Of a DNA stretch of 64,000 nt, positions 1 through 64,000 are shown piece by piece. The first letter of the stretch is position 1, and every line of letters begins with the position of its first letter. The translations under genes were made by a program, and so were the position numbers. Location of the stretch: contig WQZN01000010.1 in assembly GCA_009780695.1 (NCBI GenBank), positions 25,733-89,732 on the forward strand, given 5' to 3'. The notes below the pieces were generated by a model. It saw only the letters and a program-made list of their open reading frames with translations, ran no database searches and was not told where the DNA came from. This DNA is from Microbacteriaceae bacterium. Its GTDB lineage: Bacteria > Actinomycetota > Actinomycetes > Actinomycetales > Microbacteriaceae.

Positions 1-79
1 CGGCGCCCACGAGAGAGGGCACCTGCGCCGCCGCGTCGACGTCGTACTTCCGCTCGATCTCCACTGCGCCGGAACCCAT
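1..79 (-). CDS. CYTH domain protein, N-terminal fragment (cut by window edge)
   Basis: Reading leftwards from an ATG at 79 gives MGSGAVEIERKYDVDAAAQV and runs open to the window edge, so only about 26 codons are visible. VEIERKYDV is the first strand of CYTH/triphosphate tunnel metalloenzymes, which carry an ExExK motif there to bind triphosphate and metal. The rest may be a CYTH-only protein or a CYTH-CHAD fusion; this cannot be decided here. A CACACT hexamer lies 6 bases before the ATG, in the position of the leaderless -10 seen elsewhere in the window. Confidence 0.6.
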   Translation of the reverse strand, partial: MGSGAVEIERKYDVDAAAQVPSLVGA

Positions 80-173
80 GACCCCAGTGTGCGGCATGCC
101 GGCGCGCGATCTCGAATCAGCGGGCGCGGCAGGGGCGACGCCGCCCGTCGAGGTCGCTTGCTAGCGTGGCGGC

Positions 174-935
174 GTGGCGACGGTGTTGGTCATTCACGCA
201 CATCCAGATGACGAGGTGTTCGCGAACGCCGGGCGCCTGGCCGCGCTCACCGCCGAGGGGCATCGCGTCGTCGGGGTGATCGCGACGGGCGGCGAAGCCG
301 GCGAACTGCACGCCACAGGCGACCCGTCCGAGGCACTGATACGACGGCTGCAGAAATACGAGCATGCGCTCGACCGCCTCGGCGCCTCATCCTGGCAATG
401 GCTCGAGCCCGGCGCGGAGTGGGTCGATCTGCCGAGCGGCCCCCACGTCGCGGATGCCGACCCCGGGCGCCTGCGCGCTGCCGTCGATCGCCTTTTGACC
501 GAGCACGACCCCCACGCGGTGTTGACCGTCGGGGCGGACGGTCTCACGCGACATCCCGATCACATCGCCGTCGGCCGGGCCGTGCGCGCCGCGGTACGCG
601 ACCGATCGCTCGACGGCGGCGCCTGGGGTGCGCGGCTCCGCCGCGCCGACGTGGATGCCGGCGCCGAGCTCGCGCGCCGCTTCGCCGCAGGACGCCCGAT
701 CGGCTCGGGGCGGGTGCGCGGGACATCCGCCGAGCTCGCCGTCTTCGACGTGACGGCGCAGACAGCAACGCGGCGAGCGGCCCTCGACGCCTACGCCGAC
801 GGTCTCGGCACCCGCACGCTCGGTGAACTGATCGGCGCGGCCGACCGGATCGGCGACTCCCTGCTGTTGCGGGCTGTCTTCGACGCCGGAGACTGGCGCA
901 CCGAGAACTACGAGCGATTGGATGCCGCGCGCTGA
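174..935 (+). CDS. PIG-L family deacetylase
   Basis: 253 aa. PIG-L/LmbE family zinc-dependent N-acetylglucosamine-type deacetylase. The hallmark HPDDE stands at residues 10-14 and a second metal-binding block TRHPDHIAVG near residue 125. The family includes MshB and Mca (mycothiol) and antibiotic-tailoring enzymes; the substrate cannot be told from sequence. The GTG start is supported by TAGCGT at 162-167 with exactly 6 bases between, so the mRNA is probably leaderless. The 3' end overlaps the convergent Nudix gene by 28 bases. Confidence 0.87.
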   Translation: MATVLVIHAHPDDEVFANAGRLAALTAEGHRVVGVIATGGEAGELHATGDPSEALIRRLQKYEHALDRLGASSWQWLEPGAEWVDLPSGPHVADADPGRLRAAVDRLLTEHDPHAVLTVGADGLTRHPDHIAVGRAVRAAVRDRSLDGGAWGARLRRADVDAGAELARRFAAGRPIGSGRVRGTSAELAVFDVTAQTATRRAALDAYADGLGTRTLGELIGAADRIGDSLLLRAVFDAGDWRTENYERLDAAR

Positions 936-1429
936 CGGCCCATCGGGCGATCGGCCTCATCGAGCAACGACTGCGCGATCGTGCGGTCGAGGGTGGAGAC
1001 ACCCGACTCGGATGAGGCCGGGTCGAGCCAGCGCAGATCGATCAGCTCGTTCGACACCTCGAGGTGCGGCCGCGCGTCGACGGTGGCGGAGTAGATCGCC
1101 GCATACTCCGTCCGCTCGAGGTTCAGCAGCTCGAAAGCCGCGAGACCGCGCCACTCCAGCTGACCCTCGTCCAGCGCGACCCCGGTCTCCTCGTGGAGCT
1201 CGCGCCGCGCCGCCGCGCGCGGGGTCTCCCCCGCTTCGATCATGCCGCCCGGCAGCTCCCATTCCCGACGCCAGCGATTCAGGCCGAACAACACCGCACC
1301 GTCGACGAGCAGCACAACGAGGGCGAGCGGACACGGCACGCCATCGACGACGGCCGCCGTCGGCTCCGCCGCGAACCACAGCCTCGTCAGCCTCTGGCCT
1401 CGATCGTCGACGGCGAGCGCGGTTGTCAT
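908..1429 (-). CDS. Nudix hydrolase
   Basis: 173 aa. Nudix pyrophosphohydrolase with a complete Nudix box at residues 62-84 (Gx5Ex7REUxEExGU, read as G-MIEAG-E...REL-EE-GV). The substrate is unknown. I start at the ATG at 1429 (MTTALAV); an in-frame extension upstream would run into the divergent GNAT gene and looks non-native. The start is preceded by GAGGCT six bases away. It is divergent from the GNAT gene at 1470, with only 40 bases between the starts. Confidence 0.85.
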   Translation of the reverse strand: MTTALAVDDRGQRLTRLWFAAEPTAAVVDGVPCPLALVVLLVDGAVLFGLNRWRREWELPGGMIEAGETPRAAARRELHEETGVALDEGQLEWRGLAAFELLNLERTEYAAIYSATVDARPHLEVSNELIDLRWLDPASSESGVSTLDRTIAQSLLDEADRPMGRQRAASNRS

Positions 1430-1469
1430 GCGAGGAGCCTCGCACAACGCCCGCCGATACGCTGGCGCG

Positions 1470-2084
1470 ATGGATCGTCTGACCGCCGCCCGCTGGCCGC
1501 TGCGGACCGAGCGCCTGAGCATCCGCCGCGCGACCGACGCCGATGCCGAGGCGACCTGGGTCTGGCGGCGGCTGCCCGAGGTCGCGGAGTGGATCTCGCG
1601 CGGCCCTTCCGATTTCGAGACCTACCGGGCGCAGTTCACCGAGCCGGCGCGGCTGTCGTCCTTGCTCGTCATCGCGCTCGACGACCCCGCCGATCCCGAT
1701 CGTCGCGGCCGCCTGATCGGCGATGTGATGCTGTGGGTCGAGGATGCCTGGGCGCAAGCCGAGATCGCGACGAGCGCCGCGGGCACGCAGGCCGTGCTCG
1801 GCTGGACCCTCGACCCCGCCTTCCACGGTCGCGGCTACGCCACCGAGGCCGTGCGCGCGGTGATCGACACCTGCTTCGGGCCGCTGGGCCTGCGCCGCGT
1901 GCACGCCGGCTGCTTCGCGGCGAACGAGCCGTCGTGGCGCCTGATGGAACGCCTCGGCATGCGCCGCGAGGAATACAGCCGTGCGAGCGGCCTGCACCGC
2001 TCGGGCGTCTGGATGGACGGCATGGACTACGCCCTGCTCGCCGAGGAATGGCCGGCGGCCGGCCGCAGAACCACGCACGGCTGA
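1470..2084 (+). CDS. GNAT family N-acetyltransferase
   Basis: 204 aa. RimJ/RimL-type acetyltransferase: N-terminal LRTERLSIRRATDADAEA, acetyl-CoA-binding motif A around GRGYATEAV, then the C-terminal block NEPSWRLMERLGMRREE typical of GNAT motif B. The start at 1470 is chosen because TACGCT (1458-1463) lies exactly 6 bases before the ATG and homology begins right there. The acceptor is unknown. Confidence 0.88.
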   Translation: MDRLTAARWPLRTERLSIRRATDADAEATWVWRRLPEVAEWISRGPSDFETYRAQFTEPARLSSLLVIALDDPADPDRRGRLIGDVMLWVEDAWAQAEIATSAAGTQAVLGWTLDPAFHGRGYATEAVRAVIDTCFGPLGLRRVHAGCFAANEPSWRLMERLGMRREEYSRASGLHRSGVWMDGMDYALLAEEWPAAGRRTTHG

Positions 2085-2137
2085 CCCGCCGCGGATTCCG
2101 TACCCCTCGAGCTGTTCACCTCTGCCAGAATGCGTCC

Positions 2138-2521
2138 ATGGGGGACACACGGGGGGATCTTGCGCGCGCATCCGTGATGCCGTCGTCACCGTCGAAGCGG
2201 CCCGGGGCGGGTGATCGCGTCGCCTTCGTGCTGCTCACGGTGCTGCTCGCGGTCATCGTCGCGGCCTTCGGGCTGATAATCGCCGTGGCCGACGCCGTCG
2301 GCGCGCCCTACCCTGCGCACGGGGCGCACCGGCACTTCGAGGCCGTGGCCGTGAACGTCGAGGCGTACGTCCTCGTGGGCATCCTGATCGCCGTGCTCGT
2401 CGTCGGCGTGGTGCGCTGGGTGCGCGGCCGGTCGACGTGGCTCGTCCCGCTGCTCGGCCTGGGCGCCATGGTGCTGACGTTCGCCGTCGAGGCGCTCGTC
2501 GACCACCTGCTGTTCCCGTAG
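2138..2521 (+). CDS. Small membrane protein, three predicted helices
   Basis: 127 aa, no family recognised. A short polar N-terminus is followed by hydrophobic segments at about residues 28-52, 70-93 and 104-122, so it is probably an integral membrane protein with three helices. The start at 2138 has CAGAAT six bases upstream. An ATG at 2177 is an alternative that would still keep all three helices. It runs in the same direction as the flanking genes, with 53 bases before and 78 after. Confidence 0.7.
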   Translation: MGDTRGDLARASVMPSSPSKRPGAGDRVAFVLLTVLLAVIVAAFGLIIAVADAVGAPYPAHGAHRHFEAVAVNVEAYVLVGILIAVLVVGVVRWVRGRSTWLVPLLGLGAMVLTFAVEALVDHLLFP

Positions 2522-2599
2522 CAAACGCAGCGCGGCTCGCGGCCGGACCCGCATGAACGCACCCTTTCTGGATGCCCGGGCCCGGCGTAGCCTGACGCC

Positions 2600-2836
2600 A
2601 TGAGCGACAGTCGAGCAGACGGTTTCGATGACGACGACGTCGACATCGAAGACGAATTCCCGGAAGACGCCGAAGACTATGAGCCCGAGCCCAACGTGCT
2701 CGATGAGGACGATCTCGACCTCGACGACGACTTCGAGTCCGACCAGGAGGTCTTCCCCGACGACGAGCGCCCCACCGGCTACGACGACGAAGACGAGGAC
2801 GACGAGGAGTTCGACGACTTCGACGAGGTCGAGTAA
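2600..2836 (+). CDS. Extremely acidic small protein of unknown function
   Basis: 78 aa: 44 residues are Asp or Glu, with only two Arg and no Lys, His, Cys or Trp. The acidic residues run through the whole length, broken by regularly spaced Phe and Tyr. It is likely disordered and could act as a DNA mimic or a partner of a basic protein, but nothing proves this. TAGCCT (2588-2593) exactly 6 bases before the ATG supports real leaderless expression. Its 3' end faces the SNF2 helicase gene (57 bases apart). Confidence 0.75.
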   Translation: MSDSRADGFDDDDVDIEDEFPEDAEDYEPEPNVLDEDDLDLDDDFESDQEVFPDDERPTGYDDEDEDDEEFDDFDEVE

Positions 2837-2893
2837 GCGGACGCCTCGGCCTCCATTCGCCGCAGGCGGCTCAGTCGACCAGCGGTGACACGG

Positions 2894-5062
2894 CTACCCG
2901 TTCAGCGCGTCCCGCAGCAGCGCGACGAGCGCGTCGAGCTGAACGGATGCCTCCGAGCCCGGCTCCACGTCGATGCCGTCGAGCGCGCGCAGGGCGAGGC
3001 CCTGCTTCGCGTCGATGAGCTCGGCGATCTTCGAGTCGATCGTCTGCGCGGCGACGATGCGCCACGCGGTGACCGGCTCCTCCTGCCCGATGCGGTGCAC
3101 GCGGTCGATGGCCTGCGTCTGCTCGGCCGAGGTCCACGACAGCTCGGCGAGCACGACGTTCGACGAGACCTGCAGGTTGATGCCGACGCCCGCCGCCGTG
3201 AGCGAGCAGACGACGACCGAGACCTCGGGGTCGTTCGTGAACGCGTCGATCGCCTTCTGGCGCTCGATCGCGGACTGGTCGCCGCGGATCGACACCGACT
3301 TCAGCTCGCGGGCCGAGAACAGCGCCTCGGCCTGGTCCATGACGTCGATGTGCTTCGCGAAGAACACGACCTTGCCGGTCGAGCGCGCGAGCTGCGCGGC
3401 GTAGTCGGCCGCGAGACCGGCCTTCGCCTGACCGATCCTGCGCACCATCGTGAAGACGTTCTCGCCGGACTTGGCGTTCTTCGACTCCTCGAGCTCGGCA
3501 TGGGCGACCGTGCGGATGAGGTACTCGCGCCGGGCATCCGCATCGCCCTCGAAGCGCTCGCCGACGCCGGCCGACTGCGCCCGCTGGAAACGTGCCACGA
3601 GACGGGCCGCGAGCTCGCGCTCGGCGGCCTTGATCGAACGGCCGAGGTCGTCGTCGAGCTCGACGGGCATGTCGACGATGCGGCGCGACGGCAGGTCGGC
3701 GGCGACGTCGATCTTGCGGCGGCGCACGATGCCGAGGTCGATGACCGACTCGCGGGCTTCGGGGTAGAACTCGTGGTCGGCGGGCGTGAGGCCCGTCTCC
3801 TCGAGGCGGTCCATGAGCTCGCGCGTCGGCTTCGTGCCGTCGATCCAGCCGAGGAACTGCCAGATCGCGCGGAAGTCGTCGATGTCGTTGATGAGCGGCG
3901 TGCCCGTCAGCGCGATGAGCAGCGGCTCGCCGTCGGGCGCCGTCTTGCGGATCGTGTCGGCGAGGGCGAGCACGTGCTGCGAGCGCTGCGAGTGCAGGTT
4001 CTTGATGAAGTGCGCCTCGTCGACGACCATGCCCTTGAAGCCCATCTGGGCGATCCAGGCGAGGTGGCGGTCGAGCACCTCGTAGTTGACGATCACGACG
4101 TCGGCGAAGGCGTCGAGACCCGCGCCGTCACCGTGGATGACGGTCGCACGGCGGTGCGGGGTCCACTTCTCGACCTCGCGCTGCCAGTTCATCTTGACGA
4201 CGTTCGGCACGACGACGAGCAGCGGATAGGCGTCGGCGACGGATGCCGCGAGCAGCGACTGGGCCGTCTTTCCGAGGCCGGGCTCGTCGGCGAGCAGGTA
4301 GCGGCGGTGCCCGAGGCGCGCCGACTCGACGAACTGCGCTTGGTGGTGCATGAGCTCCATGCCGTGCGGGGCGTAGCGGTCGATCTTCGGCGCCGCGGGC
4401 AGTTCCATGCTGGCGATGCGGCCGCCTGCGCCCTGCTCGAACGACTTGAACAGGGGGCCGAGCAGTTCCCACGAGTCGAGCCGGCGGTGCGGCTGCGCTG
4501 CGGCGGCCGCCGCGTAGCGCGTGAAGTCGGGCGCGAGGAACGGGTTCGACAGCTGACGCGCCTTCACCGACTGCGGCACGACCTGCTTCTCGAGCAGATC
4601 GGCCGAGAGCACCGGCTTGTTCGACAGCACCTTGGGCTCCTCGACCGTGATGATCAGGTCGTCGGGGCTCATCTCGGCGCCGGCCTCGAGCAGCCAGTCG
4701 CGGCGCACGGTCTGCGCGGCCGCCGACGGCGGGGCATCCGTCTCGAGCAGCTGGATGAGGCTCGTGTCGCGCGCTGCGGTCTTCGCCAGGATCTGCGCGA
4801 TGCCGTCGAGGCGCTTGAGCTGCTCGGCGCGCTGCGACTCGGTGAGCGCCGGGTCGGATTTCGCGCGCGAGCGCTCCTCGCGCATGAGCAGCGCGATCAC
4901 CTGGAATTTGGTGCGGTTGGTCGGCCCGAGCTTCTTGCCGCCCTGGGCTTTGGCCTCGACCTCGCGCACACGGCGCGCGAGGACGGGGATGAGGCCGTCA
5001 TTGTTCTGATGACGGCGTCCGGTGCGTCGCTGCTGCGCGACGCGCTCACCGGTCTGGGACAT
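2894..5062 (-). CDS. SNF2-family DEAD/DEAH box helicase
   Basis: 722 aa. SWI2/SNF2 ATPase: Walker A in DEPGLGKT, motif II as VVDEAHFIKN, motif III LTGTPLIND, and motif VI AIDRVHRIGQ in the C-terminal helicase lobe. These proteins use ATP to move along or remodel double-stranded DNA-protein complexes. About 230 residues precede the ATPase core, with no recognised domain. I start at the ATG at 5062 because GGAGG lies just upstream; an ATG at 5101 is possible but less likely. There is no nuclease or methylase neighbour, so a defence role is not suggested. Confidence 0.88.
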   Translation of the reverse strand: MSQTGERVAQQRRTGRRHQNNDGLIPVLARRVREVEAKAQGGKKLGPTNRTKFQVIALLMREERSRAKSDPALTESQRAEQLKRLDGIAQILAKTAARDTSLIQLLETDAPPSAAAQTVRRDWLLEAGAEMSPDDLIITVEEPKVLSNKPVLSADLLEKQVVPQSVKARQLSNPFLAPDFTRYAAAAAAQPHRRLDSWELLGPLFKSFEQGAGGRIASMELPAAPKIDRYAPHGMELMHHQAQFVESARLGHRRYLLADEPGLGKTAQSLLAASVADAYPLLVVVPNVVKMNWQREVEKWTPHRRATVIHGDGAGLDAFADVVIVNYEVLDRHLAWIAQMGFKGMVVDEAHFIKNLHSQRSQHVLALADTIRKTAPDGEPLLIALTGTPLINDIDDFRAIWQFLGWIDGTKPTRELMDRLEETGLTPADHEFYPEARESVIDLGIVRRRKIDVAADLPSRRIVDMPVELDDDLGRSIKAAERELAARLVARFQRAQSAGVGERFEGDADARREYLIRTVAHAELEESKNAKSGENVFTMVRRIGQAKAGLAADYAAQLARSTGKVVFFAKHIDVMDQAEALFSARELKSVSIRGDQSAIERQKAIDAFTNDPEVSVVVCSLTAAGVGINLQVSSNVVLAELSWTSAEQTQAIDRVHRIGQEEPVTAWRIVAAQTIDSKIAELIDAKQGLALRALDGIDVEPGSEASVQLDALVALLRDALNG

Positions 5063-5246
5063 GTGCCTCCACGAACGTAGCGGGCTCGGCGGGGGTTCCA
5101 CCCCGACCTCGCCGATGTGGCGGAGGATGCCTCGTCCACGGCACGAACGAACTGCAGAAGCAGTGCGGGCCGCGGCGGAGCGGGCATCCGTCGCAACTCA
5201 AGTGTACGGGACGCAGCGCGGAATGCGCCCACGACGCGGCGCGGCG

Positions 5247-5582
5247 CTACTCCTTGGGCGTGACCTTCACGAGCACTCCGGCGGCGATGAAGGTCGCGGC
5301 GGCGGCGATGCTGAGGCCCTGGAGAGCGATCGCCGGGAGCGGCAGCGGCCACACCGGATTCCAGATCACGAGGATCGCCGCGAGGGCGACGACGGCCCAC
5401 CACACCTTGCCCTGCACGGCGAACCAGCCGGTGATCGCGGCGAGGATGGCGACGGACCACTCGATCCACGACCAGGCCGTCGAGCCGATCAGGGCGAGGC
5501 CCGCCATGACGACGATGGCGCCGAGGAAACCGGGCGCGAGGGCGAGGCGGAGGGGCTGCGGGGCATTGCTGGGGCGTGGCAT
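5247..5582 (-). CDS. Small membrane protein with four predicted helices
   Basis: 111 aa, dominated by four hydrophobic stretches (about residues 18-36, 40-56, 61-77 and 84-105) and ending in a short basic/acidic tail VKVTPKE. No family assigned with confidence. TAGGCT lies 9 bases before the ATG. It follows the RbsD-like gene by 12 bases on the same strand, so the two may be cotranscribed. Confidence 0.7.
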   Translation of the reverse strand: MPRPSNAPQPLRLALAPGFLGAIVVMAGLALIGSTAWSWIEWSVAILAAITGWFAVQGKVWWAVVALAAILVIWNPVWPLPLPAIALQGLSIAAAATFIAAGVLVKVTPKE

Positions 5583-5594
5583 GGCGTGCCCAGC

Positions 5595-6032
5595 CTAATC
5601 GCGCGCGGACTCCCCCTTGCGCAGCAGGAAGGCGGCCGGGCGCCCGTCGCCGGCGGAGCGGACCGTGAGCGCGGACCGCGCGGCGAGGAGTGCGAAGTCC
5701 GGCTCGTCGAGACGGCTCATCGGCACGCGGCGCAGCTCGGCGTCCGCGGCGAGGCCGCACACGGCGAACACGACATCGGGGAGCTCGGCGCCGGCATCCG
5801 CTCGATCGAGATAGACGATCGGGGCGCCGGCCGAATCGAGCGGCAGCACGCTGAGGATGGCGGTGACCGCGGCCTCGGTGGAGGCGGCGGACAGGTCGAC
5901 GACGGGGGCGCCCTCAGGAGCGGCTGTCGCGGATGCCGGACCGGCCGTGAGGCCGAGCCACTGCCCGGGCTCCATCTCGTCGAGCACGGTCAGCAGGGCC
6001 CCCGTCAACAGAGGGTCGAGGTTCTTCAGCAC
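5595..6032 (-). CDS. RbsD/FucU-like protein lacking the catalytic histidine
   Basis: 145 aa from a GTG at 6032 (VLKNLDPLLTG); GAGG six bases upstream and the family's usual beginning favour this over the ATG at 6044. The opening, the central ILSVLPLDSAGAPIVYL and the tail FALLAARSALTV...FLLRKGE align with D-ribose pyranase / L-fucose mutarotase (RbsD/FucU). The family's catalytic MGHxD after the first helix reads MEPGQ here, so the histidine is gone. It may have lost mutarotase activity or changed substrate. No sugar transport or kinase gene is adjacent. Confidence 0.6.
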   Translation of the reverse strand: MLKNLDPLLTGALLTVLDEMEPGQWLGLTAGPASATAAPEGAPVVDLSAASTEAAVTAILSVLPLDSAGAPIVYLDRADAGAELPDVVFAVCGLAADAELRRVPMSRLDEPDFALLAARSALTVRSAGDGRPAAFLLRKGESARD

Positions 6033-6165
6033 GGCACGCCTCATTCACAGTCGTGTAGCTCTCCTCAAACCCCACGACGAAACTAGCCGTCGGCCACCGG
6101 CGTGCAGAACCCCAGTGTGGGGGGCCACTCGGCGTGTCGTGCGCGGCACGCGGGCGAGGTGGGCG

Positions 6166-6684
6166 CTAGGCGACGAGCGCGGCGCGCAGCAGCTCGTACC
6201 AGGCGTCGTAGCCCGACGCCGAAAGGTGCAGCCCGTCGATCGTGAACTCGGGCTTGATGCCCTCGTCGTCGCCGGCGAGCGCGGGCCAGACATCCAGGTA
6301 CTCGACCTCGACCGAGGGTGCGAACGCCGCGATCTGCTCGTTCACGCCGCGCACGATGTGCGCGTACTCCTGCTGACGCGGCAGGATGCTCTGCGCGATG
6401 ATGCGGGCCGCCGGCAGCTTCGCCCGCAGTTCGGAGAGCACCCGCTCGATGTTGACGACGACCTCTTCGACCGGGACCCGCCACGCGAAGTCGTTGGTGC
6501 CGATCTCGAGCACGACCGTTGTGGGGCCTGCGTCGACGACCTCGTCGAGCCTGTCCAGCAGGTCGTCGGTCGTGTTCCCGCCGACGCCGAAGTTCAGCAC
6601 GGGGCGCCCCGGCAGCACCTGCTGCCAGTCGCCACGCTCGGTCAGGCTGTCGCCGACGAATGCCGTCACGGCGGAATCGGTCAT
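6166..6684 (-). CDS. SGNH/GDSL hydrolase family protein
   Basis: 172 aa. All four SGNH blocks are present: GDSLTE with the nucleophile Ser, the Gly in GVGGNTT, GTND with its Asn, and DGLHLSASGY with the Asp-His pair. These are esterases or lipases, often acting on acyl or acetyl esters of carbohydrates. No signal peptide, so probably cytoplasmic. I prefer the ATG at 6684 because GGAGG lies 8 bases before it; an ATG at 6699 contains that GGAGG. TAGTTT upstream is a likely -10. Confidence 0.85.
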   Translation of the reverse strand: MTDSAVTAFVGDSLTERGDWQQVLPGRPVLNFGVGGNTTDDLLDRLDEVVDAGPTTVVLEIGTNDFAWRVPVEEVVVNIERVLSELRAKLPAARIIAQSILPRQQEYAHIVRGVNEQIAAFAPSVEVEYLDVWPALAGDDEGIKPEFTIDGLHLSASGYDAWYELLRAALVA

Positions 6685-6729
6685 GTTCAGGGCCTCCATC
6701 GTGTACCCAAACTAGCCGCTCAAGCGGGC

Positions 6730-7584
6730 TCAGTGCACGAGCGTACGGCCCATGATGGCGCTGCTCAGCGCCTCAACCGGTTCAGTTGCCGCGTGGGGGT
6801 TCGCGATGAGCACGAAGTCGACCTCGCCGATCTCCGGCAGCCCGAGCCGCACGCTGACCTTCACGAGGTCGCCGGGGATCAGCGTGCGCGGGAAGACCGC
6901 GACCCCGAGACCCGCGCGCACCGCCGAGAGCACCCCGTTGACCTCGCGCGTGTTGCAGGTGATGCGCCAGGTGCGCCCGACGGCCTCGAGGGCGTCGATC
7001 GCCATCTGGCGGCTGATCGACGGGTCCTGATAGGACACGAGCGGCACGGGCTCGCCGGGGGCCAGCTGGATGCCGTCGAGGCCCATCCACACCATCTGGT
7101 CGGTCGTGACCTTGGTGCCCTCGCCCGCGCCCGGCGTCTGCTTGATGAAGATCAGGTCGAGCTGGCCCGCCTGCAGGCGCCGCAGCAGCGCACCCGACTG
7201 CCCGACCGTGAGCTCGAGGTTGAGCTGCGGGTGCAGGGTGCGGAAGTCGCGCAGGATGCGCGGCAGCTGGGTCATGGTGAAGTCGTCGGCGGCGCCGAAG
7301 CGCAGCCGGCCGCGCATGGCCTTGCCGTTGAAGTAGCTGTCGGCCGCGGCGTGGGCGGCGAGGATGCTGCGCGCGAAGCCGGCCATGGCGTCCCCGTTGT
7401 CCGTGAGGCGCACCTGGCGCGTGTCGCGGTCGACGAGCACCCGCCCCGCCTGCGTCTCGAGCCGGCGCACGTGCTGGCTCACGGTCGGCTGGCTGATCTC
7501 GAGGCGCTGGGCCGCCCGGGTGAACGAGCCCGTCTCGGCGACGGCGAGAAAGGTCTTCAACAGGATCGGGTCGAACACGGGCAT
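6730..7584 (-). CDS. LysR-family transcriptional regulator
   Basis: 284 aa from ATG 7584 (GTG 7578 and ATG 7617 are alternatives). The N-terminal winged helix-turn-helix LLKTFLAVAETGSFTRAAQRLEIS begins at about residue 6; the rest is the periplasmic-binding-like effector domain. It is divergent from the MFS gene, with a T-N11-A palindrome (7629-7643) between them, so it most likely controls the transporter and itself. The effector is unknown. Confidence 0.88.
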   Translation of the reverse strand: MPVFDPILLKTFLAVAETGSFTRAAQRLEISQPTVSQHVRRLETQAGRVLVDRDTRQVRLTDNGDAMAGFARSILAAHAAADSYFNGKAMRGRLRFGAADDFTMTQLPRILRDFRTLHPQLNLELTVGQSGALLRRLQAGQLDLIFIKQTPGAGEGTKVTTDQMVWMGLDGIQLAPGEPVPLVSYQDPSISRQMAIDALEAVGRTWRITCNTREVNGVLSAVRAGLGVAVFPRTLIPGDLVKVSVRLGLPEIGEVDFVLIANPHAATEPVEALSSAIMGRTLVH

Positions 7585-7628
7585 CCGCTCTGATGGGGGT
7601 TCTGGGTCGGCGCGCACGGCGCCTGGTC

Positions 7629-7643
7629 ATTGCGAAACGCAAT
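7629..7643. promoter_or_regulatory. Putative LysR box between regulator and MFS transporter
   Basis: ATTGCGAAACGCAAT is a perfect 6-3-6 inverted repeat containing the T-N11-A layout of LysR-type binding sites. It sits in the divergent gap between the LysR gene and the transporter. A TTGACT at 7652-7657 next to it could be a -35 for the transporter. Inferred site, not proven. Confidence 0.6.
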
Positions 7644-7704
7644 GGGAGTTATTGACTCCATTCTAAGGACTTATCGAATCGATGCGACTACCGTGGACGG
7701 TGTT

Positions 7705-9012
7705 GTGAGTGCCGCGAATCCTCCCACCGAGCCCATGCTGGTCTTGAGCGCGCGTCCGCGCTGGCGCGACATGTTCGCCTCGCTCAAGGTGCCGAACTAC
7801 CGGCTCTATGCGACCGGGCAGATCGTCTCGACGACGGCGCAGGGCATGCAGCGCATCGCGCAGGACTGGATCGTGCTGCAGATCTCGGGCAACGTGGCGG
7901 ATGTCGGCATCACGGTCGCCCTGCAATTCGCCCCCATGCTCGTCTTCGGCCTCTTCGGCGGCGTCATCGCCGACCGCTACCCGAAGCGCCGCATCCTGCA
8001 GGTCACGCAGACCGTCATGGCGCTGCTCGCCGCCACCATGGCGGTGCTCATCATCACGGGTGCGATCCAGGTGTGGATGATCTGGCTCATCGCGCTGATC
8101 GGCGGCTTCGCGATCCTCGTCGACAACCCGGCCCGCCAGTCGTTCGTCTCCGAGGTCGTCGGCCCGAACCTGCTGCGCAACGCCATCAGCCTCAACTCCT
8201 CGACGTTCCAGCTCGGCTCGCTCATCGGCCCGGCGCTCGGCGGCCTGCTGCTCTCGGCGATCGGCGGCGGCTGGTCGTTCGCGCTCAACTCGCTCGCGTG
8301 CGTCGGCACCATCTACGCACTCGGGCGCATGGACGGCTCGAAGCTGCTGCCCGCACCCAAAGTCGCCCGCGGCAGCGGCCAGCTGCGCGAGGGGCTCGCC
8401 TATGCGCGGCGCAAGCCAGAGATCCTGTTCACGCTCGTCGTGCTCGCCTCGATGTCGGTGTTCGCCTACACGATGCCGGTGCTGCTCACGGCCTTCGCCG
8501 ACCACGTGTTCAAGGTCGGCGCCACCGGCTACGGCATCTTCAACGCGCTCGTCGCGACGGGCGCGCTCGCGGGCGGCCTGCTGTCGACCCGGCGCGTCAT
8601 GGTGACGCTCAAGACCGTGGTGCTCGGCGGCGCCGCCCTCGGCGCCGTGCAGGCGCTCGCGGGGGTCGGGCCCGACATCATCCTGTTCAGCATGCTGCTC
8701 GTCGGCACGGGCTTCGCGAGCCTCTGGTACTTCACCGCGTCGAACTCGCTCGTGCAGATGTCGACGAACCTGTCGATCCGCGGCCGTGTGATGGGCGTGT
8801 TCGTGCTCGTGCAGCTCGGCGGCCAGGCGCTCGGCGGCCCCGTCATGGGCTGGCTCGTCGACACCTTCGGCCCGCACCTCGCGATGTTCGTCTCGGGCGC
8901 GGTGCCCCTCGTGGTCGCGCTCACGGCAGGCGTCGTGCTCGTCAAGTCGCGCGGCGGCAGCCTGCGCCGTATCGCGCGGGATGCCGTGCGGCCGCGGCGC
9001 GCGCGGGCCTGA
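7705..9012 (+). CDS. MFS transporter (EntS / MFS_3-type exporter)
   Basis: 435 aa from the GTG at 7705; several upstream in-frame starts exist, and 7630 would place the LysR box inside the gene. Twelve hydrophobic segments. The opening SLKVPNYRLYATGQIVSTTAQGMQRIAQDWIVLQ and the loop ADRYPKRRIL match the MFS_3 group of transmembrane exporters (EntS-like). The cargo is unknown. Expression is probably governed by the divergent LysR regulator. Its 3' end faces the ROK gene across a 60-bp palindromic repeat. Confidence 0.85.
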   Translation: MSAANPPTEPMLVLSARPRWRDMFASLKVPNYRLYATGQIVSTTAQGMQRIAQDWIVLQISGNVADVGITVALQFAPMLVFGLFGGVIADRYPKRRILQVTQTVMALLAATMAVLIITGAIQVWMIWLIALIGGFAILVDNPARQSFVSEVVGPNLLRNAISLNSSTFQLGSLIGPALGGLLLSAIGGGWSFALNSLACVGTIYALGRMDGSKLLPAPKVARGSGQLREGLAYARRKPEILFTLVVLASMSVFAYTMPVLLTAFADHVFKVGATGYGIFNALVATGALAGGLLSTRRVMVTLKTVVLGGAALGAVQALAGVGPDIILFSMLLVGTGFASLWYFTASNSLVQMSTNLSIRGRVMGVFVLVQLGGQALGGPVMGWLVDTFGPHLAMFVSGAVPLVVALTAGVVLVKSRGGSLRRIARDAVRPRRARA

Positions 9013-9038
9013 GCGCTCGACCCCTACCCCACACTTCC

Positions 9039-9098
9039 GGGAGCCGGATCCGCTGTGAGGGAGCCGGATCCGGTTCCCGCACAGCGGATCCGGTTCCC
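9039..9098. repeat. 60-bp triple-palindrome repeat, copy A
   Basis: Three GGATCC cores at 9046, 9066 and 9086, exactly 20 bp apart. The outer 19-nt arms (9039-9057 and 9080-9098) pair with one G-T wobble, and the central 20 bp (9059-9078) is nearly self-palindromic. It lies between the convergent MFS and ROK genes. Just beyond it GACGTCAGCGGT occurs twice (9105-9116 and 9132-9143). Copies B and C are at 14111-14170 and 38367-38426. Confidence 0.85.
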
Positions 9099-9150
9099 GA
9101 ACGCGACGTCAGCGGTACGCCGCCGCGCAATGACGTCAGCGGTGCGGCGG

Positions 9151-10098
9151 TCAGGCGAGCGGCGGGATCATCTCCGCGCGGAAGATCAGTGCGGCAGCGC
9201 CGATGAGCGGGCCCTCGTCCGAGAGGCCGGAGGGCACGACCTTCGTCTTGCGCACGAACTCGAAGTGGTGCTCGGCGAGGCGCGCGCGGATGAAGTCGAA
9301 CAGGTCGGGCGTCGCGTGCGAGAAGCCGCCGCCGATCGCGACGATGTCGAGGTCGAGCAGTGCGGAGGCGCTGCCGATCGCCTGGCCGAGCGCCCGGCCG
9401 GTGCGTTCCACCGCCGCGCGGGCGACGAGGTCGCCCGCCGCATAGGCGGCGGCGAGGTCTTCGCCGGTCGACCCTGCGAAGCCCTGCGAGCGCGCGAACG
9501 CGACGGTGTGCGGGCCGCTCGCCATCGCCTCGAGCACGTTCGGATTGCCGAAGGTGGTCTCGCCGACGATGCCGGCGACCTCGACGTGGCCGATGTGGCC
9601 GGCGTTGCCCGTGCGGCCCGTGATGACGCGGTCGTTGGCGATGAGGCCGCCGCCGACGCCCGTCGAGACGACCATTCCCATGACGTTCGAGTAGCCCTGC
9701 GCCGCACCGACCCAGTGCTCGGCGAGCACGATCGCGACGCCGTCCATCTCGAGCGTGACGGGCACCTCGAAACCGGCATCCTTCACGACGCCCGCGACGA
9801 GCTCGCGCATCGGATAGCCGCGCCACGACGGCACGTTGAGCGGCGAGATCGCACCCGCCGCGCGGTCGATCGGACCTGCGCAGCCGATGCCGGCGCCGAC
9901 GAGCTCGGCGTCGCCGAGCGCGGCGAGCGCGAACCGCACGACGGAGGTGACGGAGGCCTCGAGCTCCGCGACCTCGGCGGAGCGCCCGGTCGCCGCGCGC
10001 AGACGCGAGCCTTCGACGAGGGCGCCGTCCGATCGGACGAGTGCGGCTTCGACCTTGGTGCCGCCGAAGTCGACGGCGAGAGCGACGGTGCTGGGCAT
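9151..10098 (-). CDS. ROK family sugar kinase / glucokinase-like
   Basis: 315 aa. The ATP-binding DFGGTK motif is at residues 10-15, with GIGCAGP and STGVGGGLI further on and the catalytic Asp in LEMDGVAI. After GHIGHVEV the family normally has a CxCGxxGCxE zinc site; here that stretch has no cysteine (VAGIVGETTFGNPNVLEAMASG). It therefore belongs to a zinc-free variant, and the substrate (glucose, N-acetylmannosamine or other) is uncertain. TAGGCT lies 7 bases before the ATG. No helix-turn-helix, so it is a kinase and not a ROK repressor. Confidence 0.85.
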   Translation of the reverse strand: MPSTVALAVDFGGTKVEAALVRSDGALVEGSRLRAATGRSAEVAELEASVTSVVRFALAALGDAELVGAGIGCAGPIDRAAGAISPLNVPSWRGYPMRELVAGVVKDAGFEVPVTLEMDGVAIVLAEHWVGAAQGYSNVMGMVVSTGVGGGLIANDRVITGRTGNAGHIGHVEVAGIVGETTFGNPNVLEAMASGPHTVAFARSQGFAGSTGEDLAAAYAAGDLVARAAVERTGRALGQAIGSASALLDLDIVAIGGGFSHATPDLFDFIRARLAEHHFEFVRKTKVVPSGLSDEGPLIGAAALIFRAEMIPPLA

Positions 10099-10108
10099 AC
10101 CGCCCAGC

Positions 10109-11044
10109 CTAGAGAACCCCGAGGATGCCGCGCGCGACCCGCACGTCGTCGGCGATCTGCTCGATGAGCGCGGGGACGCCCTGGAACGCGACCATGCCGC
10201 GGATGCGCCGGGCGAACACGACCTCGACCTCGTGGTCGTAGAGGTCGATCGTCTCGCCGATGACGTGCGCCTCGACCTGCTTCTGGGGGACGCCCTCGAA
10301 CGTCGGGTTGTTGCCCACCGAGATCGCCGCCGGGCGGCGCACGCCGCCGTCGACGAGCCAGCCGGCGTAGATGCCGTCGGCCGGGATCAATCCCTCGGAT
10401 TCCGGCGAGAGGTTCGCAGTCGGGAAGCCGAGCTCGCGGCCCCGCTTCGCGCCGTGCACGACGAGGCCGCGCACCGCCGGGCAGCGGCCGAGCAGGCGGG
10501 TCGCCTCGTCCACATCGCCGTCGGCGAGCAGACCGCGGATCTTCGTCGACGAGACGCGCTCCCCCGCGCTGCCCGTGACGTCGTCGATGAGCTCGACCGT
10601 GAAGCCCAGCTCGCGGCCGAGGCGCTCGAGCAGCGCGACGTCGCCGCCGTTGCCCGCGCCGAAGCGGAAGTCGCTGCCGACGTACACGCGCGCGGCGTGC
10701 AGGGCGCCGACGAGGAGCTCGGAGACGAAGCGCTCGGCCGTGACGGCGGCGAAGGCCTCGTCGAAGTGGACGACGAGCGCGGCATCCACGCCCGTCTCGG
10801 CCAACAGCTCGAGCTTCTGCTCGACACTGACCAGCGGCTCGGGGCAGCGCGCGGGCGCGATGACGGCGAGCGGGTTGCGGTCGAAGGTGACGACCGCGGG
10901 CACGAGCCCCGCCGCGCGGGCGTCGTCGACGAGGTGAGCGAGCACCGCCCGGTGACCGGAGTGCACGCCGTCGAACTTGCCGATCGTCACGGCGCTCGGG
11001 CCGAAGCCCGGCTCGATCTCGGCGACCGAGCGGAAGACCCTCAT
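10109..11044 (-). CDS. ribF: Bifunctional riboflavin kinase / FAD synthetase
   Basis: 311 aa. Makes FMN and FAD from riboflavin. N-terminal nucleotidyltransferase domain with IGKFDGVHSGHRAVL (HxGH-type motif), then the riboflavin kinase domain with VVHGAKRGRELGFPTANL and GNNPTFEG. I start at the ATG at 11044 (MRVFRS), preceded by GAAGGCGG. The ATG overlaps the stop of the upstream membrane protein gene by 4 bases (ATGA), so the two are translationally coupled. It belongs to the usual truB-ribF neighbourhood. Confidence 0.95.
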   Translation of the reverse strand: MRVFRSVAEIEPGFGPSAVTIGKFDGVHSGHRAVLAHLVDDARAAGLVPAVVTFDRNPLAVIAPARCPEPLVSVEQKLELLAETGVDAALVVHFDEAFAAVTAERFVSELLVGALHAARVYVGSDFRFGAGNGGDVALLERLGRELGFTVELIDDVTGSAGERVSSTKIRGLLADGDVDEATRLLGRCPAVRGLVVHGAKRGRELGFPTANLSPESEGLIPADGIYAGWLVDGGVRRPAAISVGNNPTFEGVPQKQVEAHVIGETIDLYDHEVEVVFARRIRGMVAFQGVPALIEQIADDVRVARGILGVL

Positions 11045-11523
11045 CGTGCCGCCTTCGCGCGGATGCCGGCGGGGTGCTTCCTGAGCCACAGCATGCCCGC
11101 GAGCGGCAGCACGAGCGGCACGAACCAGTAGCCCTGCCCGAAGACCGTCCAGACCGTCGCGGTGTCGCCGAAGGCGTTGCCGGAATCGGGGCCCAGGGCG
11201 TTCGGCCAGAACGTCGTGATCGCCCCGACGACGATGACACCGGCGAACTCGATCGAGACCGTGACCCAGGCGACGCGGTACCAGGCGCCCTTGTGGATGA
11301 TGAGCGCCGCCGTCGCCAGCAGGTAGACGACCGCCGAGACGCCCGAGATCGAGATCGCGATCGGCGCCTTCGAGAAGTGGTCGATGATCTGGAACGCGCT
11401 GCGCCCCACCGCGGCCATGACGAGCACCAGATAGACCGCGACCAGCACGGTCAGCGTGCCCGTGCCGACGAGCCGGGGCATCGCGGCCGAGAGGCGCGCG
11501 GTGACGGATTTCGACTCGGACAT
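11041..11523 (-). CDS. Four-helix membrane protein coupled to ribF
   Basis: 160 aa with four hydrophobic segments (about residues 20-42, 52-77, 84-107 and 128-147); no family recognised. TAGAAT lies 8 bases before the ATG and the stop overlaps the ribF start by 4 bases, so it is the first gene of a two-gene unit with ribF. Function unknown; a link to flavin metabolism is suggested only by position. Confidence 0.75.
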   Translation of the reverse strand: MSESKSVTARLSAAMPRLVGTGTLTVLVAVYLVLVMAAVGRSAFQIIDHFSKAPIAISISGVSAVVYLLATAALIIHKGAWYRVAWVTVSIEFAGVIVVGAITTFWPNALGPDSGNAFGDTATVWTVFGQGYWFVPLVLPLAGMLWLRKHPAGIRAKAAR

Positions 11524-11633
11524 CGGTATCGATTCTAGGTTGGCGGTGCGGATGCCTGTGCCGCCGGTGGTGGGGTCACTCGGCTTGTCGATGGCCGGGT
11601 TCCGGCGCCGGTCCTCGCTGCGCTCGGGCCGGG

Positions 11634-11698
11634 GTGATCTGGACGGTCGATGACGGGCATGCCACTGGCATGCCCGTCACGCGGCCGTCCAGATCACC
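11634..11698. terminator. Nested hairpin at the end of the truB operon
   Basis: A 14-bp outer stem (11634-11647 with 11685-11698) encloses a 13-bp inner stem (11651-11663 with 11667-11679, loop ACT). The inner stem contains the stop codon of the upstream-coded membrane protein, and the right outer arm is its last coding bases. Likely a Rho-independent-type terminator or 3' stabiliser without a T tract. Confidence 0.7.
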
Positions 11699-12039
11699 CA
11701 CATCCGGTACAGCATGATCGCGACCGCGAGCCCGGCCACGCCGAGCACCACGACCGACCAGCGGCCGCGCTCGATGAGCGCCCACACCATCGCGAGCAGC
11801 GGCAGCACGAGCACGGCGACCTGGTACATCCAGAACTCGAGCAGGCTGCCCTTCGGATGGTTGCCGACGCCCGGCGCGATGGCCGCCGTCACGAGCTGCG
11901 CGACGAGCAGCACGAAGACGAGCGCCATCGCGCCCATCGTGAGGTCGCCGGGCTTCCGGCCCGCGATGCCGAGCACGAGGCACAGCAGCCCCGCGGCGAG
12001 CGCGATCGCGATCTGGGCGAAGGTGAACCAGGCGACCAT
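11677..12039 (-). CDS. Four-helix membrane protein downstream of truB
   Basis: 120 aa, four hydrophobic segments, family unknown. Its ATG shares one base with the truB stop (TGATG), and the purine-rich GAGGAGGA at the end of truB serves as ribosome binding site. It is therefore translationally coupled to truB. The coding end folds into the hairpin at 11634-11698. Confidence 0.75.
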   Translation of the reverse strand: MVAWFTFAQIAIALAAGLLCLVLGIAGRKPGDLTMGAMALVFVLLVAQLVTAAIAPGVGNHPKGSLLEFWMYQVAVLVLPLLAMVWALIERGRWSVVVLGVAGLAVAIMLYRMWVIWTAA

Positions 12040-12956
12040 CAGTCCTCCTCGACGGCGGGGAAGCCGGTCTCGACGCGCACGACGCCGGTCGCCGAGACCG
12101 TGACGAGGGCGACGAGGCGCCCGTCGGGCGCGACGGCGGCGTGGATGCCGGGGACCGCAGGCGCGTCGACCTGCAGCTTCTTGCCGTGGCCGAGGTCGAC
12201 CGCCTGCTGCACGTCGAGCTCGAGGCGCGGGAAGAGCAGGGACGCGGCATCCGTCGGCGCCAGCAGCACGTCGGCGACGGCGACCTCGCCCGACACGAGG
12301 GCGTCGAGTGGGGTGGCTGCAACGACGTCGAAGGGGCCGACCGCGGAACGCCGCAGCATCGTGAGGTGGCCGCCGATGCCGAGGCCCGCACCGAGGTCGC
12401 GAGCGAGGGCGCGGATGTAGGTTCCCGACGAGCACGCGACGCGGACGTCGAGGTCGATGAGGCCCGGCATCCGCCGCAGCTCGCTCACGTCGAACGCGTC
12501 GATCGTGACGGGCCTCGCCTTGAGCTCGACGGTCTCGCCGGCGCGGGCGCGCGCGTAGGCGCGCTTGCCGTCGACCTTGATGGCGCTGACGGTGCTCGGC
12601 ACCTGCTCGATGGGGCCGGTGAGGGCGCGGATGCCGGCGGCCACGGCATCCTCGACGATCACGTCGACGACCGCCGCGTCGGCCTTCTCGGTCAGCTCGC
12701 CCTCGGCGTCGTCGGTCACGGTCGCCTCGCCGAGGCGGATCGTCGCCTCGTAGACCTTGCCGGTGCCGACGACGTGCGTCAGCAGGCGCGTCGCCGTGCC
12801 GACGCCGATGATGAGCAGGCCCGTGGCCATCGGGTCGAGCGTGCCGGCGTGGCCGACTTTGCGCGTGCCCGCGGCACGGCGCACACGGGCGACGACGTCG
12901 TGGCTCGTGAGGCCCTGCGGCTTGTCGACGAGCAGGATGCCGTTGGGTTGACTCAC
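12039..12956 (-). CDS. truB: tRNA pseudouridine(55) synthase
   Basis: 305 aa. Forms pseudouridine 55 in the T-loop of tRNA. The catalytic block GHAGTLDPMATGLL holds the nucleophile Asp, and the N-terminal GILLVDKPQGLTSHDVV is diagnostic. I start at the GTG at 12956 (SQPNGILL) because TACTCT lies 7 bases before it and homology begins there. It heads a short unit with the downstream membrane protein and is part of the nusA-infB-rbfA-truB-ribF neighbourhood. Confidence 0.95.
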   Translation of the reverse strand: MSQPNGILLVDKPQGLTSHDVVARVRRAAGTRKVGHAGTLDPMATGLLIIGVGTATRLLTHVVGTGKVYEATIRLGEATVTDDAEGELTEKADAAVVDVIVEDAVAAGIRALTGPIEQVPSTVSAIKVDGKRAYARARAGETVELKARPVTIDAFDVSELRRMPGLIDLDVRVACSSGTYIRALARDLGAGLGIGGHLTMLRRSAVGPFDVVAATPLDALVSGEVAVADVLLAPTDAASLLFPRLELDVQQAVDLGHGKKLQVDAPAVPGIHAAVAPDGRLVALVTVSATGVVRVETGFPAVEED

Positions 12957-13090
12957 GTCGTCCAGAGTATTGCCCCTCATCCCGACTCCCCCGCCCCTTC
13001 CCCCCAAGTGTGAGTTCGGGCTCACCCCTCGCGGCGGGGACAGCCCGACGGCACGCCTCGGGTGAGTTCGAGCGCTCGTAGGGTGGACCC

Positions 13091-14062
13091 ATGCGAATCG
13101 GGGTCATCGGGGCCGGCGCCATCGGCGGCACGGTCGCCGCACTGCTCGACCGCGCCGGGCACGAGGTCGAGGTCACGGCGCGCGGGGCGACCCTCGCCGC
13201 GATCCGTGAACGCGGGCTGCGCCTCGACGGCAAGTGGGGCGAGCACACCGCGCGGGTGACGGCGAACGAGGCGTTCACGAGCACGCCCGAGATCGCCTTC
13301 GTCACCACGAAGGCGCAGGACGCGGCATCCGCCCTCGCCGCGAACGCGACACAGCTCGCGGGGGTGCCGATCGTCGTCGTGCAGAACGGCCTCGAGGGGC
13401 TCGAGACGGTGCGGAGCGTGCTGCCGGATGCCGAGGCCTACGGCGCCCTCGCCCTCTACGCCGCGCAGAACGTCGAGCCGGGCCGCGTCACGATCACGGC
13501 CCCCGCCGACACCGTGGTCGACCGCTCGCGGGCCGCCGCCGACCTGCTCGGCGGGGTCATGCCGACGAAGGTCACCGACAACTTCCGCGGCGCGCAGTGG
13601 ACGAAGCTCGTCATCAACATGATCAACGGCACCCCAGCGGCGACCGGGCTGTCGGTGCAGCAGACGATCGCTGACCCCGTGCTGCGGCCGATCGTCACGG
13701 CGTTGCTGCGCGAGGCGGCGCGCACGGGGCTCGCGCACGGCGTCCGCTTCGACCCGCTGCAGGGGCTCACGCACGCGGCCGTGCGCTTCGTCGCCGCCGC
13801 ACCCCTGTGGGCCGGGCAGCTCGTGCCGCTGCGCATGGCGCGGCACCTCGGCACGGTGCCCAACCTCGGCTCGACGCTGCAGAGCATCAAGCGCGGCCAG
13901 CCGACCGAGATCGACTACCTGAACGGCGCCGTGGTCGCACAGGCGGTGGCCGTCGGGCGGCGCGCGCCCGTCAACGAGGTGATCGTGACTGCCGTACACG
14001 AGGTCGAGCGCTCGGGCGTCTTCCTCACCCCTGCGGAGCTCGCGGCGCGGACGCGACGCTGA
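13091..14062 (+). CDS. Ketopantoate reductase family protein (ApbA/PanE)
   Basis: 323 aa. NAD(P)-binding Rossmann motif GAGAIGG at residues 7-13, TTKAQD (the Lys contacts cofactor/substrate in PanE), VVQNGLEG, and the C-terminal catalytic region KLVINMINGTPAA. It may reduce 2-dehydropantoate for pantothenate synthesis, but the family also holds other 2-keto acid reductases and no pan genes are nearby. TAGGGT (13079-13084) is exactly 6 bases before the ATG, so it is probably leaderless. Confidence 0.85.
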   Translation: MRIGVIGAGAIGGTVAALLDRAGHEVEVTARGATLAAIRERGLRLDGKWGEHTARVTANEAFTSTPEIAFVTTKAQDAASALAANATQLAGVPIVVVQNGLEGLETVRSVLPDAEAYGALALYAAQNVEPGRVTITAPADTVVDRSRAAADLLGGVMPTKVTDNFRGAQWTKLVINMINGTPAATGLSVQQTIADPVLRPIVTALLREAARTGLAHGVRFDPLQGLTHAAVRFVAAAPLWAGQLVPLRMARHLGTVPNLGSTLQSIKRGQPTEIDYLNGAVVAQAVAVGRRAPVNEVIVTAVHEVERSGVFLTPAELAARTRR

Positions 14063-14110
14063 TCGCGAGGCGCGCTTCGCACGGTTCCTGCGTGTCTGCG
14101 CGGCACGTCC

Positions 14111-14170
14111 GGGAACCGGATCCGCTGTCCGGGTGCCGGATCCGGTTCCCTGACAGCGGATCCGGTTCCC
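14111..14170. repeat. 60-bp triple-palindrome repeat, copy B
   Basis: GGATCC cores at 14118, 14138 and 14158, 20 bp apart. The outer arms are perfect over 22 nt (14108-14129 with 14152-14173); the central unit is palindromic apart from two mismatches. It lies between the convergent panE-like and uridine-kinase-like genes. The rest of 14063-14263 shows no coding signal. Confidence 0.85.
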
Positions 14171-14263
14171 GGAAGCTCGCCATCACGCGTGCGACACCGA
14201 CGCGACGCCGCACGGATGCACAACAGGACGGACACTCGGAGACCGATGCGACGGCGCGGATCC

Positions 14264-14833
14264 TCAGCACGAGTCGCTGAGGACGCGCTTCGGCAGTTCG
14301 GGGTTCGACGTGTCCACCACGGCGCCGGCCGCGAAGAACGGCGAGGTCTCGGCGAGGTAGGCCTGATCGCCCTCGGCCTGCTGCGCGTCGACGTAGACCA
14401 GGAAGTGCCAGATGCCGCTGAGCCTGCCGAGCAGGTAGGCGCCGTCGACGATGAGCACGGCGTCGGCCGGCCCGGTCTTCCACTCCGAGAGCGCGGGCAG
14501 ATCGCGCGCGGCGTCGAAGGCGGAGGTCTGGAAACCGGTGCTCCCCGCCATCCGCCACGGGTCGAGCAGCACACGTCGGAACGTGCCCTCGTCGTAGGCC
14601 GCATCGCGCGCACCGCGCGTCGACCTCGGCAGCAGGAAGTCGCTCATCGACGCCCGGAAGGCCGGCGTTCCGCCCTCGTCGAACACGGCGGACAGGTCGT
14701 CGGCGAGCGCGCCGGCCCCCGCCCCAGGGAAGCCCTCGACCCCGATGATGCGACGCCCGTGCGGGTAGTTGCCGAGGAACTCGTCACGCAGGCCCCGGAG
14801 GAAGTCGACCCGGGGCGTGGACACCAGCTGCAT
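14264..14833 (-). CDS. Uridine-kinase-like P-loop protein with degenerate Walker A
   Basis: 189 aa. The layout follows uridine kinase / phosphoribulokinase-type proteins: IIGVEGFPGAGAGALADDL where Walker A should be, MSDFLLPR, AYDEGTFRRVLLDPW, and VLIVDGAYLLGRLSGIWHFLVYVDA. The P-loop Gx4GK[ST] is replaced by GFPGAGAG, so the lysine is missing. It may bind nucleotide without kinase activity or be a different enzyme. TACGCT lies 6 bases before the ATG; it is divergent from the mutY-like gene. Confidence 0.65.
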   Translation of the reverse strand: MQLVSTPRVDFLRGLRDEFLGNYPHGRRIIGVEGFPGAGAGALADDLSAVFDEGGTPAFRASMSDFLLPRSTRGARDAAYDEGTFRRVLLDPWRMAGSTGFQTSAFDAARDLPALSEWKTGPADAVLIVDGAYLLGRLSGIWHFLVYVDAQQAEGDQAYLAETSPFFAAGAVVDTSNPELPKRVLSDSC

Positions 14834-14839
14834 GCTTCG

Positions 14840-14860
14840 AGCGTACGCCGAACGTAGGCT
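14840..14860. promoter_or_regulatory. Divergent pair of leaderless -10 elements
   Basis: In a 33-base gap two -10 boxes point away from each other: TACGCT on the minus strand (14840-14845) 6 bases before the kinase-like ATG, and TAGGCT on the plus strand (14855-14860) 6 bases before the mutY-like GTG. Each gene's -35 region must lie inside the other gene. Confidence 0.7.
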
Positions 14861-14866
14861 CTGACG

Positions 14867-15748
14867 GTGCCCGCGCAGACCCTCACTCCCCTCGCCGCCG
14901 CCGTGAACACCTGGTTCCGAGCCGAGGCGCGCGAGCTGCCGTGGCGCGAGCCCGGATGCTCGGCCTGGGGCATCCTCATCAGCGAGTTCATGCTGCAGCA
15001 GACGCCCGTCGTCCGCGTGCTGCCGCAGTGGCAGGCGTGGCTCGAGCGCTGGCCCACGCCCGCCGATCTCGCCGCGGTGCCGCCGGGCGAGGCGGTGCGC
15101 GCGTGGAACCGGCTCGGCTACCCGCGCCGCGCCCTGTGGCTGCACGCGTGCGCCGTCGCGATCACCGAGCAGCACGGCGGTGTCGTGCCGTCGGATGTCG
15201 ACACCCTGCTCGCCCTGCCCGGCGTCGGCCCCTACACGGCACGGGCGGTCGCGGCCTTCGCCTACGGTGTGCGCACTCCCGTCGTCGACACGAATGTGCG
15301 GCGCGTGCTCGCCCGCGCGGTCGACGGGCTGGGCGAGCCCGCTCCCCCGGCGGCGGCGCGCGATCTGGCGGCGATGGATGCCCAGCTGCCGGCATCCCGC
15401 GACGACGCCCGCACCTTCAACGCCGGCGCGATGGAGCTCGGCGCGCTCGTCTGCACGGCCCGCGCGCCGCGCTGCGACGCCTGCCCGGTCGCCGGCCTGT
15501 GCGCGTGGCGTGCAGCCGGCTACCCTGCCTACGACGGCCCGCGCAAGGCCGTGCAGAAGAAGTACGAGGGCAGCGACCGCCAGGTGCGCGGCCTCATCAT
15601 GCGCGAGCTGCGCGGCGCGCACATGCCGGTCTCCGATGCCGAGATCGCGGGGCTGTGGCCGGATGCCGCGCAGCTCGATCGCGCTCTTTCCGGTCTGCTC
15701 GCCGACGGCCTCGCCGTGCGCGACACAGCCGGCTACGTGCTGCCGTGA
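14867..15748 (+). CDS. mutY: A/G-specific adenine glycosylase, short form
   Basis: 293 aa. Removes adenine mispaired with 8-oxoguanine. Catalytic Glu in SEFMLQQTPV, helix-hairpin-helix LPGVGPYTARAV with the following Asp in TPVVDTNVRRVLAR, and the [4Fe-4S] ligands Cx6Cx2Cx5C in CTARAPRCDACPVAGLC. The MutT-like C-terminal domain that reads 8-oxoG in E. coli MutY is missing; a short winged-helix-like tail is present. GTG start with TAGGCT 6 bases upstream. Confidence 0.9.
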   Translation: MPAQTLTPLAAAVNTWFRAEARELPWREPGCSAWGILISEFMLQQTPVVRVLPQWQAWLERWPTPADLAAVPPGEAVRAWNRLGYPRRALWLHACAVAITEQHGGVVPSDVDTLLALPGVGPYTARAVAAFAYGVRTPVVDTNVRRVLARAVDGLGEPAPPAAARDLAAMDAQLPASRDDARTFNAGAMELGALVCTARAPRCDACPVAGLCAWRAAGYPAYDGPRKAVQKKYEGSDRQVRGLIMRELRGAHMPVSDAEIAGLWPDAAQLDRALSGLLADGLAVRDTAGYVLP

Positions 15749-15783
15749 GGCTGGCGCGCAACCCGCGTCGCTAGCCTGGTGCA

Positions 15784-16722
15784 ATGCCCGAATCGCCGCT
15801 GTCCGCCTCGCCCTACGAGGTGCTCGGCGTCGACCCGCGCGTCGATGACGACGAGCTGAAGCGGGCCTATCGCCGTCGCCTGCGCGAGACGCACCCCGAC
15901 ACCGGCGGTTCGGCCACGGAGTTCCGGCGCGTGCAGGAGGCGTGGGACCGGGTCGGGACGCCTGAGGCACGGGCATCCTTCGACCGGCTGCGCCCCGTGC
16001 CCGCGGGCGGCGCCCCCTACAGCGGCGAGCCCGAGGCGACGATGCGGACGGCGGGCGGGATGCCCCGCGACACGCGCCCGAAGGCGCGGTCCTACGGCCA
16101 CCCGGGCGGCTGGCGCCGCGAGCGCTACCTCGAGATGATCCGCGAATGGTCGGGCCGCGGCACGACCCTCGACGACCCGTACGAGCCGGCCCTCGTGCGC
16201 AGCGCGCCGTGGGAGATCCGCCACGCGCTCGCCGACGCCCTCGCCGAGGAGGCGACCGCGCGAGCCACCGCCGAGCTCGGCATCGGCTACACCGTCTGGC
16301 ACGACGTGCTCGCGCACGACCTCGGCAAGATCGACCACATCGTGCTCGGCCCGACCGGGCTGTTCGCCCTGCAGTCGGAGGACTACGGCGGCCCCGTCGC
16401 GATCAAGCGTGGCGAGCTGGTGGCCGCCGCGCCGGGCGTGCACCTCGACGGCCGGCCCGCGCACGACCTCGCGGGCCGCGCACGCCGCCTCGGCCGCGAG
16501 CTCGGCGTGAAGTTCGCCGGCGCGATCGTCGTGCTGCCCGACGCCGACCTCGACGCGGCGACCGCCGAGATCGGCAGCCACAAGGGCGTCGCGCTGCTGG
16601 CGGTGCAGCGCTCGGTGCTCGCGCACCTGCTGCGCGGGGGCGTGCCCGATCTGCCGCGGGCGCTCGGGTCCGACCTCTTCGAGGTGCGCACGCGCCTGCA
16701 GCAGGGCGTGAAGTTCATCTGA
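15784..16722 (+). CDS. J-domain protein with NERD-like C-terminal domain
   Basis: 312 aa. Residues about 9-65 are a J domain (YEVLGVDPRVDDDELKRAYRRRLRETHPDTGG) with the HPD tripeptide that stimulates Hsp70 ATPase. From about residue 155 the block ATAELGIGYTVWHDVLAHDLGKIDHIVLGPTGLFALQ resembles the NERD nuclease-related domain, but where NERD has an ExK-type motif (TKNYSG) this one reads SEDYGG, so it is probably not an active nuclease. TAGCCT 6 bases before the ATG. Function unknown. Confidence 0.75.
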   Translation: MPESPLSASPYEVLGVDPRVDDDELKRAYRRRLRETHPDTGGSATEFRRVQEAWDRVGTPEARASFDRLRPVPAGGAPYSGEPEATMRTAGGMPRDTRPKARSYGHPGGWRRERYLEMIREWSGRGTTLDDPYEPALVRSAPWEIRHALADALAEEATARATAELGIGYTVWHDVLAHDLGKIDHIVLGPTGLFALQSEDYGGPVAIKRGELVAAAPGVHLDGRPAHDLAGRARRLGRELGVKFAGAIVVLPDADLDAATAEIGSHKGVALLAVQRSVLAHLLRGGVPDLPRALGSDLFEVRTRLQQGVKFI

Positions 16723-16723
16723 C

Positions 16724-16749
16724 GCGGATGCCCCGGCCGGGGCATCCGC
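16724..16749. terminator. Bidirectional hairpin terminator
   Basis: A 26-base perfect palindrome (13-bp half sites, centre CCGG|CCGG) directly after the J-domain gene stop and before the convergent rbfA stop. It serves both genes by position; no T tract. Confidence 0.7.
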
Positions 16750-16754
16750 ATCGA

Positions 16755-17201
16755 TCACTCCTCGATCTCGTCGTCCTCGAGCTCGCGCGGCTTGACGTAC
16801 GGGTCCTCATCGCCGGCGTAGACGGCGCCCGCCGCGAGCGTCGCGACCTCCGCGTCCTGCGCGGCGGCCGTGCGCAGCAGCTCGTCGATGTGCTGCGCGT
16901 TCTCGGGGATCGCGTCCGCGATGAACTCGAGCGTCGGCGTGAGGCGCACGGAGATGTTCTTGCCGACCTCGGTGCGCAGCAGACCGGTCGCGGCCTTGAG
17001 GGCGGCGGCCGAGTCGGTGCGCTCCTGCTCGGCGCCGTACACCGTGTAGAAGACGCTCGCGTGCTGCAGGTCGCCGGTGACGCGGACATCCGTGATGGTC
17101 ACGAAACCCAGTCGCGGGTCGCGCAGCCCCTTCTCGAGGCGCTTCGCGATGACGACCTTGATGCGGTCCGCCAGCTTCCTGGCGCGTTCCGGATCAGCCA
17201 T
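16755..17201 (-). CDS. rbfA: 30S ribosome-binding factor A
   Basis: 148 aa. KH-type fold that helps mature the 5' end of 16S rRNA. It opens with ADPERARKLADRIKVVIAKRLEKGLRDPRLGFVTITDV, the family signature, and the tail is acidic (ELEDDEIEE). It follows infB on the same strand after a gap of 63 bases that contains a hairpin; AGGA upstream of the ATG is the ribosome binding site. Confidence 0.96.
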   Translation of the reverse strand: MADPERARKLADRIKVVIAKRLEKGLRDPRLGFVTITDVRVTGDLQHASVFYTVYGAEQERTDSAAALKAATGLLRTEVGKNISVRLTPTLEFIADAIPENAQHIDELLRTAAAQDAEVATLAAGAVYAGDEDPYVKPRELEDDEIEE

Positions 17202-17225
17202 TGCCTTGTCCTTTCCTGGAGACGA

Positions 17226-17253
17226 ATGCGGGGGCCGCGAACGACCCCCGCAT
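17226..17253. terminator. Intercistronic hairpin between infB and rbfA
   Basis: Nine-base arms ATGCGGGGG (17226-17234) and CCCCCGCAT (17245-17253) with a 10-base loop, just after the infB stop. It could attenuate transcription into rbfA or protect the infB message. Confidence 0.55.
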
Positions 17254-17264
17254 CACCAGCGCTG

Positions 17265-20042
17265 TTACGCGCGCGGCTTCTCTTTCATCTCGATCGTCTC
17301 GATCTCGTCGCCGATCTGGATGTCGTTGTACTTGCCCAGGCCGATACCGGCTTCGAAGTCGGTCTTGACCTCGGTGACGTCGTCCTTGAAGCGGCGCAGC
17401 GACTCGATGGCCAGGCCATCGGCGAGCACGACGCCGTCGCGGATGACACGCGCCTTGGCATTGCGGGTGATCGTGCCGGACCGGACGATGACACCGGCGA
17501 TGTTGCCCCACTTGGACGAGCGGAACACCTCGCGGATCTCGGCGAGACCCGACTGGACCTCTTCGAACTCCGGCTTGAGCATGCCCTTGAGCGACTGCTC
17601 GATGTCGTCGATCGCGTTGTAGATGACCGAGTAGAAGCGGATGTCGACGCCTTCGCGCGCGGCGCGCTCGCGCGCCTTGACATCCGGCCGCACGTTGAAG
17701 CCCACGATGATCGCGTTGTCGATCGTCGCGAGGTCCACGTCGGACTCGGTGATCGCACCCACACCGCGGTGCAGGATGCGCAGCTGGACGCTGTCGTCGA
17801 CCTCGATCTTGAGCAGCGACTCCTCGAGGGCCTCGACGGCACCCGAGACGTCACCCTTGATGATGAGGTTGAGCGACTCGACCTTGCCCTCTTCGAGAGC
17901 ACGGGTGAAGTCCTCGAGCGAGATGCGCTTGCGGGCCTTGGCCAGCTGGGCGTTGCGCTCGGCGGCCTCGCGCTTCTCGGCGATCTGGCGAGCCGTGCGG
18001 TCGTCCTCGGTGACGATGAAGGTGTCACCGGCGCGCGGCACCGACGACAGGCCCTGCACCTGGACGGGACGCGACGGGAGCGCCTCGTCGACGGCGTCGC
18101 CGTTCTCGTCGAGCATCGCGCGGACGCGGCCGTAGGCCGTGCCGGCGACGATCGAGTCGCCGACCTGCAGCGTTCCGGACTGGATCAGCACGGTGGCGAC
18201 GGCGCCGCGGCCCTTGTCGAGCTTGGCCTCGATCGCGACTCCGCGCGCGTCCTTGTCGGGGTTCGCGCGCAGGTCGAGACCCGCGTCGGCCGTGAGCAGC
18301 ACCGCGTCGAGCAGCGTGTCGATGCCGATGTTCTCGCGCGCCGAGACGTCGACGAACATCGTGTCGCCGCCGTATTCCTCGGCCACGAGGCCGAACTCGG
18401 TGAGCTGCTGGCGCACCTTGGCCGGGTTCGCGTCGGGCTTGTCGATCTTGTTGACCGCGACCACGATCGGCACGCCGGCCGACTGGGCGTGGTTCAGCGC
18501 CTCGATCGTCTGCGGCATGATGCCGTCGTCGGCCGCGACCACGAGGATCGCGATGTCGGTGACCTGCGCACCGCGGGCACGCATGGCGGTGAACGCCTCG
18601 TGACCCGGGGTGTCGATGAAGGTGATGGCGCGCTCGATGCCCTCGTGCTCGGCCCACACCTGGTACGCACCGATGTGCTGCGTGATGCCGCCGGCCTCGC
18701 CCGCGACCACGTTCGACTTGCGGATCGCGTCGAGCAGTCGGGTCTTGCCGTGGTCGACGTGGCCCATGACGGTGACCACGGGGGGACGCGGGAAGAGGTC
18801 CTCGTCGGACTCGTCCTCGAGCTCCTGGTCGAGATCCATGCCGAAGCCCTCGAGGAGCTCCTTGTCCTCGTCCTCGGGCGAGACGATCTGGATCTTGTAG
18901 CCGAGCTCGGCGCCGAGCACCTCGAAGGTGGCCTCGTCGAGCGACTCGGTCGCGGTCGCCATCTCACCGAGGTGGAACAGCACCGTGACCAGGTTGCCCG
19001 GGCTCGCGTCGATCTTGTCGGCGAAGTCGGAGATCGACGAGCCGCGACGCAGACGGATGACGGTGTTGCCGTCGCCGCGGGGGACGCTCACGCCGCCGAG
19101 CGACGGCGCCTCCCGCATCTCGAACTCTTGACGCTTCGTCCGCTTCGACTTGCGGGCACGGCTCTTGCCGCCACCGCGACCGAAGGCACCGGCCGTGCCG
19201 CCGCCGGGGCCGCGACCGCGGCCGCCACCGCCGCCCGCGGGACGCGGGGCGCCGAAGCCGCCCGCACCGGGGGCGCCGCCACCGGGGCGCTGGAAGCCGC
19301 CGGCACCCGCGCCGCCGGGGCGCTGGAAGCCGCCGGGACGACCGGCACCGCCTGCGCCGCCGGGGCGCTGGAAGCCGCCGCCCGTGCGCGGGGCGCCGGG
19401 ACGGGGAGCGCCGGGGCGCGGGGCACCCGGGCGAGGAGCGCCGGGGCGCGGGGCCTGCGGGCGCGGGATGTTGCCGGGCGACGGGCGCTGGCCCATGCCC
19501 TGCTGCGACGCGAACGGGTTGTTGCCCGGGCGCGGGATGCCGGCCGGGCGCTGGCCCATGCCCTGCTGTGACGCGAACGGGTTGTTGCCCGGGCGCGGCG
19601 TGCCCTGCGGGCGCGGGCCGGGGGTCGGCGCGGAGCCGCCGGGACGCGAAGCGTCCGACTTGGCGGGGGCCTGCTCGGAAGCGGCGGCCTTCTCAGCGGA
19701 GTCGACCTTGGCCGCGGGGGCCGGGGTCTGGGCGGCCGGAGCCGCCTCGGTCTTGGGGGCCGGAGCCTTGGGCGCCGGCGCCGGGCGCGGAGCCGCGGGC
19801 TTGGCCGGGCCGGGCTTGACGTTCGAGCCGGCCGTTGCGGCGGGCTTCGCCGCGGCATCCCCCGAAACCAGCTCGGGGTGGTCGGCGACGTAGGCCGTGA
19901 GCTTGCGCACGGCCGGAGGCTCGATCGTCGATGACGGGGTCTTGACGAACTCCTTGAGTTCGCCGTTGAGGATTTCGACCGCCTGCTTGCTCTCGATACC
20001 GAGGTTCTTGGCGATCTCGCTCACGCGTGGTTTCGCAGCCAC
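17265..20042 (-). CDS. infB: Translation initiation factor IF-2
   Basis: 925 aa. GTPase that places initiator tRNA on the 30S subunit. IF2_N domain at the start ([25 protein letters not shown]), then about 300 residues of Pro/Gly/Ala-rich low complexity with internal repeats, then the GTPase with GHVDHGKT near residue 425, DTPGHE and NKID, and the C-terminal domains. I start at the GTG at 20042 (VAAKPRV) because AGGAG lies just upstream; the longer frame from 20087 has no such site. Confidence 0.96.
19482..19598. repeat. Tandem 63-bp repeat inside infB
   Basis: 54 bases at 19482-19535 recur at 19545-19598 with one difference, a 63-base period. They encode two copies of the peptide [15 protein letters not shown] in the IF-2 linker. 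Next to it (about 19390-19480) PRPGA is repeated five times, followed by FQRPGGAG repeats. Confidence 0.8.
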
Positions 20043-20128
20043 ATTTCTCCTGTTCCGGGGCCCGCCCCGGAACAGGGCAGGCGTCAAAGGTGGACGGGTC
20101 TCATTTCGAGCCGCTCATTAGTTGTCCA

Positions 20129-20386
20129 TTAGCCGTTCAGCCTGTTCTCTAGTCGGCGCTCGATCTCTGACGAGTCGAGAACACCGGTAAACCGCAGCGC
20201 ACGGCCGAAAGCCTTGCGCTGCAGCGCCTTGCGGATGCATTCGCTGCTCGGGTGAACCCACGCACCCCGCCCCGGCAGGACCGCGGAATCATCCACGGTG
20301 AGGACGGAATCTTGGGAGACGACCCTCAGAAGAGAGGATCTCGGAGCGCGCGAACGGCACCCGATGCACGTTCTGACGGGTTCCAT
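20129..20386 (-). CDS. ylxR: YlxR family RNA-binding protein
   Basis: 85 aa. DUF448/YlxR protein: VRTCIGCRSRAPRSSLLRVV, then the GRGAWVHPS core. Such proteins bind RNA, and some have been reported to affect RNase P or regulate genes. It sits in its usual place between nusA and infB on the same strand; the gap to the infB start is 86 bases. Confidence 0.92.
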   Translation of the reverse strand: MEPVRTCIGCRSRAPRSSLLRVVSQDSVLTVDDSAVLPGRGAWVHPSSECIRKALQRKAFGRALRFTGVLDSSEIERRLENRLNG

Positions 20387-20421
20387 TCTAGACCCCTGAC
20401 CTCAACGGGAAATGCCGGGAG

Positions 20422-20447
20422 GGCATTCCCCCGGCATCCCCCGACTG
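20422..20447. terminator. Hairpin between nusA and ylxR
   Basis: ATGCCGGG (20422-20429) pairs with CCCGGCAT (20440-20447) across a 10-base loop, directly beside the nusA stop. A weak intercistronic terminator or attenuator is plausible. Confidence 0.5.
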
Positions 20448-20448
20448 C

Positions 20449-21477
20449 TTACTGCGCCGAATCGGGCTGGATGTCGATCTTCGCGCCGGTCAGCTTCGCG
20501 GCGAGCCGCGCGTTCTGGCCTTCCTTGCCGATCGCGAGCGAGAGCTGGTAGTCGGGCACGAGGGCGCGCACCGCCTTGAGGTTCTCGTCGACGACGTACG
20601 CCTTCGTGACCTTGGCCGGGCTGAGGGCGGACGCCACGAACGCCGCGAGATCGGGCGAGTAGTCGACGATGTCGATCTTCTCGTTGTTGAGCTCGGCGGT
20701 CACGGCGCGCACACGCGAGCCCATCTCGCCGATGCACGCGCCCTTGGCGTTGACGCCGGGCTCGTTGGCACGGACCGCGATCTTGGTGCGGTGGCCGGCC
20801 TCGCGGGCGAGGGAGATGATCTCGACGAGCCCGCCCGCGATCTCGGGCACCTCGAGCGCGAAGAGCTTGCGGACGAGCGCCGGGTGCGTGCGGCTCACCG
20901 TGATCTGCGGGCCCTTGAGGCCCTTCGCGACCGAGGTGACGTAGACGCGGATGCGGGAGCCGTGTGTGTATTCCTCGCCCGGCACCTGCTCTTCGGGCGG
21001 CAGGATCGCCTCGACGCTGCCGAGGTCGACGTGCACCATGCGCGGGTTCGGACCCTGCTGGATGACGCCGGCGACGATGTCGCCCTCGCGGCCCTTGAAC
21101 TCGCCGAGCACGGACTCGTCGGCGATGTCGCGCAGCCGCTGGTTGATGACCTGCTTCGCGGCGAACGCGGCGATGCGGCCGAAGTCGCTCGGGCTGTCCT
21201 CGGCCTCGCCGATGACGTTGCCCTCGTCGTCGTACTCGGGCACGAAGACGGTGACGTGGCCCGTCTTCCGGTCGAGGTGCACGCGCGCCTCGGGGGCCTT
21301 CGGCTCGGGCGCGGCGGCCGCGCCGTGCGCCTGTGCGCCGTGGTGGTGCTCGCTGCCCTGACCCACGTGCTTCACGTATGCCGTCAGGATCGCCTGCTCG
21401 ATGATGTGGACCAGCTCGTCGAAGGGGATCTCCTTCTCGCGCTCCATCAAACGCAGGACGCTGAGGTCGATGTCCAT
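20449..21477 (-). CDS. nusA: Transcription termination/antitermination factor NusA
   Basis: 342 aa. N-terminal RNA-polymerase-binding domain, S1 domain (GDIVAGVIQQGPNPRMVHVDLGSVEAILPP) and two KH domains (RVRAVTAELNNEKIDIVDY; LAIGKEGQNARLAAKLTG). There are no C-terminal acidic repeats, as usual in actinobacteria. A 21-residue His/Ala/Pro-rich insert (HHHGAQAHGAAAAPEPKAPEA) splits the N-terminal domain. GAGGAGG lies 7 bases before the ATG. rimP, its usual upstream neighbour, is absent here. Confidence 0.96.
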   Translation of the reverse strand: MDIDLSVLRLMEREKEIPFDELVHIIEQAILTAYVKHVGQGSEHHHGAQAHGAAAAPEPKAPEARVHLDRKTGHVTVFVPEYDDEGNVIGEAEDSPSDFGRIAAFAAKQVINQRLRDIADESVLGEFKGREGDIVAGVIQQGPNPRMVHVDLGSVEAILPPEEQVPGEEYTHGSRIRVYVTSVAKGLKGPQITVSRTHPALVRKLFALEVPEIAGGLVEIISLAREAGHRTKIAVRANEPGVNAKGACIGEMGSRVRAVTAELNNEKIDIVDYSPDLAAFVASALSPAKVTKAYVVDENLKAVRALVPDYQLSLAIGKEGQNARLAAKLTGAKIDIQPDSAQ

Positions 21478-21519
21478 GGTCCGGCCTCCTCACTATTCGA
21501 TTTCCGGTATTCAGTTGCC

Positions 21520-21584
21520 GCGGCACCTCGTGGTGCCGCAAACGCTCGGGAGCCGGCCGCGCTGCAGGCTGAACGCCGAGTCTA
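21520..21584 (-). promoter_or_regulatory. nusA promoter -10 and leader hairpin
   Basis: On the minus strand TAGACT (21579-21584) is the best -10 upstream of nusA and implies a leader of roughly 95 bases. Inside the leader an 8-bp stem, GCGGCACC/GGTGCCGC with a 4-base loop (21520-21539), precedes the GAGGAGG site. No good -35 was seen. Confidence 0.45.
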
Positions 21585-21637
21585 CCGGAGCGCGTTCGCG
21601 CGGTGCCAGAGCCGCGAGCGCCCCGCGCGTGGCATCC

Positions 21638-21667
21638 TTGACATGTCGGATATTTCCGACGCATTAT
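21638..21667 (+). promoter_or_regulatory. ArsR-operon promoter with operator in the spacer
   Basis: -35 TTGACA (21638-21643) and -10 CATTAT (21662-21667) are 18 bases apart. The spacer holds a perfect inverted repeat GTCGGA-TATT-TCCGAC (21645-21660). The expected transcription start falls on the ATG at 21674. Binding there by the ArsR protein would block polymerase, so autorepression is likely. Confidence 0.75.
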
Positions 21668-21673
21668 TGCCGC

Positions 21674-21997
21674 ATGGCAACCGACCCGTTCACGGCGCTC
21701 GCCAACCCGACGCGCCGCCGCATCCTCAATGAGCTGCGCGAACAGCCGCGCCCGGCGGGCGAACTCGCCGCCCTGTTCGAGCTGAGCCGGCCGTCCGTCT
21801 CGGAGCACCTCGCCGTGCTGCGGGACGCCGCGCTCGTCGGCGAGCAGCGCTCCGGCCGCCAGCGCATCTACCGGCTCACCGCCCAGCCGCTCGCGCAGGT
21901 CGACGCGTGGCTGCACCCCTTCGAGCGCTACTGGCGCGACCGCCTCACCGACCTCGCCATCTTCCTCGACGACCAGCAGAAAGGCACTCGCCCATGA
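21674..21997 (+). CDS. ArsR/SmtB-family transcriptional regulator
   Basis: 107 aa. Winged helix with PFTALANPTRRRILNELREQPRPAGELAALFELSRPSVSEHLAVLRDA; no metal-binding CxC, so it belongs to the non-metal group usually paired with an SRPBCC gene. The -10 hexamer is 6 bases before the ATG. Its stop overlaps the next start (ATGA). It probably represses this two-gene operon through the palindrome at 21645-21660; the ligand is unknown. Confidence 0.9.
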   Translation: MATDPFTALANPTRRRILNELREQPRPAGELAALFELSRPSVSEHLAVLRDAALVGEQRSGRQRIYRLTAQPLAQVDAWLHPFERYWRDRLTDLAIFLDDQQKGTRP

Positions 21998-22398
21998 GCA
22001 CGCTCCAGACCGTCAGCGTCGACCGATTCCTGACGCACTCCCCCGAGACCGTGTGGCGCGCTCTCACCGAGCCGGCGCTGCTCGCGCAGTGGTGGGCGCC
22101 GAACGACATCGCGCCCGAGGTCGGGCGCGAGTTCACGATCACCTTCCCCGACTGGGGCGTGCAGCGCTGCCGTGTGACGGCGGTCGACGAGCCGAAATTC
22201 CTCGCCTACACCTTCAGCGAAGGCATGCTGGACAGCACGATCACCTGGACGCTCGTGCCCGAGGGCGACGGCACGCGCCTGTTCCTCGAGCACGCCGGCT
22301 TCGACACGGACACCCCGATCGGGCGCCGTGGCTTCGAGGGCATGAGCGCCGGCTGGCCGGGCGTCCTGGCCCGCATCGACGCGGCTCTGCGCGCCTGA
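21994..22398 (+). CDS. SRPBCC (AHSA1-like) domain protein
   Basis: 134 aa. START-like fold typical of AHSA1/activator-of-Hsp90-homologue proteins: VDRFLTHSPETVWRALTEPALLAQWWAPNDI, then ITWTLVPEGDGTRLFLEHAGF and the C-terminal helix GWPGVLARIDAAL. It binds small hydrophobic molecules in relatives; ligand unknown. Translationally coupled to the ArsR gene by a 4-base overlap. A hairpin follows 23 bases after the stop. Confidence 0.87.
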   Translation: MSTLQTVSVDRFLTHSPETVWRALTEPALLAQWWAPNDIAPEVGREFTITFPDWGVQRCRVTAVDEPKFLAYTFSEGMLDSTITWTLVPEGDGTRLFLEHAGFDTDTPIGRRGFEGMSAGWPGVLARIDAALRA

Positions 22399-22421
22399 CG
22401 CGTCACCTGGGACGCAGAAGC

Positions 22422-22467
22422 GGTGCGAAATGGACGCTCGATGGCTGTGGGGCGTCCGTTTCGCACC
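22422..22467. repeat. Hairpin repeat family 2, copy 1
   Basis: Arms of 16 nt beginning GGTGCGAAATGGACGC (22422-22437) and ending at 22467 pair with one wobble across a 14-base loop. It lies between the convergent SRPBCC gene and the small membrane protein gene. Near-identical arms recur at 22872-22919. Confidence 0.75.
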
Positions 22468-22502
22468 GGTAAATGGCGTGACGTTATGCGAGGGCGCCCA
22501 CG

Positions 22503-22790
22503 TCAGCCGCCGGTGACCTCGCGCAGCTCTCGTGCGTGACGGCGTATGAGGGCGAACAGGCTGATCATCATCGAAGCCGCGGCGACCACCACGACGGCGA
22601 CGAGAAGCCACAGCCCGGCTCCGTTCGGGTCGAAGACCCCGAGAACGTAGACGAGGACGGCCACGACGCCGAAGGCGATGACCTCGGCGACGACGAACCC
22701 GATGAAGAACCGGTTCATCCGCCGTTGCTGCTGCTGGCGCAGCTCGGTGACGCGCGGATCGTCGGCACTACCGTTCAGCGACATGCTCAC
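22503..22790 (-). CDS. Small two-helix membrane protein
   Basis: 95 aa: polar Q/R-rich start, helices at about residues 28-50 and 60-82, basic tail. No family recognised. GTG start with TAGCCT exactly 6 bases upstream, so probably leaderless. The gene is bracketed by the two copies of the GGTGCGAAATGGACGC hairpin. Confidence 0.75.
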   Translation of the reverse strand: MSMSLNGSADDPRVTELRQQQQRRMNRFFIGFVVAEVIAFGVVAVLVYVLGVFDPNGAGLWLLVAVVVVAAASMMISLFALIRRHARELREVTGG

Positions 22791-22871
22791 GCGGCCAGGC
22801 TAGTGCCCCGGCTCACTCGGAGCGGAGCTGCAGGCGACGACTTTGTTCACCTGCCGCAAACAAATATCCAT

Positions 22872-22919
22872 CGGTGCGAAATGGACGCTCGACGGGCACT
22901 GAGCGTCCATTTCGCACCG
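22872..22919. repeat. Hairpin repeat family 2, copy 2 / terminator of the monooxygenase gene
   Basis: Perfect 19-nt arms (22872-22890 with 22901-22919) around a 10-base loop; the arm sequence is nearly that of copy 1. It lies 40 bases beyond the stop of the minus-strand monooxygenase gene, so it may act as its terminator. Confidence 0.75.
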
Positions 22920-22958
22920 GCGGATCGCGGGCGATCGCGGATGCCGCGGCATCCGCCC

Positions 22959-23981
22959 CTAGCGCCAGCCGAGCGCCGGGGCGACGTGCGTCAGGATGCT
23001 CTCGATCACGTGGGCGTTGTAGTCGACGCCCAGTTGGTTCGGCACGGTGAGCAGCAGCGTGTCCGCGGCGGCGATCGCCTCGTCCTGCGCGAGCTGCTCG
23101 ACGAGCCTGTCCGGCTCGGCGGCATACGAGCGCCCGAAGATCGCACGGTGGTTCTCGGCGAGGTAGCCGATCTGGTCTTCCTCGTCGCGGCCGCCGCCGA
23201 AGTACGCGCGGTCCTCGTCGGTGACGAGCGCGAAGATGCTGCGGCTGACCGAGACGCGCGGCTCGCGCTCCCAGCCCTGTTCCTTCCACGCTTCGCGGTA
23301 CAGGCGGATCTGCTCCGCCTGCTGCTGGTGGAAGGCACGGCCGTCCTCGTCGTCCTTGAGCGTCGAGCTCTGCAGGTTCATGCCGAGCTCGGCGGCCCAG
23401 ACGGCCGTCGCGTTCGAGCCGGCGCCCCACCAGATGCGATCGCGCAGGCCCGGCGAATGCGGCTCGAGCGGCAGCAGCCCCGGCGGGTTCGGGAACATGG
23501 GGCGCGGGTTCGGCTGGGCGAAGCCCTCGCCGCCGAGCACCCTGAGCAGGATCTCGACGCGCTCGCGTGCCATGTCGGCGTCGGACGCGCCCGCGACGGG
23601 CTCGTAGCCGAAGTAGCGGTAGCCGTCGACGACCTGCTCGGGCGAGCCGCGCGAGACGCCGAGCTGCAGGCGACCGCCCGAGATCAGGTCGGCGGCGCCG
23701 GCATCCTCGGCCATGTACAGCGGATTTTCGTAACGGAGATCGATGACGCCCGTGCCGATCTCGATCTTCGACGTGCGCGCGCCGATCGCCGCGAGCAGCG
23801 GGAACGGCGAGGCGAGCTGGCGCGCGAAGTGGTGCACGCGGAAATAGGCGCCGTCGGCGCCGAGCTCTTCCGCGGCGACGGCGAGATCGATCGACTGCAG
23901 CAGGGCGTCGGCCGCCGACTGGGTGCGCGAGTGCGGCGACGGGGTCCAGTGGCCGAACGACAGAAAACCGATGTTCTTCAC
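22959..23981 (-). CDS. LLM-class flavin-dependent oxidoreductase
   Basis: 340 aa. Bacterial-luciferase-like TIM barrel: FLSFGHWTP, DGAYFRVHHFARQLASPFPLLAAIGARTSKIEIGTGVIDLRYENPLYMAEDA, GRLQLGVSRGSP. FMN or F420-dependent monooxygenase; substrate unknown. GTG start at 23981 with a GGGAG-type site upstream. It follows the LOG gene by 35 bases and proS by one gene, so all three may be cotranscribed. Confidence 0.88.
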   Translation of the reverse strand: MKNIGFLSFGHWTPSPHSRTQSAADALLQSIDLAVAAEELGADGAYFRVHHFARQLASPFPLLAAIGARTSKIEIGTGVIDLRYENPLYMAEDAGAADLISGGRLQLGVSRGSPEQVVDGYRYFGYEPVAGASDADMARERVEILLRVLGGEGFAQPNPRPMFPNPPGLLPLEPHSPGLRDRIWWGAGSNATAVWAAELGMNLQSSTLKDDEDGRAFHQQQAEQIRLYREAWKEQGWEREPRVSVSRSIFALVTDEDRAYFGGGRDEEDQIGYLAENHRAIFGRSYAAEPDRLVEQLAQDEAIAAADTLLLTVPNQLGVDYNAHVIESILTHVAPALGWR

Positions 23982-24016
23982 GTTGCTCGTCTCCCTACGG
24001 TCTCCGACTCGTGCCC

Positions 24017-25039
24017 CTACGACGCGGTTTCGCCGGCCGAGGCGAGGGCGTTGATCGCGTCGATCAACCGGAACAGGTCCCCCACCTGTCTGGGGTCGAA
24101 GTTCATCGCCAGGCGCGGCAGCTCGACCTTGTCCTGACCGGCCAGCTCGTCGGCCAGCGGCGGCGACACCTCGATCTCGCCGCAGACCAGCAAGCCGGAG
24201 AACTCGCGGTTGAGCGCTGACACCTCGGCGGCTGTCGGCGCGTGCCGCAGCCGCACGACCAGGCGGTCGCCCACCCACCGCAGCGAGTCGTAGTTGCGCC
24301 AGAACGCTCTGATGTGCGTGGCCGCCGCCTCCACCGAGTCGGTGATGAGCACGCGGCTCATGTCGTTCGGCGCGATCATTCCGAAGCTCGCGACCTCCCG
24401 CTCGAGGTAGTCGGCGAGCGCCGTCCAGAAGGTTCCCCCTGGGCGGTCCAGCAGCACGATCGGCATCGGCTCGGCCTTGCCGGTCTGCTGCAGGGTGAGC
24501 AGCTCGAAGGTCTCGTCGAGGGTGCCGAAGCCGCCCGGCAGGCTGATGAAGCCCCGCGACTCCTTCATCAGCATGAGCTTGCGCGTGAAGAAGTACTTCA
24601 TCGAGACGTGCCGTTCCTCGGCGACCGCCTCGTTCGGCTTCTCTTCGAACGGCAGCTGGATCGAGATCCCCAGCGACCGCTCGGGGCCCGCGCCCTCGGT
24701 CGCGGCCTGCATGATGCCGGGGCCGGCGCCCGTGATGACCATCCAGCCGTCGGCGGCGAGGAACGCCGCGACCTCGCGCGCCTGCGCATACAGCGCCGTG
24801 CCCGGCTGCGTGCGCGCGGAGCCGAACACCGTGGCCTTCGGGACCTCGGCATAGGGGGCGTACAGGCGGAAGGCGCTGCGCATCTCTTCGACGGCAGCGG
24901 CCGTGATCTTCAGGTCGAGGCGTCGGGCCGGATCCGTGCCGAGGTCGATGCCGGCGCGGAGGATGCGGCGCACGACACTCCGATTGCCGGCGATGCCGGC
25001 CTCGGCGATCAGCCGATCGAGCTCTGCGTCGTCGACCAT
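24017..25039 (-). CDS. LOG family protein (TIGR00730 / lysine decarboxylase-like)
   Basis: 340 aa. Rossmann-like fold with the LOG hallmark PGGFGTLDETFE and the upstream GSARTQPGT and TGAGPGIMQAA blocks. Relatives cleave nucleoside monophosphates to base and ribose 5-phosphate (cytokinin activation, PpnN). This one is longer than plant-type LOG (about 200 aa), with extra N- and C-terminal regions, more like PpnN-type nucleosidases. It starts 8 bases after the proS stop and is surely in the same transcript. Confidence 0.85.
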   Translation of the reverse strand: MVDDAELDRLIAEAGIAGNRSVVRRILRAGIDLGTDPARRLDLKITAAAVEEMRSAFRLYAPYAEVPKATVFGSARTQPGTALYAQAREVAAFLAADGWMVITGAGPGIMQAATEGAGPERSLGISIQLPFEEKPNEAVAEERHVSMKYFFTRKLMLMKESRGFISLPGGFGTLDETFELLTLQQTGKAEPMPIVLLDRPGGTFWTALADYLEREVASFGMIAPNDMSRVLITDSVEAAATHIRAFWRNYDSLRWVGDRLVVRLRHAPTAAEVSALNREFSGLLVCGEIEVSPPLADELAGQDKVELPRLAMNFDPRQVGDLFRLIDAINALASAGETAS

Positions 25040-25047
25040 GGCGAGGT

Positions 25048-26820
25048 TCAGCGCTCGGCGACGAGACGGTCGACGGCATCGGCCAGCGCGACGGTCTCGC
25101 GCTCACCGGTGCGGCGGTTCCAGAGCTCGACCTGACCCTCGGCGGCGCCACGGCCCACGACGAGCACACGGGGCACGCCGATGAGCTCGGCGTCGCCGAA
25201 CTTCACACCGGGGCTCACCTTCGGGCGATCGTCGAAGAGGATGTCGAGGCCCGCGGCCTCGAGCTGGGCGATGACATCCTCGGCGACGGTGTAGGCGATC
25301 TCGTCCTTGCCGGTCGCGACGACGTGCACGTCGAACGGCGCGATCGTCTCGGGCCAGATCAGGCCCTTCTCGTCGTTGTTCTCCTCGGCGATGATCGCGA
25401 GGATGCGCGTCACGCCGATGCCGTACGAGCCCATCGTGACCGTGACGAGCTTGCCGTTCTCGTCGAGCACCTTGAGACCGAGGGTCTCGGCGAAGAACTT
25501 GCCCAGCTGGAAGACGTGGCCGATCTCCATGCCGCGCTCGAGCGTGACGGGGCCCGAGCCGTCGGGAGCCGGGTCGCCCGGCTGCACCTCGGCCACCTCG
25601 ACGATGCCGTCGACGGCGAAGTCACGGCCGGCGACGAGGCCGAGCACGTGCTTGCCTTCGATGTTCGCGCCGGTGAGCCAACCCGAGCCGTCGGAGACCC
25701 GCGGGTCGACGAGATAGCGGATGCCCGTGCTCGACTCCTCGCCGAGCACGGCGCCCGCGGCCGACCACGGGCCGATGTAGCCCTTGACCAGGCCGGGGTT
25801 CTTCGCGAAGTCGGCCTCGGTCGCGGGCTCGACCTCGGCGGGCGCGAAGGCGACCTCGGCGCGCTTCATGTCGACCTCGCGGTCGCCGGGAACACCGACG
25901 ACCACGACCTCACGGCCGCCCTCGGGGTGGGTCAGCGCGAGCACGACGTTCTTCAGCGTGTCCGCCGCTGTCCAGGAGCGGCCGTCCGGGCGGGGGTGAT
26001 TCGCGTTCGCGATCGCGACGAGCGTCTCGATCGTGGGCGTGTTCGGAGTGTCGACGACCTCCTGCGGCGTCAGCCCGTCGTATGAGCGGGGCGCGCGCGG
26101 CTGCGTGGTGAACGCCTCGACGTTCGCGGCGTAGCCGCCGGCCGACTGTACGAAGGTGTCCTCGCCGACGGGGGTCGGGTGCAGGAACTCCTCGGAGCGG
26201 GCACCGCCCATCAGGCCGTTGTCGGCCTGGACGATCACGTACGACAGGCCGAGGCGCTGGAAGATGCGCTCGTAGGCGGCGCGCTGCTTCTCGTAGGAGA
26301 CGTCGAGCCCGGCATCCGTGTAGTCGAAGGTGTATGCGTCCTTCATGGTGAACTCGCGACCGCGCAGCAGGCCGGCGCGAGGGCGCGCCTCGTCGCGGTA
26401 TTTGTCCTGGATCTGGTAGATCGCGAGGGGCAGGTCCTTGTAGGACGAGTAGAGGTCCTTCACGAGCAGCGTGAACATCTCCTCGTGGGTGGGCGCGAGC
26501 AGGTAGTCGGCGCCCTTGCGGTCCTTCATGCGGAAGATGCCGTCGCCGTACTTCTCCCACCGGCCGCTCGCCTCGTAGGGCTCGCGCGGCAGCAGCGCCG
26601 GGAAGTGCACCTCGTGCGCGCCGGCGGCCGCCATCTCCTCACGGATGACGCCCTCGATCTTCGCCTTCACGCGCAGACCCAGCGGCAGCCACGCGAAGAT
26701 GCCCGGCGCGTTGCGCCGGATGTAGCCGGCGCGGACGAGCAGCTTGTGGCTCGTCACCTCCGCGTCGGAGGGGTCTTCGCGCAGCGTGCGCAGGAAGTAG
26801 TTCGAGAGACGAGTCACCAC
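25048..26820 (-). CDS. proS: Prolyl-tRNA synthetase, bacterial type
   Basis: 590 aa. Class II synthetase: motif 1 region [22 protein letters not shown], motif 2 [24 protein letters not shown], the editing (INS) domain in the middle, motif 3 near [17 protein letters not shown], and a C-terminal anticodon-binding domain. GTG start; a second GTG follows immediately. It is part of the conserved ispG-proS-nusA block, now separated from ispG by a toxin-antitoxin pair, RNB and VOC genes. Confidence 0.96.
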
Positions 26821-26856
26821 GGGTCAAGTTTTCCACAATCCGAATCCAGGCTTGAC

Positions 26857-26877
26857 TGGTATCAGTCGCGATACCAT
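26857..26877 (+). promoter_or_regulatory. Toxin-antitoxin promoter and operator
   Basis: TGGTATC-AGTCGC-GATACCA (26857-26876) is a perfect 7-6-7 inverted repeat that overlaps the -10 TACCAT (26872-26877), itself 6 bases before the antitoxin ATG. TTGACT at 26852-26857 is rather close for a -35. The site fits autorepression by the ribbon-helix-helix antitoxin. Confidence 0.72.
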
Positions 26878-26883
26878 AGCGTC

Positions 26884-27090
26884 ATGGCCATGACGCTTCG
26901 ACTGACGGACGACGAGACCGAGGCACTGCGGCTCAGGGCAGAGCGAGAAAAGCGCTCGATGCAGGAAGTGGCGCGCGAAGCGATCCGCAACTACATCGAG
27001 ACGACGAGTAAGCGCGAACTGATCGACTCCGTGCTGGACACCGAACTTCCTCGCTATGCCGAGGCTCTCGAACGCCTGGCGCACACGTGA
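26884..27090 (+). CDS. Ribbon-helix-helix antitoxin of a Doc-type module
   Basis: 68 aa. N-terminal strand MTLRLTDDETEAL, then helices REKRSMQEVAREAIRNYIE, the usual RHH/MetJ-Arc layout; the C-terminal half probably wraps the toxin. The start is fixed by TACCAT 6 bases upstream. Its stop overlaps the toxin GTG by 4 bases (GTGA). Likely autoregulator through the inverted repeat at 26857-26876. Confidence 0.87.
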   Translation: MAMTLRLTDDETEALRLRAEREKRSMQEVAREAIRNYIETTSKRELIDSVLDTELPRYAEALERLAHT

Positions 27091-27467
27091 TCTATCTCGA
27101 CGTCGATGACCTGCTCCACATCGGCGAGCGGCTGTTCGGCGGCGCGCCGATGGTCCGCGACCTGGGGCTGCTCGAGGCAGCCTGCGCCAGGCCTCAGGCC
27201 AGCTATGGCGGCGTCGAGCTGTATTCAACGGTCGGAGCGAAAGCCGCCGCATTGATGCACTCGATCGCCAAGAATCACGCTCTCGTCGACGGCAACAAGC
27301 GGCTCGCGACCACGGCGATGATCGTGTTCCTGGGCATCAACGGTTTCGATCTGACGCTCGACAACGATGAGCTGTATGCCTTCGCCCTCGATGTCGCAAG
27401 CGGTGAAGTCGACGACGTCGAATCGATCACCCGAGAGATCGAGACCCACATCAAGCATCGCCGGTAG
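27087..27467 (+). CDS. doc: Death-on-curing (Doc) family toxin
   Basis: 126 aa. Fic/Doc fold with the catalytic motif HALVDGNKRLA (HxFx[D/N][A/G]NKR type; here Leu replaces the usual Phe) at about residues 58-68. Phage P1 Doc phosphorylates and inactivates EF-Tu; the same target is possible here. GTG start coupled to the antitoxin stop. The module lies between proS and the RNB gene and is probably acquired. Confidence 0.88.
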   Translation: MIYLDVDDLLHIGERLFGGAPMVRDLGLLEAACARPQASYGGVELYSTVGAKAAALMHSIAKNHALVDGNKRLATTAMIVFLGINGFDLTLDNDELYAFALDVASGEVDDVESITREIETHIKHRR

Positions 27468-27476
27468 CCTCGGCAC

Positions 27477-28904
27477 ATGGCGCGACGCAGCACCCGGCTC
27501 TCCCCCTCGGCGGCCCAGAGCGAACTGGCCGAGGCGCTGACGGCGCTGCGCACCGAGCTGGGCGTGCCGAGCACGTACCCGGCGGATGCCGAGGCGCAGG
27601 CGCGCGAGGCATCCGTTGCCCCGCTCGGCGAGCTGCCCGATCTGACCGCGCTCGAGTTCCTGACGATCGACCCGGCCGGCTCGACCGACCTCGACCAGGC
27701 CATGCACCTCGCGGCGCACGACGGCGGGTTCACGGTGCACTACGCGATCGCCGACGTGCCGTTCTTCGTCGCGCCGGGCGGCGCACTCGACGCCGAGACG
27801 CGTCGGCGCGGGCAGACGTTGTACGCCCCGGACGGGCGCATTCCGCTGCACCCGACCGTGATCTCTGAGGGCGCGGGCTCGCTGCTGCCCGGCGAGGTGC
27901 GGCGCGCCTTCGTGTGGGCCTTCGAGCTGTCTCTCGAAGGGGCCGTGCTCGCGACATCCCTCACCCGCGCGCTCGTGAAATCGCGGCGGCAGTGGAGCTA
28001 TGACGAGGCGCAGGCGGCGATCGACGGCGGGACCGCGCCGGATGCCCTCGCACCGCTGCCCGCGATCGCCGCCGCGCTCCTCGCGCAGGAGGCCGCGCGC
28101 GGCGGCGCCTCGCTCAACACCCCCGACGAAGAGGTCGCGCTGACGCCCGAGGGCTATGGCATCGAGCGGCGCGTGCCGCTGCCGATCGAGGACTGGAATG
28201 CCCAGCTCTCGCTGCTCACGGGCATGGCCGCGGCGAAGATCATGCTGGGCGGCGGGGTCGGCGTGCTGCGCACGATGCCCGCGGCGGATGCCTCGGCCGT
28301 GGCCGCGTTCCGCGCCCGCACCGAGCTGCTCGGCCTGCCCTGGGCCGAGGGCGTCGAGTACGGCGAGTATCTGCGCACGCTCGACCGCTCGGCGCCCAAG
28401 GCGCTCGCGGTGCTGCAGGCCGCGACCTCGCTGTTCCGCGGCGCGGGCTACGAGGCCTTCGACGGCGCGCCCCCGAAGCAGTCGGTGCAGGCCGCGCTCG
28501 CGGCGCCGTATGCGCATGTGACCGCTCCCCTGCGCCGGCTCGTCGACCGCTGGGGCCTCGTCGTGTGCGAGGCGCTCGTGACTCGGCAGCCCGTTCCGCA
28601 ATGGGCGCGCGACTCGCTCGCCGAGCTGCCGCACATCATGGCGTCGACCTCGTCGCTTTCCGGGCGGCTGGATGCCGGGGCGCTCGACCGGGTCGAGGCC
28701 GCCGTGCTCTCGGGCCGGGTCGGGGACGTGTTCGACGCGGTCGTAGTGGCGCAGAACCACACGCGCACGCGCATCCAGCTCGCGGAGCCGGCGGCCCTGG
28801 CATCCGTCGAGGGCCTCGTCGGCTCGCCCGGCGACACGCTGCGCGTGCGGCTCGTCTCGGCCGTCATCGCGACGGGGGTGCTGGTGTTCGAGGTGGCGGG
28901 CTGA
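27477..28904 (+). CDS. RNB domain ribonuclease (RNase II/R family)
   Basis: 475 aa. 3'-5' exoribonuclease core: FLTIDPAGSTDLDQAMHL holds the metal-binding Asp cluster and APYAHVTAPLRRLVDRW the later RNB signature. The cold-shock and S1 domains of E. coli RNase R are largely missing, so this is the short actinobacterial type. TAGCCT sits 6 bases before the ATG, within the end of the toxin gene region, giving it its own promoter. Confidence 0.9.
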   Translation: MARRSTRLSPSAAQSELAEALTALRTELGVPSTYPADAEAQAREASVAPLGELPDLTALEFLTIDPAGSTDLDQAMHLAAHDGGFTVHYAIADVPFFVAPGGALDAETRRRGQTLYAPDGRIPLHPTVISEGAGSLLPGEVRRAFVWAFELSLEGAVLATSLTRALVKSRRQWSYDEAQAAIDGGTAPDALAPLPAIAAALLAQEAARGGASLNTPDEEVALTPEGYGIERRVPLPIEDWNAQLSLLTGMAAAKIMLGGGVGVLRTMPAADASAVAAFRARTELLGLPWAEGVEYGEYLRTLDRSAPKALAVLQAATSLFRGAGYEAFDGAPPKQSVQAALAAPYAHVTAPLRRLVDRWGLVVCEALVTRQPVPQWARDSLAELPHIMASTSSLSGRLDAGALDRVEAAVLSGRVGDVFDAVVVAQNHTRTRIQLAEPAALASVEGLVGSPGDTLRVRLVSAVIATGVLVFEVAG

Positions 28905-28933
28905 GGGGTCGCGCCGCCTCGCCGCCGCCCGAT

Positions 28934-28996
28934 CACCGAGGGGTGCCGAAGACGGTGAATCCGCAGGCATACGCACGTTTCTGCCCCCCCCTCGGT
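28934..28996. terminator. Possible terminator after the RNB gene
   Basis: CACCGAGGGG (28934-28943) pairs with CCCCTCGGTG (28987-28996) across a 43-base loop that includes a run of eight C. The long loop makes a terminator role uncertain. Confidence 0.35.
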
Positions 28997-29037
28997 GAGG
29001 CTCGACGCACCCCTCGCGCGCGGCTAGCGTTTCGCCC

Positions 29038-29400
29038 ATGGCCGACTTCGCCGCACCGAATCTGCCCGCACGCGACTTCGCGGCGACCGAGGCGTTCTAT
29101 GCACAGCTCGGGTTCCGGCGCGCCTTCCGCGACGAGACCTGGCTCGTGCTGCGGCGCGGCACGGCCCAGCTCGAGTTCTTCCCGGCTCCGGGGCTCGACC
29201 CCGCGACGCACGGCCATTCGTGCTCGCTTCGGGTCGCCGATCTGGACGCCCTGTGGGCGGCCGTGCAGGCGACCGGCGTTCCTGAGGAGCCGATGGGCTT
29301 CCCGTGGTCGGTGCCGCCCCGTCGCCAGCCCTGGGGGCAGCGAATGGCCGAGCTCATCGACCCCGACGGCACCCTCGTGCACCTGATCGAAGAGGGCTGA
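29038..29400 (+). CDS. VOC superfamily / bleomycin resistance-like protein
   Basis: 120 aa. Glyoxalase/bleomycin-resistance fold: APNLPARDFAATEAFYAQLGFRR, LEFFPAPG, and AELIDPDGTLVHLIE at the end. This size and pattern match BLMA-type drug-binding proteins, but other VOC enzymes cannot be excluded. TAGCGT lies 7 bases before the ATG. Confidence 0.83.
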   Translation: MADFAAPNLPARDFAATEAFYAQLGFRRAFRDETWLVLRRGTAQLEFFPAPGLDPATHGHSCSLRVADLDALWAAVQATGVPEEPMGFPWSVPPRRQPWGQRMAELIDPDGTLVHLIEEG

Positions 29401-29435
29401 GCGCGGCTGCTCGCCACAGGCGACGGGCTCTCGCG

Positions 29436-29502
29436 CGAAGTGCCACGAGGGTGCAGCACGGGCTGGTTGCCGCGCGAGGGGGCAGCCCGAACTGACACTT
29501 CG
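29436..29502. terminator. Nested stem between VOC and ispG genes
   Basis: CGAAGTG/CACTTCG (29436-29442, 29496-29502) encloses CGGGCTG/CAGCCCG (29459-29465, 29483-29489). It lies in the convergent gap 29401-29584 and may end both transcripts. The gap has no coding signal. Confidence 0.4.
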
Positions 29503-29543
29503 GGGGTCTAGCGAGTCGGGGTCTAGCGGGTCGGGGGTCTAGC
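29502..29543. repeat. Short tandem repeat beyond ispG
   Basis: Two and a half units of GGGGTCTAGCGGGTC (15-16 bases): 29502-29517, 29518-29532 and a partial at 29533-29543. It lies 40 bases past the ispG stop. Origin unknown; probably replication slippage. Confidence 0.65.
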
Positions 29544-29584
29544 TGAGGCCTCGGGAGGGGGCCGGCGACGGTCGCCGCCCGGGA

Positions 29585-30739
29585 CTAGTGGCCGACGGTC
29601 ACCGTGGGGCCGCCGACCGGGGCCTCGTCGCCCATCGAGTCCGCGATGCGCTGCGCCTCGGCGATCAGCGTCTCGACGATCTCGGCCTCGGGCACCGTCT
29701 TGACGACCTCGCCCTTGACGAAGATCTGGCCCTTGCCGTTGCCCGACGCGACACCGAGGTCGGCCTCGCGGGCCTCGCCCGGCCCGTTCACGACGCAGCC
29801 CATGACGGCGACGCGCAGCGGCACGGTGACGTTCTTGAGCCCCTCGGTGACGTTCTCGGCGAGCGTGTAGACGTCGACCTGGGCGCGGCCGCACGACGGG
29901 CACGAGACGATCTCGAGCTTGCGCTCGCGCAGGTTCAGCGAGCGCAGGATCTGCAGCCCGACCTTGACCTCCTCGACCGGCGGCGCGGACAGCGAGACGC
30001 GGATGGTGTCGCCGATGCCCTCGGAGAGCAGGATGCCGAACGCCGTCGCCGACTTGATCGTGCCCTGGAACGCCGGCCCGGCCTCGGTCACGCCGAGGTG
30101 GAGCGGCCAGTCGCCGCGCTCGGCGAGCTGGCGGTAGGCCTTGACCATGACGATCGGGTCGTTGTGCTTGACCGAGATCTTGAAGTCGTGGAAGTCGTGC
30201 TCCTCGAACAGCGAGGCCTCCCACACGGCGGACTCGACGAGCGCCTCGGCCGTCGGCTTGCCGTACTTCTGCAGCAGGCTCGGCTCGAGCGAGCCCGCGT
30301 TCACACCGATGCGCAGCGAGACGCCGGCGGCCTTCGCGCGCCGCGCGATCTCGCCGACCTGGTCGTCGAACTTGCGGATGTTGCCCGGGTTGACGCGCAC
30401 GGCCGCGCAGCCCGCGTCGATCGCGGCGAAGACGTAGTTCGGCTGGAAGTGGATGTCGGCGATGACCGGGATCTGGCTCTTCTTCGCGATGATCGGCAGC
30501 GCCTCGGCGTCGTCGCGGCTCGGCACGGCGACGCGCACGATGTCGCAGCCGGATGCCGTGAGCTCGGCGATCTGCTGCAGGGTCGCGTTGATGTTCGTCG
30601 TCGGCGTGGTCGTCATGGACTGCACGCTGACGGGCGCGTCACCGCCGACGAGCACCTTGCCGACCTTGATCTGGCGGGACTTGCGTCGAGGGGCGAGGAC
30701 TTCGGGCGCCGCGGGCATGCCCAGATTGATTGCTGCCAC
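29585..30739 (-). CDS. ispG: 4-hydroxy-3-methylbut-2-enyl diphosphate synthase
   Basis: 384 aa. [4Fe-4S] enzyme of the MEP isoprenoid pathway. [10 protein letters not shown] and [21 protein letters not shown] in the TIM barrel; cluster ligands in CPSCGR and [12 protein letters not shown] start with TAGACT 7 bases upstream, so it has its own leaderless promoter despite the upstream operon on the same strand. dxr of the same pathway is at 38417. Confidence 0.96.
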
Positions 30740-30780
30740 GGATGTCAGTCTAGGGAGCCGCGTGCACGCAGCTCTGTGAA

Positions 30781-31839
30781 TCAGCCACCGGCCAGGTGCG
30801 CGTGCAGCGCCTCGTCGAACTCGGCGGGGTGGTCGAGCATCGGTCCGTGGCCCGCGCCGGCGATGAGCACCTCGCGGAACGCTCCGCCGGCGTCGCGGTA
30901 GCGCTCGAGCACCTGCCGGGTCTGCGCGATCATCGGCTGCGGCGGCGCGACATCCTCACCCGGCCAGCCCGGGATCACCCCGGCCTTGCCGAGCATGTTC
31001 ACGTCGAAGAACGTGGCGTCGCCGACGATCGCGTCGAGCTCGCCGTGCACCCACAGGATCGGCGGCTTCACCGCCAGCGCGTCGATGCCGCTCACGTCGA
31101 AGTACTGCGGCGCCATGGTGTTGAGCACCCCGCGTGTGCCGGCAGCGAAGCCGGGCCAGTTCGGCGAAGCGGCCCCGTCGCCCGGGTAGTTGTCGGTGCC
31201 GACCTTGGTGCTGAGCATCGAGGCGACCCAGACGTCCTCGTGGGCGTCCTGATGGCCCGGCGCGACGTAGGTCGCGCGATACACCTGGCGGGGCGAGCCA
31301 GGGGCCTCGTCGCTCGTGTCCCCCGCGGCGAGGCGGGCGACGAAGTCGGGGTTCGCTGCCTGGCCGCCGACACCGGCGTCGTCCGCCGTGAGACGGCGGC
31401 CCGCGGCATCCGTGCCCCCGAAGCCGTACGGCGAGACGGGCCCCACGAGCGTCGCCGACGCGACTGTCTCGGGCCGGTCGAGCAGCTGCTGCAGCACGAC
31501 GCCGCCGCCCATGCTCCAGCCGACGAGGTGCACCGGGCCGAGCTCGAGAGCGTCGACGACGCTCCACACGTCGTCGGCGAAGTCGCGCAGGCCGCGCGTC
31601 GCGTCGACGGGCAGCGTGTCGCTGTCGCCGAAGCCGCGCAGGTCGACCGCGATGGCGCGCACCGAGGCGGGCAGCCTGAGCATCGTCGGCTGCCAGAACA
31701 GGCTCGATGAGACGTTGCCGTGCACGAACACGACGGTCGCGGCGACACTGTCGGTCGCGGCCGGCCTCTCGAGCGTGCCTGCGGTCAGTCGCGGGGTCGT
31801 GACGCGGGCGGCGCGGATGCCGTCGAACACGGTCTTCAT
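30781..31839 (-). CDS. Alpha/beta hydrolase in the 3-hydroxybutyrate operon
   Basis: 352 aa. Nucleophile elbow GWSMGG, oxyanion region [15 protein letters not shown], and the terminal His in [11 protein letters not shown]. It has a long cap (about residues 140-270). The substrate is unknown; in this operon an ester of 3-hydroxybutyrate or an oligomer is plausible. GAGGGAG lies 7 bases before the ATG, and the start overlaps the CoA-transferase B stop by 4 bases. Last gene of the cassette. Confidence 0.82.
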
Positions 31840-32483
31840 GCGAATGCTCCCTCGGGGAAGTGCAGCGGGGGTTCGGTGGCGGCGACGACCTCGTCGACCG
31901 TGGCACCGGGGGCGAGCTCGACCAGCTCGAGGCCCGCGGGCGTGACGTCGATCACCGCCAGATCGGTGATGATGCGGTGCACGACGCGCCGCCCTGTGAG
32001 CGGCAGGCTGCACGTGTCGACGATCTTGGGGCTGCCGTCCTTGGCGACGTGCTCCATCAGCACGATGACGCGGCGGGCGCCGTGCACGAGGTCCATCGCG
32101 CCGCCGGGGCCCTTCACCATCTTCCCGGGGATCATCCAGTTGGCGAGGTCGCCCGCCGCCGAGACCTGCATGGCCCCGAGCACGGCCGCATCGATCTTGC
32201 CGCCGCGGATCATGCCGAAGCTCGTCGCCGAGTCGAAGAACGCGGCCCCCGGCAGCACCGTGACGGTCTCCTTGCCGGCGTTGATCAGGTCGGGGTCGAC
32301 GTCGGCCTCATCGGGGTACGGGCCCACGCCGAGGATGCCGTTCTCGGACTGCAGCACGACCGTCGTGCCGTCCGGCACGTAGTTCGGCACGAGAGTCGGC
32401 AGCCCGATGCCGAGGTTCACGTAGGCGCCGTCGGGCAGTTCGCGCGCGGCCCTGGCGGCCATCTGGTTCCTGGTCAGAGGCAT
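31836..32483 (-). CDS. scoB: 3-oxoacid CoA-transferase subunit B
   Basis: 215 aa. Family I CoA-transferase beta subunit with the active-site Glu in LQSENGILG and the block [29 protein letters not shown]. With subunit A it would move CoA from succinyl-CoA to acetoacetate. PcaJ-type 3-oxoadipate transferase is the main alternative; the adjacent hydroxybutyrate dehydrogenase favours acetoacetate. Five bases separate it from subunit A. Confidence 0.88.
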
Positions 32484-32488
32484 CCCGC

Positions 32489-33262
32489 CTACTCCTTCAC
32501 GCTCACGGTGCGGCGCTCGATGCGCTTCTCGATGTCGGGGCCGACCACGACGATGCGGTCGACGTAGACGCCGGGCAGGTGGATCGCGTCGGGGTCGAGC
32601 TCACCCGGCTCGACGAGCCGCTCGACCTGGGCGATGCACACGCGGCCGGCCATCGCCGCGGGCGGCGAGAAGTTGCGCGCGGCCTTGTTGAAGACCAGGT
32701 TGCCGTGGCGGTCGGCGACCTCGGCGTGCACGAGGGAGAAGTCGGTGCGGATGGCCTCTTCGAGCACGAACTCCTTCTCGACGCCGTCGACGTCGAAGCG
32801 CTGCACGGGCTTGGGCGGCGACGCGACGGCGACGGTCCCGTCGGGGCGGTAGCGGCGCGGCAGCCCGCCCTCGGCGACCTGGGTGCCGACGCCCGTCTGC
32901 GTGAAGAACGCCGCGATGCCACTGCCGCCGGCGCGCAGCTTCTCGGCCAGCGTGCCCTGCGGGGTCAGCTCGAGCTCGAGCTCGCCGGTCAGGAACTGGC
33001 GCTCGAACTCCTTGTTCTCGCCGACGTACGACGAGGTCATCTTGCGGATGCGGTGCGCCGCGAGCAGCAGGCCGAGGCCCCAGTCGTCGACGCCGCAGTT
33101 GTTGCTGACGACGCTGAGATCGCCGACACCGCTTTCGAGCAGCGCGTCGATGAGCTGCATCGGGATGCCGCACAGCCCGAAGCCGCCGACGGCGAGCGAG
33201 GCGCCGCTCGGGATGTCGGCGACCGCGGCGGCCGCGCTCGCGCAGGTCTTGTCGATGGTCAT
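32489..33262 (-). CDS. scoA: 3-oxoacid CoA-transferase subunit A
   Basis: 257 aa. Alpha subunit: [26 protein letters not shown] and [15 protein letters not shown] are the family signatures, followed by the [27 protein letters not shown] block. The ATG overlaps the upstream hydrolase stop (ATGA). Together with subunit B it forms the acetoacetate-activating step of the operon. Confidence 0.9.
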
Positions 33263-34182
33263 TTCCCGTCCTTCGTCGCGGCCGGGGCGGCGTATGCCCC
33301 GGCGATGACCTCGCGCAGCCGCGCGGCGACCACGTCGGCGCCCGCATCCGCCATCACGATGCCGTAGTGGTTGACGCCCGGCACGTCGACGATGCGCAGG
33401 CCGGGCAGGAGGTCGGCGGATGCCTCGAGCACGCCGTCCGGGTAGAGCCCGGGCACCTCGTCGAGCAGCCCGCGCGGTGCGCGCAGGAAGAGCGACGGCA
33501 CGTCGATCGAGGCGAGGGCCTCGCGGTAGCCGCCGCTGCCGTCCTGCTGCACGATGTTCGTCGCGATCGCCGCGAGGCGCGATGACGGCCGGAAGCCGCC
33601 CTCGACCTCGTCGAGGTCGTAGTCGACGTAGGCGGCGACGGCGTCGTTCCAGCCGTCGACGAAGGCGGGGTGGGCGCGCCAGAACCGCGCGTACTCCTCA
33701 CGCGAGGGGTAGACCCGGCTGAGGCGGTCGCCGGCCGGGCCGAGCAGCAGCGCCGGGACGTCCTCGGGCGGCACGCCCTCGGGGATGCGGAACGGCAGCG
33801 GCAGCCCGCCGTCGACCAGCACGAGCGCGCGAGTGCGGTCGGGGTGCCGCGCGGCGAACCAGCCCGCCACGAAGCCGCCCATCGAGTGCCCGGCGATGAC
33901 GGCCGACTCGACGCCGAAGGCGTCCATCATGCGCGCGACGTCGTCGGCGTGGTCGGCCATCGCCCAGGGCGGCGGCAGCTCGTTGCTGCGGCCGCGGCCC
34001 CGCAGGTCGGGGGCGAGCACCCGCGTCTCGGGCAGCCGCTCGGCGATGAGGGGCCACTCGAGGTGCGAGGCCGTGATGCCGTGGATCGCGACGAGCGTCG
34101 TCGGGGCATCCGCCGGCCCCCACGCCCCGCCGGCCAGCGCGCCGCCCGTGACGGGCACGCGGAAGGTCGAGTACTCGCTCAT
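33259..34182 (-). CDS. Alpha/beta hydrolase, first of two in the operon
   Basis: 307 aa. VAIHGITASHLEWPLIAERL (oxyanion), nucleophile elbow GHSMGG near residue 95, and the late His in PGVNHYGIVM. Typical short alpha/beta hydrolase of the esterase/epoxide-hydrolase type. Overlaps 4 bases with the dehydrogenase stop upstream and 4 bases with scoA downstream. Substrate unknown; 3-hydroxybutyryl ester hydrolysis is an inference from context. Confidence 0.82.
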   Translation of the reverse strand: MSEYSTFRVPVTGGALAGGAWGPADAPTTLVAIHGITASHLEWPLIAERLPETRVLAPDLRGRGRSNELPPPWAMADHADDVARMMDAFGVESAVIAGHSMGGFVAGWFAARHPDRTRALVLVDGGLPLPFRIPEGVPPEDVPALLLGPAGDRLSRVYPSREEYARFWRAHPAFVDGWNDAVAAYVDYDLDEVEGGFRPSSRLAAIATNIVQQDGSGGYREALASIDVPSLFLRAPRGLLDEVPGLYPDGVLEASADLLPGLRIVDVPGVNHYGIVMADAGADVVAARLREVIAGAYAAPAATKDGK

Positions 34183-34925
34183 CGCGCCGACCACCCGCCG
34201 TCCATCGTGTAGCTCGCGCCCGTCACCATGCCGGCCGAGGGGCCGGCCAGCCACAGCGCGAGCGCCGCGACCTCGTCGGGCTCGACGAGGCGCTTGATCG
34301 CGGTCTCGGTGAGCATGACCTTCTCGACGACCTCGGACTCGAGGATGCCGTGCAGCCGCGCCTGGTCGGCGATCTGCTTCTCGACGAGGGGTGTGCGCAC
34401 ATAGGCCGGGTTGATGCAGTTGCTCGTCACCCCGTGCGGGCCGCCCTCGAGCGCGGCGACCTTCGACAGCCCCTCGAGGCCGTGCTTCGCGGCCACATAC
34501 GCCGACTTGTAGGCCGAGGCGCGCAGCCCGTGCACGCTGCTCACGTTGACGATGCGGCCGAAGCCCCGCTCGTACATGCCGGGCAGGCTCGCCCGCATCA
34601 GCAGGAACGGCGCCTCGAGCATGAGCCGCATGATGAGCGAGAAGCGGGCCGGGTCGAATTCCTCGATGGGGCTGACGTGCTGGATTCCGGCGTTGTTGAC
34701 GAGCACGTCGACGTCGAGCCGTACCGTGGCGAGCGCGTCGAGGTCGGAGAGGTCGACCTGCCACGCCTCTCCCCCGATCTCCGCCGCGAGGTGCTCGGCG
34801 CCCGCACCGTCGACATCGGCGACGACGACGTGCGCACCGTCCGCCGCGAACGCGCGTGCGCACGCGGCGCCGATGCCGCTCGCACCGCCCGTGATGAGGG
34901 CCTTCCGCCCGTCGAGACCGCCCAT
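34179..34925 (-). CDS. 3-hydroxybutyrate dehydrogenase (SDR family)
   Basis: 248 aa. Short-chain dehydrogenase: cofactor motif TGGASGIG at residues 12-19, NNAG, catalytic Ser in VSSVHG and YVAAKHG for Tyr-Lys. SVHGLRASAYKSAYVAAKHGLEGL and NAGIQHVSPIEEF are close to D-3-hydroxybutyrate dehydrogenases, which make acetoacetate. Neighbouring CoA-transferase genes agree. GGAAGGG lies 7 bases before the ATG. First gene of a five-gene overlapping operon. Confidence 0.85.
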   Translation of the reverse strand: MGGLDGRKALITGGASGIGAACARAFAADGAHVVVADVDGAGAEHLAAEIGGEAWQVDLSDLDALATVRLDVDVLVNNAGIQHVSPIEEFDPARFSLIMRLMLEAPFLLMRASLPGMYERGFGRIVNVSSVHGLRASAYKSAYVAAKHGLEGLSKVAALEGGPHGVTSNCINPAYVRTPLVEKQIADQARLHGILESEVVEKVMLTETAIKRLVEPDEVAALALWLAGPSAGMVTGASYTMDGGWSAR

Positions 34926-34962
34926 TCCCGCATCCCTTCCGCGTCATTGCGTCGAGGGCGCC

Positions 34963-34968
34963 AGGCTA
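34963..34968 (-). promoter_or_regulatory. Probable -10 of the 3-hydroxybutyrate operon
   Basis: TAGCCT on the minus strand sits between the rseP stop (34973) and the dehydrogenase ATG, giving a leader of about 30 bases that includes the GGAAGGG site. No convincing -35; readthrough from rseP is also possible. Confidence 0.45.
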
Positions 34969-34972
34969 CCCC

Positions 34973-36274
34973 TCAGCCGGCCGAGATCGGCTTGACGAGG
35001 TCGGCGTACGCGAGCAGCAGCTCCATGGCGATGAGCACCGTCACGACGCCGAAGGTCAAGGGCATGAGGCGCGCCATGTCGACGTGCTTCGGCTTCTGGC
35101 CGCGACGGAACGCCGCAAACCACCAGCGCTTGGCCTGTTCCCACAGCGCACCGAGGATGTGGCCGCCGTCGAGCGGCAGCAGCGGCACGAGGTTGAACAC
35201 GAACAGCGAGATGTTGAGCGCCGCGACGATCGAGAGCAGCCACTCGAGGCGGGCGATGAACGGCGCGGAGGTGTTGCTCGCGACATCCCCGGCGAGCCGC
35301 CCCACGCCGATCAGGCCGACGGGGCCGTTCGCATCGCGCTGCTGCGACCCGAACGCGGCGTTCCAGACCTGCACCATGCGGTTCGGCAGGTTGAGGAAGA
35401 CGCCCGTGGTCTGGCTGATCTGGGTGCCCACGGCGCCCGGCACCGAGCTGAGCGGCTGGCGCACATAGCCCTGCGCGAACGAGAAGCCGACCACGCCCGC
35501 CTGCACGATCTTCTGCTTGCCGTCGGCGCCCGTGATCGCCTTGCTCGAGAGCACGGGGGTCATCGAGAGCGTGACGTCGTGGCCGTCGCGCAGCACGACG
35601 ACCGAGATGGTGCGGCCGGGGGCGGCCCCGATCAGCTCGGATGCCGTCTGATAGTCGTCGCCGACCGCGTGCCCGTCGATGCTGACGAGGCGGTCCCCCG
35701 CCTTGAGCCCCGCTCGGGCCGCCGGGGCCACCGGGTCGCTCGCGGCGCAGGTCGTCGACGTGCTGTCGGCGGGCTTGAGGCACTGCGAGACCGCGTCGAC
35801 GACGGGGATGCTCGAGGGGATGCCGACGCCGACGGCGATGATGCCGATCACGAACACGGCGATCACCAGGTTCATGAACGGCCCGGCGAACATGATGATG
35901 ACACGCTTCCACGGCGCGGCCGCGTAGAACGCCCGATTCTCTTCGCCCGGCTTCACGGTCTCGGCGCTCGACTGGCGCGCGCTGTCGATGAGCTCGGCGA
36001 TGCGGCCGCGCTTCGCCGGCCGGCCGTCGGGCCCCGGCGGGAACATGCCGATCATGGCGATGTAGCCGCCGATCGGGAGGGACTTCACGCCGTACTCGGT
36101 CTCGCCCTTCTTGCGGCTCCACAGCGTGTTGCCGAAGCCGATCATGAACTGCGTCACCTTGACACCGAAGATCTTCGCGGCGGTCAGGTGGCCGAGCTCG
36201 TGCAGGCCGATGGAGACGCCGATGCCGACGAGGATGACGACGATCCCGAAGAGGAGCAGCAGCACGGACTCCAC
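34973..36274 (-). CDS. Site-2 intramembrane metalloprotease (RseP/Rip1 family, M50)
   Basis: 433 aa. Zinc motif HELGH at residues 25-29 in the first membrane helix, a PDZ domain in the middle (PVAPAARAGLKAGDRLVSIDGHAV), and LPLDGGHILG in the third helix with the third zinc ligand. It cleaves anti-sigma factors or signal peptides inside the membrane. GTG start with TAGATT 6 bases upstream. Conserved position beside dxr and ispG, here pushed from ispG by the hydroxybutyrate cassette. Confidence 0.94.
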   Translation of the reverse strand: MESVLLLLFGIVVILVGIGVSIGLHELGHLTAAKIFGVKVTQFMIGFGNTLWSRKKGETEYGVKSLPIGGYIAMIGMFPPGPDGRPAKRGRIAELIDSARQSSAETVKPGEENRAFYAAAPWKRVIIMFAGPFMNLVIAVFVIGIIAVGVGIPSSIPVVDAVSQCLKPADSTSTTCAASDPVAPAARAGLKAGDRLVSIDGHAVGDDYQTASELIGAAPGRTISVVVLRDGHDVTLSMTPVLSSKAITGADGKQKIVQAGVVGFSFAQGYVRQPLSSVPGAVGTQISQTTGVFLNLPNRMVQVWNAAFGSQQRDANGPVGLIGVGRLAGDVASNTSAPFIARLEWLLSIVAALNISLFVFNLVPLLPLDGGHILGALWEQAKRWWFAAFRRGQKPKHVDMARLMPLTFGVVTVLIAMELLLAYADLVKPISAG

Positions 36275-36375
36275 CCTGGGAATCTAGCGGTGGCGGCTTT
36301 GAGGCTGCCGCGAGGTCGTTATGCGTCGCGTTACGGCGGCGGCCCGGCATCCCCGGCTCATTTAGGCTTTCGAGT

Positions 36376-37266
36376 GTGACCAACGCTGATCGCCAGACCA
36401 AGGCGCAACGTCAGAATGCCGCGCGCGAGAAGGCGCGCCTCATGCGCGAAGAAGCCAAGAAGAAGGCCCGCCGGAACAAGATCCTGCTGCAGAGCGGCAT
36501 CGGCATCGCTGTCATCGCGGTGCTCGCCGTCATCGCGATCGTCGTGGTGAACCTGGCCCGGCCGACCTCGACCGCCGGCCCGAAGAACATGATCAGCGAC
36601 GGCATCCTGCTCACGAGCACGACGTCGTACGTCTCGACGCCCGGGATCCCGAACGGCGGCAAGCCGACCCCGACGACGCAGCCGGCCGACGGCAAGGCGC
36701 ACATCACCATCTACGAGGACCTGCAGTGCCCGTACTGCAACCAGTTCGAGACGGCGAACGACGCCCAGCTCTCGCAGTGGCTGAACGCGGGCACCGCGAC
36801 CCTCGAGATCCACCCGATCTCGTTCCTCGACCGCAGCTCGAACGGCAACCGCTACTCCAGCCGCGCCGCGAGCGCGCTCGGCTGCGTCGCGCAGTACGAC
36901 CCGAAGGACTTCTTCGCCGTCAACAAGGCGCTCTACGCCGCCCAGCCCGCCGAGGGCAGCAACGGCAAGACCGACGCGCAGATCCTCGCGACCCTCAAGC
37001 AGGGCGGGGCCAGCAGCTCGGCGATCACCGACTGCGTGCATCAAGAACGGTTCAAGGGCTGGGTCCAGCAGACCTACAAGCGCACCATCGGCGGCGCCGC
37101 CCCGATCCCGAACTCGAGCCTCAAGTCGATCAGCGGCACGCCGACGGTCCTCGTCAACGGCCAGCAGTTCGACTCGGGCAACAACGTGGACCTCACCGAC
37201 GCCTCGGCGTTCCTCGCCTTCGTGAAGGCGTCGGTCTCGGGCTGGTCGCCGACCAAGGCGGGCTGA
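36376..37266 (+). CDS. Membrane-anchored DsbA-like thiol-disulfide protein
   Basis: 296 aa. Very basic, Lys/Arg-rich cytoplasmic start (residues 5-33), one membrane helix at about 38-61, then an extracytoplasmic thioredoxin fold with CPYC in EDLQCPYCNQFE and the cis-Pro loop SGTPTVLVNGQQF. Probably forms or isomerises disulfides in exported proteins. GTG start with TAGGCT 7 bases upstream. Divergent from rseP. Confidence 0.88.
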   Translation: MTNADRQTKAQRQNAAREKARLMREEAKKKARRNKILLQSGIGIAVIAVLAVIAIVVVNLARPTSTAGPKNMISDGILLTSTTSYVSTPGIPNGGKPTPTTQPADGKAHITIYEDLQCPYCNQFETANDAQLSQWLNAGTATLEIHPISFLDRSSNGNRYSSRAASALGCVAQYDPKDFFAVNKALYAAQPAEGSNGKTDAQILATLKQGGASSSAITDCVHQERFKGWVQQTYKRTIGGAAPIPNSSLKSISGTPTVLVNGQQFDSGNNVDLTDASAFLAFVKASVSGWSPTKAG

Positions 37267-37292
37267 GTCGCACGCACCCAGCGCACCGCGCA

Positions 37293-37329
37293 CGACGCCG
37301 GGCGGGCCGCAAGGCCTAGCCCGGCGTCG
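37293..37329. terminator. Terminator of the DsbA-like gene
   Basis: Eleven-base arms (37293-37303 with 37319-37329, core GACGCCGGGC/GCCCGGCGTC) and a 15-base loop 27 bases after the stop codon. It precedes the epimerase-like gene's -10. Confidence 0.65.
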
Positions 37330-37352
37330 TCGTCTGCGGCTAGGGTCGCCGC

Positions 37353-38291
37353 GTGTCCCCCGAGTCCCACCTCGTCGTCGGCGCGGGTCCGATCGGCAGC
37401 CGCGTCGCGCAGCTCCTGCTCGAGCGCGGCGACTCCGTGCTGCTCGCGACGCGGCGGGGCACGCCCCTGCCCGGTGCACGGGCCGTCGTCGCCGACGCCG
37501 CGGACGCGGCATCCCTCGCCCGCGCCGCCGACGGCTGCCGCACGATCTTCGTCTGCGCGAGCCCGGCCGCCTACACCGCCGAGGCGTGGCAGTCCGAGTG
37601 GCCGCCGATCTTCCGCGCGGCGATGCACGCGGCGAACGAGACGCGCGCGCGGCTCGTGGTGATGGGCAACCTGTACCCGTACGGCCCGGTCGACGGCGCC
37701 ATGACCGAGCACACGCCCGAGAACCCCGCGACGGCGAAGGCACGCGTGCGGCACGACGGCTGGCAGGCGCTGAAGGCCGCGACGGATGCCGGTGAGCTAC
37801 GGGCCGTCGAGGTGCGGGCCTCCGACTACTTCGGCGCGGGCGCCCGCGGCACCGCGCACCTGGGCGAGCGGTTCTTCGCGCCCGTCATGGCGTCGCACGC
37901 GGCTCAGGTCGTGGGCGACCCGGCCGTACCGCACTCGTGGTCGTACCTCGACGACATCGCGCGGACGCTCGTCGCCGCGGCGCACTATCGGGGGCCGTGG
38001 GGGCGCGTGTGGCATGTGCCGTCGGGCATCCCCCATTCCCGCATCGAGATCGCCGAGACGCTCGACGAGTGGTTCGGGGCGCACGGCTCGGCCAAGGGCA
38101 TGCCGCGCTGGGCGCTCAGGTCGGCGGGGCTGTTCAGCCCGCAGCTGCGGGGCGTCGCCGACGAGGCCTGGCAGTTCGAGCGGCCCTTCGTGATCGACGC
38201 GTCGGAGACCGAGCGGATGCTGGGCGTCGCCGCCACCCCGTGGGAGACGGCGCTGCGCGCCACGGCGGAGTCGTATCGCGCGGCGCACTAA
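37353..38291 (+). CDS. NAD-dependent epimerase/dehydratase family protein
   Basis: 312 aa. Extended SDR: VVGAGPIGSRVAQLLLERG at the N-terminus, VVMGNLYPYG, and VPHSWSYLDDIARTLV. The classical YxxxK is not clear (the Tyr of LYPYG is followed by AKARVRHDGWQALKA), so it may be an atypical reductase. GTG start with TAGGGT exactly 6 bases upstream. Its end faces dxr across repeat copy C. Confidence 0.82.
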   Translation: MSPESHLVVGAGPIGSRVAQLLLERGDSVLLATRRGTPLPGARAVVADAADAASLARAADGCRTIFVCASPAAYTAEAWQSEWPPIFRAAMHAANETRARLVVMGNLYPYGPVDGAMTEHTPENPATAKARVRHDGWQALKAATDAGELRAVEVRASDYFGAGARGTAHLGERFFAPVMASHAAQVVGDPAVPHSWSYLDDIARTLVAAAHYRGPWGRVWHVPSGIPHSRIEIAETLDEWFGAHGSAKGMPRWALRSAGLFSPQLRGVADEAWQFERPFVIDASETERMLGVAATPWETALRATAESYRAAH

Positions 38292-38366
38292 GCGGGTGGC
38301 CGCGGACTCAGGTCACCGGTCGGTCGCGCTCAGGTCGGTCGCGCGCCGATGCACGCCGTCACTACC

Positions 38367-38426
38367 GGGAACGCGATCCGCTGTGCGGGAACCGGATCCG
38401 GTTCCCGGACTGCGGATCAGGCTCCC
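38367..38426. repeat. 60-bp triple-palindrome repeat, copy C
   Basis: Same 60-bp size and 20-bp spacing: cores CGATCC (38374), GGATCC (38394) and GGATCA (38414). The central unit GGGAACCGGATCCGGTTCCC (38387-38406) is a perfect palindrome; the outer arms are degenerate. The right arm covers the last codons and stop of dxr, so this copy has been partly recruited into coding sequence. Between convergent genes. Confidence 0.8.
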
Positions 38427-39499
38427 GCGATGAGCTGGTCGGCCGTCGCGCGCGCCCACTCCTCGGCGGCGGCGAGCGACGCGCGGGTCAGCTCGCCCTC
38501 GGGGCTGTGCGCGTCGACGACGCGCTGCACGGTGTCGACGATGTCGAGGAAGCCGATCTTGCCGGCGTGGAAGGCGTGCACCGCCTGCTCGTTCGCCGCG
38601 TTGAACACCGCCGGGTAGGTGCCGCCGGCGGCGCCGACGCGCTTCGCGAGCGCGACCGCCGGGAAGGCGGCCGCGTCGAGGGGCTCGAAGGTCCACGAGT
38701 GGGCCTGCGTCCAGTCGAGCGGTGTGCCGACGCCCGCCACGCGGTGCGGCCAGTCGAGGCCCAGCGAGATCGGCAGGCGCATGTCGGGCGGGCTCGCCTG
38801 GGCGATCGTCGAGCCGTCGACGAACTCGACCATCGAGTGGATGACCGACTGCGGGTGCACCGTCACCTCGATGCGGTCGAAGGGGATGTCGAAGAGCAGG
38901 TGTGCCTCGATGACCTCGAGCCCCTTGTTCACGAGGGTCGCGGAATTCGTGGTGACCATGAGCCCCATGTCCCAGGTGGGGTGGGCCAGGGCATCCTTCG
39001 GCTTGACGTCGACGAGCGACGCGCGGCTGCGCCCCCGGAACGGGCCGCCGGACGCCGTGACGACGAGCCGGCGCACCTCGGCGTGCGTGCCGCTGCGCAG
39101 CGCCTGTGCGAGGGCCGAGTGCTCGGAGTCGACGGGCACGATCTGGCCCGGGGCGGCGATGCCCGTGACGAGCTCCCCGCCGACGATGAGGCTCTCCTTG
39201 TTGGCGAGGGCGAGCGTGCGGCCCGCCTCGAGCGCGGCCAGGGTGGGGCCGAGGCCGACCGAGCCCGTGATGCCGTTGAGCACGACGTCGGCGTCGACGT
39301 CGCGCACGAGCTGCTCGGCCGCGGCGGCGCCGAGCGCGGTGTCCGCCACGCCGAACTCGGCCGCCTGGGCGGCCATGCCCGCGGCATCCGTGCCCGCCGC
39401 CAGGCCCACGACCTCGAAGCGGTCGCGGTTGGCGCGCACGACGTCGAGCGCCTGCGTTCCGATGGAGCCGGTCGAGCCCAGGATGATGATGCGTCGCAC
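38417..39499 (-). CDS. dxr: 1-deoxy-D-xylulose-5-phosphate reductoisomerase
   Basis: 360 aa. Second step of the MEP pathway. NADPH motif [11 protein letters not shown] at the start, [13 protein letters not shown] with metal and substrate ligands, TASGGPFRG, and the C-terminal [12 protein letters not shown] take the GTG at 39499 because TAGCGT lies 7 bases before it; a GTG at 39508 overlaps that hexamer. The stop lies in repeat copy C. Confidence 0.95.
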
Positions 39500-39544
39500 G
39501 GATGCCACGCTAGCGGCCCGGGCTCGACCGACGCGCTCGCGCGA

Positions 39545-40609
39545 TCAGCTCGCGGGCGTCGCCGCCGTGTAGAGGATGTCGATGACGAAGACGAGCGTCG
39601 AGGTCTTCGTGATCGTCGTCTGGCCGCTCGGCGGGGTGGCGCCGTAGCCGTCGGCCGGCGGGATCACGACGAGCACCTGCGAGCCGACCGTCTGGCCGAC
39701 GAGCGCCTTGGAGAAGCCCTTCACGACGCCCGTGGTCGGGAACGACGACGGCGTCGACGGGAAGGTGCCGCCGTGCGCGGTGCCCCACGACTCGTCGAAG
39801 ATCTTGCCGCTCTTCCACTCGGTGCCCTGGTACTGCACGGTCACGGTGTCGCCCGACTTGACCGTCGCGCCGGTGCCCTTCTTGAGCACCTCGACCTTGG
39901 TCGTGGTCGGCGGGGTCGCGCTGCTGTCGATCTTGACCTTCGGCTCGCCGTCCGAGGCGAGGGTCACGGTCGGGAAGCCGGCCTGCGGGGTCTGGTCCGC
40001 ACCGTCCGCGCGCTGCGGGATGGCGTCGAGCACATCGCCGGCGAACACGACCGTGTCGGTGGCCTTGACGCTGCCGTCGGTGAAGTTGTTGGTGACGTTG
40101 GCGGCGCTGCCGAACGCGGTCGCGGCGGTCGCCGCGTAGACGATGCGGCTGCCGACCGGTGCACAGCCGAAGGTGCGGCTGAGGCCGGGCACCTTGGTCG
40201 CGTCGCCGAGCTGCACGATCAGCTCGCCCTTCTGGGCGCCCCAGCCGAACGGCGCCGAGATGGCCTTGCCACTCGTCGAGTCATAGGCGGCGAAGCCGAC
40301 GACGACGCTCGCTCCGGCCTTCGGCTGCACGCCGTTGCCGGTCGTGAGGACCTTGCGCTGCTCGGTGGTGGCCGTGAGGCCCTTGGCGACGTCCACGGTC
40401 GGAGCCGCGCCGACGGCGCCGGTGATCTTCACCGCGTCGGTCACCGAGCCCGGCTTGAGCGAGCAGCCGAGGTCGCTCGCGCTCGAGGTGCTCGACGCGC
40501 TCGACGCCTTCGGGGTCGAGCCGGCTCCCGACTTCGCACCCCCGGAACAGGCGGTGAGAAGGAGGGCGGCGGCAGCCGCCAGGACGATCACGGGGGCAGT
40601 GCGACGCAC
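39545..40609 (-). CDS. FKBP-type peptidyl-prolyl isomerase, lipoprotein
   Basis: 354 aa. Signal peptide with lipobox LTAC (Cys 21), then Ser/Ala-rich linker. The C-terminal half is an FKBP domain: GDTVTVQYQGTEWKSGKIFDESW, GVVKGFSKALVGQTVGSQVLVVIPPADGYG, FVIDIL. The N-terminal half (about 75-190) looks like a second, weakly conserved FKBP copy. Probably a surface chaperone for exported proteins. GTG start; a -10 GATACG-type site and a leader lie in the 90-base gap to the divergent gene at 40700. Confidence 0.87.
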   Translation of the reverse strand: MRRTAPVIVLAAAAALLLTACSGGAKSGAGSTPKASSASSTSSASDLGCSLKPGSVTDAVKITGAVGAAPTVDVAKGLTATTEQRKVLTTGNGVQPKAGASVVVGFAAYDSTSGKAISAPFGWGAQKGELIVQLGDATKVPGLSRTFGCAPVGSRIVYAATAATAFGSAANVTNNFTDGSVKATDTVVFAGDVLDAIPQRADGADQTPQAGFPTVTLASDGEPKVKIDSSATPPTTTKVEVLKKGTGATVKSGDTVTVQYQGTEWKSGKIFDESWGTAHGGTFPSTPSSFPTTGVVKGFSKALVGQTVGSQVLVVIPPADGYGATPPSGQTTITKTSTLVFVIDILYTAATPAS

Positions 40610-40699
40610 GGGATCACTTCCGATCTTCGGGTGGGATGCACAACAGTGTGCCGTATCGACCTAGCTGATTCCTCAAGACCCGGCACGTAGGGTGGGCGC

Positions 40700-41620
40700 G
40701 TGCTCTCCGCCCGCGCCGTCGTCCGGCTCGTCCTCGCCGCCCGCATCGCCGCGGGCCTCGTCGTGCTCGGCCTGGTCGTGGCGCTCGCCACGCTGACGGT
40801 CGGCACCGCGAGCGCGTCGCATCAGGATGTCGCGGCTCAGGCATCCGTGCCGGGCGCCCGCACGGCCCTGCCGGCGTTCGACGCGGGCGACATCATCAGC
40901 GACGACGCGTTCTACAACCCGGACGCGATGACCCGCGACGGCATCCAGGCGTGGCTGCTGGCGATGCCCTGCACGCCGACGGACTCGTCGCCGTGCCTCG
41001 CCTTCTTCACGCAGGCGACGACCTCGCGCCCGGCGAACGCGAACTGCCTCGCCTACCGCGGCGCCGCGTCCGAGACCGCGGCCGACATCGTCTTCAAGGT
41101 GGCGCACGCGTGCGGCATCAGCCCGCGCGTGCTGCTCGTGCTCGTGCAGAAGGAGCAGTCGCTCGTGACCCGCCCGAGCGCCTACGGCTACCAGCGCGCC
41201 ACGGGCTACGCGTGCCCCGACACCGCCGCGTGCGATGCGAAGTACTTCGGCCTCTTCAACCAGCTGTACTCGGCGGCGTGGCAGTTCCGGGAGTATGCGA
41301 ACCCGAAGGACCACTGGCACCTCGTGCCCGGGCGCGCGTCGGTGCAGTATTCGCCGGATGCCTCGTGCGGGGCATCCTCGATCACCATCGCGGACCAGGC
41401 CACCGCGGACCTCTACCTCTACACGCCGTACCAGCCCGACGCGCAGACCCTCGCGCACCCGGTCGGCCCGGCCGGGAAGTGCTCGGCGTACGGGAACCTC
41501 AACTTCTTCCGCCTCTACAACGCGTGGTTCGGCGACTCGCGGGCGCAGCGCTTCCCCGAGTGGTGGGGGCCGTGTCTCGACCACGTCGGCGGCATCGCAT
41601 GCCGCACGGGGAATCGATGA
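40700..41620 (+). CDS. Secreted lysozyme-like / hemagglutinin-type protein
   Basis: 306 aa. Signal peptide (residues about 10-40, ending TASA). The mature part carries AGDIISDDAFYNPDAMT, RVLLVLVQKEQSLVT, GYACPDTAACDAKYFGLFNQLYSAAWQF and YTPYQPDAQTL, a pattern I know from secreted actinobacterial proteins named hemagglutinin. The helix with KEQ could be a transglycosylase-like Glu, making cell-wall cleavage possible. Six or more Cys suggest disulfides. TAGGGT is 6 bases before the GTG. Confidence 0.7.
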   Translation: MLSARAVVRLVLAARIAAGLVVLGLVVALATLTVGTASASHQDVAAQASVPGARTALPAFDAGDIISDDAFYNPDAMTRDGIQAWLLAMPCTPTDSSPCLAFFTQATTSRPANANCLAYRGAASETAADIVFKVAHACGISPRVLLVLVQKEQSLVTRPSAYGYQRATGYACPDTAACDAKYFGLFNQLYSAAWQFREYANPKDHWHLVPGRASVQYSPDASCGASSITIADQATADLYLYTPYQPDAQTLAHPVGPAGKCSAYGNLNFFRLYNAWFGDSRAQRFPEWWGPCLDHVGGIACRTGNR

Positions 41621-41709
41621 AATGGCTGTGTTGCATTGTGCACATGACCGTGTCGAAACGCCTCTGATCATTCCCGCGGCGGCATGCGGGGTCGATTACC
41701 CTTGCCTGG

Positions 41710-42519
41710 ATGTCAACTCACGCTGACCCCGCCGGGGCCGCCCGAGGCGCGACCGATCTCGACGACGAGACGGACGCGACGGCGGACGACTACGTCTCGA
41801 AGGGCAGCCGCGGGCTGTACATGATCGCGAAGTCGGTGGGCGCGCCGCTCGCCCGTCTGATCTATCGACCGCACGTCATCGGCCGCAAGAACGTGCCGAA
41901 GACCGGGCCCGTCATCTTCGCGAGCAACCACCTCTCGTTCGTCGACTCGGTCGCGATCCCGCTGTGCGCACCGCGCCGCGTGCGCTTCCTCGCAAAGTCC
42001 TCGTACTTCGACGGCACCGGCTTCCGCGGCTGGCTGTCGCGCACCTTCTTCACCGCCGTCGGGGCGATCCCCGTCGTGCGCGGGGCCGGGTCGGCCGCGC
42101 AGCTCGCGCTCGAGCAGTCGCGCCAGATCATCGAGTCGGGGGACGCCTTCGCGCTGTACCCCGAGGGCACCCGCTCGCTCGACGGGCGCCTCTACAAGGG
42201 GCGCACCGGCGCCGCGTGGCTCGCGCTCACGACCGGCGCCCCGGTCGTGCCCGTCGGCCTCAAGAAGACCAACGAGTTCCTGCCCGTCGGCGCCAAGGTG
42301 CCGAACTTCACGCGCATCACGGTGCACTTCGGCGAGCCGATCGACCTCAGCCACCTCGGCGACGCGAACTCGGGCAAGGCCCGCCGCCTCGCGACCGACG
42401 AGATCATGAACGCGATCCAGGCGCTCTCGGGTCAGGAGTTCGCCGGCGCCTACAACGAGGCGCCGCCGCACGGCGCGGTCGAGCGCGTCAAGCGGATGCT
42501 GCACCCGGAGCGGATGTAG
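41710..42519 (+). CDS. plsC: 1-acyl-sn-glycerol-3-phosphate acyltransferase
   Basis: 269 aa. Makes phosphatidic acid from lysophosphatidate. Motif I NHLSFVD (Hx4D), GAIPVVRG, motif III YPEGTRS and motif IV around VPVGL are all present. TACCCT is 7 bases before the ATG. An N-terminal extension of about 40 polar residues precedes the first helix. It overlaps the convergent OsmC gene by 32 bases. Confidence 0.9.
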   Translation: MSTHADPAGAARGATDLDDETDATADDYVSKGSRGLYMIAKSVGAPLARLIYRPHVIGRKNVPKTGPVIFASNHLSFVDSVAIPLCAPRRVRFLAKSSYFDGTGFRGWLSRTFFTAVGAIPVVRGAGSAAQLALEQSRQIIESGDAFALYPEGTRSLDGRLYKGRTGAAWLALTTGAPVVPVGLKKTNEFLPVGAKVPNFTRITVHFGEPIDLSHLGDANSGKARRLATDEIMNAIQALSGQEFAGAYNEAPPHGAVERVKRMLHPERM

Positions 42520-42988
42520 CGACCGTCGTCATCGCCTCGTGGCGCACCGGGAAGTTCACCGACGAGGCGATGAAGCACATGCGCGCCGCCTCGGCGTGGG
42601 CCGCCTCCGCGGCCTCGAGCTGAGCGGCATCCGCCACGACGACGCGCGGTCGCAGGGTGGCGGACGTGAAGTGCCCGCCGCCGTCCGCGGTCTGCTCCAT
42701 CGTGCCCACCGCGTCGTCGTCGTAGGCGAGCACGGTGACGCCCGCGACCGTGGCCGCGTGCAGGTAGCTGAGCATGTGGCACTGTGCGAGGGCGGTGAGC
42801 AGCAGTTCCTCGGGGTTCCACCGCTCGGGGTCGCCGCGGAACGCCGGGTCGGAACTGCCCGCGAGATCGTGCAGCTTGCCGGCGGCGCTGACCACGTGGT
42901 CGCGCCCGTAGGCGCGGTAACCGCTGGTTCCGGTGCCCCGGTTGCCCGTCCAGCGGACGGAGACGGCGTACTCATGAGCGAGGTGCAT
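42488..42988 (-). CDS. OsmC/Ohr family peroxidase-like protein
   Basis: 166 aa from the ATG at 42988 (MHLAHEYAV), with CAGACT 7 bases upstream. Both redox Cys positions are kept: LTALAQCHMLSYL and AARMCFIASSVNFPV. Family members reduce organic hydroperoxides with thiols. The long form from 43039 is unlikely since it would run through the divergent promoter region. Confidence 0.87.
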   Translation of the reverse strand: MHLAHEYAVSVRWTGNRGTGTSGYRAYGRDHVVSAAGKLHDLAGSSDPAFRGDPERWNPEELLLTALAQCHMLSYLHAATVAGVTVLAYDDDAVGTMEQTADGGGHFTSATLRPRVVVADAAQLEAAEAAHAEAARMCFIASSVNFPVRHEAMTTVATSAPGAASA

Positions 42989-43059
42989 GACCGACAGTCT
43001 GACAGCGGCACCGCGCGGCCACCCCGATAGGAGGGGCACGGCGCGGATAAACTGCCGGG

Positions 43060-44124
43060 ATGAGCGACACGGCGAGCGAGACGACGCAGACCCCCGCCCA
43101 CGGCCTCTCGGGCCTGACCTCCGCGGCGGCCCGGCCTGCCGGCACCGCGACCGTCGCCGAGTCGGCGGAGCTGGCGGTCGTCGTGCGCGGCGACTTCGTC
43201 GAGTCGCGTCACGCGGGCAGCGCGATCGTGCTGGGGCGGGATGCCGCCGTGCTCCGCTCCATCGGCGACCCGGATGCCCTCGTCTTCGGCCGGTCGTCGC
43301 TGAAGTCCCTCCAGACCCTCGCCAATGTCTCGGCCGGCGCCGAGCTGGAAGGCGTCGAGCTCGCCGTCGCGAGCGCCAGCCACTCGGGCACGCCCGCCCA
43401 CGTCGCCGCGGTGAAGCAGATCCTCGCGAAGGCGCAGCTGCCCGTGTCGGCGCTGCAGTGCCCCGCCGTCATGCCGGCCGATGCGGAGGCCCGTGCCGGG
43501 GTGCGCGCGCTGGGCGAGGGCCCCTCGCCGGTCTTCCACGAGTGCTCGGGCAAGCACGCGGCCATGCTGCTGGCGTGCGTGACGAACGGCTGGGACGTCG
43601 CGACCTACCTCGACCCCGAGCACCCCGTGCAGAAGGCCGCCGTCGACACGATCGAGCGCCTCACCGGCGAGAAGGTCGCCGCCGTCGCCGTCGACGGGTG
43701 CGGCGCCCCGACGTTCGCGGTGTCGCTCACGGGGCTCGCGCGGGGCATCCAGCGCATCGCCACCGCGCAGGCCGGCTCGCCGTTCCCGCTCTACAAGAAG
43801 GCGGCCGCGATCACGCGGGCGGTGCGCGACTTCCCCTGGGCCGTGCACGGCCAGGGCCTCAGCGACAGCGTCATGGTCGAGCGCCTCGGCGTGTTCGCGA
43901 AGCGCGGCGCCGAGGGCCTGCTCGTCGCCGCCGCGCCGGATGGGACCACCGTCGCCTTGAAGGTGCTCGACGGCGCGCACCGGCCGGCGACGGTCGTCGC
44001 ACTCACGCTGCTCGTGAAGGCGGGGGCGCTGTCGGCCGCATCGGTCGCCGCCCTGCTGCCCGAGGTCGTCGCCCCCGTCGTCGGGGGCGGTCGGACAGTC
44101 GGAGAGATCCGACCCGTGATCTGA
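43060..44124 (+). CDS. Asparaginase, class PF06089 (Rhizobium-type)
   Basis: 354 aa. Belongs to the Asparaginase_II family unrelated to E. coli AnsA/B: GRSSLKSLQTL (Ser-x-x-Lys), ASASHSGTPAHVAAV, HECSGKHAAMLLAC and VDGCGAPTFAVSL, with the conserved Cys and Lys. Hydrolyses asparagine to aspartate. TAAACT lies exactly 6 bases before the ATG. It is followed 24 bases later by ald, so both may serve amino acid use. Confidence 0.87.
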   Translation: MSDTASETTQTPAHGLSGLTSAAARPAGTATVAESAELAVVVRGDFVESRHAGSAIVLGRDAAVLRSIGDPDALVFGRSSLKSLQTLANVSAGAELEGVELAVASASHSGTPAHVAAVKQILAKAQLPVSALQCPAVMPADAEARAGVRALGEGPSPVFHECSGKHAAMLLACVTNGWDVATYLDPEHPVQKAAVDTIERLTGEKVAAVAVDGCGAPTFAVSLTGLARGIQRIATAQAGSPFPLYKKAAAITRAVRDFPWAVHGQGLSDSVMVERLGVFAKRGAEGLLVAAAPDGTTVALKVLDGAHRPATVVALTLLVKAGALSAASVAALLPEVVAPVVGGGRTVGEIRPVI

Positions 44125-44148
44125 CGCCATCGGGCGAGGAGGGCCACC

Positions 44149-45258
44149 ATGCGCATCGCAGTTCCTCGAGAGGTCAAGGACGACGAGTACCGCGTCGCCC
44201 TCACTCCAGCCGGTGTCCACGCCCTCGTCGGCGCAGGGCACTCCGTCGTCGTCGAGACGGGTGCCGGGCTCGGCTCGGCCATCGGCGACGACGAATACGC
44301 CGCCGCCGGCGCGAGCCTCGAGCCCGACGCGGCCGCCGTGTGGGCGGATGCCGAGCTCGTGCTCAAGGTGAAGGAGCCGATTCCCGCCGAGTTCGGGTTC
44401 TTCCGCGACGGCCTCGTGCTGTTCACCTATCTGCACCTCGCCGCGAACCGGCCTCTGACGGAGGCGCTGGTGGCCTCGCGCGTCACGGCGATCGCCTACG
44501 AGACCGTGCAGCTGCCCGACCGCAGGCTGCCGCTGCTCGCCCCGATGAGCGAGGTCGCGGGGCGCCTGGCGCCGATCGTCGGGGCGAGCACGCTGATGCG
44601 GCCGGCGGGCGGCCCCGGCATCCTCATCTCGGGCGTGCCCGGCACCCGCCACGCGGACGTCGTCGTCATCGGCGGCGGCGTCGCCGGCTCGCACGCCGTG
44701 ACGACCGCGGTCGGCCTCGGGGCCCGGGTGACCGTGCTCGACACCGACCTCGAGAAGCTGCGGCACCTCGACGAGCTGTACCAGGGGCGCGTCACGGCCC
44801 TCGCATCGAACCCGTTCGAGATCGAGCGCGCGCTCGTCGCAGCCGATCTGGTGATCGGTTCCGTGCTGATCCCCGGTGCACGGGCGCCGAAGCTCGTCAC
44901 CGACGAGCTCGTCGCGCGGATGCGCCCGGGCAGCGTGCTCGTCGACATCGCGATCGACCAGGGCGGCTGTTTCGAGGGCAGCCGGCCGACGACGCACCAC
45001 GCGCCGACCTTCCCCGTGCACGGCTCGCTGTTCTATTGCGTCGCGAACATGCCGGGCGCCGTGGCGCAGACCTCCACCCACGCACTCGCCAATGCGACGC
45101 TGCGCTATATCGCCGCCATCGCCGACCGGGGCTGGCGCGAGGCGCTCGCCGCCGACCCGGCGCTCGCCCTCGGGCTCAATGTGCACGCGGGCGAGGTCGT
45201 CAGCGAGCCGGTGGCCGCGGCTCACGGCATGCCCGCCGGGCGCTTCATGCCACGCTGA
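44149..45258 (+). CDS. ald: Alanine dehydrogenase
   Basis: 369 aa. NAD-dependent, alanine to pyruvate and ammonia. VPREVKDDEYRVALTPAGVHALV at the start, LKVKEP, FTYLHLAAN, and the Rossmann block VVVIGGGVAGSHAVTTAVGLGARVTVLDTD; DIAIDQGGC later. GAGGAGGG lies 5 bases before the ATG. The last 14 bases overlap the convergent ATPase gene. Confidence 0.94.
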   Translation: MRIAVPREVKDDEYRVALTPAGVHALVGAGHSVVVETGAGLGSAIGDDEYAAAGASLEPDAAAVWADAELVLKVKEPIPAEFGFFRDGLVLFTYLHLAANRPLTEALVASRVTAIAYETVQLPDRRLPLLAPMSEVAGRLAPIVGASTLMRPAGGPGILISGVPGTRHADVVVIGGGVAGSHAVTTAVGLGARVTVLDTDLEKLRHLDELYQGRVTALASNPFEIERALVAADLVIGSVLIPGARAPKLVTDELVARMRPGSVLVDIAIDQGGCFEGSRPTTHHAPTFPVHGSLFYCVANMPGAVAQTSTHALANATLRYIAAIADRGWREALAADPALALGLNVHAGEVVSEPVAAAHGMPAGRFMPR

Positions 45259-48073
45259 GGCGGCAGCGGCGCATGCGGCCCTCGGGCTCGAGCAGCCATG
45301 CGGAACCGCCGCCGGGCGCGAGCGGCGGCGGCAGGGATCGGCTGCGCGTGAGCGCACGCACGTCCGACGCGTCGCAGCCCGCGAAGACGAGGGGATGCCC
45401 CGCGCGCAGCGCCGCGTAGAGGTGCCATCGGCCCAGCCACGCATCGGGGTCGCCCACGACGAGCACACCGGTCGCCAGGCGCGCGTCGGCGAGCAGCTCC
45501 TCGGGGCCGGGCGAGCCGGGCGAGAGCATGCTCAGGTCGACGACCGCCTCGGGCGGCAGCCCCGCGGCGCGCGCCCGGGAGATCGCGCGCCCCGGCGCAT
45601 GCGTGACGAGCAGGGTCGCCGTTCCGCGCGCGGGGACGAGCGGCACCCGCGCCGCGAACTCCGCGCCCGCGTCGACGGGTCGGCCGTCGACGGTCTCGAG
45701 CCGCGGCGGCGGTGCGAGGAATTGCACGCGCCGCCCGCGCCAGACGCCTGCCCCGGCAGCCAGCCCGCCGTCCCACAGCTCGGCGGGCGCACCCGCGAGC
45801 ACATGGTCCTGCTTGCTCGCCTGCCGCAGCAGCACCGTCTCGTTCACGAGCGCGAGCACCGCACGCAAGGGGCCGCTCGGACGCTGGGCGGCGATCACGG
45901 TGTGCACGCCCGCGGCCGGCCCGTCGCGCAGGACGCGCGCGAGACGATCGCACCAGGCCATGGCGTATTCCTCGCCGAGACGGGAGCACACCGCATCGGC
46001 GTCGTCGATCGCGAGCAGGATGCCCGGCACGCCTGCTTCCGGCTCGTCGCACCGGTCGAGGGCCGCCTCGACGACGTCCCAGGCGCGCTCGCGATCGGCC
46101 CCGGTGGACACCGTCTCCAATCCGGACGCCGCCGCGAGGGCCCGCAGCGCGCTCGACTTGCCGCTGCGGGCCGCGCCGAGGACGAGCAGCGGGGCATCCC
46201 CGGCACCGAACCGCAGCAGCGCCCGCTGCTGCAGCTCCGGCAGATCGGCGACGCCGACGACGTCGGGCCCCGCCGAGTCGGGCAGCTCGGCGCGCGTCAG
46301 CACGGCCGGAAGCGGGTCGAGCCAGGGGCGGCGCGGTGCCGGCGCCGGCGGCGACGCGGCCGCGAGCGCGGCGAGGTCGTCACCCGTGGTGCGGGCGATC
46401 TGCACCTCGGTCGCGACACCGTCGACCGAGACGATGCAGCGCCCCGGGTTCGCCGCCGACAGCCGGGCCGCCGCGTCGGTGCCGACCACCCAGCGGCTGT
46501 CCGCGTCGGACTGCACGCGCAGGCTGAGCCGCAGCGGGCAGTTGGCGACGAGGGCGTCGCGCATCACGCCGGCCGGCCGCTGCGTGGCCAGGATCAGGTG
46601 GATGCCGAGCGCCCGCCCGCGCGCCGCGATGTCGGCGAACAGCGCGCCGAAGTCGGGGAACGCGTCGATCATCGCCGCGAACTCGTCGACCACGATGACG
46701 AGGCGGGGCAACACACCGCCCGCCTCGGCGATGTCGCGCACACCGAGGCGCGCGAGCTCGGCCTCGCGTCGCCGCAGCTCGGCCGAGAGGCTGCTCAGCG
46801 CGCGCGAGGCCTCGCCGTGCTCGAGGTCCGTGATCACGCCGACGACGTGCGGAAGCACCTCGAGCGGGCGGAACGCCGTGCCGCCTTTGAAGTCGACGAG
46901 CAGCACCACCACCTCGGCGCTCGACCGGCCCGAGACCATGCCCGCGACCCAGCTGACGAGCAGTTCCGACTTGCCGCTGCCGGTGACGCCCGCGACGATC
47001 GCGTGCGGGCCGTCGCCGACGAGGTCGATCTGGGCGGCGCCGTGCAGACTTCGGCCGATCGTTGCGCCCAGCCGCGGCCCGGCCGCCGCGGGCAGGTCGC
47101 CGAACGCCACCGCATTCGGAAGCGCACGGGCCGCCACGCCGAGGCCGAGCCCCGCGGCGCGCGAGCCGAGCAGCGCCGCGAACTCTTCCGCGTCCGCGCG
47201 GGCGACCAGCTCGGGCACGAGGGACGCCTCGACCGGGGCCGGCTCAGCGCCCCTGCTCGCAAGACCGCGCTCCACGGTGCGGAACAGTTCGACGGTCGCC
47301 GCGACCGGGGAGACCGCCGACACGACCGCCCGATACCCCGGTGGCACGTGACGCGCCTCGGGGAACACGCCGAAGCGCGGCACGAGCTCGCCCGACGGGC
47401 CGTGGGCGTGTGGCAGCCGCTCGAGCCAGTCCCATTCGCCGAGGGCGTGGCCTTCGGAGTCGACGATCTCGGGCGCCCCGAGCCGCCCCGGCGGCAGCGC
47501 GGCGTACAGCTGCACGAGCAGCCCGCGCAGATAGGCGCGCGCGAGGATGCCGTGACCGCACACCGCGACGCCGGCGAGCGGATCGACGAGCACCGGTGCG
47601 CCCTCGAGCCGCGCGGCGGCACGCTGCAGTTCCCGTTCCTCGACGTCACGCGCATCGCCGCTCACGGCGAGCGGGCTCTCGACCGTGCCCAGCCCCAGCG
47701 AGACGACGGGCTCATCGGCCTTCCAGAGCGCCGCCCCGTCGGGCGCGGCGAGGGCGACGGCCGCGCCGGGCGCACGCCGGGCGAGCCCGCGGCGCTCGAG
47801 TTCGTGCCGTTCGGCGACCTGCTCACGCAGCCGCCCGAGCTCGACGGCGCGCTCGGCCCGTGCGGCCCCGCGCTCGCGCCGGCCGCCCGTGCGGCCCTCG
47901 ATCAGCGAGACGACCGCACCGATCGGCCCGAGGGCCGCGAACACGAGCGCATACGGCGAGCGCGTCATGAGCCACAGCGCGCCGGCCATCACGACCGGCA
48001 TCGCGAACGCGGCCCACGAGAGCCGTGGCGGGCGCGGCGCAGGAGGACGGGGCGGGAGGCTGAGGGATGTCAC
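45245..48073 (-). CDS. FtsK/SpoIIIE-family tandem ATPase, EssC/EccC-like
   Basis: 942 aa. One or two membrane helices at residues 20-58, then two ATPase modules. The first has Walker A GVTGSGKS (362-369), the EssC/EccC hallmark VDFKGG (393-398), Walker B VIVVDEF and ATQRP (496-500); the second has GAARSGKS (633-640), AIDDAD and AAQRP. These traits are those of type VII secretion motor proteins, but no WXG100 or other ESX gene is in the window. GTG start. Next to an FHA and a PP2C gene on the same strand. Confidence 0.8.
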   Translation of the reverse strand: MTSLSLPPRPPAPRPPRLSWAAFAMPVVMAGALWLMTRSPYALVFAALGPIGAVVSLIEGRTGGRRERGAARAERAVELGRLREQVAERHELERRGLARRAPGAAVALAAPDGAALWKADEPVVSLGLGTVESPLAVSGDARDVEERELQRAAARLEGAPVLVDPLAGVAVCGHGILARAYLRGLLVQLYAALPPGRLGAPEIVDSEGHALGEWDWLERLPHAHGPSGELVPRFGVFPEARHVPPGYRAVVSAVSPVAATVELFRTVERGLASRGAEPAPVEASLVPELVARADAEEFAALLGSRAAGLGLGVAARALPNAVAFGDLPAAAGPRLGATIGRSLHGAAQIDLVGDGPHAIVAGVTGSGKSELLVSWVAGMVSGRSSAEVVVLLVDFKGGTAFRPLEVLPHVVGVITDLEHGEASRALSSLSAELRRREAELARLGVRDIAEAGGVLPRLVIVVDEFAAMIDAFPDFGALFADIAARGRALGIHLILATQRPAGVMRDALVANCPLRLSLRVQSDADSRWVVGTDAAARLSAANPGRCIVSVDGVATEVQIARTTGDDLAALAAASPPAPAPRRPWLDPLPAVLTRAELPDSAGPDVVGVADLPELQQRALLRFGAGDAPLLVLGAARSGKSSALRALAAASGLETVSTGADRERAWDVVEAALDRCDEPEAGVPGILLAIDDADAVCSRLGEEYAMAWCDRLARVLRDGPAAGVHTVIAAQRPSGPLRAVLALVNETVLLRQASKQDHVLAGAPAELWDGGLAAGAGVWRGRRVQFLAPPPRLETVDGRPVDAGAEFAARVPLVPARGTATLLVTHAPGRAISRARAAGLPPEAVVDLSMLSPGSPGPEELLADARLATGVLVVGDPDAWLGRWHLYAALRAGHPLVFAGCDASDVRALTRSRSLPPPLAPGGGSAWLLEPEGRMRRCRLSVA

Positions 48074-48174
48074 ACGGCAAGGTCAGCACGGCACGGACAT
48101 CCCCCGCCGCCGTCGCCCCCGGAATGTGGATAACCCGCCCGGTCAACGACCTGTGCTGGGCAAGACCCGCGCGA

Positions 48175-48774
48175 CTACCCGACGACGAGGTGCTGGTCGC
48201 CGACCTCGATGCGCGAGCCGCGCTCGACGCGATAGCGACGGCCGGGTTCGCACTCGCGGCGCCGGCCCTCGGGCGAGACGATCGCGCTGCCATTGGACGA
48301 GAACCGGTCGAGCACCCACAGCTCCCCCGCCTCGACGCCGAACTCGAGATGGGTCTTCGACACCGAGCGCGTCGGGTCGACGATCGCCACGAGCTGGTCG
48401 AAGCTCTCGCCGTCGCCGGCCGCCGGCTTGCGCCCCACGAGCCCGCTGCCGGCGATGATCACGCGCTCGCCCGTCGAGGCCGCGAGCACCCACGTGGGCA
48501 CCGGCGCGGCGAGATCGCCCTGGTCGGGCAGCGCCGAGCGCTCGATGACGGGCGCCGCCGTCTGACGGGCATCGTCGCCCCGCGCCGCGGCCTCGCGCAG
48601 CGCGCGCAACTGGCCGCTGCCGACGACCCGGGTGTCGGTCGGCCGGCTGTCGTCGACGGGATGGCGGTGGTACGGAGTCGCCTCGACGGCGCTGCCGCAC
48701 TCACCGCAGAAGATCGCGCCCGCGAAGAGCTCGTTCCCGCAGATGCGGCACTTCAGCGCTGGAACCCCCGTCAC
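48175..48774 (-). CDS. Zinc-ribbon and FHA domain protein
   Basis: 199 aa. N-terminal zinc ribbon CRICGNELFAGAIFCGECG (two CxxC pairs), a Pro/Arg-rich middle, and a C-terminal FHA domain with VGRKP, SVSKTHLEF and DRFSSNGS, the residues that bind phosphothreonine. TATCGT lies 6 bases before the GTG. EssC of firmicutes carries FHA domains at its own N-terminus, so this protein could supply that function to the neighbouring ATPase. Confidence 0.85.
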   Translation of the reverse strand: MTGVPALKCRICGNELFAGAIFCGECGSAVEATPYHRHPVDDSRPTDTRVVGSGQLRALREAAARGDDARQTAAPVIERSALPDQGDLAAPVPTWVLAASTGERVIIAGSGLVGRKPAAGDGESFDQLVAIVDPTRSVSKTHLEFGVEAGELWVLDRFSSNGSAIVSPEGRRRECEPGRRYRVERGSRIEVGDQHLVVG

Positions 48775-48813
48775 GCCCTCACGATAACGCGTGGGCCGGG
48801 TGCAGGGCTGAGG

Positions 48814-49665
48814 TCACGCCGTCACCGCACTGCTTCGGGCACGGCTGCGCTCGCCCCCAGTTCGGGGCTTCGAGGCCGATTCGGGCGTCGAGAGCACGTC
48901 GACGACGATCACGCTCACGTTGTCGCGACCGCCGTTGCCGAGAGCCGCGTCCATGAGGCGGCTCGCCGCGTCGGCCGCCGAGGTGCCGATCGTGAGGAAG
49001 TGGCGGATGCCGTGCTCCGTCAGCTCCTTCGTGAGCCCGTCCGAGCACACCAGGAGGCGCGAGCCCGCGACGATCGGGATGAGCCAGAAGTCGGGAACCG
49101 GGTCCTCGTTGAAGCCGACGGCCCGCGTGATGACGTTGGCGTGCGGGTGCACCTCGGCCTCCGACGGGGTGATCAGACCCCGGTCGAGCAGTTGTTGCAC
49201 GATGCTGTGATCGATCGTCAGCTGATGGAGCCGCTCGTCCTGAAGCTGGTAGACGCGCGAGTCGCCGATGTTGAACACGAGCCAGTACGCGTCGCCCTGA
49301 TGCAACGTGAGGGCGAGGCCCGTGACCGTCGTGCCGGTGCCGAGATCGGTCATGCCGACGCCCTTGGTCATGTCCTCGACCGCGGCGCGCAGCGCGTCGC
49401 TGATCTCGCCCGCATCGAGGAAGCCGCGGCCCAGCTGCTCGGCGAGCCGGGTGATGACCGCCGCGCTCGCGAAGTCGCCGGCCTCGTGGCCGCCCATGCC
49501 GTCGGCGACGGCGAAGATCGGGGCGCGAGCGAGCAGGCTGTCCTCGTTGACGGCCCGGCGATGCCCCCTGTCGCTCGCAGCGGACCACGACAGCGTGATG
49601 CGCGCGCCATCGCGATCGGGCAGCACGACGTCGTGCCGCCGACTGCTGCGACCGATTTGAGTCAC
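48814..49665 (-). CDS. PP2C family serine/threonine phosphatase
   Basis: 283 aa. Metal-dependent phosphatase: DRGHRRAVNEDSLL, VADGMGGHEAG, GTGTTVTGL, IGDSRVYQL, SDGLTKEL and GRDNVSVIVV are all present. The Ala/Arg-rich tail is short and there is no membrane helix, so it is cytoplasmic. GTG start with GGGAGA upstream and TAGGCT further up. It probably reverses kinase signals that the FHA protein reads; no kinase gene is visible here. Confidence 0.9.
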   Translation of the reverse strand: MTQIGRSSRRHDVVLPDRDGARITLSWSAASDRGHRRAVNEDSLLARAPIFAVADGMGGHEAGDFASAAVITRLAEQLGRGFLDAGEISDALRAAVEDMTKGVGMTDLGTGTTVTGLALTLHQGDAYWLVFNIGDSRVYQLQDERLHQLTIDHSIVQQLLDRGLITPSEAEVHPHANVITRAVGFNEDPVPDFWLIPIVAGSRLLVCSDGLTKELTEHGIRHFLTIGTSAADAASRLMDAALGNGGRDNVSVIVVDVLSTPESASKPRTGGERSRARSSAVTA

Positions 49666-49771
49666 AGAGATCTCCCTGGGGGCGGAGGGGTCGGTGGTCG
49701 GGGACAGCCTAACGACAAGACGGGCGGTGCACTGTCATCCGATCCGCCGACAGCGCCTCGTTCCGCGCGCT

Positions 49772-50527
49772 TCACAGCGCGAGCAGGCCCTCGAGGTACG
49801 CGACCGTGTCCTGCCAGCCGTCGACCGCGCGGGTGCGCACCCCCGTGCGCACCACGGGGAAGTCGTTTCCGGCGGGGTCGAGGCGGTCGCCGACGAAGAC
49901 CATGTCGGAGACCGGGATGCCGGTGACCTGCACGAGCTTCTCCAGGGCGTAGCCCTTGTCGACGCCGGCGCGGGTGATGTCGATCGAGGTCGAGCCGCCC
50001 GAGCGGCACGAGAGGCCGGGCAGCTGCGCCTGCACGGCGGCCGCGAGCCGGTTCTTCTTCTCGCCGGTCGGGTCCCACGCCTTCTTGGCCTCCACGGGCG
50101 CCTGCTGCCCGAGCGCCGAGAAGGTGATCTGCGAGCTGCGATCCTCCAGGATCGGCCCCCAGGTCTCGGACTCCCAGTAGCCGAGCGCCTTCGCCGTCGT
50201 CTCGAGCGCCATGAGCGCCGCCGACTTCTCCCCCGCGGTCAGCCCGTCCTCGTAGCGCAGCGTCCACTCGCCGTCGGCGAAGCGCCAGTACTGCGTGCCC
50301 GTCACCGGCATGAGGTGCAGCCGCTCGAGCGCGGCAGCCGAGGCCGCACCGAGCCGGGCGATGATCTGGTCGCGGAACTGCCCGATCTGGCCGCCCGAGA
50401 TGATCGCGACGGAGACCCGGTCGAGCAGGCGAACGAGGACCGAAGCGACCTCGTCAGGCAGCGGGGCCTTCGACGGGGCGAGCGTGTCGTCGAGATCGAA
50501 GGCGATCAGGCGGGCGTCAACGGGCAT
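49772..50527 (-). CDS. HAD-superfamily (IIB) phosphatase, phosphomannomutase-like
   Basis: 251 aa. Catalytic FDLDDTLAPS near the N-terminus, IISGGQ, and VFVGDRLDPAGNDFPV late, as in HAD-IIB Cof/sucrose-phosphatase/eukaryotic-type phosphomannomutase proteins. The cap segment ITFSALGQQAPVEAKKAWDPTGEKK recalls phosphomannomutases. I start at the ATG at 50527 because AAGGAG lies 8 bases before it. A TAGCAT -10 lies in the 66-base gap. Confidence 0.82.
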   Translation of the reverse strand: MPVDARLIAFDLDDTLAPSKAPLPDEVASVLVRLLDRVSVAIISGGQIGQFRDQIIARLGAASAAALERLHLMPVTGTQYWRFADGEWTLRYEDGLTAGEKSAALMALETTAKALGYWESETWGPILEDRSSQITFSALGQQAPVEAKKAWDPTGEKKNRLAAAVQAQLPGLSCRSGGSTSIDITRAGVDKGYALEKLVQVTGIPVSDMVFVGDRLDPAGNDFPVVRTGVRTRAVDGWQDTVAYLEGLLAL

Positions 50528-50593
50528 CCGCGGCACTCCTTGCGGGTTCTGGGGTCGCCCTCGATGCTACCGGCGACACGCGGGCCGCCGCGT

Positions 50594-51682
50594 TCACCCC
50601 TCGGGCGGCTCGTAGACCCATTCCGGCAGGCCACCCCGGCCGAGGACCATCGCGAGCAGATCGGCGAGCCCGTAGTCACGATCGAGCGCGAGCGCACGGT
50701 CGACGAGACGGCCGGCGACCGAGCCGGCCCCCTGCGCCCAGTGCAGCCACGCGAGCACCGTGAACGCGACGTGTGCGACGTCGTCCGGTGCGAGCGCCGC
50801 CACCCGCGACATGACCTCGATCGCCCGTGACAGCCGCTCGTGCGAGGGCCGATCGGTGGGCCGCAGACCCATCAGATCGAGCGCGATCGAGTCGTCCTCC
50901 GGACCGACCTCGCCGGCCTCGATGCGCACGGCCTCGGCGAGCAGCGCGAGGCCGCGCTGCTCGCCCCATGCCCAGGTGTACAGCGCGGCGTCGCGCAGCT
51001 CGGGGAAGAGCAGCGGGGCGAAGACCGCGGCGAGCGCATCGCTGTCGGCCGTCTCGAGATCGAGTTCGAGAGCGGCGGACGCGGACTGCACCGGCCTCAT
51101 CACGGCATGGTCGCCGAGAGCCCGGTCGAGGGCGCGGTCGAAGGCGCGCCGGGCCAGCGCGCCGGCCGTCGGCACCGACGCGAACGCATCGAGGTCATCG
51201 GTCGGCAGCTCGCCGCGAAGGCCGCCCGGCGCCGGCTCGAGCATCTCGTCGAGGGCGTGCGGAATGCCGGCATCCGCCCCGTCGTACGCCCCCCACGCGT
51301 CGTCGGCGACGCACAGCGCGTCGTGCACGTCGTAGCCCGAGGCCACGAGCCGCGAGATGAGCGGACGGACGAGAGATGCCCGCGGCACGTCGCCGCCCGC
51401 GTCGAACGGCCCGTCGGCGAAGACCACGAGCAGGATCTTCCGCACCCCCGGCGCCTTGCTCACCATTCCGGCGAGCGTCGTGGCGAACCTCTTCTCGACG
51501 CGCGGCGCCGCGGCGTCCGGCAGGTCGACGCGCATCGTCGAGAGCCTGCCGCCCTCGTGCTGGTTGAGCAGGACGATGCTGCGGCGCGGCCGGTAGCCGA
51601 GCAGGCGCGGCACGGTGGCGACGACATCGCGCGGCGTGCGGAAGCGGATCAGGCGGTCATCTGGCGGTGCGATCTGGGTCAT
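50594..51682 (-). CDS. DUF4192 domain protein
   Basis: 362 aa. The opening IRFRTPRDVVATVPRLLGYRPRRSIVLLN is the signature of the actinobacterial DUF4192 family, whose function is unknown. Ala-rich helical body with a C-terminal TPR-like block (AFTVLAWLHWAQGAGSVAGRLVDRALALDRDYGLADLLA). I start at the ATG at 51682 with CAGGCT 7 bases upstream; a longer frame from 51751 looks non-native. Confidence 0.83.
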   Translation of the reverse strand: MTQIAPPDDRLIRFRTPRDVVATVPRLLGYRPRRSIVLLNQHEGGRLSTMRVDLPDAAAPRVEKRFATTLAGMVSKAPGVRKILLVVFADGPFDAGGDVPRASLVRPLISRLVASGYDVHDALCVADDAWGAYDGADAGIPHALDEMLEPAPGGLRGELPTDDLDAFASVPTAGALARRAFDRALDRALGDHAVMRPVQSASAALELDLETADSDALAAVFAPLLFPELRDAALYTWAWGEQRGLALLAEAVRIEAGEVGPEDDSIALDLMGLRPTDRPSHERLSRAIEVMSRVAALAPDDVAHVAFTVLAWLHWAQGAGSVAGRLVDRALALDRDYGLADLLAMVLGRGGLPEWVYEPPEG

Positions 51683-51756
51683 GCGCGCAAGCCTGGGCGA
51701 TGCGGTCGGGGCGGCGTGCGGCGGGATGCCCGATCTGTGGACTCCTCGCACGAGAA

Positions 51757-51793
51757 GCGGGCTGTGCTGGGGAAGAGCCCCGGCACAGCCCGC
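51757..51793. terminator. Strong terminator of the ABC exporter operon
   Basis: Sixteen-base arms (51757-51772 with 51778-51793) with one wobble pair and a 5-base loop AAGAG, 20 bases past the stop of the second ABC gene on the minus strand. Confidence 0.75.
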
Positions 51794-51813
51794 CGCCTCA
51801 GCGCAGCAGAGCG

Positions 51814-53811
51814 CTACACCTCGTCGACGACGGCCCCCGCGAACTGCGCCTGGTACAGCCGCGCGTACGCGCCGTCGGCCTCGAGCAGCTCGGCGTGCGA
51901 GCCCTGCTCGACGATGTCGCCGTGCTCCATCACGAGGATGAGGTCGGCGTCGCGGATCGTCGACAGCCGGTGGGCGATCACGAACGAGGTGCGCCCGGCA
52001 CGCAGCGCGCTCATGGCGCGCTGCACGAGCACCTCGGTGCGCGTGTCGACCGAGCTCGTCGCCTCGTCCAGGATCAGCACGGAGGGGCGCGACAGGAACG
52101 CGCGCGCGATCGTCAGCAGCTGCTTCTCGCCCGCGGAGACGTTCGCGCCCTCGTCCTCGAGCACGGTCTCGTAGCCGTCGGGCAGGGAGTGCACGAAGCG
52201 GTCGACGTAGGCGGCCCGGGCCGCCGCGAGGATCTCGTCCTCCGTGGCATCCGGCCGCCCATAGGCGATGTTCTCTCGGATCGTGCCCGCGAACAGCCAG
52301 GTGTCCTGCAGGACCATGCCCATCGCGTCGCGCAGCTCCTGCCGGCGCATGCCGCGGGTGTCGACGCCGTCGAGCGTGATGCGGCCGGAATCGGGGTCGT
52401 AGAAGCGCATCATGAGGTTCACGAGCGTCGTCTTGCCGGCGCCCGTCGGCCCCACGATCGCGACCGTCTGCCCCGGCTCGGCGATCAGGCTCAGGTCGCG
52501 GATGAGCGACTTGTCGGGCGAGTAGGAGAACGCGACGTCCTCGAAGGCGATGCGGCCGGTGACCTCACCGAGCGGCGCGGCGTCCGTCGCGTCCGGCACC
52601 TGCTCGTCGGCGTCGAGCAGCTCGAACACGCGCTCGGCGCTCGCGACGCCCGACTGCAGCAGGTTGGCCATCGAGCCCAGCTGCGTGAGCGGCTGCGTGA
52701 ACTGGCGCGAGTACTGGATGAACGCCTGCACGGCGCCGAGCGTCAGCGAGCCGCTCGTGATCAGCAGGCCGCCGACGACCGCGATCACGACATAGATGAG
52801 GTTCCCGACGAACATCATCGCGGGCATGATGATGCCGCTGATGAACTGCGCGCCGAAGCTCGCGTCGTAGAGCTGGTCGTTCTTCGCAGCGAAGCGCGCC
52901 TCGACCTCGCGGTGGCGCCCGAAGACCTTGACGAGCGAGTGCCCGGTGAAGGACTCCTCGATCTGCGCGTTGAGCGCGCCGGTGTGCTTCCACTGCGCGA
53001 CGAAGCGCGTCTGCGAGCGCTTCGCGATCTGCTGCGTGATGACGAGCGTGAGCGGGATCGTCACGAGCGCGATGAGGGCGAGCAGCCAGGATGTCCAGAA
53101 CATCATCACGAGCACGCCGACGACCGTCAGCAGCGATTGCAGCAGCTGGCTCATGGTCTGCTGCAGCGACTGCTGCACGTTGTCGATGTCGTTGGTGACG
53201 CGCGAGAGCAGCTCGCCGCGCGGCATCCGGTCGAAGTACGACAGCGGCAGGCGGTGGATCTTGTCCTCGACGTCGCGCCGCAGAGCGAAGGTCACCCGCG
53301 CGACCACGCCGTTCATGACCCAGCCCTGCACCCAGCCGAAGAACGACGAGAGCACGTACAGCGCGAGCACCCAGAGCAGCGTGTGCGCGAGCGCGGTGAA
53401 GTCGATGCCCTTGCCCGGGGTGAAGGCGATGTGCCGCAGCAGGTCGGCCATCTGCCCGTGGCCCTGCTGCTGCAGCCCCGCGATCACCTGCGCCTTGGTC
53501 GTGCCGGCGGGCAAGTGCGTGAACTGGCCGCCGATGAACCCCTCGAAGATGATGTTGGTCGCGTTGCCGAGGATCTTCGGGCCGATCACCATGAAGACGA
53601 CGGATGCCGCACCGAGCACCGTGACCGAGACGACGGCCAGCCGCTCACCGCGCAGCCGCCCGGCGAGACGCTTCGCGTTCGGGCCGAAGGCGTGCGCCTT
53701 CTCGGCCGGCATCCCCATGCCCATCGGGCCGCCGCCCATCGGGCCGCGGCGCGGGCCTCCCCCGGCCGCCCCGCCTGCCGATGCCCCGCCGCGCGGACTC
53801 GTGCCGCTCAT
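51814..53811 (-). CDS. ABC exporter half-transporter, consensus ATP site partner
   Basis: 665 aa. Gly/Pro/Met-rich start, six membrane helices, then an ATPase domain with Walker A GPTGAGKTT, Walker B VLILDEATSSVD (catalytic Glu kept) and switch His in IAHRLST. Its signature reads NVSAGEKQ, not LSGGQ. A long extracytoplasmic loop (about residues 90-140) lies after the first helix. GGAGG 4 bases before the ATG; 4-base overlap with the upstream ABC gene. Works as heterodimer with it. Confidence 0.9.
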   Translation of the reverse strand: MSGTSPRGGASAGGAAGGGPRRGPMGGGPMGMGMPAEKAHAFGPNAKRLAGRLRGERLAVVSVTVLGAASVVFMVIGPKILGNATNIIFEGFIGGQFTHLPAGTTKAQVIAGLQQQGHGQMADLLRHIAFTPGKGIDFTALAHTLLWVLALYVLSSFFGWVQGWVMNGVVARVTFALRRDVEDKIHRLPLSYFDRMPRGELLSRVTNDIDNVQQSLQQTMSQLLQSLLTVVGVLVMMFWTSWLLALIALVTIPLTLVITQQIAKRSQTRFVAQWKHTGALNAQIEESFTGHSLVKVFGRHREVEARFAAKNDQLYDASFGAQFISGIIMPAMMFVGNLIYVVIAVVGGLLITSGSLTLGAVQAFIQYSRQFTQPLTQLGSMANLLQSGVASAERVFELLDADEQVPDATDAAPLGEVTGRIAFEDVAFSYSPDKSLIRDLSLIAEPGQTVAIVGPTGAGKTTLVNLMMRFYDPDSGRITLDGVDTRGMRRQELRDAMGMVLQDTWLFAGTIRENIAYGRPDATEDEILAAARAAYVDRFVHSLPDGYETVLEDEGANVSAGEKQLLTIARAFLSRPSVLILDEATSSVDTRTEVLVQRAMSALRAGRTSFVIAHRLSTIRDADLILVMEHGDIVEQGSHAELLEADGAYARLYQAQFAGAVVDEV

Positions 53812-55538
53812 CGTGCCTCCTCCGCGGTCAGCTGCGAGCCCACGATCTCGGCGTAGGTCTCGTTGGTGTCGAGCAGCTCCTCGTGCGTGCCCGAGCCGAC
53901 CACGCGCCCGTCCTCGAGCACGATGATGCGGTCGGCGTCGAGGATCGTCGAGACGCGCTGGGCGACGATCAGGAACGTCGCGCCGTCGGCCTCCCTCTTC
54001 AGGGCCGCCCGCAATCGGGCATCCGTCGCCAGATCCAACGCGGAGAACGAGTCGTCGAAGACGTAGATCTCGGGCTGCTTGACGAGGGCGCGCGCGATGG
54101 CGAGCCGCTGCCGCTGGCCGCCCGAGACGTTGGTGCCGCCCTGCGCGATCGCGGCGTCGATGCCGCCTTCCATCTCGCGCACGAAGTCGGCCGCCTGGGC
54201 GATCGTCAGCGCGCGCCAGATCTCCTCGTCGGTGGCGTCGGGCTTGCCGTAGCGCAGGTTGCTCGCGACGGTCCCCGAGAACAGGTAGGGCTTCTGGGGC
54301 ACGAGGCCGATGCGGCTCCAGAGCAGCTCGGGGTCGAGCTCGGCGACATCCACGCCGTCGATGTACACGACGCCCGCGGTCGCGTCGAAGAGCCGCGGCA
54401 GCAGGTTCACCAGTGTCGTCTTGCCCGCGCCCGTCGAGCCGATGATCGCGACCGTCTGGCCGCGCTCGACACGGAAGGAGATGTCGGAGAGCACGGGCTG
54501 CTCGGCCCCCGGGTAGTGGAAGCCGACATCCATCAGCTCGATCGTGCCGGTCTCGTCGAGCTCGGTGATCGGCGCGCTCGGCGCCGCGATCGTCGGCTCG
54601 GTGTCGAGCACCTCGCCGATGCGGCCCGCGCTGACCGCGGCGCGCGGCACCATGACGGCCATGAAGGTCGCCATCATGACCGACATCAGGATCTGCATGA
54701 GATAGGCGAGGAACGCGGTGAGCGCGCCGATCGGCATGCCGTCCTGCACGCGGAACGCGCCGAACCAGATGACCGCGACGCTCGACAGGTTGAGGATCAG
54801 CATGACGATCGGGAACATCGTCGTCATCCAGCGACCGGCGTTGAGCGCGGCCTCCATCACGTCGCCGTTGACCTTCTCGAACCGCCCGGTCTCGATGTCC
54901 TCGCGGACGAACGCGCGCACGACGCGGATGCCGGTCAGCTGCTCGCGCAGCACCCGGTTCACGGCGTCGATGCGCCCCTGCATCTTGCGGAACCACGGCA
55001 CCATGCGGCTCACGACCGCGCCCACGCAGACGAGCAGCACCGGCACCGAGACCGCGATGATCCACGACAGCCGGCCGTCCTGCTGGATGGCGAGGATGAT
55101 GCCGCCGATCGCCGTGATCGGCGCGGAGACCATCATGGTGCAGCTCATCAGCACGAGCATCTGGATCTGCTGCACGTCGTTCGTCGAGCGCGTGATGAGA
55201 CTCGGCGCGCCGAACTGCTGCACCTCGCGCTCGCTGAACGCGCCGACGCGCGTGAACACGGCGAGGCGCAGGTCGCGGCCGAAGCCCATCGCGGCCCGTG
55301 CGCCGAAGTAGACGGCCGTGATCGAGCAGGCGACCTGTACGAGCGTGACGGCGAGCATCCATGCGCCGATCCGCATGATGTAGCCGGTGTCGCCCTTGGC
55401 GACGCCGTTGTCGATGATGTCGGCGTTGAGCGTCGGCAGGTAGAGGGCCGCGAGCGACTGGGCGAGCTGGAAGACCAGCACCCCGATCAGCAGCTTCCAG
55501 TGCGGGCCGAGATGGCGCCGCAGAACGGAGATGAGCAT
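53808..55538 (-). CDS. ABC exporter half-transporter, degenerate ATP site partner
   Basis: 576 aa. Six helices and an ATPase domain with Walker A GSTGAGKTT and a canonical signature NVSGGQRQ, but Walker B ends YVFDDS (Asp for the catalytic Glu) and the switch His is Gln (VAQRVST). This is the degenerate half of a TM287/288-like heterodimeric multidrug exporter; the partner at 51814 has the altered signature. Its ATG shares one base with the TetR stop. Confidence 0.9.
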   Translation of the reverse strand: MLISVLRRHLGPHWKLLIGVLVFQLAQSLAALYLPTLNADIIDNGVAKGDTGYIMRIGAWMLAVTLVQVACSITAVYFGARAAMGFGRDLRLAVFTRVGAFSEREVQQFGAPSLITRSTNDVQQIQMLVLMSCTMMVSAPITAIGGIILAIQQDGRLSWIIAVSVPVLLVCVGAVVSRMVPWFRKMQGRIDAVNRVLREQLTGIRVVRAFVREDIETGRFEKVNGDVMEAALNAGRWMTTMFPIVMLILNLSSVAVIWFGAFRVQDGMPIGALTAFLAYLMQILMSVMMATFMAVMVPRAAVSAGRIGEVLDTEPTIAAPSAPITELDETGTIELMDVGFHYPGAEQPVLSDISFRVERGQTVAIIGSTGAGKTTLVNLLPRLFDATAGVVYIDGVDVAELDPELLWSRIGLVPQKPYLFSGTVASNLRYGKPDATDEEIWRALTIAQAADFVREMEGGIDAAIAQGGTNVSGGQRQRLAIARALVKQPEIYVFDDSFSALDLATDARLRAALKREADGATFLIVAQRVSTILDADRIIVLEDGRVVGSGTHEELLDTNETYAEIVGSQLTAEEAR

Positions 55539-56224
55539 CAGTTCTTCCTTGAGGATGCGACTTCGGTGAAGTAGTCGAGCTGATTGGACGGGGCGGCGGA
55601 GCCGTTGCCGAGTGCGGGCGAGGCGGGCCGGGCCCCCGCGATGCCGTGCAGCGCCAGGTCGACGAGCTCGTCGACGTCGATGGGCGCCGAGGCCTGGAAC
55701 GGGGCGAGCGAGGTGGCGAACGACAGCGCGCGCAGGAACGGCGCGATGCGGCCTGCGGGGATGCCGAGGCGCCCGGCGTCCTGCTCGAAGACGTCCGCGA
55801 CGATCTGCGCGTAGCCGTTGCGCCCCGTGCCCTCGGCGACCGGCGGTCGTTCGCGCATGCCGACGGCGGTCATCATGGCGAAGACGCCCTGGAAGCGCTG
55901 CTGCAGCAGCATGATGATCTGGCGCACCTTGGACTCGAGCGGCAGGCTCGCGTCGATGCCGCGCAGGGCGGCGCGCAGCGGCTCGGGGTCGAGGTACTTC
56001 GCGACGGCGGCGTCGATCACGGCGTCCTTGTCGCCGAACGCGCGGAACACGGTGCCCTCGGCGACGCCCGCGGCCTCCGCGATCTGCTTCGAGGTCACGG
56101 CGGCGCCCTGGGCGAGCACGAGCGGGATCGTGGCGTCGACGATCTGCGCGCGCCGGTCCTCCGGGCTCATCGCCGGGGCGCGGCGGACCGCGGGCGGCTC
56201 GGTGTCGACATCCGTCTTCGTCAC
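55538..56224 (-). CDS. TetR-family regulator of the ABC exporter
   Basis: 228 aa. N-terminal helix-turn-helix ATIPLVLAQGAAVTSKQIAEAAGVAEGTVFRAFGDKDAVIDAA; C-terminal ligand domain. GTG start with TAGATT 6 bases upstream. It forms one operon with the two ABC genes (TGATG overlap) and a perfect 16-bp palindrome fills its promoter spacer, so it very likely represses the whole operon until a drug-like ligand binds. Confidence 0.9.
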   Translation of the reverse strand: MTKTDVDTEPPAVRRAPAMSPEDRRAQIVDATIPLVLAQGAAVTSKQIAEAAGVAEGTVFRAFGDKDAVIDAAVAKYLDPEPLRAALRGIDASLPLESKVRQIIMLLQQRFQGVFAMMTAVGMRERPPVAEGTGRNGYAQIVADVFEQDAGRLGIPAGRIAPFLRALSFATSLAPFQASAPIDVDELVDLALHGIAGARPASPALGNGSAAPSNQLDYFTEVASSRKN

Positions 56225-56230
56225 GCGCTC

Positions 56231-56259
56231 AATCTAATGAGTGAGCGCTCACTCGACAA
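56231..56259 (-). promoter_or_regulatory. TetR-ABC promoter with operator
   Basis: On the minus strand: -35 TTGTCG, 17-base spacer, -10 TAGATT, 6 bases, GTG. GAGTGAGCGCTCACTC, a perfect 16-bp palindrome (56239-56254 on the plus strand), lies across the spacer and the end of the -35, so bound repressor would exclude polymerase. Confidence 0.8.
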
Positions 56260-56271
56260 GAGCCGATCGCG

Positions 56272-57243
56272 TCAGGCGAACGCGGCGAAGATGCGCGAGA
56301 TCTCGGCGACGTCGTCGACCGAGGGATGCCACGCCGACGCGGCCGCAGCGTTCGCCTCGACCTGCTCCGGCCGGGTCGCCCCGGCGATCACCGAGGTCAG
56401 GCCCGGCTGCGCGAGCAGCCAGCCGAAGGTCGCCTCGAGCATCGTCACGCCACGGGCGTCGCACAGCGCCTGGTACTCGTCGATCAGGTCCCACGGCGCG
56501 TCCTCGAGGATCTGCTTCCGCGTCGCCATGATGCGGCTGTCGGCCGGGCCGCCCTCGCGCGAGAACTTGCCCGTGAACAGCCCGTTCTGCAGCGGGAAGA
56601 AGGGCAGGAAGCCGAGGCCGTAGCGGTTGACCGCGGGCAGCACCTCGGCCTCGGCGCCGCGGCGCACGAGGTTGTACTCGTTCTGCGCGCTGACGAACTT
56701 GGGGTGGCCGTGCAGCACCGCCTGGTACTCGGCGTCGGCGATCTGCCAGCCCGCGAGGTTCGAGTGGCCGATGTAGCGCACCTTGCCCTCGGTGATGAGA
56801 TCGTCGAGCACCGCGAGCGTCTCGTCGATCGGGGTCAGCTCGTCGGGGCGGTGCAGCTGGTAGAGGTCGATCCAGTCGGTCTGCAGCCGGCGCAGCGACG
56901 ACTCGACCGCGAGGCGCACATAACGGCGCGAGCCGCGCGCGCCCCAGTCGGGGCCGTTCGCGCCGGCCATGTCCATGCCGAACTTCGTCGCGAGCACGAT
57001 CTGGTCGCGCCGCCCCTTCAGCGCATGGCCCATCAGGGTCTCGCTGAGGCCGCGCTCCTTGCCGTAGATGTCCGCGGTGTCGAACAGGGTCACGCCCGCG
57101 TCGATCGCGGCGCCGATGACGGCGTCGGTGCCCTCCTGCGTCTCGGTGACGGTGTTCGCGCGGCCGAAGTTGTTGCAGCCGAGGCCGACGGTCGAGACGA
57201 CGAGGCCGGAGCGGCCGAGGGTGCGGTATTCGATTTCTGGCAT
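56272..57243 (-). CDS. Aldo/keto reductase
   Basis: 323 aa. TIM-barrel NADPH oxidoreductase. The catalytic tetrad is visible: Asp and Tyr in FDTADIYGKE, Lys in VLATKFG, His in YQLHRPDE. GLFTGKFSR and VIAGATRPEQVEAN are cofactor-binding blocks. It resembles the YajO/PhdYeFM-like AKR group. Ten bases lie between it and the dipeptidase gene upstream, so they are likely cotranscribed. Substrate unknown. Confidence 0.9.
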   Translation of the reverse strand: MPEIEYRTLGRSGLVVSTVGLGCNNFGRANTVTETQEGTDAVIGAAIDAGVTLFDTADIYGKERGLSETLMGHALKGRRDQIVLATKFGMDMAGANGPDWGARGSRRYVRLAVESSLRRLQTDWIDLYQLHRPDELTPIDETLAVLDDLITEGKVRYIGHSNLAGWQIADAEYQAVLHGHPKFVSAQNEYNLVRRGAEAEVLPAVNRYGLGFLPFFPLQNGLFTGKFSREGGPADSRIMATRKQILEDAPWDLIDEYQALCDARGVTMLEATFGWLLAQPGLTSVIAGATRPEQVEANAAAASAWHPSVDDVAEISRIFAAFA

Positions 57244-57252
57244 GCCTCGAGA

Positions 57253-58320
57253 CTATGACCGGGCGGAGCTCGCGAGGAAGGCCTGATCTGTTGCGCGCAG
57301 CACCCGCAGGATGTTCCCGCTCGCGAGCTTGCCGAGGTCGTCCGCCGACCAGCCGCGGCGGGCGAGCTCCTCGAGCAGGTTCGGGTAGTCGCCGACATCC
57401 TCGATGCCCTCGGGGAATTCGGGCGTGCCGTCGAAGTCGCCGCCGAGACCGATGTGGTCGACGCCGGCGACCTGGCGCGCGTGCTCGACGTGGTCGGCGA
57501 CGTCGGCGACCGTCACGCGCGGTTTCTCGCCCTCCTGCCCGGCCTCGAGCCAGTGCAGGTAGGGCGTCGAGACGAACTGCGGCACGAAGGTCAGCATGAT
57601 GACGCCGCCGTTGTCGGCGAGCCGCGCGAGCACGTCGTCGGGGGCGTTGCGCACATGGTCGGTGACAGCGCGGCACGAGCTGTGGCTGAAGACGAGCGGG
57701 GCGGATGTCTCGTCCAGCGCATCCCGCATGGTCGCCGGCGACACGTGCGAGATGTCCACGAGCATCCCGAGCCGGTTCAGCTCGCGCACGAGCTCGCGGC
57801 CCCGATCGGAGAGGCCGCCGTGCTGCGGATCGTCGGTGGCCGAGTCGGCGAACTCGGTGGTGAGCCAGTGCGTGAGCGTGAGGTAGCGCACGCCGAGGCG
57901 CGCGTATTCGCGCAGCACGGCGAGCGAGCCGTCCAGCTGGTGGCTGCCCTCGGCGCCCATGAGACTCGCGATCGCGCCGCGCCGCCATGCCGCCTCGACG
58001 TCGTCGGCGGTGCGCGCGAGCGCGAAGGTCTCGGGGTAGCGCGCGGCGAGCCGTTCGACGAAGTCGATCTGCTCGAGCGTCTCGCGCACGTGCTCGGCCC
58101 CCGCCCGGCGGTCCTCGACGTAGACGGACCAGAACTGGCCGCCCACTCCCCCGGCGCGCAGGCGCGGGATGTCGGTGTCGAAGCGCGACCCGAGCTCGGC
58201 GTCGAGCCCGTCGACCGAGTGGTCGCGTTGCAGCCGCACCTCGAGCGGCCAGTCGTTGTGGCCGTCGATGACGGGGTGCTGCGCCAGGACTTCCCGCACC
58301 AGGGCGGCTGCGTCGGTCAT
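57253..58320 (-). CDS. Membrane dipeptidase-type peptidase (M19)
   Basis: 355 aa. Renal-dipeptidase family: HND in DGHNDWPLEVR, bridging Glu in LMGAEGSHQL, His in DISHVSPATM, His in FSHSSCRAV, and Asp in IGLGGDFDG. It splits dipeptides, D-residue-containing ones in some bacteria. No signal peptide. CAGACT lies exactly 6 bases before the ATG at 58320; a longer frame reaches 58494 but lacks support. Confidence 0.9.
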   Translation of the reverse strand: MTDAAALVREVLAQHPVIDGHNDWPLEVRLQRDHSVDGLDAELGSRFDTDIPRLRAGGVGGQFWSVYVEDRRAGAEHVRETLEQIDFVERLAARYPETFALARTADDVEAAWRRGAIASLMGAEGSHQLDGSLAVLREYARLGVRYLTLTHWLTTEFADSATDDPQHGGLSDRGRELVRELNRLGMLVDISHVSPATMRDALDETSAPLVFSHSSCRAVTDHVRNAPDDVLARLADNGGVIMLTFVPQFVSTPYLHWLEAGQEGEKPRVTVADVADHVEHARQVAGVDHIGLGGDFDGTPEFPEGIEDVGDYPNLLEELARRGWSADDLGKLASGNILRVLRATDQAFLASSARS

Positions 58321-58451
58321 GCCCACAGTCTGGCGCAGCTCGAGGGCGGGTTCGAGACCTCTTCCCCAGCACAGGCACGACCACGCGCGGGTTGTCAACC
58401 GATGTCCGATTCCCGCGAGTGGATGTCGGTGGCCGGCGTTACTGTCGAGAC

Positions 58452-58952
58452 ATGAAACCGGCGATCCCCCTCTTCCTGGCGCGCACCGACTCACCCATCG
58501 GCCGCATCGAGCTGGCCAGCGACGGTGACGCCATCACCTCGCTCTCCATCGCCCGCGACGGGCACCTTCCCCTCGAGGCCCTGCCCGAGAACCCCAACGC
58601 CGTGCTCGAGGAAGCGGTGCGCCAGCTCGGCGAATACTTCGCCGGCACGCGCGTCGACTTCGACCTGCCGCTGCACCTGGCCGGCACCGAGTTCCAGCGT
58701 GCCGTGTGGGCCCGGCTGCAGCAGCTGCCGTTCGGCGAGTTCACGACCTACGGCGAGATCGGGCTCGAGCTCGGCCGCCCGACCGCAGGCCGCGCCGTCG
58801 GCGGGGCGGTCGGCGCCAACCCGGTGCCGCTCATCATCGGCTGCCATCGGGTCCTCGCATCCAACGGCGCGGTCACCGGCTACAGCGCGGGCGACGGCAT
58901 CACGACGAAGCTCTGGCTGCTCGCCCACGAGGGCATCACCCTCGCCGCATGA
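58452..58952 (+). CDS. ogt: Methylated-DNA-protein cysteine methyltransferase
   Basis: 166 aa. Takes methyl groups from O6-methylguanine onto Cys. Active site IIGCHRVLA (PCHR variant with Gly for Pro) and the DNA-binding helix FTTYGEIGLELGRPTAGRAVGGAVGANP. TACTGT is 6 bases before the ATG. Its stop overlaps the tag start by 4 bases, giving an alkylation-repair operon. Confidence 0.93.
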   Translation: MKPAIPLFLARTDSPIGRIELASDGDAITSLSIARDGHLPLEALPENPNAVLEEAVRQLGEYFAGTRVDFDLPLHLAGTEFQRAVWARLQQLPFGEFTTYGEIGLELGRPTAGRAVGGAVGANPVPLIIGCHRVLASNGAVTGYSAGDGITTKLWLLAHEGITLAA

Positions 58953-59530
58953 GCGCCTATCGAGACGCCGTGGAGGGTTCCGACGGCAAGGCCCGGTGCG
59001 CGTGGTCCGTCGGCTCCCCCGAATACATCGCCTATCACGACGACGAGTGGGGCCGCCCGCTCACCGACGAGACGCGGCTCTTCGAGAAGATCTGCCTCGA
59101 GGGCTTCCAGGCGGGCCTGTCGTGGATCACGATCCTGCGCCGCCGCGAGGGCTTCCGTGCCGCCTTCGACGGCTTCGCCCCCGCGACGGTCGCCGCCTAT
59201 GGCGAGGCCGAGGTCGAGCGCCTCCTCCACGACGAGCGGATCATCCGCCACCGCGGCAAGATCGAGGCGACCATCGGCAATGCGCGGGCGCTGCTCGCTC
59301 TCGACGAGCCGCTCGTCGAGCTGGTGTGGTCGTTCGCGCCGCCGGCCGGCTCCCGGCCACGCCCGGCGTCCTTCCTCGACGTGCCGGCCGTGACGCCCGA
59401 GAGCACCGCCTTGAGCAAGGAACTGCGCAGGCGCGGCTTCCGCTTCGTCGGCCCGACGACGATGTACGCGCTCATGCAGTCGGCGGGCCTGGTCGACGAC
59501 CACGTCGAGGGCTGCTGGCGCGCCGCCTGA
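58949..59530 (+). CDS. tag: DNA-3-methyladenine glycosylase I
   Basis: 193 aa. Excises 3-methyladenine. CAW and YIAYHDDEWG at the N-terminus, and H and C in DDHVEGCW near the end, form the zinc snap of Tag; FEKICLEGFQAGLSWITILRRR is the helix-hairpin-helix core. Coupled to ogt by the ATGA overlap. Ten bases separate its end from the convergent yaaA gene. Confidence 0.95.
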   Translation: MSAYRDAVEGSDGKARCAWSVGSPEYIAYHDDEWGRPLTDETRLFEKICLEGFQAGLSWITILRRREGFRAAFDGFAPATVAAYGEAEVERLLHDERIIRHRGKIEATIGNARALLALDEPLVELVWSFAPPAGSRPRPASFLDVPAVTPESTALSKELRRRGFRFVGPTTMYALMQSAGLVDDHVEGCWRAA

Positions 59531-59539
59531 GTGGCATCG

Positions 59540-60301
59540 CTACGCCGCGGTGACCAGGGCGATGCGGGGCGCTCCCCCGGCCTTCGCGGGCTCCTGCAGT
59601 TCGAGCCGGAAGCGGTGTGCGGCACCCCACTCGACCAGCTCGGCCGCCGATGTCGGGTTCTCGCCGCTCGCTGCGAACGCGCGGGCGAGCTCGCCCTTCG
59701 CGTGTTTGTTGAAGTGGTTGAGGGCGCGGCGGCGACCCGAGCCGTCTTCTGCGACGACCTCGAGCCAGAGCGCATGCGGCGCAGGCCCCAGGGCGGCGTA
59801 GCCCTGCGAACGCGCGTCGAGCACCAGGCCGGTCTCGCCCGCGAGCGCCTCGGCGACGGCATCCGCCCATACGCCCTTGAGCCGCAGCCCGGGAAGCCGC
59901 GAATCGTGCGAGAGGCGGTAGTCGGGAATGCCGTCGAGAGCCCCCACCGGCCCGAGCACCGCCGAGTGGATCACGACGTGGCGCGCGAGGTGCTCGCGCG
60001 CCACGGCTGGCAGGCTCCCGGCGTCGAGCGCGTCGTACAGCACGCCCGTGTAGCGGTCGACGGCGGGCAGCAGAGCGGATGTCTCGAGCACGCGGTTCTT
60101 GGCGACCTCGTGGTGCTGCTTCGGCCCGAGCCCCAGCGCCGAGACCGAGGCGTCGTGATCGAGCGCCAGCGCAGCCACCGCGTCGAGCACCGTGCGCCGG
60201 GCATCCGTCAGCGCGGGGAAGCGCAGCGTCGCCAGCGCGAGCCGCGAGCCGGCCTCGCCGCCGGCGCGCTTCGTCTCGGATGGGGGCAGGAGGAGAAGCA
60301 T
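59540..60301 (-). CDS. yaaA: YaaA family peroxide stress protein
   Basis: 253 aa. MLLLLPPSETKR at the start and HFNKHAKGELAR near the end are the YaaA/DUF328 signatures. In E. coli it limits free iron damage under H2O2. TAGGAT lies 4 bases before the ATG, right beside the atp operon terminator. Convergent with tag. Confidence 0.9.
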   Translation of the reverse strand: MLLLLPPSETKRAGGEAGSRLALATLRFPALTDARRTVLDAVAALALDHDASVSALGLGPKQHHEVAKNRVLETSALLPAVDRYTGVLYDALDAGSLPAVAREHLARHVVIHSAVLGPVGALDGIPDYRLSHDSRLPGLRLKGVWADAVAEALAGETGLVLDARSQGYAALGPAPHALWLEVVAEDGSGRRRALNHFNKHAKGELARAFAASGENPTSAAELVEWGAAHRFRLELQEPAKAGGAPRIALVTAA

Positions 60302-60317
60302 CTGGATCCTAGAAATG

Positions 60318-60354
60318 CGGAAGCCCCGCCCCGATGATCGGGGCGGGGCTTCCG
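60318..60354. terminator. Terminator of the ATP synthase operon
   Basis: A 17-bp perfect stem (60318-60334 with 60338-60354), GC-rich with loop TGA, 23 bases past the atpC stop on the minus strand, followed by CATTTCT. It is the strongest hairpin in the window. Confidence 0.88.
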
Positions 60355-60377
60355 TGAGAGAGACAGTTCGAGCTGAG

Positions 60378-60641
60378 CTAGACCAGCTCGGCCTGCGACG
60401 CGACGATCGTGACGATGTCGGCCGCGACCGAGAAGTAGCCGCCCTCGGCGTTCGCCGTGATGCGCTCGCCGCCAGGCAGCGTCACGCGCACCTCGCCCTT
60501 GGCGAGCAGCGCCAGCACCGGCTGGTGGCCGGGCAGCACGCCGAGCTCACCCTCGGCGGTCTTGGCGACGACCATCGCGGCCTCGCCCGACCACACGCGG
60601 TGATCCGCCGCGACGACGCTGACGTTGAGCACCTTCGCCAT
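60378..60641 (-). CDS. atpC: F-type ATP synthase epsilon subunit
   Basis: 87 aa. Central-stalk regulator. AKVLNVSVVAADHRVWSGEAAMVVAKTAEGELGVLPGHQPVLALLA is the N-terminal beta-sandwich; the C-terminal helical hairpin of other bacteria is missing, usual for this lineage. I start at ATG 60641; AAGGAG at the end of atpD is its ribosome binding site. Last gene of the operon. Confidence 0.95.
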   Translation of the reverse strand: MAKVLNVSVVAADHRVWSGEAAMVVAKTAEGELGVLPGHQPVLALLAKGEVRVTLPGGERITANAEGGYFSVAADIVTIVASQAELV

Positions 60642-60643
60642 GA

Positions 60644-63074
<2,431 letters not shown>

Positions 63075-63076
63075 GC

Positions 63077-64000
63077 CTACTGGCCCCTGGCGATCTTCTC
63101 CTGCTCAACAGCGTCGGCGCCGAGGGCGTCGTACTGCTCCGAGCCCGGCGCGGCCAGCGGCTGGCCCTTGCCGGTCTGGAAACCGAGCTTGAACGTGTCG
63201 ATCTGGGAGGCGATCTCACCGACGGTCTCGTCCGAGAGCTGGCCGGTCTCACGCAGGGTGTCGAGCACCTTGGTGTTGCGACGCAGGTGGTCGAGCAGCT
63301 CGCTCTCGAAGCGGAGGATGTCCTCAACCGCGATGTCGTCGAGCTTGCCGTTCGTGCCGGCCCAGATCGAGACGACCTGCTCCTCCACGGGGTACGGCGA
63401 GTACTGCGGCTGGCGCAGCAGCTCGGTCAGGCGGGCGCCGCGCTCGAGCTGACGGCGCGAAGCCGCGTCGAGGTCCGAGGCGAACATGGCGAAGGCCTGC
63501 AGCGAGCGGTACTGCGCGAGCTCGAGCTTCAGGGTTCCGGAGACCTTCTTGATGTGCTTGAGCTGCGCATCGCCACCGACACGCGAGACCGAGATGCCGA
63601 CGTCGACCGCCGGGCGCTGGTTCGCGTTGAACAGGTCGGACTGCAGGAAGATCTGGCCGTCGGTGATCGAGATCACGTTGGTCGGGATGTACGCCGAGAC
63701 GTCGTTCGCCTTGGTCTCGATGATCGGAAGGCCGGTCATCGAGCCGTGGCCGAGCTCGTCGGACAGCTTCGCGCAACGCTCGAGCAGACGCGAGTGCAGG
63801 TAGAAGACATCGCCCGGGTAGGCCTCGCGGCCCGGCGGACGGCGCAGCAGGAGCGACACGGCACGGTAGGCCTCGGCCTGCTTGGTCAGGTCGTCGAAGA
63901 TGATCAGGACGTGCTTGCCGCCGTACATCCAGTGCTGGCCGATGGCCGAGCCGGTGTAGGGGGCGAGGTACTTGAAGCCGGCCGGGTCGGAGGCGGGGGC
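63077..64000 (-). CDS. atpA: F-type ATP synthase alpha subunit, 3' part (cut by window edge)
   Basis: The last 308 codons are visible; the frame runs open to the edge ([21 protein letters not shown]...). [52 protein letters not shown] and [10 protein letters not shown] are the catalytic-core signatures of alpha. The P-loop and the N-terminal domain lie beyond the window. The operon continues upstream, presumably with atpH and atpF. Confidence 0.97.

Follow-up and report, generated by a model that had tools for sequence, protein, structure and literature searches.

The window analyzed here, a stretch of 64,000 nucleotides from a Microbacteriaceae genome, contains three palindromes of identical length. 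This raises the question of whether they are copies of one defined element and, if so, which of the three readings offered by the original prediction applies: a bidirectional terminator, a REP/BIME-like element, or three in-phase protein sites. The features involved, with position 1 as the first letter of the window, are as follows.

9039..9098, no strand: copy A, 60-bp palindrome, flanked by an MFS transporter gene (plus strand) and a ROK-family gene (minus strand), both neighbors named by Pfam
9059..9078: middle self-pairing unit of copy A, 20 bp; on either side, the left (9039-9058) and right (9079-9098) units, which pair with each other
14111..14170, no strand: copy B, 60-bp palindrome, flanked by an ApbA/PanE-like gene (plus strand) and an unnamed gene (minus strand)
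14109-14130 with 14151-14172: perfect outer arms of copy B, 22 bp
14131..14150: middle self-pairing unit of copy B, 20 bp; on either side, the left (14111-14130) and right (14151-14170) units, which pair with each other
38367..38426, no strand: copy C, 60-bp palindrome, its outer arms decayed
38387..38406: middle self-pairing unit of copy C, 20 bp; on either side, the left (38367-38386) and right (38407-38426) units, which pair with each other
38417-38419, minus strand: stop codon of dxr, inside the right arm of copy C

Positions, the 60-bp length, and the 20-bp spacing of the GGATCC-type cores were verified for all three copies. Each is a near-palindrome built of three 20-bp units (left, middle, right), in which, as predicted, the left unit pairs with the right one and the middle unit with itself (27 of 30, 27 of 30, and 25 of 30 positions paired in A, B, and C, respectively). 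The arms of copy B are indeed perfect over 22 bp, and those of copy C, the least paired of the three, are decayed, with the dxr stop codon inside the right one. Closely spaced GGATCC pairs occur four times in the window, versus 0.14 expected. A long cruciform and three small hairpins had both been considered possible; folded as RNA, every copy gave one hairpin along the whole 60 bp instead of three (−62.3, −62.8, and −45.1 kcal/mol for A, B, and C, values that none of 200 shuffles matched in any of the three cases). A stable symmetric hairpin was present in all ten copies folded in this way, the most decayed of which (C3:336462) reached −35.8 kcal/mol, a value that 1 of 200 shuffles also attained.

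The window belongs to a genome assigned to Gryllotalpicola (Microbacteriaceae; 2.95-Mb assembly, 86% complete; referred to as G000), and the count of three, correct for the window, rose to 21 when the whole genome was searched. A DNA search with copy B (which listed 20 of the 21), a mismatch-tolerant pattern search (which added C30:5102), and a covariance model built from 20 copies agreed on this total, and the model left a gap between the weakest copy (63 bits) and the next match (20.7 bits). Twenty copies have a length of exactly 60 bp and pair at 21 to 30 of the 30 positions; the remaining one, C22:8170, measures 62 bp and was excluded from two alignments. Among the congeners compared, the type strain Gryllotalpicola ginsengisoli DSM 22003 (G002) has 18 copies, one of them on contig C8 (NZ_AULK01000008.1), and G003 has five, while G001 (1.8 Mb, 88% complete) has none. 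In total, 42 of the 44 copies in the three genomes are exactly 60 bp long, the exceptions being the 62-bp copy and one of 59 bp in G002, which bears out the predicted unit of fixed length as a dispersed element. Layout and length are the same in the three genomes, but the arm sequence is mostly each species' own, with a stem base of GGGARC in G000, GCTACT in 17 of the 18 left arms of G002, and GCTGCT or GCTGTC in four of the five copies of G003.

Partial units were rare. Outside the G000 copies, the pattern search found a single weak place (C16:19177, three mismatches), and across 844 kb from the three genomes no two cores outside copies stood within 60 bp of each other. The GGATCC-type core was itself concentrated in the copies, with 34 occurrences inside and 12 outside in 464 kb of G000. 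At one G002 copy (C8:46158; L058:3062-3175), the right unit and some of the flank are tandemly duplicated, ca. 52 bp apart.

Strong matches are confined to three Gryllotalpicola genomes among the 299 genomes of the family, at the sensitivity used. With stricter filters, eight of the 299 matched at an E value of 1e-5, namely, G000, G002, and G003 together with five others at ≤42.5 bits. The first covariance model had given weak matches in eight further genomes of 40, and the repeated core was absent at all five of these places that were inspected. A scan of an 84,980-species collection for the triple-core pattern, which required three perfect cores and may omit records near the window's own genome, returned 14 stretches, and the palindromic trio appeared only in G. 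ginsengisoli; the remaining 13 resemble direct repeats of 20 bp or repeats with loose similarity. There were no matches to Rfam for the whole window at the gathering threshold, to plasmid and phage records queried with copy B, or to viral contigs searched with the triple-core pattern. One of the five inspected places with weak matches was a lone 60-bp near-palindrome lacking the core (24 of 30 positions paired), in a genome of another genus of the family (G004, L070:3047-3106), with GAGCC at the base of its stem and again at the inner hairpin.

All three copies in the window lie between convergent genes, as the original prediction noted, but this is a small sample and the word "always" did not survive. 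Based on gene calls from a crude codon-usage script rather than a standard gene finder, the 44 copies comprised 15 in convergent, 21 in tandem, and 4 in divergent intervals, plus 4 within called ORFs (the settings of C1:47990 in G000 and 1742519 in G003 depend on overlapping calls). The background of intervals of at least 60 bp, copy-bearing ones included, was 73 convergent, 202 tandem, and 134 divergent across 844 kb from the three genomes, and convergent and tandem intervals were favored over divergent ones (chi-square test on counts, P = 5e-4; on bases, P = 5e-5). Within tandem intervals, 19 of the 21 copies were closer to the upstream stop (one of these with a negative distance owing to an overlapping gene call), one was tied, and one was closer to the start. 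The 36 nondivergent copies had a median distance to the stop of 20 nt, versus 31.8 under uniform placement (P = 0.0125), although the mean distance was not significant (P = 0.11). Copies favor gene 3′ ends.

Four called ORFs read through a copy. Three of these copies, judged by inspection and without a family search, fall in what look like linkers, in a fused ABC ATPase, a transporter-like protein, and a regulator-like protein. The fourth is the 62-bp copy, close to the end of an ORF that has a poor coding score in its tail. In the window, the last codons and the stop of dxr are supplied by copy C, and in G002 and G003, where no copy is present, dxr ends otherwise. Copies within ORFs and a stop codon taken from a copy are as expected of insertions.

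The alignment of 35 copies from the three genomes (a set assembled before seven of the G002 copies and one of those in G003 were found) contained 85.9% of pairing cells, and 20 of the 31 pairs had changed on both sides. Covariation was 0.297, versus 0.124 in shuffled alignments and at most 0.120 with slid partners, and inside G000 alone it was 0.137 versus 0.081. Such covariation supports the predicted pairing. However, since the copies share ancestry, the paired changes are not independent events, and the compensatory changes could also come from hairpin-templated mutation. In G002, the outer arms are the most conserved part and the center of the middle unit is variable, a pattern that favors a hairpin over three equal binding sites.

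We then compared 14 sites, covering 16 of the 44 copies, between species. An "empty" site was one with no copy in the search of the genus genomes and none seen where the sequence was read, so that a badly decayed copy could escape. Twelve of the 14 sites were filled in one genome only and two were filled in both, as follows.

Filled only in G000: A, B, C, C1:47990, C19:30277, C3:264781, C3:309443, C3:336462
Filled only in G002: C3:231887, C1:32921
Filled only in G003: 2680176, 2686164
Filled in both: G000 C1:67242 with G002 C3:292779; G000 C1:97548 with G002 C3:269706

The copy was absent in the relatives at 8 of the 10 G000 sites compared, and copies A, B, and C are all missing from G002 and G003. 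At the site of copy B, G002 is empty, and in G003 the place is taken by ca. 5 kb of different sequence that contains no copy. At the two doubly filled sites, the gene with its 3′ end facing the copy is orthologous while the other neighbors differ, and each copy carries the arm type of its own genome.

The ROK-family gene beside copy A (window positions 9151-10098) is inverted relative to its neighbors in comparison with G002 and G003. Copies were also considered as borders of islands: from C1:47990 to C1:67301, G000 has a copy at each end (C1:47990 and C1:67242) of a 19-kb segment for which the compared stretch of G002 contains no orthologues. The two bracketing copies differ in sequence, and G002 has one copy there.

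Taken together, the near-fixed length, the lineage-specific arms, the patchy occupation of sites, the copies inside genes, and the scarcity of partial units suggest that the entire hairpin is what spreads, as a miniature repeat, in the manner described for REPINs (PMC3116915). Our preferred reading, to which we give a probability of roughly 0.6, is that the element likely spreads as a miniature nonautonomous hairpin repeat of the REPIN kind, with an RNA hairpin of ca. 28 bp predicted wherever it is transcribed. Copies would multiply as whole folded units by means of an enzyme acting in trans, which either is not a Y1 (RAYT) transposase or has since been lost, and selection would purge insertions near promoters while sparing copies behind stop codons. 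The RNA hairpin at gene 3′ ends may perhaps also be useful. Plain insertion does not explain the sites doubly filled with genome-specific arm types. The lack of a Y1 transposase, of a parent element with the G002 arms, and of target-site duplications in the searches described below also speaks against this reading, as do the low copy numbers.

REPINs are REP doublets that form hairpins and occur with RAYT transposases (PMC3116915). The Gryllotalpicola element resembles them, as they are described there, in being a short dispersed palindrome in which two inverted units and a spacer make one hairpin, in the prevalence of whole units over single ones, and in having a sequence type for each genome. 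It differs in its palindromic 20-bp middle unit, in its near-fixed length of 60 bp, and in its copy numbers of 5 to 21, far below the >100 that is usual for REPs (PMC2817692). A linked RAYT/REP transposase had been proposed as a check, and no Y1 domain (PF01797) was found in any of the four genus genomes (two of which are only 86 to 88% complete), with the control positive in 5 of 14 known genomes.

REPs have been reported mostly 3′ of genes, in intervals whose flanking ORFs run in one direction or converge, and in some cases inside genes, and those tagged with CGTC are said to be without a dedicated transposase (PMC3733652). The present copies share with the GTAG- and CGTC-tagged REPs of that source an extragenic location, mostly 3′ of genes in convergent or unidirectional intervals, with some in genes. 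Unlike the GTAG-tagged REPs, they had no unpaired GTAG in the 8 nt next to the stem at any of the 88 feet, this motif being present only within the paired arms of G002; CGTC occurred at 6 of 88 feet, a count for which no background was computed. With neither a Y1 transposase nor a GTAG tag found, we use the term REPIN-like and not REPIN. Of the three readings originally offered, the REP/BIME-like one fits best, but its usual enzyme and tag were not found.

Bidirectional intrinsic terminators have a strong symmetric hairpin near gene 3′ ends, and the chief rival to our reading is that the palindrome is mainly such a terminator, or a hairpin protecting RNA 3′ ends, selected at gene ends, with the RNA role setting its length and pairing. 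We regard this as possible, if rather unlikely. The excess of convergent over divergent copies, the proximity of tandem copies to the upstream stop, and the median distance to the stop all agree with it, and so does the covariation of the stem; compensatory changes are a trait shared with intrinsic terminators (compensatory evolution in Bacillus cereus, PMC5381666). Moreover, ordinary long hairpins found in this sequence are placed likewise (22 convergent, 24 tandem, 3 divergent, and 9 in ORFs), and a different hairpin was found at the matching place of two sites, a palindrome in G000 opposite copy 2680176 of G003 and a terminator-like hairpin in G003 opposite copy C3:264781 of G000. However, there was no excess of T-tracts on either side of the copies, with at least four T in 8 nt at 3 of 88 sides (4.2% at random sites) and at least five at 1 of 88. 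Gene ends with a copy were also not short of other hairpins (27 ends, some copies being counted for both neighbors, compared with 400 control ends; the difference, at P = 0.07, ran opposite to that expected of a terminator). Also speaking against a terminator are the single dispersed family of one length, the copies inside ORFs and between divergent genes, the 12 of 14 sites not common to both genomes, and the nonsignificant mean distance to the stop.

MITEs are small, dispersed, and noncoding, with inverted ends, properties that the palindromes share. In a conventional MITE, the copies would represent the termini of some larger DNA transposon, bearing terminal inverted repeats of ca. 18 bp, and would be moved by its enzyme. 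The outer arms of G002, more conserved than the interior, are in line with this, but all arm matches in G002 with 0 or 1 mismatch fell in the 18 copies or in the one duplicated unit beside a copy, and no parent element with these arms was found in that genome, the one searched. The flanks of the 44 copies showed no excess of direct repeats indicative of target-site duplication beyond a 2-bp effect (21 versus 14.8 shuffled), which we attribute to GC at both ends, and the plasmid and phage records had no match. We consider a conventional MITE very unlikely.

The hairpin scan of G000 also revealed a second dispersed palindrome, with 14 copies.

Second family, G000: C1:36387, 38130, 100000, 139734, 292711, 294836, 308605; C3:120209; C4:35586, 122756; C5:97619; C6:107617; C12:69739; C21:5237

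All 14 are 60 bp long, with outer 20-base units pairing around a 20-bp palindrome, and lie in 7 convergent, 7 tandem, and 0 divergent intervals. In their alignment, 95.4% of cells pair, 8 of 28 pairs have changed on both sides, and covariation is 0.171 versus 0.084. This family lacks the GGATCC-type core of the first, no convincing similarity between the two was apparent by eye, and no copy of it was found in the other three genus genomes or the rest of the 299 family genomes. Three protein binding sites in phase, two helical turns apart, would agree with the exact 20-bp recurrence of the core and with its enrichment in the copies, but fit poorly with the variable center of the middle core in G002 (as a hairpin loop would be), the conserved arms, the covariation of the outer units with each other, and a second 60-bp family without the core, and are very unlikely.

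Returning to the REPIN-like reading, we tentatively extend it, as a possibility that we think doubtful, to a new class of ruler-length mobile palindromes, in which a non-RAYT enzyme would multiply 60-bp hairpins of 20 + 20 + 20 bp by reading length and folded shape over sequence, so that unrelated families (two in G000, other arm types in the congeners) could arise and spread under one rule. REP-type repeats have been described mainly from Proteobacteria, many of them tied to RAYT transposases, and actinobacteria are not named in the passages searched of the source (PMC3733652). The literature covered, which left most subscription papers outside the search, yielded no account of repeats of this kind from Actinobacteria or Microbacteriaceae. 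For an actinobacterial genus in which no RAYT was found to carry a fixed-length hairpin repeat, and for one of its genomes to carry another family laid out alike, would mean either another way to spread small hairpins or a length rule for RNA hairpins at gene 3′ ends.

In 464 kb of G000, every scanned palindrome of at least 56 bp belongs to one of the two families, and the others measure 28 to 44 bp. Three pairs of similar long hairpins (31 to 48 bp) were also seen in this genome, C1:202792 with C3:292605, C1:129063 with C3:274866, and C1:271524 with C3:308307, and these are possibly small repeat families of their own.
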